In this document: in pieces, positions 1 to 64,000 of the stretch
Numbering within the stretch: position 1 is the stretch's first letter
Layout: the number at the start of each line of letters is the position of its first letter
DNA from: Malachius bipustulatus
Taxonomy: Eukaryota; Arthropoda; Insecta; Coleoptera; Melyridae
Length of the DNA stretch: 64,000 bases
Assembly: GCA_910589415.1 (NCBI GenBank)
Contig: OU342631.1
Coordinates: 2,914,001-2,978,000 of the forward strand
Reading direction: 5' to 3'
Translations under genes and position numbers: made by a program
The notes under the pieces: model-generated
Seen by the model: the letters and a program-made list of their open reading frames with translations, nothing else
Databases searched by the model: none
What the model was told of the DNA's origin: nothing

Positions 1-2
1 AC

Positions 3-250
3 ATATGTATATAGTGGTTCAAACATGTTTCGGACTATAATAAATCTATTGACATCATCAGAGTCAAATTTCACTTTAATACGGGCCTGTGCGCTCATTA
101 AAATTCTTGTACTTGTATTACTCATCGTCATCACAATCCGACAAGGCTATTATAAAAAGTTTAATAAAAGCACAGGTCCGTATTAAAGTGAAATTTAACT
201 GATGATGTCAATACTATAGTCCGAAACACGTTTGAACCACTATATGTGTG
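3..250. repeat. Short palindromic (hairpin) element
   Basis: The left arm, reading TATAGTGGTTCAAACATGTT from about position 8, returns as its reverse complement at about 158-250. Arms are roughly 90 bp with several mismatches and enclose a loop of about 50 bp. It carries no coding capacity. It looks like a fold-back MITE or one end of a larger one cut by the window edge. The shared segment 'ACTTTAATACGG' lies deep in both arms. Confidence 0.75.
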
Positions 251-699
251 ACATATCATTAAATTCAGACTTCAAATATCTTTCAATTTTTGCAATAAAA
301 AATCCACTTTACCCCTTTAAGACTTAAAAAAATTCCATAGATCAGTAGATATTCGAAAAACTATCAAATTTGTCCATTTTGTCTTTGCTCTGTTGTTCTG
401 TAGAATATCTTTGTTGATTGACAAGATATGTGTCTGAGTCTTGGGCTTGGGTCAACGAATGCCATTCATTTTCCTTATCTTTCGTTTTCAAAGTGAAATG
501 GTTTGAATTAAAATTCAGCGGGAGCTTTCAGATGAAGTGAGTGAAGTGGAAAAGTCTTGTCATAATTTTTTCTTATTAGTACCTAATCATCTTTTTTATT
601 TATTTGAATATTATTATAAAATTCTATAAAAGTAAAATATTGAGGGCAGAGTCCAGTTTAGTGTATTTTTTAATTTTTGTTGTAGTTTTTCACAATGTA
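251..699. other. AT-rich intergenic or intronic DNA
   Basis: No coding segment, RNA gene or clear repeat was recognised. The text around 520-610 (GAAGTGAGTGAAGTGG followed by CTTATT) resembles 21740-21860, so this may be the edge of an old dispersed repeat. Confidence 0.4.
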
Positions 700-950
700 C
701 ACTCTGCTTTGACAATATCTGGTCAGTCCAGTCAGATTTTTTTTTCGAGGTCCGGTCAGCTCGAATTTTTTTGCGAGGTCCGGTTTGACTAGATCCGCCG
801 ACCGAATCGATTTTTTTTACAAGGTCTGATCAGCTCGAAAATTAGATTTTTGCACGGTCTGGCCACCTAGAATTTATGTTCAAGGTCTGGTTTGACAGAG
901 ATCGAATTTTCGAGCTGTTCGGACCTCGCAAAGAAAGATTAGGTTAAAAT
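700..950. repeat. Degenerate minisatellite, AAGGTCCGGTCAGCTCGAAA-type unit
   Basis: About 30-bp units built on GGTCCGGTCAGCTCGAA followed by a T-run and TTGCGAGGTC repeat several times in plus orientation. Near the right edge the sense flips (TTTTCGAGCTGTTCGGACCTCGC). The same unit forms larger arrays at 22055-22330 and 24523-25040, again with an orientation switch. No protein coding is apparent. Confidence 0.6.
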
Positions 951-1471
951 TCACCTTGTCCTATGAAGAATCTATATACTAACTGTGCAATCCACCAACC
1001 GCCACTATTGGAATGGGAGAATTGCATTGTTCACTTATTTATCTATACCTAATTTATTTATTACCAACTCACTATAAACTCCAACTGCATGTAGAACAAA
1101 CGATTTTTATTGGATTTCTCCAACAATATGAATAAATACATAAACAAATAAATAAAAAATAAGTAAATAAATAAATACATAAAAATGAAAATATAATAAT
1201 ATGTAATATATTTTCCTATTTAATGTCCTATTTAATAAAACAACAAATTGGTTTTCATTTCCTGTACAACCGGAGGAGTAACTATTTTGAAAAATTCTTG
1301 ATCACATGCGATTTATGTCAAAATACAAATTTTCAGAAAAATATTTTACTATAGAACTTCTAACAAACGGGGTACTTGAATCACACTATATAAACTTATA
1401 TTTATCAAGCAACATATTTATATTTACACATGTCTGGTAAAATTCAGATTAATCGACTCAAGAAATGGCAA
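951..1471. other. AT-rich DNA with an ATAAATA simple repeat
   Basis: Positions about 1130-1200 are a degenerate (AAATA)n tract. Nothing else was recognised. Confidence 0.4.
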
Positions 1472-2241
1472 TACAGGGTGATTCAAAATTGAGTGCAAAT
1501 ATTTTGAGGGCTTATTTACCAGCCCAAAATAAGAAGTTTTTTTCATATAATCGTATTTCCTAGCTTGCTTTGTTTTCTAGATACAGGGGGTAAAATTAAA
1601 AAAAAAAAATCGATTTTTATAAATTTCTCAAAAACCTCTCAGCCGATTTAAATAAAATTTTATAGGCTTATTTGTTATCATAAGGGCCTTCCTTTGATGG
1701 GAATAACATGAATTTATTAATTCCAGTGGCGTCTCAGGGGGCTACCTGAATTAAATTAAATGAATCTCAATAATCGATGTGAATTTTTTACTTGTTTTAA
1801 TAGGGCCTGGCACAGATTTTAATTTTTTTCTGGGAAACAAAGCTAGATACGAGTAAAGCTCAGGAGGCAAGAAAGTTACAATATTGACCGCTTAATCTAA
1901 AAAAAAATATAAATTGTCTAAAGAGCAGTGGCGTATCATAATTTTACCTATAAGTATCAAGTAGGTAGTCCTCTGAGACGCCACTGGAATTAATAAATTT
2001 ATGTTATTCCCATCAAAGGAAGTTCCTTATAACGACAAATAACCCTACCAAATTTTATTCAAATCGGCTGAAAGGTTTTTGAGTTTTTCAAAAAAAAATC
2101 GATTTTTTTTTGCAAAATTTTACACCCTGTATCCAGAAAACGAAGCAAGTTAGGACATACGATTATATGAAAAAAACTTCTTCTTTTTGGCTGGTAAATA
2201 AGCCCTTAAAATATTTGCACTCAATTTTGAATCACCCTGTA
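1472..2241. mobile_element. Palindromic transposon, TACAGGGTG ends (family 1)
   Basis: The element opens TACAGGGTGATTCAAAATTG and closes with the reverse complement ending CACCCTGTA. The arms are near-complete inverted repeats of roughly 270-300 bp each around a less symmetrical centre (about 1745-1960). A second TACAGGGGG starts at 1582, exactly 110 bp inside the left end, and CACCCTGTA ends at 2131, exactly 110 bp inside the right end. CAGTGGCGTCT occurs internally in both arms. TA at each edge is compatible with a TA target duplication. There is no transposase, so it would be non-autonomous. Confidence 0.85.
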
Positions 2242-2417
2242 TAATTAAAATAAATAATTTGATTATAAGAAATAATGTTGGTTGATGATCAATTAAATGC
2301 TTTCTCTCTAGGTACCTATGAAAAAAATTATAAGACACGGGTCGGTGCGTGATAAGTAACCTCCACCTAACCGGTAATTACCTACGGTAAGTACAACAAA
2401 TTGATTCATCATACATA

Positions 2418-3512
2418 TACAGGGTGTTTCTTAATAACATGCGAATATTTAAGGAGGTTATTCTTGGGTCAATTTTGAGAAAAAAACTTTATATGAACGT
2501 ATGTCCTAAAAGTCTTAACTTTTGAACTACAGGGTGCTAAAATTTAAAGAAAAAAACTTGTTTTTTATTATAACTGTGATATTAGCCTAGATATTTTTTT
2601 GAAATTTGGTACACGCCTTCTATGCATCAACATGCATTTCATGAGGCGAAAACAATTGTAGTACTTTTACCAGTGGCGTCTGTACGGGTTTTGAATTAAA
2701 TGTTTTTGAAGAAAAATATGTTACGCCACTGTTTTTTCTTAAAGTAAAAATTATTTTTGAAGTCCCCATCCCTTTCCAAGCAAATGTGGTCTCTTGATCT
2801 TTTTCCGTTTGACGTACTGTTTTTGCATAAAAAAATAAAACTCAATCATTAGCACCGCGGTAGACCACTTATAAGAACAATAACTTTGAACAGTTTATTT
2901 AAGAAAATAATTTTTAAACTGTAAAATTATGAAAAAAAAGTAATCTACATACATTTTGGAATAGTAACAGAAAATTGATAACTAAACGCACAACGAAACA
3001 AATTAAATCAGGTGTTGGAATTGTCCACCTGATTTAATCTGCTTCTTACCAAATACCTAGATCGTTTTTAATACTTGTTAATGATTGAGTTTTATTTTTT
3101 TATGGAAAAACTATACGTCAAACGGAAAAAGATCAAGAGACCACATTTGCTTGGAAAGGGATGGGGACTTCAAAAATAATTTTTACTTTAAGAAAAAGCA
3201 GTGGCGTAACATATTTTTCTTCAAAAACATTTAATTCAAAACCCGGACAGACGCCACTGGTAAAAGTACTAAAATTGTTTTCGCCTCATGAAATGCATGT
3301 TGATGCATAGAAGGCGTGTACCAAATTTCAAAAAAATATCTAGGCTTATATCAGAGTTATAATAAAAAACAAGTTTTTTTCTATAAATTTTAGCGCCCTG
3401 TAGTTCAAAAGTTAAGACTTTTAGGACATACGTTCATATAAAGTTTTTTTCTCAAAATTGACCCAAGAATAACCTCCTTAAATATTCGCATGTTATTAAG
3501 AAACACCCTGTA
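2418..3512. mobile_element. Palindromic transposon, TACAGGGTG ends (family 2)
   Basis: Begins TACAGGGTGTTTCTTAATAA and ends with its reverse complement. Arms run about 410 bp each (to about 2830 and from about 3095) around a short unique centre. As in family 1, the terminus is echoed 110 bp in on both sides: TACAGGGTG at 2528 and CCCTGTA ending at 3402. CAGTGGCGTCT sits near 2670 and its complement near 3248. The arm sequences are otherwise unrelated to family 1. There is no coding capacity. Confidence 0.88.
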
Positions 3513-3535
3513 TAGTTCTAGTTCTAGTTCTAATC
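3513..3535. repeat. TAGTTC tandem repeat beside a palindrome edge
   Basis: Three to four copies of TAGTTC lie directly at the right border of the preceding palindromic element. The complementary motif GAACTAGAACTAGA appears at about 12630-12646. Confidence 0.6.
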
Positions 3536-6100
3536 AAAGTTTATTCACCATTCCCAAAAGAACTCAGGTGGTCTGGCAATGTGTCTGTCTGACATTCGAG
3601 ATTGCAAGTCGCATGTTTGGATAAACAATTAACTCGTGTTCGTGTTCGGGACAAAAACCGCAATTTTACCACGAAACACTGCAAGAAGACGTGAATAATA
3701 CTTTGCGTCTATGATGGTTGTAAGTGAACTGCTTTTTTGTACTTGATGATGACCAATACAGTTGTGTGTAAGTGTGACCGCAAACTACTTCTGCTGTGTG
3801 CAAAAAGCCGTCATAGATAAATAGGACCGTGGTACTGTTGCACGGTCAATTAATGGAAGTAAACAGAGAACTCGGGCACGGCACGACTGAGCTTCGGAAA
3901 CAAATGAACCATCACTGATCTGGATCAGTAAATGAGCATTTAGGTCAGGAAAAAATTAATGAATAGGAAGATTTAGTCATCTCTACTGAATAACAGCTAT
4001 TAAATTCAAATCAACCATGTCAGAATTATTGAAATTCTACTTCTTTATAATAATTATTATTATATTATAATGAACTATTCATTCATTATATACTTCTACA
4101 TATAATACTTATTACCAGGGGGAAAAATGAAATTGATATTTTCTAATCAAATTTGCAGGGGACGTGATTCTTGCGTGTTTTACTTCTTTTCCTCGCAGTC
4201 CTGGACCAGCTCCTGCAATATTACTTTGAAAAGGGATATAAATCTGGACTTGATACAGAAGAAGGGAGGAGATATATTGAATTCGAAAGGGTCCATCCGT
4301 AGCGTGACTGTGACTGCCAAACTTCCATACCCTTGTCAAATGAACAAACAAGAAACAGGATGGATAATCGATGACTCGTTTATAATTCAAGACATACGAA
4401 ACTCATATAAATAATACCCCCGTCAAGACAGTATACTTGAAACGGCGAATTTATCATACTGATCAGAAATTATTTTGGTAAAACTGCAAGCGAATGACCT
4501 GTTGAATATTAATAGGAATTCGGAATGTCTGGGACCGAACGTCCATATTAAATCTTGCAACAGGATGTCCTTACAATGATCTCACCTGCACATTCACGGG
4601 CTTCCAACCAAACTTGTTTTGACAATATTTTTGTTCCAAATAATGATACAGAAATTCTTTTTCCACTTCATTTACCGATTTTAAATAATTAACCGATTAA
4701 AAAAGAAGACGTCACTAGATGTAATAATTTATTTTTATGACAGATGGTCTTCGTTAACATATTCACACGTTGTGCAATTGCTGGACGAAAATTAATTATG
4801 AAACCTAAACCTAAAATTTATGTCAATATCGCTTCACAAAATTTGAATATTATGCAATGGGTGCATATCATAAATAATACTATTGTTATCTGAGAAAGTT
4901 TGATCTCCTAATTATTCATCATAATTTATATAGTCGCATCCTGAAAATAAGAGCTTAATGACTAGCTAAGTATCTTATAATCATTTGATAGAAATAGGAT
5001 AAATAATTTATTAAAACAATTCAGATTCCTTATCTTTGAAAATACAATACAGTAGAATGATTTCGAGGACTTGCAATGTTCTTCTAGTTATTTAATTTTT
5101 GTACAAATTACTAGGGGGGCTATACAAATTATTAGGGGACAGTTGTGACAAGCACCTGTTTGAAATAAAAATAAATTATAAAATTAATTTCAATTATTAG
5201 CGGTCGCAAAAATATTCTTAAAGTTTGCAACACCTTTCTTAGACTATTTTTTCATTGCCAAATTATCCAGACGTTGAAGGTTGAAGGTAATACATAACAA
5301 TTAAAATTCACAAAGCGTTCTTGTGACTTTGTAATAACAAGTGGTTGCACGTATGCAGGTGGAATTCGAATTAATTGCTCAGACAACTACATACTTATTA
5401 TTATATTTATAAAGGCGGCTGCCATAGGTACCCATTTTGAAATAAATGTTAAAAATAGGTAGGTACATACTTACTCACTTACTCTGGAAATAAAAGAATC
5501 GACCGATAAACCAGATATTTATAGCATCGATTCCACAAATCCTTTAATCGACGTCAGCTAATAAACCCACTTAAATCTGATATAAGGCAGTTAGGCTCTT
5601 CTTAAAAGATACTTAAAAACGGTACTTCTTCACTAACATACACGGCCGGCCCAAGCAATAACACCCTCTTTTTATGGATCCGTTTTTGCCTTTATAGTTC
5701 GGAACACAGGCCAATCTGCTCTTTGTCGGAGAGCGCTTCAGGTTATTAAATTTTATTGTACATTTATAGGCGAGATTCCTCTTCCATTTGTGTCGCGGTA
5801 CTGACTTTTTACCTCTGCCAGAAAGGTAGCTCGATTCTCGGAACAGTTCCGGAACTTGATCCCTTTTTGTGTATCTATGACATAAATTCACCTGTCATAA
5901 CTATAACAACTCTAAATCTCCGTCGCTTTGGTGTTGTAAATTTTACGACCCATGTAGGTATGACAATATTTGAACAACCTTTTAACATCTATAACAGGCG
6001 AAAGTATAAAATATTGGCTGGCCATTTTCTTGTCACATTCTTCAAGTACCTAATTATTTTTCAAAGCAAATTAGGTAATAAATAAAAATATATAGCCTCC
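3536..6100. other. Gene-poor AT-rich stretch
   Basis: Both strands are open for about 90 codons at 4112-4414, and both are open around 5613-6085. The products match nothing I recognise and lack domain motifs. The 5613-5891 minus and 5756-6085 plus frames do not begin with ATG. I do not call genes here. A more GC-balanced patch at about 4140-4400 might hide a short exon but cannot be supported further. Confidence 0.35.
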
Positions 6101-6401
6101 ATAATACATAATAGGTAAGGGATCTAATAAAATATATTTCTTGAAGGAACCATAAATCAAAATCAAAATAATTGTCAGGTTGTCCAAAATATGACGATCT
6201 GAACAATTATGGGTAAAAATAGATAATAAAAACATATCTAATATGAAAAATAATAAAGAATAAATTTTTCATTATCTGATTCTAACACATCTTGAAGATG
6301 ACATTTTGAAAAATTACTCAAAGAACAAACTATTTTTCAAAATGTTCAATTATATCGACCTGCTCATGTACCTTCAAAAATATATTTTCATTAGCTGTTC
6401 A

Positions 6402-7398
6402 GAGGGGGTGTTCACTCGATGAAAAAAGTGTTCAATTATTTTCACAAACTAAATTATTTCCACTATTTCCATTTTATTTCCACTATTTCTACATTATTTC
6501 CACTATTTCCATTTTCAATTCACTATTTCAATTTCAAAACTCTGTAAAACACTTTTTTTGCAGATCTCTTCTTAACTTGTATGCTTTCGTCGGTTTTTCA
6601 GATTATAATATTTGCATGAATACAACACAATACACAATATTTGAATAAAAACAGTGGTAATTTTCTTTACGCTTTCGACGTAGAGGTGTAGGTAGTGTAA
6701 AATGTAGTGTCGATTATTGGTGATAATAGAAGCAACGGTTTTCCCCTATTTTTTCAATGGAAACCTTCCTCAACAAAAGAAACCAATCAGTTGACAAACG
6801 TGGGCTTGAGACAGAAAAGCGATTTGAGCTGCAAGTTTTTGCAATTTGGGGTTTTCGAATGATTTTTTTTGTTTTACAAAAAAAGTTTTTCATCCGATCT
6901 TTTGAATCTTGTCGGGGAAAAAACGAATGCTACAGAAAAATTGTAAAGTAGCATTTGGGGATGCAACTTCACAAATTCCAAAATATTAAATTATCAACAA
7001 TAAAAATTCGTGGGTGGGCAAATGAAACTAATCACTGGACAAATGAGGACAACAATAGACGAACGATCTATGCATGTGGTTCAAAATTCTTGGTCGAAAA
7101 ATTGCCGATTTTTTGTTTTGTTTTTATTTTTTAACTGCGCTTGAAAAATTTGCAAAATTCAGATTTGGGGACGTGAGCTGCTTCACAGACCTTTCCAAAT
7201 CCTCTTTTAAAAATTTTTAATCTAACTGGAGATCGATTGATGGAATAATTTCCTTTGAAAAGAGTGGAGCTACACCACTATTTCCACATTATTTCCAAAT
7301 TATTTCCGCTATTTCCACTTATTTCGAATGATTTACAAACTATTTTTAATTATTTCCACCATAAGTGAACAATCATTTCCACGAGTGAACACCTCCTC
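6402..7398. mobile_element. 1-kb element with 17-bp terminal inverted repeats
   Basis: GAGGGGGTGTTCACTCG at 6402-6418 is mirrored at 7382-7398 with one mismatch. Just inside each end is a tract rich in ATTTCCACTATTTCC (6440-6530 and 7265-7380). The interior is AT-rich with no convincing coding sequence. It separates two copies of the surrounding direct repeat. A target-site duplication was not obvious. Confidence 0.6.
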
Positions 7399-8154
7399 GG
7401 CTGATTCTCTAACACTTCTTGAAGATGAAAATTTGAAAAATACCCAAAAAACATTTTTTTTCAAAACGTTTCATTATTTATCATCCACTCCACCTGCCCA
7501 TACTTGAAATTTTAATTTGTCTTATTATTACATATGTATTAGAATTTTTGTAGGACCGCAATAAATCAAAATCATGTAATAATTGTAATGTTATCCAGAA
7601 TATGACCAAATGGGTACGGATTACCCGTAAGGAAATACAGGCAGTTGCCTAGGACCGCCCACAGCTTGGGAGACACGGGAGCGCCCTCACTCAGTAAACA
7701 TCATCTAACAAATACTTTAACACATCCAAAAACTAAGTGGTAATATTTTTTTAATAGAAACCAAATTCTAGAGAAAGCTTTTGATAAATCACAATGTATG
7801 AGAGTGGCACCCGCCGGACAACCGACTCCCCCCTACCCTAAGATAAAATAAACAGAGTCGCCGCGGCCTGATTTATTGTTTTATTGCATAATTTATTATT
7901 GACGATTCACAATCACAACTCAACAGATAACATGTATTGTAAAAAACTTTATCCCCCATCCAGATCTTCTAAAATGCCACAGAGTGTATATTTTATAAAT
8001 GATTGACGCAATTTTGTTGTTTACAGTGAAAATTTCAGTTAAATTCTGTTGAAAACTTGCTGTAAAATGAATATAAATATAATAGAAAATTATATTAGGA
8101 ATTATAATAGCTAATTATTAATTAATTATTTATTAATTAATAGCCAAACTACCA

Positions 8155-8467
8155 AAGTAGATAGGGGGCCACCTGGGTCCGTCGGATTTCCCTAGATCTA
8201 CGGAAAAATGGCAGTCTAGGGAAATTTTAGCTGAACTGACCTGGCGTCATGCATAGCGGCGATGCTCTGACCTGGCCTCATGATAGCAATAAATCTGTCA
8301 ATTTAATGGGTTATTTATGCAAATCAGCCAACCAAAATCGATAGGATCTGGTCAGAGCATCGCCGCTATGCATGACGCCAGGTCAGTTCAGCTAAAATTT
8401 CCCTAGACTGCCATTTTTCCCTAGATCTAGGGAAATCCGACCGACCCAGGTGGCCCCCTATCTACTT
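8155..8467. mobile_element. Compact GC-balanced hairpin element
   Basis: The arm AAGTAGATAGGGGGCCACCT at the left is mirrored as ...TATCTACTT at the right, and the inverted arms of about 125 bp are nearly identical. They contain GGATTTCCCTAGATCT and CCTGGCGTCATGCATAGCGG. The loop is about 60 bp. High arm identity suggests recent formation or constraint. No coding capacity. Confidence 0.85.
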
Positions 8468-9170
8468 ACCAATTTATAATTTTATATAATAGAAAATATA
8501 GAAATTTATTTTGATATATTATCTACTGACGCCGCTGGAATGTTCTTCCTAGTCTGTTAATAGAGTTTGTTTAAAGTTTTGAAGTTTGGCAAAATGGCAA
8601 TTGTTTCGAAAATTCAAAAGGCATGAAGGACATTGTGAAATTTGGTGTAAAATCCATAAAGCCATGCACTGAGTGAGGAATGGGCGGTATAATACCTATG
8701 CGTTATTGGATATGGGCTAAAAAATCATAATCCAGTCCTGTGGGTACAAATAAATAATAAAAAAAATTAAAGCAGAAATTTGCATCAACTGATTCCAACA
8801 CATATTCAAAATATGAAAAAATACCTAACGAACTAATTATTTTCAAAAATTTTAACTTGTAGGTACCTAACTCGCCCCACATGAAAAAATGTCCCATTTA
8901 AGTGTTAGAATTTATTTCTAGGGCCAATGAACCAAAATCACAATAATTTCCAGGTTGTTCAAAATACGAGTTTCTCGGCAAGTGAGACTAACACAATCTT
9001 TAATAAATATGGGAATTTTAGAAAAATACCCAAAGAAAAGAACAAATTATTTTTCAAAATTGGGTTTTAGTTTATATCCAATCCATCTGCAAAAATGTCT
9101 TCTTATATGGACAATAAAAAACTCATTTGTTTTTTCTCAATTTCCATTTGTATTCGAGAAAAAAACAACA

Positions 9171-10360
9171 TAAAAGAGGAAACAACCACACACAACCATA
9201 TATAACCACAATTCATCAAAACGTATAGAAATAAAATACCTTCCTTTGCAGTCCATAACGGTAATTATTAGTGTGGTATAAATCAGTCAATTAAATCGCA
9301 TGGGAAGGTTTTAAAGAACCTGGGCTGTCAAACAAGGCCCTCCATCGGTAACGTGTCACCCATAATTATAGGTATAATAAACGAGGCACCTCAGATTGGG
9401 TGAATTTTTCACCGACACAAAGAGAACAAAAGCCAGTAGAAACACCTATAAATAATTCAGCAGTTCCAGAACGGCGCCTGGACCGATTTATTAGAAATTT
9501 CACAGGTCTTAAGCAGGCCCATTATAGGGCACGGTTTCTACTACTGCATTGCGTTTGTATCGACAAAAAGTATCAAATTAAAAGATACAAAAGCATCGAA
9601 TAAGGAATTCTGTAATTTGAAGGTTATATAAAAAAAATAACGTGGGAAACCTCTTTCTATAATAGGTAAATTAAATACATAGAAGAGAACTTTTAAAAAT
9701 CAACCGCATATCTTTCCACTTCTGCATTAACGAATTTTTTATCGCTGATAAAATTAAAACTAATTCACAAAAAATTATAATTTATTTTCATTAACTTTGT
9801 AGCATAAACTGGCGCTAAAATTACACTGTCGATGCAAAATTATCATCACCATCTCTTATCGACTTTTGCCTGCTTAAACCTACATTGGTTTTCTCTTATA
9901 AAGCGCCTGCCTTCATTATCAAGAAATCAGAGGGATTAATTTTTAAAACGTTCAAATCCTTGACGTCGGTTATATCGAACAAGTAATCCAATTTAAAAAG
10001 TTATTACCGTTTAAAAAGTGGAAGTTAACTCGATGGTGAGGGTTCGGTAACTTGATTTCCATTTCGTTTATAAACTAAAAGGTTCGAGGCTTCAAAATTA
10101 AGTTTAAAAATCGGAAGCCCTCGTTGATTCCCACTCTTAATCTTACCCAAGTTAAGTTATAATTTTAGATTGTTGCCAGTTGCCATTTGATTTCTGATTC
10201 ATGTCCTTGGTGGGGAGTTTCTATGGTGCTTCCGAGATGGGGGGGGGGGTGCTTTCCATGGGGAAACTTTACTTCATGGCTTACTTAAAGTTATACCGTG
10301 TTATACAATCATATAGATAGATAAAATTGATAATAATTTTATGGTTATTTATTTATTCCC
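9171..10360. other. No feature recognised
   Basis: Contains modest patches of mixed composition (9290-9600) with a 67-codon open frame of unknown nature, and a G10 run near 10240. No domain, RNA gene or repeat family could be assigned. Confidence 0.4.
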
Positions 10361-10379
10361 TTGCATGAAGGTATAGCCC

Positions 10380-11880
10380 CCGAATTTTCTGAATAACTCT
10401 TTGGGCGGCTAACTTCGCGCGGTCCTACTGTCTCTCAGAAATTGAGTACTGCAAAATATGTTTTAAAAACAATTTTAATAAATTTTGAAAAATGTTGAAA
10501 ACATTTCCGGAAATGAGTTCTTATCAGAGTTCTAAGTATAAACTCCGGAAAGTTCTACGAAAAAGTTATTTTCCACTTTGCCAAGAACTCAATAGTTAAT
10601 GGTTAAAACAATTATTATCAGTTCATGGTTACTTAATCCAACAAATGTCACAGAAAATGAGTTCGGTTTAGAGTTTTAAATAGTCCCCGAAGAGTTCTAC
10701 AGAAAATGTTTCTTCACATTTTGCCAAGAACTCAATATTTAATTAAGTTGTAGGTACAGTAGGGTATTCTTGATTATTGATTTTTTCCAGCAAATTTTTT
10801 ACCGATGCTGTTTGGGCGACGACTGTGCAAACAACGACACTATAACACATTTAATTTTGGGCAAACTGAAAAAGGACTTTTCTACAGAACTCAAGAGTAC
10901 CTGTTACCCATAAAGAACTGTAATCAGAACTCATTTCGGTGGTATTTGTGTAAGCATGTTCATTCGACAATCAATCGAATTCACAATAATTATAAGCAAT
11001 TAAATAATTATTGAGTTCCCGGCAAAGTGGAAGAGATACTCGGGGGCTACTCAGAACTCTAATAAAAACTAAGTAATTTCAGTGACTGGGAATTTTACAA
11101 TAATCTTTTTTCAGAAATATTTTCGAAAATATACCCCGCAACTGCTCTAGACAACTCCAATTTTTGCGCTCCAATATTTATCGCATCAGAACTCATTTTC
11201 GGAGAACAAAACGGGGATGTGAAGTTAGCCCCCGAAAACGGAGTTTTGCACTTCAAGTGTTTTGTTCCGCGGAACTATACCGGGTGGTGCGTTGGCAAAC
11301 GCAGCATAGAGATTTCAAAAATTCTAAAATTGCAATATTGGCTCCCCTATATATTTTAGAGACAAATGTTAAATTAATACTTCGTTAACTTTGTAATGCT
11401 GCTTCTGTTCCTGTAGTTACATTTTAGGTCTGTTGAGTCATTTTCGAGAAAAACGGGAAAAAGTTTGCATTATGTGACGTCATTTGTATTGTTATCATTT
11501 CGCTGTGACGTAATATTTTCAAAAATTAAATTTTTAAGTATTGTTCAAGCCAAGGCACTTATGAGCACGTCGTCACAAATTGAAATCTTTTTCTCGATTT
11601 TCTCACAAACGCCTTAACAAACTAAAATGCTGCTACCAGCAACATGCAGAAACAGCTTTACAGTCTTAACAAAGTATTCATTAAATATTTCTCTCTAAAA
11701 ATTTATAGGAAAGCCAACAATTGCAATTTTAGAATTACCCATTGAAATCTCTATGATGCGTTTGCCAACGAGTCCAACGACCACCCGGTATATTCTAGTT
11801 CTACTCAAAACTCTAAAAATTCAAGCGTTTCCAGAAAAAATTCAGGGGCCAACTTCACGGCCACTTTACTTTTTTAGATA
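10380..11880. repeat. Complex inverted and tandem repeat block
   Basis: Outer edges read AGCCCCCGAATTTTCTGAAT on the left and AATTCAGGGGCC on the right, in inverted sense. Inside, a unit of about 136 bp containing GTTCTAC..TTTGCCAAGAACTCAAT repeats in tandem (10555-10605 and 10690-10742). Further GAACTC phrases follow in both orientations. A related copy lies at 20036-20400, sharing AGTTCCCGGCA and GTGAAGTTAGCCCCCGAAA. A separate palindrome (11276-11793) is inserted within it. Confidence 0.6.
11276..11793. mobile_element. Palindromic element nested in a repeat block
   Basis: TATACCGGGTGGTGCGTTGG at the left is mirrored by CCAACGACCACCCGGTATA at the right, with a small insertion near the right end. 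Arms pair inward through GCAAACGCAGCATAGAGATT, and through segments around 11390 and 11640, for about 130-140 bp. No coding. Confidence 0.75.
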
Positions 11881-12166
11881 ATATAATATTTACTTTCAAG
11901 AGGGCACTGAAATTGATATTTTTTCAAAATTTTCTTTCATAACGTTCAAACCACTTATTCAATGGCCCAAATTGAAAAAAATATATTTTTCATAAAAATT
12001 CTGGTCCTTTTCACATAATTATACCTAATCAAAAAAAGTCTATCAATTGCTTTCCTTTTTACATAATAACATTTTGGTAAACATATAAAAGTTCAAGGTT
12101 TGTCCCGGATCAAAATAATGAATTCATCATGATTAAATTTTATAAAAGGGCCTATAGGATCGAGAC

Positions 12167-12700
12167 ATGCGAGATCCACCCATATCCCTAGAGTCTACAA
12201 AACACATCTACGTCTCTCGTGATGGATGGAGACACCTCCTATTTGGTTTAATCGCCCTTACTATAATACTAAAGCTACAGAAACAGGAAACCAAGAGGAA
12301 ACCGCTACCAGAACCGAGAAGACGTCCGACGTTTCCTGAATCCGCATCCGCGACACTCCCGGCATTATTATTTGGCAACCCTCGGTCTGCACTACTTCCT
12401 CCCCTTGCCCTCGGCTCCATGGCAGATGCAGGCGTGTGTCACTTCACTCACTTGGCACCCCTTGCATTCATCGACACCCCGCATGTGCCCTACGCGCCTT
12501 CTCTAATTGATTATTCACCGTTCGCACCAAGCTCGCCCACGGTTCCTTCCATTTACAAAAGCTTGAAAGCTCCATACGATTCAATGGCTTTCACACTCCA
12601 GGAACTGTTGAAGCAAATGAACACTAGAAATAGAACTAGAACTAGAGTATGCGCCTCACATATTTTGCACTTAAATATGTATTGTCATGAATGCGAATAA
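12167..12700 (+). CDS. Hypothetical 177-codon ORF in a GC-rich island
   Basis: An ATG-initiated frame of 177 codons runs through an island markedly richer in GC than its surroundings. The product has one short hydrophobic stretch (residues about 24-36), a basic Pro-rich part (about 40-55), then Ala/Pro/Ser-rich sequence. I recognise no domain. On the opposite strand an ATG in a strong context (GCCATGG, 12420) opens a 70-codon frame, so the island might instead be a first exon or 5'UTR on the minus strand. The frame ends in a GAACTAGAACTAGA repeat. It could also be a fragment of an unknown mobile element. Confidence 0.2.
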   Translation: MRDPPISLESTKHIYVSRDGWRHLLFGLIALTIILKLQKQETKRKPLPEPRRRPTFPESASATLPALLFGNPRSALLPPLALGSMADAGVCHFTHLAPLAFIDTPHVPYAPSLIDYSPFAPSSPTVPSIYKSLKAPYDSMAFTLQELLKQMNTRNRTRTRVCASHILHLNMYCHECE

Positions 12701-12915
12701 GAGTCTTGTTAAATTTGAGTTTTTGAAAAATCAATTTTTGGATTTTCATTATGAATCAAGAAATGAACAAAAAATCAAAATGATTATTAAACAACCAGGT
12801 TTCAAGGATTTCCAATAACTTGTTTAGATCGAACTATGCCTTAGAGGTAATCAAAAACATAATTTCTTCAGTAACACAGGAAATGGGAACCAAAGAGAGA
12901 TGCATTAAAAATTAA

Positions 12916-13578
12916 AGCTCAGGGAGAGTTGGCACTCCTAAGTACGAATTAAAAAAAATGCAAACGGCATTCGTTTGTCCACGACTTGTTCATGTTTGAC
13001 CAATCAAAATTTTCGTTTTTCTATAATAAAAAAATAAATCGTAATTTAAAAAATTCAAATCAACACCTAACGCGAATGTTTATAAAATTTAAACGGCACT
13101 CTTTTTTGTTGATTACTCTTCCTTTCACATTCCATTTTATACAGTGGATAGACAAAGGAGAACAATGAATGGACAGTCACATTTTACGACACCTAGGTAG
13201 GTATAATAAGCATAATTCGAGTCGAGATTCCGGTGCTTAAGTACTTTGAAGAAAATGCAGTCGTAGGTAAGTGCTCAGAGCAGTTATTTCTATTTTTATG
13301 TGTTATTTGTTAACAGTGCGTAATTGTCAGTGCAGGTTGTTTAAAATAATTGTTTTTGTTTTTATAAAACTTTTTATCGTGGGCGAAGAAATGAAAATTT
13401 CCAGTTGAAAAAACAAACGTGGACAAATCCTGGACGATACGATTGTAATATTGTTTGAAATATTGTTGTTTTTTTTTTAAAATTTGGTCATATTTGGATA
13501 AATCGTGGACAAATGAATGCCGTTTGCATTTTATGAAAATTCGCACTTAGGGGCTAGGGGTGCCAACTTCACTGAGCT
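12916..13578. mobile_element. Palindromic element, AGCTCAG ends
   Basis: AGCTCAGGGAGAGTTGGCAC at the left is mirrored by the right end at 13578. Inside, AAATGCAAACGGCATTCGTT pairs with its complement near 13515-13540. The first 75-80 bp of the arms pair best and the centre is looser. There is no coding and no TACAGGGTG terminus, so this is a different family. Confidence 0.75.
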
Positions 13579-13683
13579 AAAAAATAAGTGCTTCATTGAA
13601 ATTAGATAAGGTGAAGTAAGAGGACGTTAGAACGTTAGGGACTTTTTATGAGCTAATTAAGGACGCCAAGCAAAACTTTCCTA

Positions 13684-14080
13684 TATCAGGGTGTTCTTTA
13701 ATTGGATGTACAAATGAAGAGGGAAAATTCCTCGAGTAATTTTAAGAAAAAAAGTTCAATAAACATGGGGTCGCAAACGTTTCGTTTTCGAGATACAGGG
13801 TATTAAAGTTATGTTAAAAAATATCACCCTGTAGATTTGCTATCGAAATTGGCATGTCACATGGTAAACTCTCAATTATTGTAATATCTGTGCCTAATTT
13901 CAGTTGAATATCTTGTGAAGTGTAAATACTATGAGAAAAAAACTTGAAAAAAAATCAAACTTTAACACTCTGTATCTCGAAAACGAAACTTTTACGACCC
14001 CATGTTTATTGGACTTTTTTTCTTAAAATTACTTAAGGAATCTCTCTTCATTTGTACTTTCAATTAAGGAAGACCCTGTA
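13684..14080. mobile_element. Palindromic transposon, CAGGGTG-type ends (family 3)
   Basis: Left end TATCAGGGTGTTCTTTAATT; right end ...GGAAGACCCTGTA. The arms of about 140 bp pair, including CATGGGGTCGCAAACGTTTC against its complement near 14000. The echo of the terminus appears as GAGATACAGGG at 13791 (CAGGG 109 bp from the terminal one) and CTCTGTATCTC on the right (106 bp). No coding. Confidence 0.82.
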
Positions 14081-14082
14081 TA

Positions 14083-14870
14083 TATTTTATTTAATAAAAA
14101 AAAGTGGTGCAGAGGCACGACAAGCCACCCCCCCCCCCCTTTAAGAAGTAAGTAAGAAATAAAAAATCCCGCACATCTCAAATTTACTTTTTTATTTAAT
14201 TTTGGCATCGTGTATAAGCCTCAATTTGAATTTTTAACCCGATACACAGTATTCCCCTCATCATTCTAATTTTTTTTGGCAGCCTACAGGTTTTTTTTTG
14301 CTAGAAATGCACAGTGCGGATTTTTTTTTTGAGTAGTAGAATACCTTGGCAGTTGAGTAAAAATTTATAGTTTTTAAATTTGCACAGGATTTCCTGGACG
14401 GTCTGCCAATGCAACACCTAGTTATACATTTTTTATACTCTGTTATGGAATAAAATTTATACTTTGAAAAAACACTATTTGTGAAAAAAAAATCGATCAC
14501 GTCCATTTTGATATTTTTTCAATGGCTAACCTAGTTTTTTTTTGCTGGAAATTGATAGTCCGGATTTATCTTAGTACCTACTTATATGAGAGAGAATACA
14601 TTGAAAGTGCATGGGATGCAAGTTTTTAATATACAGGATGATCTAATGCAAATAAAAAGGTGTAATAATTAATTTGAAAAAAAAATTACAGAATGGTAGG
14701 AGGAAAACGGTAGCGGTAAAAACTAAAAAGTAAAAAACTAAAAAGTCAAATTAATAATTTAAAGATGCCACATAAAAAACCGAAGTTGACATGCCGAATA
14801 ATGAATTTTCTTCCATAAGAGATATTATACAGTCTGTAAATATCCTTTACTTACCAACCTATACACACTA
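14083..14870. other. AT-rich DNA, no gene recognised
   Basis: Contains poly-C at about 14127 and several poly-T tracts. An 81-codon minus-strand frame at 14261-14506 has no recognisable features. Confidence 0.35.
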
Positions 14871-15565
14871 TACAGGTTATACTCAATAAGTATACGAAAA
14901 ATTTTAAGGTGATACCTTGACTCGTTCTAAAGAAAAAAGTTCCTATTAACGCGGGTTCGCAAATCCACCGTTTTTGAGATACCGCCAAAAAAAGACTTTT
15001 TTACAGTTTTTTGATGATATCTCAGAAACTGTTTGAGGTAGGTATAGAGCACAACTTTTGTATTTTATTCCTACATTCTTTACTTATTAGCTACTTTTTC
15101 AATGCTAACTATTTTTTTTTTCATACGCCAGTGGCGGAGATTTCCAGGTTGCCGTGAGGTTTTTGCCCCTAATATCTACGACACTGGGCAAATTGACATT
15201 TTAAAAACTTCAAATCGCTAATTCAAACCATAATTGCTAACTGAACTGTTATCGAGAAAAACAGTCATTTACGATCAAAAAAATTTCGCTCAATCCCAAA
15301 ATTTCCGCCAATGGCAGGTGGAAAAAATTAATTGGTTTTGAAAAGATAGCTAATATTTTTATAATGTATTATAATGTACAGAAGCTGAGTTCTGTGTCTT
15401 AAACGGTTCCCGAGATATCTTCGTAAAACTAGAAAAGTATATTTTTTGGCACCCTCTAACTCATAAACGGTGTATTTCCGGACACACGTTAATGGGAATT
15501 TTTTCCTTAGAATGAGCCATGGAATTACCCCCTAAAATTTTTCACTTATTTAGGACAACTCTGTA
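14871..15565. mobile_element. Palindromic element, degraded TACAGG ends (family 4)
   Basis: TACAGGTTATACTCAATAAG at the left pairs with CTTATTTAGGACAACTCTGTA on the right. Arms show numerous mismatches. About 95 bp inside the left end is CCGTTTTTGAGATACCG, matching the position of the echo motif of the better preserved families. CAGTGGCGGAGATTTCCAGG lies at about 15128. No coding. Confidence 0.7.
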
Positions 15566-15677
15566 TCTGTATGTGAGCGGCTAAATTATGGAGCCAAGTC
15601 GATAAATCTTATTAAATTTTGAGAAAAATTGGAAAACAGGTAATTTTTTTAATTTAATTCAATTTCTTGTGATGTTA

Positions 15678-16207
15678 TACAGGGTGTTAAGAAAATGACG
15701 GATAAACTCTTCAGTACATTGTAGGGGACACTCAGTAAAGTACGGGAAAAATAATTTAAAAAAATCCAGAGCTACATTTGAAAAGATATAAGCAAAATAT
15801 TGAACAATAAATTTGGCAACGTTTAACACGATAACAGTTGGTATTTGGTAATTTCGTCTGATTTCTAACAATGCAGGTAGTCAAGGTATCAAAACCGCGT
15901 TGTTGCCAAATGCTTTATTTTTCAGCATCTTATAAAATAAAAAAAATTTCTTATTAAATTTTCCAAGCCAGTAATCCATTTGAAGCAAATTTTTTAACTG
16001 GTAACGATTAAAGTACCCTTTTTATATCTGTAAAATCATTTAATTTTTGCAAATACTGAAAAACAAAGATAGTAAAATGTTAACTTTGGCATTTTTTATC
16101 TCACTAAATTGAAGACCACAATTTTTTAAATTATTTTTCCCGTACTCTACTGAGTGTCCCCTACAATGTACTGAAGAGTTTATCCGTCATTTTCTTAACA
16201 CCCTGTA
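15678..16207. mobile_element. Palindromic transposon, TACAGGGTG ends (family 5)
   Basis: TACAGGGTGTTAAGAAAATG and its exact reverse complement bound the element. The first 95 bp of the arms are nearly identical (GATAAACTCTTCAGTACATT, GTAGGGGACACTCAGTA). The centre is AT-rich and less symmetrical. The short open frames crossing it are by-products of the palindrome. Confidence 0.88.
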
Positions 16208-16866
16208 TATGTATATTTTTATGGTGTTATATTTTTATTTTATATGTTTTGTATGATTATATTTTTTCAGGGTGTTCCTTGACGCAGTAATGGCAACATC
16301 GTATATATTTTTTTATTGGGACACCTATATTATTGCATTTTGATCAATAAGATTATTTTGTTCAGTTGGAGTTTACTACAAACATGACAAAATATCATAA
16401 TTCAAAATAAAAATTATCACAGACACGAGAAACTCAGTTCACCTCTATCTATAGCTCTGTTTATTTTATCTGGGAGACTGGAGCTTCGTAATATTCCCCC
16501 TCAAAGAGGAACATTTCATTCATTGTCCTTCTATAACTTGATGGATAGGGGAGACTGATGCTTTCTACTCGGTACATATTAGATGTTCATATATATGTTA
16601 CTTGTGCCCTATGTCTACTATATGACCATCAACTCTAGCTATTATTAAAAGCACTTTACTAAAATATGGCCCCATCTAGCACAGAAAATTGAAATCAGAT
16701 TGCCAACTTATTACCAAGAAAATGTCCAATCAGAGGAGTTCTTTTTCATATTTTCCGCTTGAAAGCATTCTTGAACTATATATGGGATATTCGGGATTAA
16801 TAATATCTATCTAATCCAGAATATCAAAAGATTTGATATAATTTTTATTGAACCCTCTTCAATTTT
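16208..16866. other. Intervening DNA with a solo CAGGGTG terminus
   Basis: CAGGGTGTTCCTTGACGCAG at about 16269 looks like one end of a palindromic element whose partner end was not found. The rest is unassigned. Confidence 0.35.
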
Positions 16867-17314
16867 GAATTTTTGTCTTCTAATTTATTTGGGTTTAGGT
16901 TCTTCGGTAAAAATATTATGTTTTCAAAAAATTTTTATAAAAAATTGAGACGTTTCGGGGCTGATTGGCACTCATAAAATGTATAAACCTGTAAAAAACT
17001 TGAAAATAATTTAAAAAACTATAATCAATACAATAAAATTGGTCGTAAAATGGTGTTTATAAAATTTACAGAATCAAAATCAAATAATTTTTTCGAAAAT
17101 TAAAATTGTTAAATTTTATAAACGCCGTTTTAAGCCCAATTTTATTGTATTGATTATAGTTTTTTTTTAATTATTTTTAAGTTTTTTACAGGTTTATACA
17201 TTTTATGAGTGCCAATCAGCCCCGAAACGTCCCAATTTTTTATTAAAATCTTATGAAAAAATATTATTTTTATCGAACAACCTAAACCCAAATAAATTAG
17301 AAGACAAAAATTCG
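16867..17314. mobile_element. Palindromic element, GTCTTCTAATTTATTTGGGT type
   Basis: The left arm from GAATTTTTGTCTTCTAATTT pairs with the right arm ending at about 17314. Arms of about 200 bp include CGTTTCGGGGCTGATTGGCA and CTATAATCAATACAATAAAA. The loop is short. Its ends lack TACAGGGTG. No coding. Confidence 0.85.
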
Positions 17315-18514
17315 ACGTTTTAATCATAATTTCAACTTGGAAGACATATTTAAGAAGAGAAATTCCATAATTAAGTCTTTATCCATGCAGGCAGTGTAAT
17401 AACATTCAAAAACGCCCCTCGAATAAACAAATAAAAAAATCCCCATGCAGGTCGGGTATGAATTTCTTGATTATTTACGATCAAACTTATTAAACTTTTC
17501 CAATCCGAAATTTACGAACATAATAACGAAATAACGATATTGCATGTAAAACAACATGCCATTCACCGACGTTGCGCTGTGGCTGTGAGTAGAGGTGGGT
17601 TTCGTCCTACTTGGTACTCATCAGTACCATGTATCTACCAACGCACAGCACAGCGCACAGTTTTATCACGCATAATCTCCGTGAGTGGGTAAATAATAAC
17701 GAAAGCAGATCAAATGACCTTCCACCGGTAATGAATACCTCCTCGCATCCCCACATCATTGTTGTTCTTCCATACCATACCATGCGCCAATCAACGGCAT
17801 TGTGTCTCCCTAAAGAAAATAGAAGAGAGATGGATCTGCGAGCGTAAGCCGGGTCTATTTTAGCGTTGGCATTTCAAAAGTTCTTGCGCATAATGCAAAC
17901 GGATTTCGCGATTAAACGAGTAGATACTCCTTAAAAGGATGATAGTCATTTATGAGCAGGTATCTTCCGTGCCGCGTTTGGGCACTCGCACTAATAAAAC
18001 TTCATGCGTTAATTGCATTATATTATATGCAACTACACTATAGAGGTAATCTCCAATGCGGTTATGGTTACACTGCGGTTTTTCAAAGCTTGAATTCATC
18101 CATCTTATATTTTTTTAGTCTTTTAGCAGAGCGAATCTAAAGTATTGATCGACATGTGAATGAATGAATGACATTAGAGGCACTATACGTGTTTGCAATA
18201 GATTTTATTTTTAATTGTCGATTAGCAATTCTACGAGAGAAATTTTGCAGCCTAGCAGTGGTTAGACGAGAGGCGAACAATTCAATTTATCATCCGGTTG
18301 ATATTGACAGTAAAGGTTTTGAAGGAACTGTTTGAATTGCGCGGCTCCCAGTTGGTTCCAGAGGAATCCGCCTGGTGTCGGACTATCGGATCAGTACGTT
18401 TATATACAGATCAGCCGATGAAAACGTCATCTTCCGATTGCAGATATCTTCATTTGCTGAGTAGCTAGGCGGTTTTTAGTGAAGTGTGATTTTTTAGTTT
18501 GTCGGATTTCAGAA
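17315..18514. other. Mixed-composition DNA, no gene assigned
   Basis: Patches at 17560-17850 and 18230-18470 are less AT-rich than their surroundings. A 78-codon frame at 17611 is not recognisable. This might be unannotated UTR or regulatory DNA, but nothing decides it. Confidence 0.3.
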
Positions 18515-19316
18515 TGAGTGAGTCAACCTGACAAGAAATTTTGTGTTAAGCTTGGAAATTCAACCGACTGAAACATTTTCTTCAACATGGTTTACGGTGA
18601 TATTTCTGTGAAATATATGGCATCTTCCAAGTGACATGGACGTTTAAAGGGTAGTTGACAGTCGGTTGAAGATGATCAAAGACCTTCGACGTCCTTCCAC
18701 CCCAACTGGCGACCACACGTCAAATTGACGATGCACCACGATGTTGAGAAATTTGTGCCACGCCTGATGACGGACGACCGAAAAGTCAATCGCATATAGA
18801 TAGAAAATTAAGGTCTAATCGTCCCAGTAAGTGGGTGAAACGTCCCCTCTGAGTTCATGTCAAGTTGATGCAGACTTTAATATTATGCTAAAGGGTGTTG
18901 TTCATTAAGAGTACCTCCCCCAAGGCTCCACATGCAGTGAGCAAGACTTGCACACATGCACTGACGTTCTGAAAGGTCTGAGGATCACCATCAGTCGCAA
19001 AAGGTCATGTGGAGGAGTGACGATTGCTTTTTCCATCACGACAACGCTCAAGTCATTCACCACTCCGAACTTGTTTTTTTTTTTTGGCCAAACTGTTCTT
19101 CCCCACCGCTACTCACCTGACATTGCTCATTGTGCATTTTTCTTGTTCCCCAAACCCTTGAAGGGAAGAAGATTTGAGACGATTCCAGAAATTAAGACAA
19201 AAAAGGCGCTGGAGGGCAATACAAAAGAAGCGTTTCGTTTCAACAAATGGAAACACCGTTGGGATAAGTGTGTGAGTTGGGGAGGGGAGTACTTTGAGGG
19301 GGACTCAAACATGTGA
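18515..19316 (+). pseudogene. Mariner-family transposase relic
   Basis: Fragments of a mariner (Tc1/mariner superfamily, DD34D group) transposase occur in order. An N-terminal piece with KFCVKLG and later SVEDDQRP.RPST lies near 18535-18710. HHDNA, containing the second catalytic Asp, is near 19036. A C-terminal piece with RYSPDIAHCAFFLFPK, LKGRRFETI, KEAF and EYFEGD spans 19100-19310. The DFF-type third catalytic position reads as CAFF, so the acidic residue is lost. The pieces sit in different frames, with stops and large internal deletion. It is inactive. Terminal repeats were not identified with confidence. Confidence 0.85.
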
Positions 19317-20035
19317 CTTCTAAATAAAGTACATTTTGTTTTATGACAATAAGTTCAGTATGACACCAGTTCATTTTATAACAGACCTCGTATATGACGT
19401 AGGCGGGTAGAAAAGAAAGACGTGAAAACGCCAGTGGAGATGGAGAGTGATTGCTATGCTACGGTGTACTTTAGAAATTTTAAGTTATTGGGATGGAGGA
19501 TTTTCTTTAGCGTTTAATTACTTAATTAATTTGGAGGGGATGTAATATTCAGAATTTTCTCTATGGGTAAGTGTGGGGTTAGGGCTTCGTTCGATTGATT
19601 AAAGTTCTGGGAAACTTCTCCATTATCATGATGAAATTGCAACCTGTAGTAGGTATATCTGGTTTGGTATATATCGGGTTTGGAATTCACAGCGGAATGA
19701 GCTTTTGTAGAGGAGTTCCATGGGAAAAAATTGTATGTAGGCTAGGTAGTCTCTCATTGGACAAAATTATGAATAGTGTTCGTGGCAATTACAGTAGGTA
19801 GGTAAATACACTGCCTACGTACATACATAGGTGCATAATTTAGGTGCAAAATTTGTATTATTAACAATAGATTAACTATGAAGTTGTTTAATTATTTTTA
19901 CTCTTCAAAGGCTACGAAGAACTCTAATCAGGTTCTCTTTTCCGGCGATTTTTGTTTCATAAATAAATGAAATTAGTATTTATTATTGATTTATTGGCAA
20001 CAATAATTATTATCGCCAACAACAAAAATTAAACT
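19317..20035. other. No feature recognised
   Basis: AT-rich DNA following the mariner relic. The stretch just after it (to about 19390) may be the transposon's 3' flank. Confidence 0.35.
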
Positions 20036-20400
20036 ATAGTTCCCGGCATAGGGAAAGGAGACTATTGTATCGAACTCTTCAGAGTTTAGGTATACCTACT
20101 TAGAAACTTAGAAAACTCATTTTCGGCTATTTTTTAAATTTAGCAAAAAATTCCTAAAACTGATTGCGAAAATATAAACAGGAACTCAAGAACTTTATTG
20201 CCAAGTACTGTTGCATCAAAACTAATATTCTGAAAAAAAAGAATGAGGGGGCGTGAAGTTAGCCCCCGAAACTGAAGTTTGCGTTTAAAGGGCTTTTTTC
20301 CGCGGAACAATTTAAACATTTTTAGAACCCTAAAAGTCCTAGAACTTTTAAGTTTCACTCAGAACTCTGAAAAACTACCTAAGTGTTTTCAAATAATTTG
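20036..20400. repeat. Second copy of the AGTTCCCGGCA / TTAGCCCCCGAAA repeat
   Basis: Shares AGTTCCCGGCA, GAACTCTTCAGAGTTTAGG, GTGAAGTTAGCCCCCGAAA and TTTCCGCGGAAC with 10990-11275 in the same order, so this is a dispersed, degenerate repeat family. No coding function is apparent in the short open frames on either strand. Confidence 0.6.
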
Positions 20401-21080
20401 GGAGTCAACCGAGGGGGAATCACAGGAGTATTGTTTGACTATAAATACGATAGAATGTATGGTCATGGAATGTTTGCTACTTTTGTCATTCCAAGGATAA
20501 GGGATACAAAGGAGCATGAACTTTAATAGATTTTTCGAAAATGACTGAACAATTTTGGCCAAAATTCCTGGTCGCACTTGTAGAATTTTACCTCTTAAGA
20601 TTTTGCGATGTAAAAAATAAATTAGTGCTCTCAAAATTTACCACGTCTTCGTCTTATTAGGTCTAAATTACAGGTAGCAAAAAATGGTAGGAAATTTAAT
20701 TTAAGAAAATTATTTCCCATTGAAAGAGCAAATACGAAAAGATTTATCTTATTCAAGTTAATAGGGGTTGAAATTTATAAAACAACGACTTGACAGTGAT
20801 TTATTTCCAGTATAAACGAATCACGGAAAGCAAGGGAGAAAAGAGCCCTTGCGTGTTTCGTTATCGAAAAAGTTTTCATGTGATTCTTCACCAGAGATGG
20901 GAGGGGGGCATATCTATCTCTACGGTCTACGGTGTCGGTCATTACTCATTTATTCCAGTCTAGCATTACTTAATTAAAAAAATATTAATGCGTTCGTTCA
21001 TTCAGTGAATTTTAAGTAGAAAATTCCCTAAGTACCTACAATACTTAAGTTACACTTAATTGTTTTGAAATTAACAAAAT
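20401..21080. other. Probable intronic DNA of the minus-strand gene at 21.1 kb
   Basis: If the splice donor at 21089 is real, this region and the DNA to its left form the first intron of that gene. I found no further exon of the gene in the window. Confidence 0.4.
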
Positions 21081-21089
21081 AAAACTTAC

Positions 21090-21282
21090 CGGTAGTGGGC
21101 CGATCTAGAAGTGGAGTAGACGAAAATCCAAAAGTCTGGAAGTCTTTCTTAACAATCTCACAATCCGTAGGAACGGAGTGCACGACTCCGGCCCCGAGAA
21201 GCACCACCAAAAATAAAAAATTAATACCCTGTAAATGCCGTATACTCTTTGAAATACACTCAGTCATCTTGATCACAGCCAT
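21090..21282 (-). CDS. First coding exon, probable glypican
   Basis: ATG at 21282 has a strong context (AGCCATGG). The 64-codon exon ends in phase 1 at a consensus donor (G|GTAAGT). The protein starts with a basic N-region, a hydrophobic core at about residues 24-35, and a likely signal-peptidase site after VVHS. It continues DCEIVKKDFQTFGFSS...RPTTG. A secreted protein whose first Cys is followed by V..xF...GFS and ends at ..G just before the first intron fits the start of glypicans (GPI-anchored heparan-sulfate proteoglycans acting on Wnt, Hh and BMP ligands); in my recollection vertebrate GPC genes place their first intron at the same point. The later exons with the CC motifs were not found here, so they would lie left of the window or are short and missed. 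Alternative: another secreted protein with a similar N-terminus. Confidence 0.45.
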
Positions 21283-21690
21283 GGCTCTAAAGTTCAATTA
21301 AGTTTTTGATTAAAAATCAAAGCAGTTTATCTGGGATCCATCACGCTTTCTGTTGCTAAGGCACATAAACCCTTTCCCAGTTGCATTCCGAGAGGGCCCC
21401 CAGGAGTTCACGACTCGCTCATACGGTGTACGCTCAAAGACGAAGACACCGAGTCCGGTCCGCTTTCAATTCAAGAGAACGATAATATTTATTTACTCCT
21501 CGGCAGGGGAACATGCGCAGACCATTGACTAGCCGGCTCGTTACGAGTTTCGGTTGTGATGAAAAAGCGTGCGAACGGCAGGTAAGTATGCCGAGCATTT
21601 CATCGCGCTTGCGTGGTGCTAAGCTTGAAGTCTAGCCGGGCAGTGGCTGGCGCTGGAGTTCCCACTTCCCATTCTGTAAAGGCAGGAAAA
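21283..21690 (-). promoter_or_regulatory. Putative 5'UTR and promoter of the minus-strand secreted-protein gene
   Basis: Immediately upstream of the ATG the sequence is clearly richer in GC than the surroundings (21380-21680) and largely free of the repeats that fill the neighbourhood. This fits a 5'UTR with promoter. No TATA box stands out. The exact start site cannot be read. Confidence 0.4.
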
Positions 21691-22054
21691 TTGAATGAAT
21701 GTTGAATGGCCCAAAAGGTCTCAGTGGCAGTGGCGGCTTTTCATACGAAGTGAGAGAAGTGCCACTTCAAGTGTTTATAAATAAATAATGCATTTTTAAA
21801 TTGTTGGAAAAATCTTGTTAAAATCTTCTCTTATTGATACTAATATATTTATTTTTTTAATGAAAATTTGTATAGCAAATTCTACAAAAATATAAGTAGT
21901 ACCTACATAGTAAAATCCGTGACCTTGGTACAATTTTTTTTTTGTTTTTGGTACAAGTGGCTCTTTCAACTTAAAATTGTTGAAAGAATGCGCTCTGAAG
22001 CTATGACCATCCAATTCGCTGGACATAAAGCGTCTGTTTTTTGTTTTAATTTTT

Positions 22055-22330
22055 TTTTTACAAGATCCGGCGAGCTTATTTTTTGCAAGGTCCTATCAGC
22101 TCGAAAGTTCGAACTATTATTGACTTTGTCAAAACCGGCAAAAAACACCTAAAATAAATCCTAAACCTTAAACCTCAAAAAAATCCAGTTGGCCGGACCT
22201 TGCAAAAAAAAATCAAGCTGACCGAAACTTGTAAAAAATCAAGTTGATTGGATCTTGCGTAAAAAAATCAAACTGATCGAAGTATGCAAAAATAAAATTT
22301 TCGAGTTGACCGGACCTTATCCTGAGGCAA
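22055..22330. repeat. Inverted minisatellite array
   Basis: Left part: units such as ACAAGATCCGGCGAGCTTAT and GCAAGGTCCTATCAGCTCGA. After about 22150 the complement is read: GGCCGGACCTTGC, AAGCTGACCGAAACTTG, GAGTTGACCGGACCTTA. The unit is about 30 bp and the array is a palindrome of tandem repeats. Same family as 700-950 and 24523-25040. Confidence 0.7.
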
Positions 22331-23239
22331 AGGTAGGTTACCTGTATATTTGATAAGTACAATCACCGATAGGTAATGTCATTCTATAAGACGAAAAGTT
22401 CTTATGAACATGATGGGTCCGCGGAAACGATCCATGAAATCTATATGTATATGATTTGTGTAGAGAAAAGGGGGGGGGGGGGGGGAAAGTGGACGTAGTT
22501 TTCTATTGAAATAATTTAGGAGACGATGCCGCATGTCTAAATTTTGAATTTTGATTAACCTAGAAGGAAGGTATACTTTTTTTCTGTTCTCTGACCTCAC
22601 CACCGCCCAACTGAGGAGCCTTAATAAAGGTGAAACACAAAGTCTTTGTCTTCAGACTCATGTATAATTTCTGAATATTTATTTAGCAGGTTAGCTACCT
22701 AATATGACTTGTGATATTTTTATCAATAAAAATTATAAGTAGGTAACAAAAAATTTTCGGTTGTGTTCTATTGCGCCGCAGTGCCATATTCAAGTTTTCA
22801 TTTCGTAGGATGCCGATCCAGTATTTAAATTCTAAAGAGGGGAGGGGGGGGGCATTATCTGGACGAAAATTGATTGAAAACTATAAGAAAAATAAGAAAC
22901 TAAATTTATTCAGGGCATTTAATATTATGTAATTTTAAAACGAAAGCATTATTAGAAGAGAATTTCATTGCTTTAGTGTTGCGGGATTGGGAACAATGAT
23001 AGAAAAGGACTCTCATGTTCAGTTTCAAAATAAAAGCAAAAAAATAATTTACCAAGATATCGGAAAAACCAGTCCGATAGTCCGAAAAACTGGTCGTAGA
23101 GAAAAATTAAGCTGTAAGATTTGTGTGCAATAAAAATACCTACAAATTGATAACTGCAAAAAATTAAATCGGTCAAGAAATAAAAAAGTTATGTATTGTT
23201 ATAACAATGCAAAAATTCATTTTAAATCATCCAAATTAT
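22331..23239. other. AT-rich DNA with homopolymeric G tracts
   Basis: Contains the G16 run at 22470 and a shorter purine tract at about 22840-22852. No gene or known repeat was recognised. Confidence 0.4.
22470..22485. repeat. Poly-G tract (16 G)
   Basis: Sixteen consecutive G in an AT-rich context, on the plus strand. It could adopt quadruplex-type structure and is prone to length variation or assembly error. Confidence 0.9.
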
Positions 23240-24500
23240 CTTTATAACACGAGTTTTCCAAATCTTAAAAATGGTGTGAAAATGGCGCTATAGGCGCAAA
23301 AATAATTTCAGCAAAATCATATTTGTTTATCTCGCAAATAGCAAAAAGCAAAAACGGCCAACTTTGACCGCTTTTACATATAGCTAATTAAAAACATGCA
23401 AATCACATATTATTACATTGGAAACTTAAAAATAACTTTTCTTTACTCAATTCTCCTGAGCATCTTTATGACGCAGTGGTGAAAAAGGCACTTCGATATT
23501 TGCTTCCTTTATTTTATTATATCCAAATATGTATATCACTGTCAAATTTCGTCTGTTACGTTATAATAACTTTACAGTTTCGCACCTCACAATGCATAGT
23601 CTAAAAAAAGTTATGTTTAATACGTTGCTATGAGCAACCGCGGCTGTTGTGACGTCAGATTTCTGACTTCAACAGCCCTTTTAACATCGCAGCAAACTCG
23701 GATAAAAACCTACCCGCATATACCTAGAACAATTTATATTTTAGCATGATTTAATAAAAACAAGAACGTAAATGAAGTTGCCAATGTCTTTAAGGCCAAT
23801 AATCTGCAATAAAAGAGAATCGAATATTTTGTATTAGAAAATATGAAATTTAGGCTCTGTCTAATCAAAAAATAGAATATCTTATTATTTTTCAAGTTTT
23901 CTTCTTTTCAATAAAAAGCTTGGGAAAGTTGGTTCGAAGACAAGAATGAAAAAAGAGTCCTCTACGATCAATAGAAGCTAAATTAACCTTTTTTTTTTTT
24001 GTTAATATCACAATGCCGCTGTTTTTTCATGCATGTGATACGAACGAAATTCGAGGATCAAATAAAATGACGAGACGTTAGAAATTAAAATTATTATTTA
24101 GAGCTTGAGGTAAGCTGATGGAGGGGGAGGGAGCAGCTCGAGTATCTATAATACCTATACCTACTAGCCCCCCGAAAATCGAAAATCAGCCTACAAATCG
24201 TAGAGCTGTTTATACATAGCTTATGCTTTCCAATGCCTTTAACTTTGAAAAAATATTCAATTTATTTATAAGAAAAAAAAAAAACTCAAAATTTCCCTTT
24301 TCTTCTAAATCGAAATTTGAAGGTAATTTTTCTAAATATATTTTTTTTTATTTTATCTAAGCTACTTAACTGAAAATGGTTACTAAATATTTTTTTATGA
24401 AATATTGGCAACTGTAAAAACGGTCAAAGTTGACTGTTTTTGCTCCTTGTGAACTAAACAAACATGATTTTGGAAAAACTATGGGAAAACTAGCTCAAAA
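23240..24500. mobile_element. Large degenerate palindromic element
   Basis: Left-arm text ATCATATTTGTTTATCTCGC and CGGCCAACTTTGACCGCTTT (23325-23382) is mirrored at 24413-24475 (GTCAAAGTTGACTGTTTTTG and CAAACATGATTTTG). Between them is a second small palindrome (GGCTGTTGTGACGTCAG ... TGACTTCAACAGCC, about 23641-23678). A half copy of the same family occurs at 56622-56835. No coding. Confidence 0.65.
24105..24138 (+). repeat. 34-bp exact direct repeat, copy 1
   Basis: TTGAGGTAAGCTGATGGAGG followed by GGGAGGGAGCAGCT is identical to 25372-25405. The two copies bracket the inverted minisatellite and the LINE relic. Confidence 0.9.
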
Positions 24501-24522
24501 AGTTTTTCTTTTTTTTCCTGAC

Positions 24523-25040
24523 CTGCTCAATTTTTTTTTGCAAGGTCTAATCAGCACTACACATATTTTGTAAGGTCAGGTTTAAAAGGTCCTGCTAGCT
24601 CGATTATTTTTAACATCTCGTCAACTCGAACATCCGAAGCATTTGACAAACCGCACCAAAAAAAATGTTTATTTCAAGGGTTAGTTTGGCAAGATTCGGC
24701 TTGTTCGGATTTTTTTTCGGCAAGATCCGGTTGAAAAATTATTTTTTACGAACCGGCCAGATCGAAAATTATATTTTTGCATGGTTTGATAGGGCTCGGT
24801 TATAGCTAGAAAATTAAAAAATTATAACGAACCTTGTCAAACCGACCTTACAAAAAAAAAAAATACGAGCTGACCGGATTTTGCAAAAATCGAATATTGG
24901 AGCAGACCGAGCCTAGCAAAAAAAAAGGAAATTTGAGAACTACACTTTCTAAAAATCGAATCTTAGAGCTGACCGGACAGGTACTTTGTCTAACCAGACG
25001 TTGGAAATAAAATCGAGCTAACCGAACTCTTTCAATAATT
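24523..25040. repeat. Inverted minisatellite array (largest copy)
   Basis: Starts with forward units (CTGCTCAATTTTTTTTTGCA, AAGGTCTAATCAGC) and ends with reverse units (GAGCTGACCGGATTTTGC, AGAGCTGACCGGACAGG, GAGCTAACCGAACTC). Unit length is about 30 bp and the sequence is strongly diverged. Short open frames through it are low-complexity by-products. Confidence 0.7.
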
Positions 25041-25139
25041 TTGCAATCCACGAGTAAAATAATAATAATATGAAACTTTCTTTTCATATTACTTTTTTTT
25101 ATATTTCTAAAGTTCTCTTCCTTTATTATTTCTTCTTCC

Positions 25140-25370
25140 CTGCATTTTTCCGTGCATAATGTTCTGCAACACTATATACTTCTCGCCTCTCATCACATGG
25201 CCCAGATACTACAACTTCTTCCATTTAACTGTGTTTCATATCTCCCTTTCTTTCCCATTCTTTCCAGTATACTTCTTCTTGTATTATCCTGTCTACCCAA
25301 CTTATTCTCAAGATCCTTCTGTTTCTGTATGAGCACATCTCAAATGCAAATGCTTCTAGTAACTAGAAGC
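25140..25370 (-). pseudogene. 3' end of a degraded non-LTR retrotransposon ORF2
   Basis: On the minus strand, different frames give AFEMCSYRNRRILRISWVDR, EEV, and further on YLGHVMRGEKY with NIMHGKMQGK. These are the hallmarks of the region downstream of the reverse transcriptase in common insect LINEs (consensus FEM..YRRILRISW...NEEVL..., LEYLGHVMRG.KY...I..GKI.GKR). A TAG stop precedes YLGHV and the frame shifts at least once, so it is dead. The rest of the element is absent, a typical 5' truncation, though the 3' tail is also not seen. Confidence 0.75.
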
Positions 25371-25371
25371 A

Positions 25372-25405
25372 TTGAGGTAAGCTGATGGAGGGGGAGGGAG
25401 CAGCT
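25372..25405 (+). repeat. 34-bp exact direct repeat, copy 2
   Basis: Identical to 24105-24138. It is immediately preceded by the perfect palindrome GCTTCTAGTAACTAGAAGC (25352-25370). Confidence 0.9.
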
Positions 25406-25511
25406 AAAATTATCTATTGTCAATAAATAAATAAAATAAATAAATAACAATAAATTAAAAAAAAAAGACATGCCACCACCCCCAATAGTATCAAACAATC
25501 AAAGTTCACTA

Positions 25512-25994
25512 TACAGGGGTGCAATGAATTAGTGTTACAAAACTAGATAATGTAGGAAATGGAAAAATAGACAAAAAAATTCCTGTAGACATTTGTCGTT
25601 GGAGCTTTAGTTTTCTAGATAGGTACAGCAGGGTGTAAGTTCTTAGAAAAATTTACTATTTTTTGAATATCTAAAAATCGGCTGATCAGAATAACTCAAA
25701 ATTTCTGACAGAGTACAGTTGTACTAATTGCAGTACATTATTTGATACTCCCAACAAAAAATTGTTCAATCCAGTGGCGGAGATCTGGGTATGCCGTTAC
25801 ATTTTTTTTTCATAATTTCTACTCCAGTGACTTTAATGCAAAATGGGAAATTTTTTGTAGATACCTCCGTTCTATTTAGAAAAAAGTCATCTTACGTTTT
25901 TGTCGTAGGACACAATGTTTTCAAGATAATGTATCTAAACTAAAGCTCCAACAACAAATATGCGTCTAAGGAAATAATTCATTAACCACCTGTA
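25512..25994. mobile_element. Palindromic transposon, TACAGGGGTG ends (family 6)
   Basis: TACAGGGGTGCAATGAATTA at the left and ...TTCATTAACCACCTGTA at the right. TTGGAGCTTTAGTTTTCTAG at about 25600 pairs with its complement near 25935. The echo CAGGGTG lies at 25629, 115 bp inside the left terminus. CAGTGGCGGAGATCTGGG is internal, near 25772. Arms are degenerate and no coding is present. Confidence 0.72.
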
Positions 25995-27799
25995 TAAACT
26001 ATCCAAATACCTATCCAAAACATCATACAAAACATAACATTCAAAAATAACTATTAGGTAAAAGATTCCTTCAATTAAAAAAAAAAATTAACATTATAAA
26101 ACCTTCTTGCGCATCAATCGCATAAATAGTGTATTTTTATTTTTTATGCGATTCGCAATTATGAAAATTTTCACCGCTTTTGAAATTGGCTTTCTGAACT
26201 TTTACATAGTCAGGTCATAAATTAGCGTCGTGGTTTGCTGTGAAAATTTAATTTCATTTTGTTCGAAAACGTAAATGGATTTTTTAATTTGTAAAACAAA
26301 AAAATTTGGCCAAATTTAACAATTTTGTCACTTTTCCTATGCCCCCACTAGCTAACTTTACTTTAAAAATGCTATTTCTTACACTACCTTCAATAAATTC
26401 GAAAAAAAAAAACAGGGGAGAGTTTTGAAAACCGAATATTTGAAATTTTAGAGAATTAAAATCGTGTAAAAAATCGAATATCTCCGCCGTTTTTCTTATT
26501 TGCTTCTTGAAATTTTTTAAGGTTAAAGGCTATTCGTATAAGTTGTCCATGTAAAAATTTGAGTTCAATTCCTTCTTCCTTCAAAAATGTACTCATAAAC
26601 AGTTATAGAAATTTAGCCATTTTTACCATTATTGTCCTATACCTACTGGGTTATTGATAGCAAAAATCGAAATTTTATTGCATTAACTCAAATTTCAAAT
26701 AATTTTCTTTCAATCATGTTGATTTGGGTAAAAAAATAAGGGTAAATATTTACATCCACGTACCCTAATAAGTTCCATAATATTTTCGGGACCGAGGAGC
26801 GAAATAGGGGTGGGTAAGAAGCTAAAAACAGTATTATATTATTATTAAACAGTAACAATATTAAGGTCATAACTAAGGACTCTTTGACACTAGGGTTCAA
26901 TTTCCATTTTTTTCTTCACTTTCAGGGCAAGGAATATTTTCGAGATTAATAGTAGCACGATTTTTATTTGTTTTCAGAGTTTTGTGAAAACAAAAGACCC
27001 TTGACATTTCTTCAAAGCACTCTGCACACAAGATGAGAAATTTTATTTTCGCTAAACATTCAATAGTGAAATAACATGTGTGATACATCGTTGTAAAGAG
27101 AAAAATTAAAGTAATCTAAAAATGGAAAAATCCAATATGGCGCCCATAAGAAAAAACAAACCTGACCATCGATTTTCTTCTATCTCAAGTGCTAGAACTA
27201 TTGTAAAATTATTTTTGGGTTCCTTGTTGAAAAGTGTCTTAACAATGTTTCAGTTAAAAATGGCTTGCTTAATTGGTGTTTAAATAAGAAAATAAAAATA
27301 AAAATTGAAAATTTCAGTTTTTTTGAAATATTTTGACAACTAATAGTGATAGCTCAAATTTCTTTTCAGATTATCAATCAGCACAAAAATACGCTACTTT
27401 GCCCTAATTTAACCAACTTCGTATCTCTTAAGATAAGCGAGATCCCCATAGTGGCACGCGAAAAACGGACAGTATCTGTATATAAAAAAAAATTAGGTAC
27501 TGTTCAGTTGTCAATAAATTACACATAGGTAATATTTAATTTTATTTCACGCTATATGCTGAAATTACTAGTCATAATAGTTAGTCACTTGTCAAGAGTC
27601 AAAGTCAAGTCACCGAGTACTCATTAGTAGCGATTTAGCGATCGCTCATCACTAATCTGCCAACAGTAACAGGCGGTACCAATATTAAGTTAAAAAAAAC
27701 TAAATCACTAAAATCGAAACGTATAGGTAAATAAACCTTGCACAACCCTGCTGAAATCAAGGGCACAATAAGACAAGAGACAAGGTTAAAAAAGACAAG
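25995..27799. other. AT-rich intergenic DNA upstream of the phosphatase gene
   Basis: A small hairpin (GCGCATCAATCGCATAAA ... TTTATGCGATTCGC) lies at 26110-26160. Short frames at 26688-27088 (minus) and 27346 (plus) show nothing recognisable. Confidence 0.4.
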
Positions 27800-28098
27800 G
27801 ACAAGGATACTTGGACATGAATTGAAATGATTGATGAAATTTGAAATGTCAGAATTTGTTTAGGTTTTACGCTTAGACAAGGAAAAAAGAAAGCGTGTTC
27901 GTGTTCGTTCAATGTCAATGTGTTGGTTGAAATTGTTTGTATTGTAATTTGTAATTAATTTCCCTCCATTCCACTCACTCCAACTGTTTTATCAAGGATT
28001 ATTTTTTAATTAGTTATATTTTCTCCCGGTTTTTATTATTTTGTAAGATTTGATTTTGTTTTGTTTAAACGTTTTGTAACAAAATTTAAGTTGATAAA
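27800..28098 (+). promoter_or_regulatory. Putative promoter and 5'UTR of the HAD phosphatase
   Basis: Unique, repeat-poor sequence directly upstream of the ATG at 28099. No TATA box could be assigned with confidence. The transcription start is unknown; the call rests only on position. Confidence 0.3.
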
Positions 28099-28162
28099 AT
28101 GAATCGTTCAGCCTTTCAAAAAGTTTCACACTGCATTTTTGATATGGATGGTTTACTGCTCG
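28099..28162 (+). CDS. PUDP: Pseudouridine-5'-phosphatase-like HAD hydrolase, exon 1
   Basis: Encodes 21 codons plus one base before a consensus donor (G|GTAAGT). It contains the HAD motif I, FDMDG (D15 is the phosphorylated nucleophile, D17 the general acid/base), inside CIFDMDGLLL. The next exon supplies the D of LLLD. The family (human PUDP/HDHD1, Drosophila Gs1-like) removes phosphate from pseudouridine 5'-monophosphate in the cytosol, using Mg2+. Joined to exon 2a or 2b and exon 3 the frame gives 237 residues, close to the about 228 of the human enzyme. The start is the only ATG before motif I in this exon and there is no targeting peptide. Confidence in family is high; the exact substrate is inferred. 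Confidence 0.93.
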
Positions 28163-28951
28163 GTAAGTAGGTTCTGGAATATTTGTCTATTAGTGTTTTT
28201 TTTTTCAGTAATATAAACTTAAACTTTGATTACAGAGGTGAAGTTTTACGATGTGTTTTATTTTTATAATTACATTATTTACATTTACGAAGTTCACATA
28301 CATTTATTTTCATTTATAAAACATTGGACTTATGATTACGTTTTGATTATTATTATTATTTATTATTGGCGATTTGACGTTGGCTGATCGAACTAACCTA
28401 AAATATTGGAAATCGACATTGGCTTGGCATTTGACAAAAATGTTATCAATCATACTTGTCAAAAATATTTGTAGCCTTGATAAAAGGAACTTTGTAACTT
28501 TGTAAACGTTGTATATTTGGTTGCCTACCGTATGGAATATTTTGCTTTCATTACAAATTTTCAAACCTCGCACATCAATCGCATTACCTACGCATTTTGC
28601 ATTTATAAATTATGTACTTTTTTCTGCTTTGATTCAATTATGAATATTTTTGTGTTTTGAACATTTTAGAAATTAGGTTGTTCAAAATTTTTATGGTCAT
28701 AGGTATCATATTAGCATTATAGTTTGTAAAATTTCAGTTTAATAAAAGGCACCTTAAAATTGATATAGAAAATTGGCAATTTTAACTACTGATTTTTCTA
28801 CTGGTTTATTCCTCATTGGTAGTAATGACTAAAATGCAATAATTTTTTTGACACAAGTGTAAACCTTTTTGGTTGCGTTGATTCTTAAAAAGTTAATTTT
28901 AAAAGTTTATGTTTATTTTTGAATACACAAAATTAAAGTCACCTGGTTTTA

Positions 28952-30081
28952 TACAGGATGTCCGGAAATTATGCGCAAAAAATTTTCGAAAACTCACAAA
29001 TAAGAAAGTTATGAGCCTTCAAAGTTGATTTTTTTAAATCAATGTTTTTTATAACTTTTTTTCTAGTGTACGGATTTTCTTAAATTTTGACACACACTTT
29101 CCACTGATGTTACTTTACATCCTTGGTCGAAATTAGACTTGAATCCCTCAAAATCAAAAGGCCTTAACTGCCCTTGACCTTCAAAAAAGGCCTATAACTT
29201 TTTTCGTAATATTTTTTTCTGAGTTTTGAAGATCCACAATTAAAGAGCATGAAGAAATATTCGGAAAAGGTCCTCTTTGTCTATCACGATAAAATGACCC
29301 GTTTCCGAGTAAAACTGTTTTAAAAATTTGCTTGCACTAAAATTGATCACCATAAATTATGATCATTTTGCAACAATACCAAAGCATGCTTTGGAAACAG
29401 CTGCAGGGTTGCCTAGTTATGTACAAAACGGAGACATTCGTATATAAATAGACTTGGAAATGATAAAATTTTAAAAATTTTTTATCATTTTTTTTAATAA
29501 AATAACAAAAAATAATTTTAATAAAAAACAAAAATTGCTGTCAAAATGAAATCCAAAGCAAACGCGCCTTGTTTCCTAGGCAACCCTGCAGCTGTTTCCA
29601 AAGCATGCTTTGGTATTGTTACAGAATGATCATAATTTTTTAGTGCAAGCAAATTTTTAAAACAGTTTTACTCGGAAACAGGTCATTTTATCGTGATACA
29701 CAAAGAGGACCTTTTCCGAAGATTTCTTCATGTTCTTCAATTGTGCGTCTTCAAAACGCAGAAAAAAATATTATGAAAAAAGTTATAGATCTTTTTTGAA
29801 GGTCAAGGGCAGTTAAGGCCTTTCGATTTCGAGGGATTCAAGTCTAATTTGGACCAAGGATGTAAAGCAACATCAGTTGCAAGTGTGTCAAATTTTAAGA
29901 AAATCCGTACACTAGAAAAAAAGTTATAAAAAAATATTGATTTAAAAAAAATCAACTTTGGAGGCTTATAACTTTCTTATTTGTGAGTTTTCGAAAAAAA
30001 ATTATGGATACTTTTGGCAATATTTCATCAAGTAGACTCACCCCCTTAATTTTTTGCGCATAATTTCCGGACACCTCTGTA
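28952..30081. mobile_element. Palindromic transposon in intron 1 of the phosphatase gene
   Basis: Opens TACAGGATGTCCGGAAATTA and closes ...TTCCGGACACCTCTGTA. The inverted arms of about 500 bp cover almost the whole 1.13 kb, with CCAAAGCATGCTTTGG (itself a perfect palindrome) near the inner end of both arms. The right arm has an extra segment near 30005-30050. Transcription of the gene would place a very long hairpin in intron 1. A half copy lies at 40494-41075. Confidence 0.88.
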
Positions 30082-31064
30082 TTGCCTGCCAATGGTCGTA
30101 TAATTAGTAATTCTTATTATTTAACTACAGGTAAAAAAAATGTTTATAAAGACTTCAGGCCACTTAGTCCGCTTACCTTTAAATCCATATCTGGGGTTGC
30201 CAGATGGCCGGCATATCAGGAATATTCCCGGAATTCATTGTCTGCTCTACTCCCTTGTCCAGTAATAATTATATGTTACCGTCCCTTTCTGGAGTCGCAA
30301 ATTTAAAGCAAAAGTAGTGAATTCTCTTTTATAAGAAGTTCAATGAGGCAGCCCCGCGTTACCCACCAGCACCAGTCAGTCCACACCATTGCAACATCTT
30401 ATCTAAATAAAAAAATTACAAAATTCTGCAGTTCTTATTTTTCTTATAAAAATATGACAAGAAAACTATGATTTTTTGACCAGTAGTCAACAAAGGAAAA
30501 CAACATACAGGAAGATTTCTGAAAATGCAAATTTTTGACTATAAAAAAATCAATTTCCCCCCATCTGAAGGGTATGGACCCCGTATAAAAACTGTCGCAT
30601 TTTTAATGTGAATCTGATGGCAACCCTAATCGTAGCCCGCCTTTAGTTTTTTATTACTGTTAGTTACCAAAAAGACCTAAAAAACTGCTCCAAAACATAA
30701 ATTGTCAAATGATAATGACATCACATTCTGGTTAGTGGTTACTTACAATGAACTTGCTCCTTTCATGATAGCAAAAAGGCAGCAATCTTGTGTTACCTGT
30801 TTTTTATGTGGAAGAAAGGAAAACGGTTATTTTTTTAAATCTACATTCATGTGACAATTATTAATGATTTTTGAGATGTCATAAAGGTAACCATACGGTC
30901 ACAGTCAACAGGTTATCAAAAAGTGTTCAAATAAGAGTAATGAGACATTTTCATATCTTTGACTAAATTTGCAAAAACTTATAAAATTTCGACACAACAA
31001 AGATTTGGAAATATTTCCATGATACATCTATTTAGAAGATTTTTTAATCACCTGTTATTTACAG

Positions 31065-31283
31065 ATACAGAAACTTTATACACCACAGCTACTCAAAATG
31101 TAGTTTCACGTTACAGTAAAACCTACGACTGGTCAGTGAAATCCCAAGTCATGGGTTTACTGGGCTTTGAAGTGGCCGAAAAGATCATAAAGTGTTTAGA
31201 GCTGCCCATCACTCCACAAGAATATTTAGACATAATTCAAGAGCAATATCAAATTCTAATGCCGACAGCTCAATTAATGCCAG
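31065..31283 (+). CDS. PUDP: HAD phosphatase, alternative cap exon 2a (canonical)
   Basis: 219 nt, entered after TTATTTACAG and left at a GTATGT donor; phase 1 at both ends. Spliced to exon 1 it completes LLLDTETLY and encodes residues 22-94, which form the helical cap that selects the substrate in HAD subclass I enzymes. It carries TYDW.VKSQVMG, LELPITPQEYL and the closing PTAQLMPG, matching my recollection of animal PUDP (W/VKS.VMG, LP.s.EE, PTA.LMPG). It is therefore the conventional cap. It ends in one base that joins GT of exon 3 to form the Gly of MPGAERL. Only 32 nt separate it from exon 2b. Confidence 0.92.
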
Positions 31284-31315
31284 GTATGTATCTGACGATT
31301 TCTTTTCATTTTCAG

Positions 31316-31534
31316 ACACAGAAGGTATTTACAGACGTGCCATCGCTGATATTGCTAAATCTTTCGGGAAAACTTACACACCTCAGATACGGTCAAAAGT
31401 GTTTGGCCGAGTGGGAAAGGAAACCGCTCGAGTCGCTATACAAGAAATGAAATTACCCCTTTCAACTGAAGAATTCCTTAAAAAGTTTGTTGGACAAACA
31501 AGGAAATCTTTGAATATAGTGCATCTCTTGCCAG
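31316..31534 (+). CDS. PUDP: HAD phosphatase, alternative cap exon 2b (divergent duplicate)
   Basis: Also exactly 219 nt, preceded by a pyrimidine-rich acceptor (TTTTCATTTTCAG) and followed by a weaker donor (G|GTTTGA), with the same phase 1 boundaries as 2a. It begins DTEGIY and ends HLLPG, so either exon can link exon 1 to exon 3. Aligned without gaps it keeps about 23 of 73 residues of exon 2a by my count: DTE, the KTY core, G..G.E.A, LP...E, and the final L.PG. It replaces TYDW with TYTP and VMG with VFG. The frame is open and conserved in character, so it does not look dead. A 32-nt gap is too short for normal intron removal, so 2a and 2b should be mutually exclusive. The changed cap suggests a second substrate range. 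Confidence 0.85.
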
Positions 31535-31969
31535 GTTTGAATTTACATGTTAGAAAAATTGTCTTGACTTGACTTTGTTTTTGTTGTTGATTGTTAAATA
31601 GCTTTTAGTTAACAAGCTGACATGAGTTTTTCATGACATATTATGCAATCATTTTAAACGCCATTATTCATAGCATACCATATAGCGACGAAAAGTTTCA
31701 TAACCAGGCTACTGTTACATCTATGAAACAGTAAGAGGTATGAAGTAAGGTAAATTAAGTTTGGAATATGGAGTTCATATAAGTAAGTTACATTATATGA
31801 AAAAGTAGAAAATTTTATATAATTGTCGTTGCAGTCCTTTGATACTGTTCCAATAGTTGCATCAATGAATACGTAAAACAGGCGATAGTTGAAAGTCTTC
31901 ATAGAAACAGCACCGATTTTGATGATTTTGGTTTTAAAAATTTGTATTTTTATATTAATTTAAAAATTA
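31535..31969. other. Intron DNA between exon 2b and the Tigger-like transposon
   Basis: AT-rich, no third cap exon seen. An 82-codon minus-strand frame here lacks recognisable features. Confidence 0.5.
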
Positions 31970-31979
31970 AATCAGAAAC

Positions 31980-32375
31980 CTTGGAGCATGATCATGACTA
32001 ATGCAACGTAATTAAATGCCAGGTAGGAGATATCGAGGCAAGTCTAAATCTATGACAAATTTTTTTTTTCTGTCAACAGGTACGAAGCTACAGGTATGTT
32101 GTATGTTTGGGCTGAAAATTTTAAACGACGATATCTTTGCAACGGTTTGATGAAATCTAACAAAATTTAGCAGAAACACTCTTCTACCAAGGCACTTCAA
32201 GATGACCTATCGATAAATTGAAAATACAGGACTGTACTCAAAAAGAAAATTGGATTTTCCTATCGACTATTGGAAAAAAAACGGCCTTGGAGTCAGAATG
32301 TACAGGAAAAAACCTGAAATAAGCTTCTTAAATCGAATGGCACACTTCAACCAGGTTCATAAAATAAGATCAAAG
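31980..32375 (+). repeat. Left terminal inverted repeat of the Tigger-like element
   Basis: Reads CATGACTAATGCAACGTAAT, then AATGCCAGGTAGGAGA, CAAGTCTAAATCTATGACAA and, further in, AAGCTTCTTAAATCGAA. All are mirrored in the right repeat. A gap-like difference lies near 32210. AGCTACAGGTATG at about 32087 corresponds to the subterminal echo. Confidence 0.8.
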
Positions 32376-32442
32376 TACTATAAGATAAATGAAAATATTC
32401 AACACTTCTTAAAAATCATAATATACATATTATTATAGTTTA

Positions 32443-32881
32443 AAATTCAACATAAAAATGATCATCAACACATCTTGGCTCAGAGATTTTCTTGATAATT
32501 TGCTTTTGTTGATACCAGATTTGGTCAGGGATTCGCCATTTGTTTTTGCCAATTTTCTTCATCACCTTAACTTCGTATTCTTCTTTGTAGATAGTTTTGA
32601 CAAGTCCCGGATATTTCTTCTCGAGATATTTGACTATCACGTAGTCATTTACAGCTACTTTATCTATACAAGTAGTGTTTTCTTCATTATTTGCTACGTC
32701 CTCTTCTTCAGTTTGTTCTTTTAGTTCGACCTCTGCAACTGCCTGCTCATTATTTTTCTCTTCTTTTCCTTCAGGGAGTTCTTTTAGTGCAGTGTTACGG
32801 CTTCGTTTAGTTTTCTGTTTAATTTTACTTGCTTTCTCTCTTCTCTTTCTGCTTATCTTTTCTTTATTTCTTAATTCTTAA
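32443..32881 (-). pseudogene. Transposase C-terminal segment (Tigger-like)
   Basis: A continuous minus-strand frame with a basic tract (KTKRSRN), an acidic linker (EEEDVANNEE), then VNDYVIVKYLEKKYPGLV and MKKIGKNKWRIPD, ending shortly after. A 'YPG.V' plus 'MKK.GK..W..P.' tail is common at the C-terminus of Tigger-type transposases in insects. It is separated from the catalytic part by a region with stops (32882-33600). Confidence 0.7.
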
Positions 32882-33600
32882 TATCTTTTTTTCTCTACAG
32901 ATCCCTTTGGAAAAGAGCTCATTTATCGTAGGTAAACGGCATTGGCGTTTGTTTTCTGTTCCTCTTCTTTTTCTCTCCTTCCTGCTTTGACCAGTGCAAG
33001 TGTTCAGTCCACAGATTAATTAATGAAGTTTGTGATTGTCCCACTCTAATATTCGATATTATGTTGATTTTACCAGCCCAGCAGTAAACTTTTTTGCTTC
33101 CACTTCTACATTTATTATTGTATTTGTTGGCACAGTTCTCTCTTCCATAGTAATAATTATTTGTTCAAACACTTCAAACACAGCAGTTAGAATCAGTTCC
33201 AAGATTATCTTACTGTCAATTATTATATTTGTCTGTTTTAGTTATGAAATCGTGGCAATTATCACGATTTGCTACTTCATTTTCAGATTCTAGAACATTT
33301 TAAAAGTTGGTTACATCGTTCTGTTCAGTTAAGGTTTCTTGATCTTCACAATAAATTTCATCGGCAGAAGTAGTAACTTGCGTAGATTCATACAAACTCC
33401 ATCTATTTCTACTGGCAGATCATTAATAAAGGATTCTGTCAGACTAAAGTCAATATTTTCAGAACTGTTATCTTGTACTGATGATATATTAATCAGTTTA
33501 TTGGTTGTGACTTCTTTAGTTATCTTTTAGTTACAGAATTTCCAAAAGTTATACATATCTCCATTCTCATCATTGCCTCCAGGACTCTTATTATAGTAAT

Positions 33601-34203
33601 TTATCTTGTCTTTACCCAAGAATGCTTTTGTAACACTTTCATACAAGATTCATAATCTTCATTAGTTATCTCAGTACACTCTTCGGGTCCAAATAATTGT
33701 TTACGTCTAGAAGATATGCACTTGGTGTACAATCCACAAACAGCAAAACCATTCTTTATAGTGTTAGGTTTACAAGCTTTATCAAATGCTTCTTTGAAAA
33801 GTAGACTAAAGTTGTGTTGAGTGATGATTGCGCTTGTTCGTTGCTTGTGAGCTTGACACGCCTTTTTCCGCTCGACTTTAAGAGGTCAAAAAATAGCAAC
33901 GTCACAAGGTTGTAAAATGTGAGTTGAATTTGGATACAAGCAGTAAAGAATTATTAAATTGTTCTTACAAAATTCATAGAGCTCCATGTTGTAATGTGAC
34001 TTGTGGCCGTCAATAAAGAGAATGACTGGAAAATTAATGGTATTTTCTTGTGACCATGGATAAAAGACATTAACAATGTATTCGAAAAAAGTTGCAGAAG
34101 TCATCCATCCTGAATCGGATCTTCCAATGGCCCACCCAGATGGTACAGATAGTGCTAATTCATTTGGAATGCGTTTATAAGGGAATACTATCATAGGGGG
34201 AGT
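33601..34203 (-). pseudogene. Transposase catalytic C-half (second and third Asp)
   Basis: From the insertion point the frame reads PPMIVFPYKRIP, GWMTSATFFEYI, then FIDGHKSH (second catalytic Asp) and STHILQPCDVAIF (third, 35 residues later), as in DDE_1 transposases. A T6 run at about 33887 shifts the frame. The reading resumes in another frame with PLKVERKKA ... GFAVCGLYTKC and stops near 33601. The transposase is thus inactive even apart from the LINE insertion. Confidence 0.85.
34191..34203. repeat. Target-site duplication of the LINE, 3' side
   Basis: TCATAGGGGGAGT (plus strand) corresponds to TCATAGGCGGGAGT at 39745-39758, differing by one extra base. Removing the LINE and one copy restores the reading ..ISTPPMIVF.. 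in the transposase. Confidence 0.85.
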
Positions 34204-34226
34204 TTAGTTTAGTTAGTTTAGTTATA
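34204..34226 (-). repeat. LINE 3' tail of TAAAC/TAAC repeats
   Basis: On the minus strand the element ends ATAACTAAACTAACTAAAC before the target-site duplication, a short simple repeat as seen at the 3' ends of I-type and related LINEs. Confidence 0.8.
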
Positions 34227-34296
34227 TAATGAGTGGGTCGATTAGTGACACCTCCACTGCGACCAAGCGGTCTATTGTGGCTCATACCTAAGTAAT

Positions 34297-37200
34297 TTAC
34301 ATCCACTCTAGCAGGCCACTGCTTTTTAAAAAGCTAATGACCTTAGATGGTGTGAATGTATCCAGGTCTCTCGGAGAGAGAAGTACTTTTCCGAACGTTG
34401 AGTGCCTGGTTCTTCCCAAGGCGGGGCAGTTGCATAGTACATGCTCTGCTGTTTCTACATCCTCCAAACACAGGCGACATTCTGCGTTATCGGCTAGATT
34501 CATCCTGTGTAAGTGGTGGTTCACTTTGCAGTGTCCTGTGTATAGGCCTATTAGGGCCCTTAGGTCAGTCCTTTTGAGTTCCAGTAGCTTTTTAGCTCTG
34601 TTTCTCGAGGGTCCCTCAATGAAGGTCTTAGAGTGAGTTAATCCTGGTAGAGTTTGCCAGTACCGAAGTACCTTGTTTTCCGCCCAGGTGTCTATTGTTG
34701 TTTTGGCAGTATTTGAGGATATGCCAAGAGCAGGTTCCGGTCCTGTAAATTTGGATTCAGTTGCTCTTCTAGCCAGAGAGTCGGCTATTTCGTTCTCTCC
34801 AAGGCCGGAGTGACCTGGAATCCAGACCAGAGTCAAGTTATTGTTTTTAGCTACTTCATTGAGTGCTGCTTGACAGTTCCATACTAGTTTGGAATTGCAA
34901 CGAATGGAGCAAAGGGCTTTTAGGGCCGCTTGGCTATCTGAGAAGATTTTAATTGTTTTCTGCGTGCAGTGCGTTTCAACCAGCATCTGCGCGCTGAGTA
35001 CAATGGCATAAATTTCTGCCTGAAATATTGTTGCGTACTGACCCAGGTTTGCAAAGAATTCTCGTCTTGACCCAGCGTCGTACGCTCCGGATCCAACTCC
35101 CGTTGGAGTCTTTGAACCGTCGGTAAACCACGTGAGGTCTGCTTTGAGGAGGTCGTTTGAGTTACGCTCCCATTCGTCTCTGCTTGGAAAGAGGACGTTG
35201 TATGCAGTGCAGTGGTTTGTTGTGTATGGCATCATGTCTGAGGGCATACCCAGAAGACTGTGACTTTGAGTGTCGTCCAGTAGACTGGTCCGTTCCATGA
35301 CACAAGCCATTTGTGTGCTTCGTGCTACCTGTAGTAGTCTGTAAGTTGTCCATCTGGCCTCTCTTTCCAAGTATATATGGAGTGGAGGAAGGTCCAGAAG
35401 TATTTCCATAGCCACCGACGGTGTGGTGCTCATTGCTCCACTGATTGCCAGGCATGCTTGTCTTTGCAGACTTGACAGCTTCATTTTGGCCAAGGCTTGT
35501 AAGCCTTTGGACCACCAAGCTACACAGCCATATGCGATCATTGGCCTAATGATCGTTACATATATCCAGTGTATTTGCTTGGGACCAGTGCCCCAAGTTC
35601 TTCCACAGATCTTTTTGCAACTCCATAGGGAGAGCTTTGCTCTGTGGATAATCTTTTCCAGATGGGAGTTCCATAGTAGCTTCCTATCAAGTGTGATACC
35701 TAGATATTTAGCCTCCTCCGCAAATGGTATAACTACTCCTTGAAGAGTAGGTGGTATAAGGTCTTCCAGCCTTTTTCGTCTAGTGAATGGTACTATAACA
35801 GTTTTGCGAGGATTTACAGACATCTGCTCCCTCTCGCACCACTGATACGTGACTTGAAGAACTTCCTGAAGGACATTGGATATTGTCCTCTCGGAGTTTC
35901 CTTTGATCATTATTACAAGGTCATCCGCATATGCTTGAACTTCAACTCTCCATAGGGAGAGGATCGCCAGCAGGTCGTCTACAAGAAGGGTCCATAGTAG
36001 GGGGGAGAGTACTCCTCCCTGTGGGCACCCTCTCCCCGGCCTGAAACTGACTTCAACTCCTCCCATCGAGGTCGTTATCATCCTACTATCTAGCATATTA
36101 CGGATCCAGCCGTTTATGACCGGTTCTATTCCTCTGGAAACTGCTGCTTCATACAGTGAGTTTGGTAATGCATTGTTAAATGCTCCTTCTATGTCGAGGA
36201 AGACTCCCACCATGATCTCTTTGTTGTCAAGAGACTTGGTGATCTTCCCCACGAGGTTATTAAGTGCCAAATCGGTTGATTTGCCAGCTTGATAGGCATA
36301 CTGGTGCACATTCAGAGGGTGTGAAACTAAGACACTCCTCCTGATGTGTACATCCAGTATTCTCTCTAGACTTTTCAGTATAAAGGATGTAAGGCTAATG
36401 GGTCTGAATGACTTAGGGTGTGGCTCTGTACGGCCCACTTTGGGAACGTACACCACCCTTGTTGCCGCCCAGCTGGATGGGATGTAGTTCCATGCCAGAC
36501 TAGCCCTAAATAATTTTATAAGAGAGGACGTCAGTATCTTTATGCCCCTTTGTAATAGGGCAGGAAAGATGCCGTCCTCTCCAGGTGTCTTGAAAGGCTG
36601 AAAAGTTTTTACAGCGTTTTCAATTGCCTTGGCTGTAATGATCGAGCGGCAGACTTTCCATTCCGATTTTTGAGGTCGATTTATACGTCCTCCGGAATTC
36701 AGCTGCCACTGATTGTACAGAGGCGAGCTACCTGGGAAGTGATTTTCCTTTAGGAGTTCTAACGTTTCCTTTTCTGAGTCCGTAAATGAACCGTCTGGTC
36801 GTTTTATCGAGCCAAATGGCTGTGTCGGATCTCTTGAGAGAATCTTGTGAATTCTGGCGCTGCGAGGCAGATCATGGATGCTCTCGCAGAACCTTCTCCA
36901 GGACTCTCTTTTAGATCGTCTGATCTCTTTGTAGTACTCCGTTAGCTTAGTTCTGTATTCATCCCAGTTACCCATCTCTTTAGCTCGATTGAAGAGTCGT
37001 CGAACTTCTTTTCTTCTTTTCTCTAGGTCTTTGTTCCACCAGTCGACTTTCCTGTCGTTTCTCTTCGTTTTTGGTGGACAGTTTTCGTGATAGGCTGATA
37101 TTATTGCGTTCCGGACTTGTTCCGCCGCAATTTCAATATCATCACGATTTTTTATTGTGGGGATAACGGTCTCAAGTCCAGTCTGGAGGGATTTTTCATA

Positions 37201-37983
37201 TCCGCTCCAGTCTGTTCTTTTTGGATCACGATATTCCACAATAGGTCTATGACCTATTTCGATGTCGAACACTATTTGTCTATGGTCTGAACAGGAAGGT
37301 TCAGAGGATACCTGCCAGTTGGTTATCCTATTGCTTATAAAGTTTGAGCTGAATGTTATATCTAGTACCTCCTGTCTATTTTTTGTGACGAAGGTTGGTT
37401 TGGAGCCGATGTTATTCACAATAAGTTTTTCACCTATTATAAAGTTATAAAGCGACTCACCTCTTTCGTTGATGTCCGTGCTCCCCCAAGCTAGGTGGTG
37501 CGAGTTTGCGTCACATCCAACGATAAGTTGTAAGTTGTTCCCACGACAATAGGCGACCAGATTTCGCACTATTGTAGGAGGAGGTTGTTCGGCAGATCTA
37601 TCTCCCGGGAAGTATGCTGAGCAGACGATTAATTCCGTTCTGCTGTTCCCCACCGGGAGAGTAACTTTGACTGTCGTAATGTCTCGGGCGCAGTAGTCTG
37701 AAAGGACATAGAAGTTTAAGTTGTTCTTCACCAAGATGCAGGCTCTCGGCGAATGCTCCGAGCCGACTGCTATCACCTTGGCAGATAAGTTTCCCAGGCC
37801 TCTTATTTTGCCAGACTTGTCCAGCCATGGTTCCTGGAGTAGCGCAATGTCAAATTGCTCTCTTATGAACCTCCTGCCAAGAACATAACTTGCTGCTGTG
37901 GCATGTTGGAGGTTGAGTTGTATACATTTTATGTGGGAATTGTGGAGGGGAAATTGGGTGGTAGATTGGGATGTTAGGCACAT
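34297..37983 (-). CDS. LINE ORF2: endonuclease, reverse transcriptase, RNase H
   Basis: 1228 residues, uninterrupted. AP-like endonuclease spans about 18-240: N24, E51 in LLQEPW, CDANSHH with D158, and SDH at 232-234. Reverse transcriptase is about 500-755: PKSFRPISLTS, FLDIEGAF near 595-602, and YADD at 685-688. RNase H is about 950-1075 with all four acidic residues (D955 in FTDGS, E990, D1016 in FSDS, D1068). A C-terminal Zn-knuckle-like CRLC...H..C lies at about 1169-1186. The protein nicks the target, primes reverse transcription there and degrades the RNA template. ATG is at 37983. It lies in the same frame as ORF1, 27 nt after the ORF1 stop codon. All catalytic residues I can see are intact. 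Confidence 0.95.
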   Translation of the reverse strand: MCLTSQSTTQFPLHNSHIKCIQLNLQHATAASYVLGRRFIREQFDIALLQEPWLDKSGKIRGLGNLSAKVIAVGSEHSPRACILVKNNLNFYVLSDYCARDITTVKVTLPVGNSRTELIVCSAYFPGDRSAEQPPPTIVRNLVAYCRGNNLQLIVGCDANSHHLAWGSTDINERGESLYNFIIGEKLIVNNIGSKPTFVTKNRQEVLDITFSSNFISNRITNWQVSSEPSCSDHRQIVFDIEIGHRPIVEYRDPKRTDWSGYEKSLQTGLETVIPTIKNRDDIEIAAEQVRNAIISAYHENCPPKTKRNDRKVDWWNKDLEKRRKEVRRLFNRAKEMGNWDEYRTKLTEYYKEIRRSKRESWRRFCESIHDLPRSARIHKILSRDPTQPFGSIKRPDGSFTDSEKETLELLKENHFPGSSPLYNQWQLNSGGRINRPQKSEWKVCRSIITAKAIENAVKTFQPFKTPGEDGIFPALLQRGIKILTSSLIKLFRASLAWNYIPSSWAATRVVYVPKVGRTEPHPKSFRPISLTSFILKSLERILDVHIRRSVLVSHPLNVHQYAYQAGKSTDLALNNLVGKITKSLDNKEIMVGVFLDIEGAFNNALPNSLYEAAVSRGIEPVINGWIRNMLDSRMITTSMGGVEVSFRPGRGCPQGGVLSPLLWTLLVDDLLAILSLWRVEVQAYADDLVIMIKGNSERTISNVLQEVLQVTYQWCEREQMSVNPRKTVIVPFTRRKRLEDLIPPTLQGVVIPFAEEAKYLGITLDRKLLWNSHLEKIIHRAKLSLWSCKKICGRTWGTGPKQIHWIYVTIIRPMIAYGCVAWWSKGLQALAKMKLSSLQRQACLAISGAMSTTPSVAMEILLDLPPLHIYLEREARWTTYRLLQVARSTQMACVMERTSLLDDTQSHSLLGMPSDMMPYTTNHCTAYNVLFPSRDEWERNSNDLLKADLTWFTDGSKTPTGVGSGAYDAGSRREFFANLGQYATIFQAEIYAIVLSAQMLVETHCTQKTIKIFSDSQAALKALCSIRCNSKLVWNCQAALNEVAKNNNLTLVWIPGHSGLGENEIADSLARRATESKFTGPEPALGISSNTAKTTIDTWAENKVLRYWQTLPGLTHSKTFIEGPSRNRAKKLLELKRTDLRALIGLYTGHCKVNHHLHRMNLADNAECRLCLEDVETAEHVLCNCPALGRTRHSTFGKVLLSPRDLDTFTPSKVISFLKSSGLLEWM

Positions 37984-38010
37984 GAAGGGTATGGGGTGAG
38001 GGGGGAGGGG

Positions 38011-39345
38011 TTATTTCTTTTCTGGTGCAGGCCGGGCGGATTTGTCCTTCCCGGTAGCACCAGAGCTTTCTTTCTGTCTGGGGGGGCGGTTCATTTTTCC
38101 CTTCCCCCCCTTGTATTTGTGCCCTGACGGCCCAGGCCGAGGAGGGGCTGTCCCCCTACCAGGCGGTTTGCGGCCGCTCTGATCTGGGGCAACCCGCATC
38201 TCGGACGGCCCTGCCAAGGCAGCTTGATTTGGGTGCTCCCCTGCCAGAAGGGGCGGTTTTTCGCTCACCTTCGGGGGGGCCCGGTCTCTTATCAGACCTT
38301 CATTTGGAGGGGCTTTTTGGGCTATTCCCCCACCTCGGATCTTAGGGCGGAAAAGCACCCTCCCATTGAGACCGAAGTAGGGTCGGAACCCTAGCCCTTC
38401 AAGTCCTTTCATGGACGCTTCGTCGACGGCGAAGGTCCATGTTTGACCTGGTCCCGAATTTTCGCGGTGTAGAACAATCCACTCCCGCGTGTTCAGAACC
38501 GTGTTCATTTTCCTCAGCCTAGTGAGCACCCTATCCGGAGTGAGGCGATTTTCGTCATCATCCGGGATGAAGGCCACACAGATGTGAGGTTTGGGGATCT
38601 CATCACCTCTCACCGCTTTTAGGAGAGCGCCCTCCCACGGTTTAAGGTCATTAACTGAAGCCTCCAACCAGTTGGCGGCCCTCTCCCCGGCGCAGGTAAT
38701 GAGTAGCCATCCAGGCCGTTTCGAGCAATGCTCGAATCTGACCTCTGGCCCGCCGTCTGGGATTTCCTCTACAGCGGTCAGGATTGACCTCTGCACAGTG
38801 CCCAGTTGCTCGTCACTCAGGGACGCCCTCGGATGGTCTGGGTGGATAATCCCAACCCGTACACCCGCGGCAGCGTCCCCATATGACAACTTATCAGCTC
38901 CTTCCTCGCAGGGCCTTTTTGGCCTCTGTTCAGTTGGAGTGCTTTCCTCCGACCTCCCGCGCTTCGCAGTGACGGATCGTTCTGGGGGGGTTGAGCCCCT
39001 CCCCATTGATCCGGCTGCGTCACGTTCGTCGAGGACTGTTTTCAAAGCGGTCTGGTAGTCAGTCCCGCTTTTTAACATACGACTAAGCCGTTTCCTTGCG
39101 GCTCCGGATAGTCGTGGTTTTCTTGTTGAAGAAGGGTCCGTCTTATCGGACCCCTCTTCAGTCAAGAGTTTTTCCTGACCCGTAGATTCGGGGATTGGGG
39201 ACTTTAACGTCACCCTTTCCCGATCTTCCGGGGTCGGACTGTTATTTGGAGTCGGATTGGTACCAATCTCCATTAGTTCTTCCGTTTCCGGGAGATCGAG
39301 GGTATGGCTCCCCTCGTCGGAGCTAAAGTTCTTGTTAGGTTCCAT
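38011..39345 (-). CDS. LINE ORF1: Gag-like RNA-binding protein (DUF4780-like)
   Basis: I chose ATG 39345 because it has an excellent context (ACCACATGG); the open frame continues about 26 codons upstream but without an ATG. The protein has 444 residues. There is an acidic Ser/Thr/Pro-rich N-terminus, then LSGAARKRLSRMLKSG, a basic spacer, and a folded domain (about residues 157-336) with WLEASVNDLKPWEGALLKAV, LRKMNTVLNTREWIVLHREN and a GL..LGFRPYFGLNGRVLF core that matches my picture of insect DUF4780. The C-terminus is basic and Pro/Gly-rich. I see no CCHC zinc knuckles, unlike many I/jockey ORF1 proteins. It probably binds the element's RNA. It ends in TAA, in frame with ORF2. Confidence 0.85.
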   Translation of the reverse strand: MEPNKNFSSDEGSHTLDLPETEELMEIGTNPTPNNSPTPEDRERVTLKSPIPESTGQEKLLTEEGSDKTDPSSTRKPRLSGAARKRLSRMLKSGTDYQTALKTVLDERDAAGSMGRGSTPPERSVTAKRGRSEESTPTEQRPKRPCEEGADKLSYGDAAAGVRVGIIHPDHPRASLSDEQLGTVQRSILTAVEEIPDGGPEVRFEHCSKRPGWLLITCAGERAANWLEASVNDLKPWEGALLKAVRGDEIPKPHICVAFIPDDDENRLTPDRVLTRLRKMNTVLNTREWIVLHRENSGPGQTWTFAVDEASMKGLEGLGFRPYFGLNGRVLFRPKIRGGGIAQKAPPNEGLIRDRAPPKVSEKPPLLAGEHPNQAALAGPSEMRVAPDQSGRKPPGRGTAPPRPGPSGHKYKGGKGKMNRPPRQKESSGATGKDKSARPAPEKK

Positions 39346-39744
39346 GTGGTTCCCACGAGAAGCTAGGGAAAATGATGTTCCCCGAAACCAGAGCCCTGCA
39401 TGGAATGGGGAGGCTATGTACAACGGGGTTTCGCCCGGTGCCCCGAGGTTAGGTCCAGTAGAGACTGGTCTCCTATCCAGCCACGCATCCTATCGGCCTG
39501 GACCTCCGCTTTAGGATTTAGGTTTTTGATGAGGTTGTCTCCTCTTGGTTCAGGCGGTTAAGCCAAAACCCCCACATCTCTCTGCTCGCGAGACATGTCC
39601 ACGGCAGCAGAAAGATACGGTTTAACGGATAGTCAACAATTAGACGTTCTCCGGCGCCGTAAGAAACCCCTGTGCTAACCCTTTAGTCACGACACGACAA
39701 CTAGGTTGGGGGAGGTGGTCCGCGGCAGGGCTTTAAGCTGCCAG
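39346..39744 (-). promoter_or_regulatory. LINE 5'UTR with presumed internal promoter
   Basis: About 400 bp between the 5' junction (CTGGCAGCTTAAAGCCC on the minus strand) and the ORF1 ATG, with no TE-foreign sequence. LINEs of this type carry internal promoters; no specific motif is claimed. Confidence 0.5.
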
Positions 39745-39758
39745 TCATAGGCGGGAGT
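39745..39758. repeat. Target-site duplication of the LINE, 5' side
   Basis: TCATAGGCGGGAGT, partner of 34191-34203 with one inserted base. Confidence 0.85.
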
Positions 39759-40437
39759 GGATATTCCTGCTGCGCTGTAGTTGCACAGTGCTGTTATGGA
39801 GTCCTTTTCATTTCCTGAAGCGACTTCATAAAGGTTTTTGAACTGACTTCTTTTAGGTACTAAAACCAATCCTGACTTCATACACGTTCTCATGCCTGTC
39901 TCATCTGCATTAAAAATGCGAGTTGGATCAGCCATTAAATCTATATTATCTTCGGTCTCAAGATACTCTCTCAATTCTTTAAACCACTGAAGAATGGCAT
40001 CTTCTGTAACAGACGCACGACTTTTTGAAATTATTTCAGTATTTCGTTTAGCAATTAGCGGATGCCTTTGCAGAAATAATTTAAACCATTTGTCTCCAGG
40101 TCTATCGTCTGTAAACTTATGTGACCTGGGAGCAGCCTTCAAAATCTTTTGGACGGAGTCTTTGACTTCGTCTGGATGCATCGGAAAGCCTAATTTGGCC
40201 TTTGCTAGGATCCAATGCTCGAAACGTTCCTCTTCAGCAAGAGTTAAAATTGGTTGAGGACCCATTTGCCTTAGGTTTGGGACTTTCCCAGTAATTTTAT
40301 TATGTAACGTTGATTTTGGGATAGAATATTTGAATGAAGCTTTGCTTATGCTGATATTTCCAGAATTTATTCCCAAGATAGCGTTCGCCAGGTCAGGTCT
40401 TCTGAATAAGCGAACCGTGAATAATTTTTTTCTCCAT
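39759..40437 (-). pseudogene. Transposase N-terminal half (Tigger-like)
   Basis: Minus-strand reading begins near an ATG at 40437 preceded by an acceptor-like TTTTTAG. NYSRFAYSEDL, then after a frameshift LANAILGINSGN and SFKYSIPKSTLHNKITGK, form a psq-type helix-turn-helix. A CENP-B-type DNA-binding segment follows (EERFEHWILAKAKLGFP ... GDKWFKLFLQRHP). The first catalytic Asp is in RIFNADETGM, then ITALCNYSAAGISTP just at the LINE insertion. At least two frameshifts lie upstream of the psq domain (an A-run near the ATG, and GACCTGACC). It is broken by the LINE at the border. Confidence 0.88.
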
Positions 40438-40493
40438 CTAAAAATAAATTAATGATAACTAGTAGCAAACATTGGAAATCAACATCAAAATAC

Positions 40494-41075
40494 AAGTGTC
40501 CGGAAATTATGCGCAAAAAATTAAGGGTATGATTCACTTGATGAAATATTGCCAAAAGTATCTATAATTTTTTTTCGAAAACTCACAAATAAGAAAGTTA
40601 TGAGCCTTCAAAGTTGATTTTTTTAAACTTGTTTTCTAGTGTACGGATTTTCTTAAAATTTGACACACTTGCCACTGATGTTGCTTTACATCCTTGGTCC
40701 AAATTAGACTTGAATCCCTCGAAATCGAAAGGCCTTAACTGCCCTTGACCTTCAAAAAAGGCCTATAACTTTTTTCGTAATATTTTTTTCTGAGTTTTGA
40801 AGATGCACAATTGAAGAACATGAAGAAATATTCGGAAAAGGTCCTCTTTGTCTATCACGATAAAATGACCTGTTTCCGAGTAAAACTGTTTTGAAAATTT
40901 GCTTGCACTAAAATTGATCACCATAAATTATGATCATTTTGCAACAATACCAAAGCATGCTTTGGAAACAGCTGCAGGGTTGCCTAGGAAACGAGGCGTT
41001 GCTTTGGATTTAATTTTTACAGCAATTTTTTTTATTAAAATTATTTTATTATTTTATTAAAAAAAAAAATGTTTA
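40494..41075. mobile_element. Half copy of the TGTCCGGAAATTATGCG palindrome
   Basis: Starts GTGTCCGGAAATTATGCGCA and follows the inner order of the 28952-30081 element up to CCAAAGCATGCTTTGG and CAGCTGCAGGGTTGCCTAG. The second arm is missing. It preserves the TTAAGGG / TTGATGAAATATTGCCAAAAG segment found only in the right arm of the other copy, so it derives from the complementary orientation. It lies just upstream of the transposase. Confidence 0.85.
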
Positions 41076-41789
41076 CTTAAATTTAAATTCTTTCTAGGTA
41101 AATAAAAACCAAAGTGGTGTTTTTTGGATTTTGAGTTTCAAATGCAAACTGGTATAATATCTACATTCCAGTGAATGAACGCTGTAAATGAACATATTAT
41201 GAGAAGTGATCATTCACTGGATTTTCGATATTTATACAAAATATTTTAGCTTAGTAAATTTCATACCAAAAGAAACATATCTTAAAGGTCATTTTAGCAA
41301 GAACTCTGGATAACAGCTCAGAACCTAGTAAATAAACACTGCTAATTCGCTAGATTTTATAAAATTATCAAATCAGTATTTGAACAAGCTAAATAGTATG
41401 AATCAGTAAAGTTTAACAACATTATTTGTATGTAAACTAGTCATTCTAGGGCTATACAACAATTGAAAACTCTTAAAAAAAAAAATGTCTTATTGTTTGA
41501 GCCTTAAGCTATCATAAAGTTGCGCTAAGTTCATATTTACCTTCAGAAAAAATGTCGTCTCTGCTCGATTTCTTGTAACTAGCTACTGCTTCTCGTCGTT
41601 TCTCATACAACGTTAACCGATTTAATAAATCCAATAAGTAAACAGCATTAAGGACATGCGCATTATTTGTATTATAGACAGAGATAAATATATTTTAGTA
41701 CAAACTATCCTTATTTTCGACCAAAAAGTAGTGATTTGTTCATTCACTGGTTAGTGTTCATTTACTGGTCGGTTGACCCAACAAGTTCT

Positions 41790-42191
41790 TAATTTGATCT
41801 TATTTTGTGAAACTGGTCGAAGTGTACATTTCGATTTAAGAAGCTCATTTCATATCAGTTTCCCTGTACTTTCAAAATCCGATGCCGTTTTTTTCCAAAT
41901 TCGATCGGAAAATGAGCTTTTCTGTCAAAAAAGTGCAGCATGCAGCAAACCATTTCTTTTCAAGTGCTTTCCTGGATTTTCAATTTGCCGGCTGGTTATC
42001 TTGGAGTGCCTCAGTAGAAGTGTTGAATTGCATCAAACCATTGCAAAGATATCGCCATGTAAAATTTATGCCCAAACATAGAAAACACCCTCTATCTTCG
42101 TATCTGGCAGAAAAAAAAACTTTGTGATAGATTTAGACTTGCCTTTTACCTGGCATTTAACTATGTCGCATTAGTCATGAATCACCCTGTA
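41790..42191 (-). repeat. Right terminal inverted repeat of the Tigger-like element
   Basis: Ends GCATTAGTCATGAATCACCC TGTA. CACCCTCTATCTTCGTATCT at 42086-42105 is a clear subterminal echo of the terminus, 97 bp inside. Pairs with 31980-32375. Confidence 0.82.
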
Positions 42192-42830
42192 TACAGGGTG
42201 GTCACTTTCAATAACTGGCTCACCATTGGGATCTCCAAACCATTCGATATAGTTGGACAATTTTATGCTTAATAAGAATCTGAAAAAAATATCAGGGTAA
42301 CTTCAGACATTGCTGAAATATGCTGAAAAAACTGAAAAATCAAGAGATTCCTTATTTTCGGCATATCTTTAGCATTATTGAAAATAACTTGTTTATAAAG
42401 TAATCAAAAGCTATCTATCCATTTTATGTTACAAAATTTTTCTAAGCTGAAAAAATTTTCCTGTTTCTAAGCTGACTAGATCCCAGAGTTTTCAAAGTAA
42501 AGTTTGTTTTTCTAATGGCCGCCATATTGTTTTTTCAAGTCATTCGGTGTTAAGAAAATCAATGACATGAACAACAATATGGCGGCCATTAGAAACAGAA
42601 AAATTAATTACGAAAATTCTAGAATCTAGTCGGCTTAGAAAATTTTTGTAACGTCAAATGAGCTTTTGATGACTTATGCAAACCTTCAAAAAAATATCAA
42701 GTTATTTACAGTAATAAAAAAGATATATAAAATTGTCAAACTTTTCTCTAATTTTACTGACTTTGTTGTATCTCCAGTGGTTTAGGAGATACCCAATGGT
42801 TGGCCAGTTGAAAGTGACCAACCCTGTTTA
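42192..42830. mobile_element. Palindromic transposon, TACAGGGTGGTCAC ends (family 7)
   Basis: Begins TACAGGGTGGTCACTTTCAA directly against the Tigger end and closes ...TTGAAAGTGACCAACCCTGT (then TTA). Arms of about 300 bp with mismatches; GGCCGCCATATTG is mirrored near the centre around TTCAAGTCATTCGG. No coding. The abutting ends form CACCCTGTATACAGGGTG. Confidence 0.85.
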
Positions 42831-43104
42831 TAAAATCGTTCCCGCTCCAAGAGGTTTCTGATTTTGAATAGTATAATAATACAAATTTTCAAAAATCGAT
42901 GTTGTTTCTGAGGACTTCCAAATAAAAACAAAAAGACTTCATTGACGTGACTACAATAATACCTTCTGCTGTTTCTGAGATAGTGATATCAGTGATATCA
43001 CAATAGTGTAATCAGAATTCTCAAAACCATGTTTAGCTTTGCTAGTCATCATCACTTTCAGTCACATGTCAAATTATATAATGCATTATTTATTATTTCC
43101 TCAG

Positions 43105-43535
43105 GTGCCGAAAGACTCCTGCAACACTTTCACCAATCAAACATCCCAATTGCACTTGCAACTTCATCATCCAAAGAATCCTACGAGCTGAAAGTAGTGA
43201 ATCACAAAGAATTATTCGCTCTATTCAATCATCAAGTTTTCGGCGGTTCAGACCCGGACGTCAAGAAGGGGAAACCAGCCCCGGATGTGTTCCTGGTGTG
43301 CCAGTCCCGTTTCGCAGACAAACCATCTCCTGAACAATGCTTGGTGTTCGAGGATTCTCCAAACGGTGTTCAAGCAGCCAGAGTAGCCGGAATGCAAGTT
43401 GTGATGGTTCCCGATAATCAGGTCGATGAGAAGGACAGAAAGGACGCGACGTTGGTTTTGAATTCACTGGAAGAATTCAAACCGGAAGAATTTGGGTTAC
43501 CGCCTTTTAAAAATCCTTGTGGAACTAAGTGTTGA
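43105..43535 (+). CDS. PUDP: HAD phosphatase, exon 3 (core domain) and stop
   Basis: Acceptor TATTATTTCCTCAG; phase matches both cap exons (split Gly in PGAERL). It encodes residues 95-237 of the joined protein: motif II in IPIALATSSS (Thr/Ser 114-115), motif III Lys in KKGKPAPD (K151), motif IV in LVFEDSPNG (E177, D178), then AGMQVVMVPD and the conserved tail LEEF.PE.FGLP. All four HAD motifs are intact. The reading is better balanced in GC than the flanks, as expected for coding sequence. The ATTAAA at about 43573 may serve as poly-A signal. The gene is convergent with the PfkB kinase exon at 47.3 kb. Confidence 0.95.
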
Positions 43536-44590
43536 CTATTTTTATTACCAAGCAAACTGTACATAGAATTTATTAAACATTTGTTGAACTACTTTCAAAT
43601 CATTTACCTACATAATGATTGAATCTTACTGAGAATATCTGAAGATGAAGAATCGGTCAGTGGCACACAGGTTTCTTTCCCCTTTTCTAGAAAATAAATT
43701 GAGTATTAGTATGTATTGCAGAAGGATAACTTATTCTATTGGAGTGAATCAAGGCAATTTAAGTGCATTCGAAATCAAGGCAACTAACTGATTTAAAAAC
43801 AATTTAGCTGTTTTAGTTCAATAAAATAAATAAAATGTTCAGCTACAAAATTTATTTTATAGTATGTAATTTTACCTCCCAGGTTTGAAACCAAAACTAT
43901 TACCCACTCTTGTTTCAATAATTTAAGTCTGGAATCATGACAAATAAAAAATGAAAAGGAATATTCATACACTACATGTAGTTATAGTTGAGGAAACTTG
44001 ACTGTTTAGCAAAATGGAAGTGGGTTAGCAAATTGGCAAGAGACAAATAATTTTTCTTTGATGAAGTATTGTTTGTGGGGAGGAGGGGTTCTCAAATGGA
44101 AGACAACTCCTGCTATCGGTGCTTTTATATTGGGTGTTTAAATATAAAATGTGGAAGAATAAACAATAGTAAAGCATGAATTTTATAAATTTATGACTTA
44201 ATGAATAAAATATAAAAAATGGCACGGATTACTAAAAATTCCAGTTTAAAAAAAATCTTAGTCTCAGGTAAACTTGCCTTTAGTTTTCTTGCTACCATTT
44301 TGACTTGTAAGTAGGACTTAAAAATATAGGAGTAGGATTTCTTGTTAAATATTTACACCCTAGCAACTTCTGTCCTAAAGACCACCATCACAATTTTTGT
44401 TATATTGACTGGACACCTCGATTCGCAGGAACTGGACTGAGTTGTGCAAAGTGGTCTTTTGAATTCCAGTTACTTACCGAATCTTGCCCATAATTTTGGT
44501 TGAACTCCAGAACATTCCCTGATCAAAATAGGAAGGTTTGGATTACCTTTCTTCAGATTCACGTAATGTTGTTCTATGAAGTCTCTACAA
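43536..44590. other. 3'UTR and intergenic DNA between convergent genes
   Basis: The first 50-100 bases should be 3'UTR of the phosphatase. The rest is AT-rich with AATAAA motifs at about 43691 and 43821 and no recognisable gene. Confidence 0.45.
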
Positions 44591-44594
44591 AGTG

Positions 44595-45320
44595 CCAGAT
44601 TACATAATATTTATTATTGGAAAGATTTGAGAAAGTTTTGGGATTTAGGTTCTAATTCAATTGCCACTATTAGGTTTCCTGTACAGAATGAATTGGAAAA
44701 CTTTCACACAGCATTACAGATGCAACGTGTAACCGTGGGTGAAACTGCGAGGACATGGACGGTACCGTTTCGGGTTAATTTTAAGTATAGGGACCTGGCG
44801 GCTGACCGTTGCTGATTGACCCTCCAGTAAGTCAGGTCTTTGGTCGGGTTAGGTATTTTTTTCCCTTGCCCTTGCAGCTTTTTATATGTCATCTATATTT
44901 TATAATTTACTTACTTGAAATTTCAGGGAAAAAAATACCTAACCTGACCAATGACCTGAGGCGTACTAGCCAGGTCCCTATACTTAAAGATTACCCCGTT
45001 TCGTCCTTATTTAGACTCATCAGCATGTCATGTCAGTCAAGAGCACACTACTGGAAAAATAAGATAAAACCTTACCATATCTTTTGAGTTAAGACTAAGT
45101 ATTAGTTCCAAGATTTCGCATAGTATGTGTAGTGTGTTCCTGACTGATGTGACATGCTGATGAGTGCAAATAAGTCCGAAACGATACCGTCCATGTCTTC
45201 AGTTTCACCTCACATAGGTAACGTGCGAAAGTTTTTCAATTCGTTCTGTAAAAGGAGCATATAATGGCAATTGAATTAGAATCTAGATTCCAAAAATTTC
45301 TCAAATATTACATAATCTAA
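44595..45320. mobile_element. Palindrome made of nested palindromes
   Basis: The outer arms (about 44595-44800 and 45165-45320) pair, for example GACATGGACGGTACCGTTTC with its complement at 45178. Between them lie two further hairpins: 44826-44985 (GGTTAGGTATTTTTTTCC paired with GGAAAAAAATACCTAACC) and 45017-45160 (ACTCATCAGCATGTCATGTC paired with its complement). The order implies successive insertions of hairpin elements, or one multi-stem element. Short open frames here are by-products. Confidence 0.75.
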
Positions 45321-46029
45321 ATGGTTCAATATTACTTAATACAAAATTATTGGAAATAATTATTATAGGTACCTAACTCCCTGACTAGCTGGTCCTTTTT
45401 GACATAAATGTATGCGAATTTCTTTCAGGCTTGCAGCAAGACGCCCCACATTAGCCATGGCTGTTTTTGCTACAAAAACTCGATTATATTTTTTAGGACT
45501 TATGAGTAGTACAAGTTTGAATTTTTCTTGATTTTTTTGGCAACACCTAACCCTAAAATATTGCAATGAAAACAATAAGCAAGTGAATTGAGTAGTGACA
45601 CTTATGAGTAGTGATAGTGAGTGAAGTGACTGAAAGTGGTTTCTAGAGCGCCGATATCTATGGAATACTCCGCATGCGCATTACGACAAGTTTTCGTGGA
45701 CTCTCAAATTTAGATCTTGAATAATGACAATTTGTTGTTTGGCTAGTGAATTTTTCACATGGCGATGACCAGAAACTGATGCATCTGAAGGACAAATTGA
45801 TCATTGTTAAGTTTTCCCTTGACCCTTTAAATTTCATGCAACCACGTAGTGCTATGTGTTTATTATTGTCGCGACTATCGTCACTCTAGCGTCAAATAAC
45901 TTTTTTAAGCTGCTTGACGTCTTATATATGTCAAACTTCATTTTTTTTTCTTTTTCTCTTAGAACTTAAATGCTCTTGGCCTTAGTCCAAAACTATAAAG
46001 CCAGAACAATGGTTGCGCTCAAAACCGTC
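45321..46029. other. No gene recognised
   Basis: Mixed AT-rich DNA; GTGAAGTGACTG-like short repeats near 45610. Nothing assignable. Confidence 0.35.
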
Positions 46030-46440
46030 AGCTGCTGGCTGCTGCTAAATAAATAGACGCCGTCAGTGGGCGGGGCAAACGGCTAGGGTTCCAAATAAAC
46101 AAGCATTTGATAGTTGCAGGGTTGCCGATTTCATTATAAATTGTTGATTACTGACAGTAAAAGCCCAATTTTTTGTGATAAAACTATACCGACAGATAAC
46201 TCGAGCTCGATGGAAACCTAAAATATGATTTAGTTCAATTCAATTGATGGCGATCGCATGTCAATGCCCAAAAACAACCTCAATAAGTCAAACTTCAGGA
46301 CTACATTCACGACGACGTGAATTTAAAACTGAATCGGTTTGTTTATTTGGAACCATGTACACTTATATAGCCCTGCCGCCCCTGCCCTGTGACGTCACAC
46401 TGACTGCGTCTATTGATAGCTAATCGCTATCAATAGACTA
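46030..46440. repeat. Degenerate inverted repeat with TGACGTCA-type end
   Basis: AATAGACGCCGTCAGTGGGC and GGTTCCAAATAAACAAGC (46050-46105) are mirrored by TTGTTTATTTGGAACC and GTGACGTCACACTGACTGCG (46335-46410). At the right end is a near-perfect hairpin GTCTATTGATAGC..GCTATCAATAGAC (46408-46438). Confidence 0.6.
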
Positions 46441-46904
46441 ATCGCTATTTTGACACCTGATTTTTTTATATAAAAAAATTTGGCAACAAAGCCAGGCGAT
46501 GTTGTAAGAATATTAAATTTCTTGTTTCTGAATCCTCTTATAATGTCAAAAGTGTTCAATTCCTCCTTAATAACCTTAAAATTCTACTTGTCATTTTTAG
46601 TGACATACCTAATATGTTCGATGTTACTACTTACAACGTATAGCATAAACAAATATGACCTCGGCAGACTATTAAAAAAAAAAAAGTGTATACCTTTAAG
46701 GGCAAACATTAAGTCACGTTAAACGACTGTCTGAGATTATTACTTTTAAGTTTTTTGTTGTTTTTGTTTTTTAGGAAGGAAACATCGGTCTTAATTATGT
46801 AGGTAAGATAAAGTCGTTCCACTCCAATAAAGACTGCGAGAACTTGCTCATATAATACCCAGCTTCAAGTAAACCAAGTAAATAGTAAATAGACGCCACA
46901 AAAC

Positions 46905-46990
46905 ATATCGAGCAAGACTGGAATTCGAACCCAGGCAGTTCAACGGTTTAGTAGTCTGCACTTCTAACCCACCGAGCCCCCGTCGGCTCT
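46905..46990 (-). repeat. tRNA-like sequence, probable SINE head
   Basis: On the minus strand GGGCTCGGTGGGTTAGAAG resembles a Pol III A box, and GGGTTCGAATTCC about 40 nt downstream is a near-perfect B box/T-loop. The fold is not a full tRNA (no proper acceptor pairing or CCA-adjacent end), and tRNA-unrelated sequence follows. This fits the head of a tRNA-derived SINE or a tRNA pseudogene. Confidence 0.6.
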
Positions 46991-47269
46991 AAAATAAGAA
47001 ATATTACTTAACCTGGTTAACTCTTTGAATGCAAATTTAGGGATTATCATAATAAGATCATTATTAAGAGAATAAATAAATTGAAAGTCATTACACAAAT
47101 AATATTTAATAAGTAAAGAATATGGATGGAGACTGAAAATGAATTGATTGTGAGTAATAAAAATGTTACAGTGATTATTGTTTTTGAAATTATTTCTTCT
47201 TACAATAAATTAGGATTGAAATAGAAAAATACAAATTTTAGTAGGTATGTGAAAATAACAGAACCATTT

Positions 47270-47820
47270 TCATAGTATATTTGTAAATTTGGCTGCCTCC
47301 GTCCAGCAAACATGATTTCGTCCGAACATTCTGTCAGGTACAGCATGCGAAGAACGTAATGAACATTTAGCTGCCTGGAAACCAACTGACATGCACATTT
47401 CTTCGCTCAATCCTTCGAGCATTGCCATAATGACTCCACTCGCAAAACAATCACCAGCACCACTTACACTGACAATTTTCTTCATTGGCTGAATTGGATA
47501 ATGTCTGGCTTTGGCTTCGCCTTCGTAATCATTTTTTCCAGCCGTCAGTAAAGGATCGCTTGGACTGCTTCGACTTACAACCATCACCCCAAGTTCGTCC
47601 ATTGTTGGCATTACGACTGGAAAATACTTCGTCAAGGCTTTTGCCATCAGTGCAACCTGTTCTAATTTATTAGCAGAAGCAGAAGACTCCGCTACTTCAA
47701 GATTTAAATGGTTTGTTAGAAAGGTAAGTTCGCCTATATTGGGCGTTATGTAAGAAATGTGCATGTTCTTTACTTTGAAAACTTTTTCTACGACTGATAT
47801 ATCGGTTGGCTCTAAGAAAA
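47270..47820 (-). CDS. PfkB-family kinase (pseudouridine-kinase type), last exon
   Basis: Minus-strand exon entered after a good acceptor (TTCTTCATTTCAG), phase 2, ending in TGA at 47270. Reads FLEPTDISVVEKVFKV, ISYITPNIGELTFLTN, then VVMPTMDELGVMVVSR, VSVSGAGDCFASGVIMAML (PfkB signature 2; the Asp of GAGD is the catalytic base and its GAG the anion hole), and a tail FQAAKCSLRSSHAVP. The EPTD, PNI.EL and AA..SL.S..AVP features point to the pseudouridine kinase branch, which in many animals is the C-terminal part of a bifunctional pseudouridine-5'-phosphate glycosidase/kinase. It would convert pseudouridine to pseudouridine 5'-phosphate using ATP. Upstream exons were not found, so either they lie beyond the claudin-like gene or this is an isolated copied exon. 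ATG 47764 is internal and not the start. Confidence 0.85.
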
Positions 47821-48870
47821 CTGAAATGAAGAATAAAATAAATTACACCAGTATTCAAAAAATGGTCAAATGATAAAAATCAAATAATTTATACCTAACT
47901 CCTCTTTAAAAAATACAATTTTATAAGTTTTATTTCAGAAAAATGTTTGCAGATGGAAAAATAGATCATTCCTGCGTCGTGCTAAAATCAATAAACGCGT
48001 TTATTGATATCATGTTGATTATTAATTCTAGAGGATTAGGTTTTAAGCCTTAGACAAGCGGACAAAGAAATAGCTTAAACTTTTCAAATTATTTTTTAAC
48101 TTTTAATATGAATTTAATAGTTATCTGTATATTTGCGCCGCGAAATCATTCTTTAACGTACCAAGAGGAAGAGGCTGCTTGTAGCCATGACAAGGTAGGG
48201 AACCTGTTTTACCGACACTGACGCGTACTAGTAAGCGTCAGTGTCGGTAATGCAGGTTCCCTAAGGCAATCTCGAGGGAGGACATTATGTAGCCGCAGTA
48301 TACACAAATTTTTTGTGCAATTGTATACATAGAATCCTTAATAATAATAATTATAATAATTATTATTGATTAAATTTTTAGAATAATAATTTTTGTCCTA
48401 AATAGAATGACGGTCGGCTTTCGTGTTACTATGGAAAATGAGATAAGGACTAATTATTGTTCATTCTCGTGTGTCAAAATAATAATATAAAAGTAACAAT
48501 CATTAGTTTAAAGGCCGTCGGTATGACAACGGCCGCAAAATTGGTACTTCGCGTTCAATTGCACAAAAAATGAATTTATGTTGAAATTAGGATGAATGCA
48601 TGAATGAGTGAATTTGAATGAATTTTTAATAACACATTTCTATTGCTTTTACATTTTTCGCAATATCCCGCCAGATTATTTAGTTAGTTCCGTAGTAACT
48701 TCATTACTTTTATTAGTTATGTTATTACAAACGAATACTTTGTTTTAATTGGTTGTCAATTGTAGTACGCACGCGTAGTAAATGGAGGCCTGCTGTAAAT
48801 TGCATACCATTGACATTAATGTCATGACAAGTCAATTAGACAAGACTGACATGACAAGAGAGAAATATTG
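47821..48870. other. DNA between the kinase exon and the claudin-like gene
   Basis: No further kinase exon could be recognised on the minus strand. Contains the hairpin at 48197-48262 and a TAATAATAATTAT tract at about 48340-48365. The last part is presumed promoter of the plus-strand claudin-like gene. Confidence 0.45.
48197..48262. repeat. Compact 66-bp hairpin
   Basis: AGGGAACCTG..TTACCGACACTGACGC pairs with GCGTCAGTGTCGGTAA.TGCAGGTTCCCT around a GTACTAGTAA loop. Only one small bulge. It is more GC-rich than its surroundings. It could be a tiny MITE or a stem-loop precursor; nothing further shows function. Confidence 0.8.
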
Positions 48871-49037
48871 ACTTATTTTATTATTAATAAATAATAATAA
48901 TAATTAGTAATATTTTCATCATTTTCACAACCTCCTAGATAAAAATTAAAAGAAAAAGAAACAAAACCAAACCAATAGCCAAGCAAAATCAAAATAGGCA
49001 TTGGTGTTATGATATAACCAGAAATTTCAACGAAAAA

Positions 49038-49170
49038 ATGAAGACGAAAACGGGAATTTGTGCTTGTATAGTAACTGCAGTGGCTTTCTTTTTCATCATA
49101 ATTGCGTTTTGCACGCCATATTGGTTGGAAAACGATCAAAAAATCAAAGATCCCAAGTTCGTTCGCATAG
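49038..49170 (+). CDS. Claudin-like tetraspan membrane protein, exon 1
   Basis: ATG at 49038 (AAAAAATGA context) begins MKTKTGICACIV and a first transmembrane helix (residues about 7-26), then TPYW with W29. The exon ends in phase 1 at a good donor (G|GTGAGT). Claudin-family proteins build occluding/septate junctions or act as related tetraspan proteins in epithelia. The Gly-Leu-Trp signature is split by the intron here (RIG|LW). The two exons together encode 220 residues, normal for the family. Upstream 5'UTR is A-rich and TE-free for about 150 bp. Confidence 0.9.
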
Positions 49171-50041
49171 GTGAGTGTTGTAAAGGAGTGGTCACTGGTC
49201 ACTCGGTCAGTAAGTTTACAAGAAAATTTACCCATTAAAAAGGGTTCGGAAAACAAGATGCGGAATTCCTTCTTGCAGCCTGCAAGAAATCTTCTTGTTT
49301 TTAACTATCAGTCCTCAGCCGCCTCTAATAAAATCATTCTTTCCATAACTTCTCTATGATTCATCAGTGTTCATCATTCAAATGAATCAATTCAATTCAA
49401 ACTAAGAGTTTATACTTTTATGAACTTAACAAGAATTATTTCAATAGGTACAAGATAAATACTGATTAAAAATTAGTAGACCCTGGTGCAGGGCCGTAGC
49501 TAAATTCTAATGTTGGGAAGGGCCGACAAATATTTTGGAAGGGCGAATTTATCAAACATTTACACATATTTTAGATGCAGTTGCTGTTATATCTAATTAT
49601 CTCATCATAGTGGTTCGCAATAGGCTCCACTCCAACCGGGGAGGGGGGTCTAGGCGGTATGGACTACCCCAGGCGGAAAGAGAGGGTCTGCCTATGGAAA
49701 AGTTTTCAAAAAAATTACTCAAAAAAAAATTAAAGGCATTTTACATGCGAACGCACAATGAAAATTTCAATTTGCTTTTTTGCCAGGATGCGGATCAACG
49801 ACAGTAGTGGATCAATAATGTGGGAGGGAAGGTTAAGAATTTCATGAATTCAAGATTTTATGACAATCCCAGATAATCTCGAAATTTTGTTGGAGTAAAA
49901 AATTCAGAGAATACCTAACTTTGTACAGTTTTGCGTGTCTGTTTTTGTGAGGAACATGATGCTCAATTATAAGACATCATCTTAGGAAAAAGAGTTGTTA
50001 CTCTCTAAGGTTTAGGTTTAGTCACCCTTCTGAAATACTTA
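49171..50041. other. Intron 1 of the claudin-like gene, first part
   Basis: AT-rich intron DNA. GGGCCGTAGCTAAATT-like text near 49490 resembles the end of a dispersed repeat. No coding. Confidence 0.5.
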
Positions 50042-50326
50042 TACAGGGTGTTTACTGTAAGGTTGCCCTAACTTCACAGGCTGATTCTTCAGACTAAAAT
50101 AAACAAAAAATTGCATTACTCCTCAAGTGCATTGTTGTTTTAAACTCGGGTACCACTTTCTGTAGGATTGCCAGAAATTGTTCCTAGAACAATTGGACCG
50201 AATTCACTTTGGCCAATCTTGCAGACTTCGACAATCATGTCAGATTGATATGGATTTTTTTAATATGTCAGCTGTTGAAATTAATTTTTACGGATAAAAA
50301 CAGAATAACTCCGCATCTACTTTACA
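50042..50326. mobile_element. Solo end of a TACAGGGTG palindrome
   Basis: TACAGGGTGTTTACTGTAAG begins a typical arm but no matching right arm was found. It runs up to the next element, which may have replaced or interrupted it. Confidence 0.5.
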
Positions 50327-51172
50327 TACAGTGTGTGTCACAGGCATGGTAAACCCCTTTTTTTTCTTTTTTTTTAAGATAATTTTTTGAAATTTGGTAC
50401 GTCGCATATTCTCGATAGAGCGCACTTTTTAGCAGAAAATTGAATTTTTTCCCACATCCGGTTTTTCCGGAAATGTTACCAACTTTTTATTTTTAAATGG
50501 GACATCCTATATATTATTACATTTTTGGATTCTATACAATTGTACGAATCCAACAATACCACATAAGTACCGTTTTAAATGTCAAATTTGTTTTTATTGA
50601 ATTTTTTATTTCTCAATTATAGTGTGCCACGACTATTTCGTTTTACTCCAACTGGATCATTTGAGGCTATAACAATCGAATTTTTGTTCAAATTACTAAA
50701 TTAAGTGATTTATAGATAAATTATGTGCACCGGAATGATTTTTTGAGCTGGATTCATTTTTTTCAAATGGTACCACATTGGTACCGAGGTACCATCTACT
50801 AGTACTCTTAATAAGGGACATTTTGGTGTACCCATTTTGCATCTGTTTTACGAACACAACTGAAGTCATGGTACACTATAATTGAGAAATAAAAAATTAA
50901 ATAAAAACAAATTTGACATTTAAAATGGTACTTATGTGGTATTGTTGGATTCGTACAAATATATGCAATCCAAAAATATAATAATATATAGAGTGTCCCA
51001 TTTAAAAATAAAAAGTTGGTAACATTTTCGGAAAAACCGGATGTGGGAAAAAATCAATTTTCTGCTAAAAAGTGTGCTCTATCGAGAATGTGTGACGTAC
51101 CAAATTTCAAAAAATTATCTCCAAAAATAAAGAAAAAAAAGGGGGTGTACCATGCCTGTGACACACACTGTA
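50327..51172. mobile_element. Palindromic transposon, TACAGTGTGTGTCACAGGC ends (copy A)
   Basis: TACAGTGTGTGTCACAGGCA at the left and GCCTGTGACACACACTGTA at the right. Inverted arms of about 370 bp include ATTCTCGATAGAGCGCACTT, CATCCGGTTTTTCCGG and AATGGGACATCC. The centre is short. A second copy occurs at 61296-62397. Located in the intron of the claudin-like gene. Confidence 0.9.
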
Positions 51173-51398
51173 TTCTTTTAAGCTTGGGGGGAGGGGGATG
51201 TGTAACCTAGGTGTAGAAGCGACACTTCTTTTGTAAAATGAACGAATTTTCATTTTCCCGGTGGCATCTTAATTATTTCCAGTTTTTAAAGTGTCATTAA
51301 ATCAGTAAAAATTGCTGTTTTAGAGAAATTTTTCTTATAAGAATGCAACCAGTATAGGAAGAAGTATTAGTTGGGACTGTGTGTATGTACATGTTTTC

Positions 51399-52262
51399 AC
51401 AAGGCGCGCTAAAAAAAATGGGTGTCTTCTAAAAATTAGATCCATACAGGGTGATTTTAGTCCTTTTTTTTGCTGTTTTTTTTTGTTTTGAAAAAATATG
51501 TATTTTGGTGGAAAATTTTATAGGACTAAAGTTGTAGAGCGGAAAATTTCCAAAATTTTGGTTATATAACTTTTTTGCAAATTCTGCATAGTTTCGCCGT
51601 GCAATTTGTCTAAAAAAATCCAATAAGAATAGTTTTTACAGTTGCAGTTTGAAATAAGTAGTATAAGCTATAAACAAAAATGGATATCACAATATTCCAA
51701 CTTTAAAGCCATTTACAATGAAAAAGGCCCAAGACATTGGAAACGTCTTGCATGTCCCTATCTAAAATTTTTATCTGGTGTCCTATTGTGTAGGTATGTA
51801 GTTGAAATGTTTATGCAGGGTGGTGAGAATTATCAGATTTTTCTAGGGTGTCCTATAATTGCATTTGAAAAAAAAGGTGTAACTTTCTTTAGCAATTAAA
51901 ATGTGCCTTTATCTTATTTTAAGCCAAAACTGGTCATTTTGCAGAAGGATACCATCAGACAAAACTTGTAGAGCGGAAAATTTAATATAATTTTGATTTT
52001 ATAACTTTTTTGCAAATTCTGCATAATTCCGCCACTAGAGGGCGCTAAAGATTTTATATTTACTTTTGCATTTTTCATAGATTTTAGGCTAAATCTTTCG
52101 TGGAATATAAAAAGAGATCAAAAAATGAAAACCAGATGTAGGAAATTTTCCTCTCTAATACTTTTGTCTAATGGCATCTTTCTCCAAAATACATAGCTTT
52201 TCATCAAAACAAAAACGACAAAGACAAAAAATCACCCATTTTTTTTAGTGCGCCTTGTGAAA
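51399..52262. mobile_element. Inverted-repeat element with a split left end
   Basis: CACAAGGCGCGCTAAAAAAA TGGGTG at the left is mirrored by CACCCATTTTTTTTAGTGCG at the right. On the left, about 29 bp including TCCATACAGGGTG intervene before the arm continues with ATTTTAGTCC. Within the element TTGTAGAGCGGAAAATTT plus TATAACTTTTTTGCAAATTC appears twice in direct orientation (51530 and 51967). The region may therefore be a composite of two insertions. No coding of note. Confidence 0.65.
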
Positions 52263-52618
52263 AATATGTTTACACAATCCCAATCCTTCTTGTCACATAC
52301 AGGCCTACAGGTCGCATTGCTGTAGGAAAAATGTCTTTATTGTCTTTGCTGTAAGAAAAATGTTTCCTAATTTGAAGGAATTTTTTTACTTTTTCTATCG
52401 CCCACCTATGTCCACCCAGCTCTTTTTTCCCTTAGTGTAAACTAAAGCTTGCACATATTTCCTTATAAATATAATCCAAATATTCCAATAATCTGGCACC
52501 TCCTAGTCATAAATAGTTAGAATTGGTTCCTCCTAGCCTTTAATAGTGCCAGATTAGTGAGATTCTACTGTAATGCCTTATTTACAACCATATTAAAAAA
52601 TTGTCTCTTTCTTTCCAG

Positions 52619-53148
52619 GACTTTGGGAGGTATGTTTTGAAAACTTTGAAGACTTTCGCCATCACTACGACTATCGGTTTACCGGTTGCTGGTGGGTCTT
52701 CGAAGAAGAATATTACATAATCGACGATTTCCTCTTGCCGGGCTTCTTTGTCGCAACGCAGTTCTTCTTTACTTTATGCATGACCTTAGTGTTAGTGGCA
52801 GCCTTTCTCACGTGGCTGTACTGCTTCTGCAGCAGATACCATGACAAATTCATCCTCCTGTTGCTTAGCAATGGTGCGAATCTGATTCTAGCCGGTATAT
52901 TCGGGTTTATCGCCGTATGCATATTCGGAGCAAGAGGAGACGGCAGGGACTGGATGCCATACTGGCAGCACAATAATCTGGGATGGTCTTTTGCGTTCGC
53001 AGCCGTGGGATCTTTGTTGCTTTTCCCGGCTGGTGCACTGTTCCTTGTGGAAGCCCGTAGAGCTAGATATCGTCGACTGAATGCTGGATCTCCGCCTCAG
53101 TCTTCCTATGGAATGGATGAACGAAAACCTGCCCATACTGATATTTAA
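52619..53148 (+). CDS. Claudin-like tetraspan membrane protein, exon 2 and stop
   Basis: Acceptor TTTCTTTCCAG. Joining gives GLWEVCFENF and, 18 residues on, GCWW, which completes the W-GLW-C-C signature of claudins (W29, G45-L46-W47, C50, C68). Transmembrane helices follow at about 86-112 (LPGFFVATQFFFTLCMTLVL), 122-145 (ILLLLSNGANLILAGIFGF) and 163-185 (WSFAFAAVGSLLLFPAGALF), giving four in total. The motif GARGDGRDWMPYWQHNNLGW forms the second outside loop. The C-terminus is short and polar (SSYGMDERKP). Insect tetraspan junction proteins have this plan; I cannot say which ortholog. Stop at 53146-53148. Confidence 0.93.
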
Positions 53149-54730
53149 GTGTATCGAATTTCGATTATTCAATAAGAGTAATCAATTCTAACAAATGAAT
53201 TCTAACTTGAATAGTTGTGTTCTGCTTACTGATTTTTATTCAATGATTGAGTAAGTTTTTTGAACAAATTGTTTTGAATAAATTGATCTTGGACGTTTAA
53301 TAATACCTCGACCTTGATGGTTTATGCGTATTTACGATTAAATCGTGACATAATTATGTCTTATAAGGACTTTGAAAATTAGTGTAACCTATTATTATAA
53401 TTTGAATTAAACGTCTAAAATCCATTTTATTTTTAAAGAATTTATTGTTTTTGTATTAAATGTTCTAGTTATTATTATAAAAACGAATTACTTAAAATTT
53501 TATTGATGTATTTTTTGAGTATTATTATAGTCTATTAACTTAAATACGTTATGTACCTAACTACTAAACAAAATTTGTGTCGCCTTGTAAATTTTAAAGC
53601 ACAAATTATTGAAGAGTGCTTGGCTTGTATTTTATATTAAATTTACAGGATCATCTCCAGAAGAATATCTTGATAAAATTGAGAATAATAGAGAAAAGTA
53701 GATCTTTGCCATAAACTTGTTTAAAAGTCTATTATGAAATCTATTTTTGGGATTCTTTCATAAAAAATATGATGATGATCTTAAAAATTAATGAGTAGTT
53801 AAAAGAAAACTGCCAGCTAATCGAACTATATCACAGTTACAATCACCAACCAAAAGTGTATTATGCCAAAAATATCACATAACCGTGTCTTAGCAGCTTT
53901 CTTAGTTCTTATTTGTGAACAGTATTATCGTAGACAAGGAAAGAGATGCGCAACGCTCATTTATGAACCATATTATAGCAATTTATATTATACTATTATG
54001 TATTCTGTCAAAAAGTGTAATAGTTAATTTGTTCAATTTTTCATTCGGTTGTTGCAATCAAAATAAGGAAACACATTAAATTAATTTACAAATACTCTGA
54101 CAGGTTGGTGTGGTGCCATTTGGTCACACTCACAATCAGTTGAGCGTCCTCTCTCCTTCCTTGTCTGATAAGAGTATTAAGTATAAGTTGATTTGTGTTA
54201 TTATTTTATCAGGTTTATTATTTCATCCCCAAGCTTACTTAAATGATAATTGAAATCTCATATACTCTATTAAGAAAATATAAGGTATGATTAATTTAGG
54301 TTCATTGTGTAAAGTTTAAATTTTTGTATGAAATTGTTGAGAGATATAGTTGGATATTTTTGCAAGGAGTTTTTAGTTTTAGTGATTATTAAAGGTACTA
54401 AATTATCCGTCCATGGAAATTATTGAGCAGTCGAATTTATTGTTTTTTTTTTTTTAGCAAATGATCACAAGATCACAAGAATATTAAAACCTTGCCTAGA
54501 TCTTTTTTTTATAAAAATATATAATTATACGGTATTATGATAGATGTAATTTTGTATCTATGTATTTATTGAAATCGCTTTTAACACTATTAAAGTATTT
54601 TTATATAAATATACACTAGATAACTATTTGAATAAAAAATATAATATTGCAATCTCATTTTGTACAATGTACCAATATGTAATAACTTGTTTAATGTTTA
54701 ATTAATAAAATATTAAACAGTAGCATTGTG
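53149..54730 (+). other. Presumed 3'UTR of the claudin-like gene
   Basis: Repeat-free AT-rich DNA directly after the stop. AATAAA occurs at about 53277 and 54707, so short and long 3' ends are possible. No other gene was recognised. Confidence 0.45.
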
Positions 54731-55253
54731 GGAATTTTATTAGAAGTAGTTCAAGTATACAACTATTGTGTTTTTTGATCTTAATAAGTTAAACCTTGGG
54801 CAAAATTACCGTATTGTGAAATTGTTTTCAGTGTTCTTAGGACAATTCTAGCAATTTTAACTGGTGGTGTGAATAGATTGTTTATGGTTTTTCTCTTATT
54901 CCTTTGCCCTGAGGTAATTTCGCCAATCTTCGCGGCGGGTCGACTCTGGTGATTAAAAGTAGCGAGCGGCAAGTTATTTCATAATAATGATGTAGGATTT
55001 CACAGAAAATAACATTAAAATTACTAGAGATTACACACTAATTTCTTCACATGGTCTGATAGTTTTTTTGATTTAATTCTCTCGCCAAGCCTTGCTATAA
55101 AATAAATTATCTATGTACCTATAATAATAATACCACTGGGAGATAGGTATACCATACCTACTAAAGAACCAAAATTTTACCATATTTTAATGCACAATCT
55201 GAAGCACTTTTTTCAAAAAATTCGATTATATTTATCATAGAATGGATTATTTA
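54731..55253. other. No gene recognised
   Basis: A 63-codon minus-strand frame (54781-54972) has no recognisable motif. Remaining sequence is AT-rich. Confidence 0.35.
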
Positions 55254-56573
55254 TACAGGGTGTATCAGAGATGTTGGGCTAAATTTGAAGGAGTGGTTCC
55301 TTTCATAAATTTGAGTTAAAAAATAAGTTTAAGCTCAAAATGACGTTTCGTTTAAAAGATAAAGGGTGTTATTGAACTTAAAAAAATATAAGAGTTTTTG
55401 GTTATAACTTGTGTAAATTTAAACCGATTTTGTTGATACTTGGTATGAACAATAAACAAACAAAGGCCTTTAATTTAGCTATTTCAGATTTTATGAATGT
55501 CTTCCAGTGACATAGATATTTAGGGCTTTTTCTCTTTTCCCTCCGTATCTTTTACGCCGCTGACTTTTTTCCAATTACAGAACCGTTATTCGATTACCCA
55601 TACATTTTACAAAAAAAGTATATCTTAATGTTTTTCATGCGGCCCACCGTTTTTGAGATACTAGAAGTTTCCTCAATAAGAAATGTCACTAATCTAATAT
55701 TCAGGGTTGGAGTCACTTTTTTCTCCCTGTCTTCCACGCTACTGACTTTATTGCAAATACAAACGTTGTTTATTAGCCAATGAATTAGAGAATCAAAAAG
55801 TATTCTTTAGTTTTTCCCATACGATGCACTATTTTTGAGATATTTAAAGTTTCCTCGGGCAATGTCACTAATCATCATTAATAATAACATCTTGCATAAA
55901 AATTCTAGTCGGATAAATTTTAATGAAATGCAACAATTTTGTAATGTAAATTGCCCAACATTACCTGACAAAAATTAAAATATTTCAAAAACCTAATTTA
56001 TGATTGATATGAAAAAACCTAAAGGATAGTTTTTTATTCTAAATTGCTTGGGCTATTGCAGAATGGTTTTCTATTAGCAATAAATAAGTCAGTGGCGTAA
56101 AATATGGGAAGGGAAAAGTAGCTCCAATCTTGACTATGCCACTGGAAAACATCTACAAAATCTGAAATACCCAAATTAAAGAGCTTTGTTTGCTTATTGT
56201 TCGTGCAGACTTAATTTCATCAAAATCGGTGTAAATTTACACGAGAGTTTATAACCAAAAACTCTTATTATATTTTTTTAAAGTTTGGCACCCTTTGTTG
56301 TCCGTATTCACAAACAATAATTTCCTAAATAATTACGTAATTAATTAAATGAGTGAGATGGAGATATATGCAGTTTTTTTGCAATAGAATGAGATGGGGA
56401 TAATTGATTACGTAATTATTTAGGAAATTATCGTTTGTGAATACGGGCAAGACGGGCATGTATCTTTTAAACGAAACATATCATATTTTGAGCTGAAACT
56501 TATATTTGTTTCTTACATTTATGAGGGGAATCACCCCTTCAAGTTTGGACCAACATCTCTGATACACCCTGTA
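55254..56573. mobile_element. Palindromic transposon, TACAGGGTG ends (family 8)
   Basis: TACAGGGTGTATCAGAGATG and its complement bound 1.32 kb. Arms pair through CAAAATGACGTTTCGTTTAA. The echo appears as AAGGGTG at 55362, 106 bp inside. In the left half a unit of about 180 bp (CTTTTCCCTCCGTATCTTTT ... GTTTTTGAGATACTAGAAGT) is repeated in tandem at about 55525-55700 and 55712-55875. A smaller palindrome (56302-56447) is inserted in the right arm. Confidence 0.85.
56302..56447. mobile_element. Small hairpin element nested in family 8
   Basis: CCGTATTCACAAACAATAAT at the left pairs with the right end (...CGTTTGTGAATACGG). Arms of about 50 bp, loop about 45 bp containing GAGATGGAGA and GAGATGGGGA. 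It interrupts the CACCCTTT echo of the host arm. Confidence 0.8.
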
Positions 56574-57680
56574 CCTACCTATAGTGCTTATATTTATAGC
56601 TTTAAAACGCTAGTATGCTAAATCTTCACTTATTAAAAATTAGCAACTGATGTAGAAGCAGCTAAAGTTGGCGGTTTTTTCTCCTTGTGTGGGATAAACA
56701 AATAAGATTTTGCTGGAACTATAGGTAGCTATATTACCTACTACAATTAACGCCCTCCATCTTTCACACTCACGCAGCTCGGAAAACTTGTGTTATAAAG
56801 AAGTTTGAAAGTTTCGAATGAATTTTTGCAAAAGTTAAAACAATAACAAAAAACGCTCAGTTTTCATTTTTTTATTGCAATTTTTTTTTATTTGTGTACC
56901 GAGTTTAATTTATTAAAGTATCAATAATTATTATTAGTACCTAATTAGTCATTTTTATGACGCAAATGCGCACAATCTCAAATATATAGGTACTATTTTT
57001 AAATTTTTGTCAATGACTGCATGACCTGTGTGGTTTTTTCTGTTTTCAATAATAATACAAAAAAAACTTATTGGTAATAAGTATACCTATACTACCTACC
57101 TATTTTTTTGATTTATATGTAAGGAGGTATATACCTAACTGCCTATACTGTTTAAATAAAACAATGACACCGCAGCAATTTTTTTGAGACTATTAAAGAT
57201 GAAAATGGCATTTTCTGTAATCGACCCCACAACACATTTAGCAATAAAATCCCTTCTAAGATTGTTCCAGGAATATGTAAAGTATTTTTTTTATACTTTA
57301 ATAACTTTATTTAGGTATAGCAGGTAGGTATATCGAGTTATATTTATATTATTATGCCCTGCATTAAGGTACCTACTATTAATCATCCATGCATGCCGCA
57401 GTCAAGAAAGCATTGGATAGGCATCATAAAACTTATAGTTACCTACCTACCAACCAACCTAAGAATAATTATTATTAATTAATTAAAAAGGAAATAATCA
57501 AACATGAATCATATAATATACAGTCATATAATATTCTCTACATTCGTAAGTATATGTGGTATGTGACTGTAGGTAACTAATTAATTACCTACTGGGTAAA
57601 AAATCACGAAATAATGTATAAGTAGCTAGTAGCTGAGGAAATAGGTCATCGTGTAAATATGCGATAATGGCAGGTACACA
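56574..57680. other. AT-rich DNA with a repeat remnant and TAGGTAGGTA tracts
   Basis: Includes the half element at 56622-56835. Beyond it are several GTAGGTACCTAC-type short repeats (57080-57450) and no gene. Confidence 0.4.
56622..56835. repeat. Half copy of the 23240-24500 palindromic family
   Basis: GCTAAAGTTGGCGGTTTTTT, CCTTGTGTGGGATAAACAAA and CGGAAAACTTGTGTTATAAA match, in reverse complement, the order found at 23215-23390. Only one arm is present. Confidence 0.65.
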
Positions 57681-57699
57681 CCACATGTGTGTAAGGTGT

Positions 57700-58186
57700 G
57701 TAAAAAAGAGACGATGAAGACGTGCCGCTCCCTAGAGACTAGAGAGAGATGACCGCGCGGCCCGCGCGCGTAGTCCAAACCGAACAACAGAACGTCGCGT
57801 CGCAGGAATCGCAGGTGTGGTCAGTCTCGGTACAGAAAACGAAACAGCAAACAGCCAGAGCCGAGTTCACGCACACGCACAGACAACAATAATTACAACA
57901 ATCAAAACAAGTGTCCGTTTTAAAAGAAAACATTGTCCGAGTGCCTAATTCTTTATGTTATCAAAACAAGCACAGTTTCATAATAGTTTAGTTTCCTTTA
58001 TTACTAAAGAAAGTGGAGTTCCTGTGATCCTTGAATTTTATGTAACGTGAACGCTTTCAAGAAGCAGCAAAGTTTACGCCTAATCAGCCTGCCTGGGTGC
58101 CTGGCCTGGTGACTTCGACTTGTGTTCACAGTTTACATGACTTGCCTCCCGACTTCCGACAGTGATAAATTCTGAATCATCCGAGG
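57700..58186 (+). promoter_or_regulatory. Probable 5'UTR exon and promoter of a plus-strand gene
   Basis: A TE-free island with CGCGCGGCCCGCGCGCG and CA-rich text, richer in GC than any nearby stretch, ends at a donor-like CCGAG|GTAAAT (58186/58187). TCAGTC at about 57819 matches the arthropod initiator consensus. A 46-codon frame starting at 57749 (ATGACCGCGCGG) could be an upstream ORF. Stops fill the rest, so this is probably non-coding leader. The coding exons would lie to the right; see 63409-63533. Confidence 0.5.
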
Positions 58187-58525
58187 TAAATATTATTAAT
58201 CGTTTTATTTATTAATTGATTAAAATCGACACAATAATAATTAATAATTAACAAAAACAAGCACGGACTACTCTACTTAATTATTATTGGAAAGCTTACA
58301 AAAGTCGTTCAGAAAACAGAAATTATTACAAATGACTGATGAGTAATTCTTATTTAATAAGAGGTAGGTATGACCTTTTTATGTGGGCGTTTGTTAAAAG
58401 TACACAGCTTTTTAGGAAGTTTATAATAAGTCACTTGGTGAGCTTCAGAATATTATTCTGCAAGAAATGTTCTTTTTTTTAGTACTTAACCTACTTTTTT
58501 TTCAAGTTAGCTCGCACCTTTACTA

Positions 58526-59508
58526 TACAGGGTGTAACATAAGTACTGCGAAAGATTTCAGGGGGTGATTCATCCTGAGATCATTTTAAGAAAAAAAGTT
58601 CATATGAACATGGGTCCGAAAATGCTTACCCGCTGCGTTATAGGTAGCCCCTTAAAGTTGGGACCCTGAGGAAGGTTTTTATTTATTATCTCCGCAACCG
58701 GTCAACATAAAGATGACGAAATTTACCACATCCACCAATGTTTTTATGCCCAATAAGATAGACTGTAGATCACTTTGAAATTTTCACCAAGGGTGGGTTA
58801 AAACTGGTGGGTGTGGGGCAAAAATTACCCCAACTTTTTTGTATCAATAGTTTTTTCAATTTTGATGTGAAATTATGGAATATTGAAGCTTTCTGCTTAA
58901 AAAAGTCACGCTTGTTCAACTTGGATAAGATGCACCGTTTTCGAGAAAAATCCATTTGAAAATTATTTATTTTGCTTCTCTTGATCCGAAAAATGAATTT
59001 GCTTTCAATGACATGGGGGCAGAGTAAAATTGGCGTTCTGCAATACTTATAGGTACGTTTCAGAGAAATACAATGAAATTTTGAAATGGATTTTTCTCGA
59101 AAACGGTGCATCTTATCGAAGTTGAACAAGAATGACTGTTTTACGCAGAAAGCTTCAATATTCCATAATTTCACATCAAAACTGAAAAAAAAAAATTGAT
59201 ACAAAAAAGTGGAGGTAATTTTTACCCCAAACCCCCCAGATTTAACCCACCCTTGGTGAAAAAGTGATCTACAGTCTATCTTATTAGGCATAAAAAACAT
59301 TGGTGGATGTGGTAAATTTCGTCATCTTATGTTGACCGGTTGCGGAGATAATAAATAAAAACCTTCCTCAGGGTCCCAACTTTAAGGGGCTACCTATAAC
59401 GCAGCGGGTAAGCATTTTCGGACCCATGTTCATATGAACTTTTTTTCTTAAAATGATTTCAGGAATCACCCCCTGAAATCTTTCGCACTACTTTATGTTA
59501 CACCCTGT
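58526..59508. mobile_element. Long palindromic transposon, TACAGGGTGTAACATAAGTA ends (family 9)
   Basis: Nearly the whole 983 bp folds on itself: arms of about 440 bp include CATATGAACATGGGTCCGAA, GGGACCCTGAGGAAGG and CCATTTGAAAATT-type text, with a short centre around 59000-59050. Arm identity is high. A 176-codon minus-strand open frame crosses the centre but is only a by-product of the symmetry and matches nothing. If real, it sits in the first intron of the gene starting at 57.7 kb. Confidence 0.9.
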
Positions 59509-60361
59509 GGTACAAATAAAATAGAAGTAAATAAAACAAAAAATTATTTCTACTCTTCAATTAGGTGTAGGTATTGTATTGGGTTGGGGTAAATACGAGG
59601 GTAAATAAGTACTTATAACTCCTAACCCTAAAGCCATAGTAAAATACTGTTAGATTGGGGCTCGAATTGGGGTTTGGGTTGGGGATTCACAAAACTGAAA
59701 ATGTTGGTGTTTACAATTATTATTTATGTGAAAATTATGGAGGGGTCAAAAATGGGGTTCACATAATTGTGAAAATTTGGGGCTTTACGCTTCACAATAA
59801 TAATTATTGTGCAAATTTGGTGATTAACAATCATATTTTATTGTTAAAACTTGTCCATTAGGCACCTGCTACTTTGGAATAATCGAGGGAATAATTGAAT
59901 GACAAGAAAAGAAAATGCAATAAGAAACATTAAACATTGCATTATTGCTTCATTACAGAGATTAAAGAGTTTGCAAATCACATAACATAACATGACTACC
60001 ATTATTATAATGTGGAATGTGGATGATGTCGCAACAAAAAAAGCTATTATTAAATAAAAAATGAAATTTTCTAAATTTGAAGATTGAAGGAGTGTAAATA
60101 GAGCCAAAATTTTCTAACCACTGAGGGTACGGTTATGGTCATGAACTCATGACCCAAAAAACAAGAAACGAGGAAGGTAAATGTCCATTAATTACCTTAT
60201 TAGTTTCAATCTCGGTTTTAATTCAAGTGGAATAAACTTTTAACAGTATGCACCTTTTTCAGCATTAAGTTTGAATTCTCCATTACTTTTGAAAAAATAT
60301 CATTTAATATGGGTAGGTGAAGCTGTTATACCACTTATTAAAATTTTATAAAAACAAACTA
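59509..60361. other. No gene recognised
   Basis: Short GGGGTTTGGG and AATAATTATTGTG tracts at 59640-59800. No supported exon. Confidence 0.35.
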
Positions 60362-60716
60362 TACAGGGTGTTTAAAAATGAGTATCGAATATTTGGAGAG
60401 GGTACAGTATGGACCAAAAGAAATCAAAAAGTCTTTATAAACATTGGTCCGCAAATTGACGGTTTCGAAAATATACTTAGAGAATTTTTCAAATTATTTT
60501 AATGTTAAATGGGGTCGGAGTATTCAGTATTCCTCCATCGCCCTAACATTGTCATATTGGCAGTGCCCGAAACTCAATCAAGAGATCTTCCATCCAAACA
60601 ACAACAGAGCCACCAGATTGGATGTTGTTTGAATGGAAGCTCTCTTGATTGAGTTTCGGGCACTACAAATATGACAAAAATGTTACGGCGATGGAGGAAT
60701 ACTCCGACCCCATTTA
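60362..60716. mobile_element. Truncated TACAGGGTG element with a central hairpin
   Basis: TACAGGGTGTTTAAAAATGA begins a left arm. At 60508-60714 a strong hairpin follows: AAATGGGGTCGGAGTATTC, CCTCCATCGCC and CAGTGCCCGAAACTCAATC are mirrored about a GAGCCACCAGATT loop. No matching right terminus exists, so the right outer arm is deleted. Confidence 0.7.
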
Positions 60717-61295
60717 ACAGGCTAGTAATTGCACTTTATGTGCTTTATACTCATACGACCTGCATTAATTCTTTTATTTATTATAAACAACACCAAAAGA
60801 TTAGATAAGGGGATAGGTGATAAGGTAAGAAATAGAATTATCTTTCACAGATAATTATTTTTTCATTTTTATTTTATTTTGCAATAACCTGCATTTTCTG
60901 TTACAATCGGCTATTAATCAGACAAACCCTAATTAAATGACATTAGTTATCAGTATACAAGCTCTAAATTGCTATGAATGTTGATTCTAATATAATTAGC
61001 CGACACGAATTTTATGTATGATCGTGGCAATGGCGTTGCTACAGAAGCGCGTCGTCTTCATGTTGAAGCTTATCCAAATCGCCAGATCCCTACAGATCGT
61101 ATTTTTTATGGTTTTATTTATACTTTTCATCGTTTGTACAAAAAAAAAAAGTGGAGACGCAAAATGTTAGAATAATTTTAAAAATCCTTCCTTATATTTG
61201 AAACAGTCAATTTGCAGACCAATAATGTTTATTGAGATCTTTTGACATATTTTGGTTGTATACTGTATACTGTACCGTATCCAAATATTCAATAC
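60717..61295. other. No gene recognised
   Basis: CGTGGCAATGGCGTTGCTACAG-like text at about 61020-61130 resembles DNA found in transposase UTRs but cannot be assigned. Confidence 0.35.
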
Positions 61296-62397
61296 TTAAT
61301 TTGGTACGTTGCATATTCTCGATAGAGCGCACTTTTTAGCAGAAAATTGAATTTTTTCCCACAACCGGTTTTTCCGGAAATGTTAACAACTTTTTATTTT
61401 TAAATGGGACACCCTATATATTATTATATTTTTGGATTCTATACATTTGTACGAATCCAACAATACCGCATAAGTACCATTTTAAATGTCAAATTTGTTT
61501 TTATTTAATTTTTTATTTCTCAATTATAGTGTGCCATGACTATTTCGTTTTACTCAGATTGGATCATTTGCTAGAAAAATCGAATTTTTGTTCAAAGTAC
61601 TAAATTGAGTGATTTATGGATAAATTATGCGCACCGGAATGATTTTTGAGCTGGATTATTTTTTTCAAATGGTACCATATTGGTAGGTACCGAGGTAACA
61701 TCTACTAGTACTCTTAATAAGGGACATTTTGGTGTACCCATTTTGCATATGTGACGAACACAACTGAAATGGTACTTTACCAAAGAATCTTAGTTACTTT
61801 CTTGGTAATTTTCTAATGGAACAATTTCTAAACATAAAAATCTTTGGTAAAGTACCATTTCAGTTGTGTTCGTCACAGATGCAAAATGGGTACACCAAAA
61901 TGTCCCTTATTGGAAGTACTATAATAATATGGTACCTCGGTACCAATGTACCATTTGAAAAAAAAGGATCCAGCTCAAAAAATCATTCCGGTGTGCATAA
62001 TTTATCCATAAATCACTTAATTTAGTACTTTGAACAAAAATTCGATTTTTCTAGCATAAGATGATCCAATTGGAGTAAAACGAAATAGTCATGGCACACT
62101 ATAATTGAGAAATAAAAAATGAAATAAAAACAAATTTGACATTTAAAATGGTACTTATGTGTTATTGTTGGATTCGTTTCGTACAAATGTATAGAATTCT
62201 AAAATATAATAATATATAGGTGTCCTATTTAAAAATAAAAAGTTTGTAACATTTCCGGAAAAACCGGATGTGGGAAAAAATTCAATTTTCTGCTAAAAAG
62301 TGCGCTCTATCGAGAATATGCGACGTACCAAATTTCAAAAAATTATTTCAAAAAATAAAGAAAAAAAGGGGGTGTACCATGCCTGTGACACACACTC
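61296..62397. mobile_element. Palindromic transposon, copy B of the TACAGTGTGTGTCACAGGC family
   Basis: Same inner order as 50327-51172 (GATAGAGCGCACTTTTTAGC, GGTTTTTCCGG, GGTACCGAGGTA). The left terminus is lost. The right end has GCCTGTGACACACACTCTA. The centre differs: an extra hairpin GGTACTTTACCAAAGA...TCTTTGGTAAAGTACC (about 61770-61857) is present. The arms are 95% or so alike by eye to copy A. Confidence 0.88.
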
Positions 62398-63408
62398 TAT
62401 AGCATTGGTTTACTTTTTCATCCACAATAAGGGGGCAGTATGAGTTAATATGCACTATGAACTATGACTTAATTTGCCTTGAATCACTTATTGCCAGAAT
62501 CGTTGGCATGGAATTTACAAGTTATTTGCAATTTTACAAAATTTGAACGTCTTGAAACATTATCTGAATTTTAATTTTAATATAGAAAAAATTCCAAGAA
62601 ATCAAGAATTTTTACAATTTTTAATTACATCATTACCTTCTTCTGACTAAAGTAGCTTCATTCATTCAATTATTCTACTTTGGAGTTAATTTAAAAGGTA
62701 ATATTTGACACACATAATATTTGGGCGATATATGGCTAACTCTCGAGGGGTAACTTTTTCAATTGGCGCATTGTTGATAGCAACTACATAGAAACACACT
62801 GTAACTATGGTGATGAGGTTACTAAATTAAATAGATATTGATTACAGTAACTGGATCTTAAATATTCTTTATTACACCATGAAGAATATTTAAGACCTGG
62901 TTACTGTTATCAATATTTATTTGTTTATTTAATTTAGTTAATTTAGTTAAAATAGTTGCAGTTTTATTGTATGTTTCTGTGTACATTGTTTTCAACAATT
63001 TATTAACAGTAGTGTGTTTTTCTTTATTCAAAAATGAACAAGCGATTCTTCAAAGTAAGGGCTGACTCATTTTACTTTAATTATTTTTCAAAATATAGTT
63101 TTATATATAAGGAGTAGGTAAAGAGCACCCATTCATTAGTCATTTAATTTTCAGTTATTCTTTAAATGTGAAAAATCAACAAGGGCACAGATTTTTAGCA
63201 ATCTTTACAAGAATATCTTGAATCATTCGATGATATTTGAAATTTCCCTACTTTGTATTGGGCTTTAGGTTATTAGGTTATGGTATTGAAAATAAAAATT
63301 TAAAAATCAGTCGAGTTTTATAAAATCAAAAAGAGCCGATCGACTCCTTGTTCACATGTTTATTCCATTAATCTTAAATTTTTTTTTGTCATATTTGTTT
63401 CTATTTAG
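62398..63408. other. AT-rich DNA with one hairpin
   Basis: Apart from the hairpin at 62822-62938 no element or gene was recognised. Confidence 0.4.
62822..62938. repeat. Hairpin of about 117 bp
   Basis: ATTAAATAGATATTGATTAC and CTTAAATATTCTT are mirrored by AAGAATATTTAAG and the complement ending ...TTTAAT. Loop of about 12 bp (TATTACACCATG). Confidence 0.75.
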
Positions 63409-63533
63409 TAAAACCAAATACGCTAAACTATCAATACCTGACACTTTCTCTCACAACGGACAACAATTTTTACAGCGCCTTCATGCAGGACTTGGTGTCG
63501 GTGTCACTAAGATGTTTTCAAATTCAAAATTAG
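63409..63533 (+). CDS. Candidate internal coding exon, function unknown
   Basis: A long pyrimidine tract ending in TTTCTATTTAG precedes 125 nt that are open in one frame and more balanced in base composition than the flanks. They end at TTAG|GTAACT. The product reads KTKYAKLSIPDTFSHNGQQF and LQRLHAGLGVGVTKMFSNSKL. I do not recognise the family. The exon could belong to the gene whose leader exon is at 57.7-58.2 kb, same strand. The ATG at 63356 upstream of the acceptor is then irrelevant. Confidence 0.35.
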
Positions 63534-64000
63534 GTAACTTTTCACGGTTTTTCGACATCTTCAGTCAATCATAATTATTGTTAATTTGCCATTAGTAATT
63601 GAACGTTTTAGTTTTACATTGGCAACACTGCTAAAGTTGTTGCGCATCGACACAATAGTAGGTACCTACCTATTGATAGTTTAGCGTATTTGGTAAAACT
63701 ATAAGCATTTCTTTACTTATAAAATTAGATGGCAGGGATCTGAAAATGTTGTTTTTAGTTGCTTTATATTAATGTCAAAATGAAAGTGATTTTATTTTGG
63801 CTGTGGTTGTATTATTTTTGAGGTTGTTATTGTCTATTTCATTTTGTTTTTTTTTTATTTTTCTCTATCTTGTTGTTTTATTATTGCGATTGCATTGTGG
63901 ATGGATGTTGGAGTGGAAAGTGTTTAGTAGTGGTAGCATCGTAGTTGTTATCATGCTAGTTGGTTGTGACAGTAAGAATAAGTTTTTATTTTTATTATTA
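63534..64000. other. Right edge, no feature recognised
   Basis: AT-rich sequence, later T- and G-rich, running off the window. Presumed intron if the preceding exon is real. Confidence 0.35.

What the first reader, a model, noticed from the sequence alone, without database searches (positions are those of the whole stretch)
31065..31534. Two equal-length, phase-matched cap exons: a probable mutually exclusive switch in a pseudouridine phosphatase
Exons 2a and 2b are both exactly 219 nt, share phase 1 at both ends, begin with the same DTE codons after a split Asp and end with PG. They are separated by only 32 nt, too short for an ordinary intron. Each would supply the whole substrate-specificity cap between the same catalytic core pieces (exons 1 and 3). 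2a resembles the conventional PUDP cap; 2b is about 31% identical by eye and changes TYDW and VMG positions. One locus may therefore make two phosphatases with different substrates. HAD subclass I caps are known to determine substrate choice; mutually exclusive splicing of the cap is, to my knowledge, not a described mechanism for this enzyme.
Basis: partly seen in the sequence, partly recalled or inferred. Interest (0 to 1): 0.92.

Follow-up and report, generated by a model that had tools for sequence, protein, structure and literature searches.

The report
Alternative cap exons in pseudouridine phosphatase
A beetle-like gene for an enzyme thought to clear pseudouridine phosphate carries two interchangeable versions of the exon for its substrate-gripping lid; the arrangement is ancient in insects and was already seen in a fruit fly, but whether the two forms act on different substrates is untested.

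Summary
Exons 2a (31065-31283) and 2b (31316-31534) are both 219 nt, phase 1, and encode ungapped 73-residue caps with 22/73 identity. Joined to exons 1 and 3, each gives a 237-aa pseudouridine-5'-phosphatase (PUDP/HDHD1/Gs1l family). The 32-nt gap holds a branch-point-like CTGAC 12 nt from the 2a donor, so a 2a-2b splice is implausible; retaining the gap frameshifts. The best reading is a mutually exclusive pair, neither new nor recent. Five named insect species have two proteins with near-identical cores but a- or b-type caps. In a tree of 98 caps, b-type caps form one side of a branch (96/96) spanning beetles, flies, Hemiptera, Orthoptera and a cockroach; sisterhood of the window's two caps is rejected (p-AU 0.0001). 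A substrate switch is plausible (class-specific residues around a cap loop) but unproven; Hopkins modelled both forms as practically equivalent to the human enzyme. No RNA data were available, and 17 of 220 relatives are annotated with tandem caps.

The parts
28099..28162 (+). Exon 1, coding part: start codon to phase-1 donor GTAAGT; carries the FDMDG motif (nucleophile motif of HAD enzymes, recalled)
   Evidence: tblastn
31065..31283 (+). Exon 2a: a-type (conventional PUDP) cap, 219 nt; acceptor TTATTTACAG, donor GTATGT
   Evidence: trees (nearest Leptinotarsa isoform X1, 100/81 and 100/83)
31284..31315 (+). 32-nt gap between the cap exons: holds the 2a donor, a branch-point-like CTGAC (A at +12), a pyrimidine-rich stretch and the 2b acceptor
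31316..31534 (+). Exon 2b: b-type cap, 219 nt; acceptor CATTTTCAG, donor GTTTGA (weak by eye)
   Evidence: trees (inside a 10-row beetle b-type set, 96/85 and 95/84)
43105..43535 (+). Exon 3: rest of the HAD core, shared by both isoforms, to the stop

Best explanation
This is the insect pseudouridine-5'-phosphatase gene (PUDP/HDHD1, Drosophila Gs1l) with an ancient, tandemly duplicated cap exon spliced in a mutually exclusive way. Inferred: the spliceosome pairs the exon 1 donor with either the 2a or the 2b acceptor. Joining 2a to 2b is blocked because the gap is only 32 nt and the likely 2b branch point lies 12 nt from the 2a donor; failures retain the gap and hit a frameshift. 2b ends in a weak donor, so its inclusion is probably regulated. 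Both proteins keep the same core and should be active phosphatases. The different cap probably tunes substrate choice, affinity or cap closure, but a true change of substrate is only a hypothesis (about one in three).
For: Anatomy. Same-species pairs with over 97% identity in the 125 residues after the cap and 16-23 of 74 identical cap residues: Zophobas morio, Malaya genurostris, Sabethes cyaneus, Ceratitis capitata, Anopheles bellator. AU tests: WINa+WINb as sisters p 0.0001; 17 beetle caps as one clade p 0.009; 41 fly caps as one clade p 0.048. Mean identity over 91 non-independent species pairs: a-a 50%, b-b 45%, core 69%, a-b 26-28%. Structure proxies fold alike with four cap helices: Zophobas b form pLDDT 93.5, Leptinotarsa a form 94.9; best PDB match of both is human HDHD1A 3l5k, TM 0.94. 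Cloned 1/2/4 and 1/3/4 variants in D. montana.
Against: No RNA evidence from this species. 17 of 220 fetched relatives carry two or three caps in tandem in one predicted protein, 11 insect and 6 decapod, so strict exclusion may fail in some lineages or gene predictors may have joined the exons. In Hopkins et al., 12 long clones held both exons: 9 retained the intron, 3 lacked it and were suspected artefacts. Against a substrate switch: they modelled the two short forms as practically equivalent to human HDHD1A, and WINb departs from its own class at 3 of 7 b-fixed positions (53 R for T, 55 G for E, 61 V for I). WINb is only 32-36% identical to b caps of mosquitoes and Clunio, hardly more than to their a caps (24-33%).
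Confidence: 0.85

Rival explanations
1. 2b is a decaying or unused exon copy; only 2a is spliced into real transcripts.
For: 2b has a weak donor (GTTTGA), lacks some of its class residues, and no transcripts were available.
Against: 2b is open, in phase, bounded by AG and GT, and sits inside a b-type set conserved across insect orders; relatives' b caps are in annotated isoforms.
Confidence: 0.08
2. Both exons are joined in one transcript, giving a double-cap protein.
For: 2a+2b is in frame; 17 of 220 relatives are annotated with two or three caps.
Against: The gap is 32 nt with a branch-like A 12 nt from the donor, shorter than insect introns normally are (recalled); in D. montana 9 of 12 long clones had retained the intron and its stop.
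Confidence: 0.06
3. A sub-reading that fits the splicing of the best explanation: the two isoforms are real but catalytically equivalent, and the choice serves regulation (stability, partners, developmental or cold response).
For: Hopkins et al. [quoted passage not shown] the proxies fold alike.
Against: Five of the seven b-fixed positions lie at 47-61, in and around the loop between cap helices 2 and 3, and the two classes are old. Hopkins et al. also wrote that functionality or efficiency may differ.
Confidence: 0.5
4. 2b arose by a recent tandem duplication in this lineage.
For: The two exons are adjacent.
Against: AU p 0.0001 for WINa+WINb as sisters and 0.009 for 17 beetle caps as one clade.
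Confidence: 0.01

Closest known systems
Drosophila montana Gs1l exon 2 / exon 3 alternatives (Hopkins et al. 2018, PMC5953924; abstract, passages and the whole Discussion seen)
   Same: Four-exon layout; short variants 1/2/4 and 1/3/4 of identical length swap residues 25-94; most long forms retain the exon 2-3 intron, which adds a stop; homologous to human HDHD1A.
   Different: Another insect order; in the parts I read the exon pair is not traced to other insects and not called mutually exclusive; the length of their exon 2-3 intron was not seen by me.
Isoforms X1/X2 of insect pseudouridine-5'-phosphatase (Zophobas, Malaya, Sabethes, Ceratitis, Anopheles bellator)
   Same: One core with an a- or a b-type cap.
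   Different: Predicted proteins; only names and sequences were seen, not the reads behind them.
Tandem homologous mutually exclusive exons in general (Dscam1, Mhc, PKM; listings and passages)
   Same: Homologous neighbouring exons of which one is used.
   Different: Here the unit is the whole cap of a HAD phosphatase.
Human PUDP/HDHD1A (3l5k, 9m7l)
   Same: Sequence and fold; an a-like cap.
   Different: The three vertebrate rows of the tree all lie outside the b side; human alternative exons were not examined.

Membership tests
Pseudouridine-5'-phosphatase (PUDP/HDHD1/Gs1l) | Near full-length similarity to human PUDP, best of all solved structures | tested here: met
   E 7.7e-75 (a form) and 2.9e-66 (b form), residues 7-229
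Pseudouridine-5'-phosphatase (PUDP/HDHD1/Gs1l) | Hydrolyses pseudouridine 5'-phosphate | not testable with these tools
   Needs an enzyme assay
HAD hydrolase with C1 cap | HAD_2 profile and a helical cap inserted after the first motif | tested here: met
   PF13419 E 8.5e-23 and 1.6e-23; four-helix cap in both proxy models, which are relatives, not the window's own proteins. The name C1 is recalled
Mutually exclusive exon pair | Homologous neighbours of equal length and phase, either one keeping the frame | tested here: met
Mutually exclusive exon pair | Double inclusion prevented | tested here: inconclusive
   32-nt gap and near branch point argue for it; double-cap gene models in 17 of 220 relatives argue against it as a general rule
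Mutually exclusive exon pair | Transcripts of each form and none with both in this species | not testable with these tools
   No RNA reads; in D. montana both short forms were cloned, with 12 long clones too
Ancient b-type insect cap | 2b groups with other insects' b caps, not with 2a | tested here: met

The most novel reading that the evidence does not exclude
Since the common ancestor of the neopteran insects, one PUDP gene has encoded two phosphatases through a swap of the whole cap. The b cap (RxKxxG[T/R]xE-type loop) turns the enzyme to a different phosphate ester, and splicing, perhaps driven by cold, diapause or tissue, chooses between clearing pseudouridine phosphate and that second substrate. 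Decapods and a moth duplicated the same exon on their own.
Probability: 0.33. Interest if true: 0.72.

Novelty: new member of a known kind. Interest (0 to 1): 0.42.

Why it matters
It suggests that the whole substrate-recognition lid of a HAD enzyme has been held as two alternative exons across insect orders, and offers a clean pair of proteins (same core, two caps) to test how caps set substrate choice. It also flags annotated 'double-cap' proteins that may be exon-joining errors.

Tried and rejected
A third cap exon in the window: none, 48 matches outside the two exons, best E 0.086. Recent duplication: rejected. Searching with the cap alone found 5 relatives of 19 candidates for 2b and 101 of 102 for 2a, so the b side of the tree rests. 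A pseudouridine glycosidase (psuG) exon in the window: nothing convincing with the E. coli protein, best E 0.11. Further exons of the neighbouring kinase at 47831-57500, minus strand: no PfkB match. Papers: ten searches were answered, all seen as listings; besides Hopkins et al. no listed paper was recognised as describing these exons. The Kassiopeia paper has no match for the terms tried and the exon-switching paper PMC7954323 none for Gs1 or pseudouridine. Hatje and Kollmar 2013, which may list Gs1l, is not held. No nucleotide sequence of relatives was available, so dN/dS was not computed. No splice-site model was run. The genome search did not complete, so the genome behind the window was not searched. 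The collections of viral and bacterial contigs were not scanned.

Full report
Observation. Exon 2a (31065-31283) and 2b (31316-31534) are each 219 nt, phase 1 at both ends, bounded by AG and GT, and their 73-residue products align without a gap at 22/73 identities. Exon 1 (coding 28099-28162) plus either cap plus exon 3 (43105-43535) is a 237-residue open frame. Exons 1 and 3 each have one strong match in the window, their own.

What it is. Both isoforms match human pseudouridine-5'-phosphatase over nearly the whole length (E 7.7e-75 and 2.9e-66) and the HAD_2 profile. Models of relatives, Zophobas for the b form and Leptinotarsa for the a form (not the window's own proteins), have four cap helices each and the same best PDB match, human HDHD1A 3l5k, TM 0.94. 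The exon runs from the DTE to the PG that flank the cap, so the exon is the cap. The host is probably a beetle: 2a is nearest Leptinotarsa (64%) and 2b nearest Tenebrio (54%); this is inference.

How exclusive. The gap is GTATGTATCTGACGATTTCTTTTCATTTTCAG, 32 nt, with a branch-like A 12 nt from the 2a donor. Steric exclusion of this kind is known from other genes (recalled). Retaining the gap shifts the frame to a stop. The 2b donor GTTTGA is weak by eye; the three acceptors have similar pyrimidine content (0.70 for 2a, 0.75 for 2b and exon 3). No splice-site model was run. Against strict exclusion, 17 of 220 fetched relatives carry two or three caps in one predicted protein: 11 insect proteins, including a Choristoneura moth with two a-like caps and a Harmonia with b before a, and 6 proteins of 4 decapod species; 202 carry one and one carries none at the threshold used. 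Whether the double-cap proteins are real cannot be told from here.

Conservation. One search found 18 pairs with over 97% identity after the cap but different caps: the window; five named species (Zophobas morio, Malaya genurostris, Sabethes cyaneus, Ceratitis capitata, Anopheles bellator); two pairs of sister Anopheles species; and ten pairs that all use one Culex pipiens protein (P0084), eight of them with unnamed proteins. Each of the pairs measured joins an a- and a b-type cap. Cochliomyia hominivorax has a b form and an a+b form. In the tree of 98 caps, from 77 of the 220 fetched proteins plus the window, 49 rows form the b side (96/96): beetles, flies, Laodelphax, Lycorma and Aphis, Anabrus and Schistocerca, Blattella. 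The vertebrate, tick, mite, spider, myriapod, decapod, moth and ant rows lie outside. Four beetle rows with a b-type cap (Aquatica, Trypoxylus, Nicrophorus P0097, Tribolium madens P0089) group with the fly b caps and not with the other beetle b caps, so there may be separate single-cap gene copies. Without seven long-branch rows the split is 47 b against 18 a plus 26 others, 100/95. Sisterhood of the two window caps is rejected (p 0.0001), as is one clade of 17 beetle caps (p 0.009); one clade of 41 fly caps only just (p 0.048). There are only 74 columns, the root is not fixed, and the main search was ranked by likeness to the b isoform, so b-type rows are over-sampled and absence from a group is not shown; for Hemiptera and Orthoptera only b-type caps were in the tree. 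Over 91 species pairs from 14 sets (not independent; one set joins two sister species) b caps are 45% alike, a caps 50%, cores 69% and a against b 26-28%; b-b exceeds both cross values in 87 of 91 pairs and a-a in 90 of 91. For the window against mosquitoes the b-b value is low (32-35%). This is what two constrained homologous exons look like, but it is no dN/dS.

What may differ. Positions nearly fixed in one class and rare in the other (18 a, 43 b caps): fixed in b are 47 R, 49 K, 53 T, 55 E, 61 I, 75 F and 87 L; fixed in a are 26 L, 28 T, 31 T, 32 Q, 47 K, 53 L, 75 Y and 87 M. Positions 47-61 lie in and around the loop between cap helices 2 and 3, which in beta-phosphoglucomutase holds the substrate-contacting Arg49 (recalled; R49 variants are listed). 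The window's 2b keeps R47, K49, F75 and L87 but has R53, G55 and V61. A change of substrate preference is plausible and not shown.

Prior work. Hopkins et al. 2018 (PMC5953924; abstract, passages, whole Discussion) cloned Gs1l variants 1/2/4 and 1/3/4 in Drosophila montana, found the exon 2-3 intron retained in 9 of 12 long clones, saw different responses of the two exon regions to cold acclimation and dsRNA, and modelled both short forms as practically equivalent to human HDHD1A; they also wrote that the difference may be enough for different functionality or efficiency, and asked for activity tests. The phrase 'mutually exclusive' occurs there only in a cited title. Ten answered paper searches, seen as listings, showed no other description.

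Verdict. An ancient cap-exon pair in insect PUDP, most likely mutually exclusive; a new species instance of a known arrangement; substrate switch open.

Noticed in passing
window 47270-47820 (- strand): Last exon of a PfkB-family kinase (Pfam E 3.3e-12), convergent with the phosphatase gene 3.7 kb from its stop; best PDB sequence match 7c1x (E 7.8e-07), recalled as Arabidopsis pseudouridine kinase. If right, two pseudouridine-pathway genes are neighbours. E. coli psuK matches it only weakly (E 0.57), and its other exons were not found in 47831-57500.
   Followed up: partly
window 28959-30073: About 1.1-kb foldback inverted repeat in intron 1 (arms up to 251 nt, 93% complementary), probably a mobile element.
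   Followed up: no
window 34297-39423 (- strand): Non-LTR retrotransposon with two long open frames in the last intron: 1228 aa with endonuclease, reverse transcriptase and RNase H, and 470 aa with DUF4780.
   Followed up: no
window 39687-40376 (- strand): Transposase-like fragment with weak Psq and Tc5 DNA-binding matches.
   Followed up: no
window 49040-53148 (+ strand): Claudin-like gene: a first exon by eye near 49040 and an ORF at 52735-53148 with Claudin_2 (E 8.1e-19).
   Followed up: no
P0012, P0027, P0030, P0062, P0075, P0096 (decapods); P0117 (Choristoneura): Two or three tandem a-like caps in one predicted protein, probably from exon duplications apart from the insect a/b one.
   Followed up: partly
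P0020 (Harmonia axyridis): Predicted double-cap protein with the b-type cap before the a-type cap, the reverse of the window's order.
   Followed up: no
P0064, P0071, P0089, P0097: Beetle proteins with b-type caps that group with the fly b caps and not with the other beetle b caps; possibly separate gene copies with a single b-type cap.
   Followed up: no
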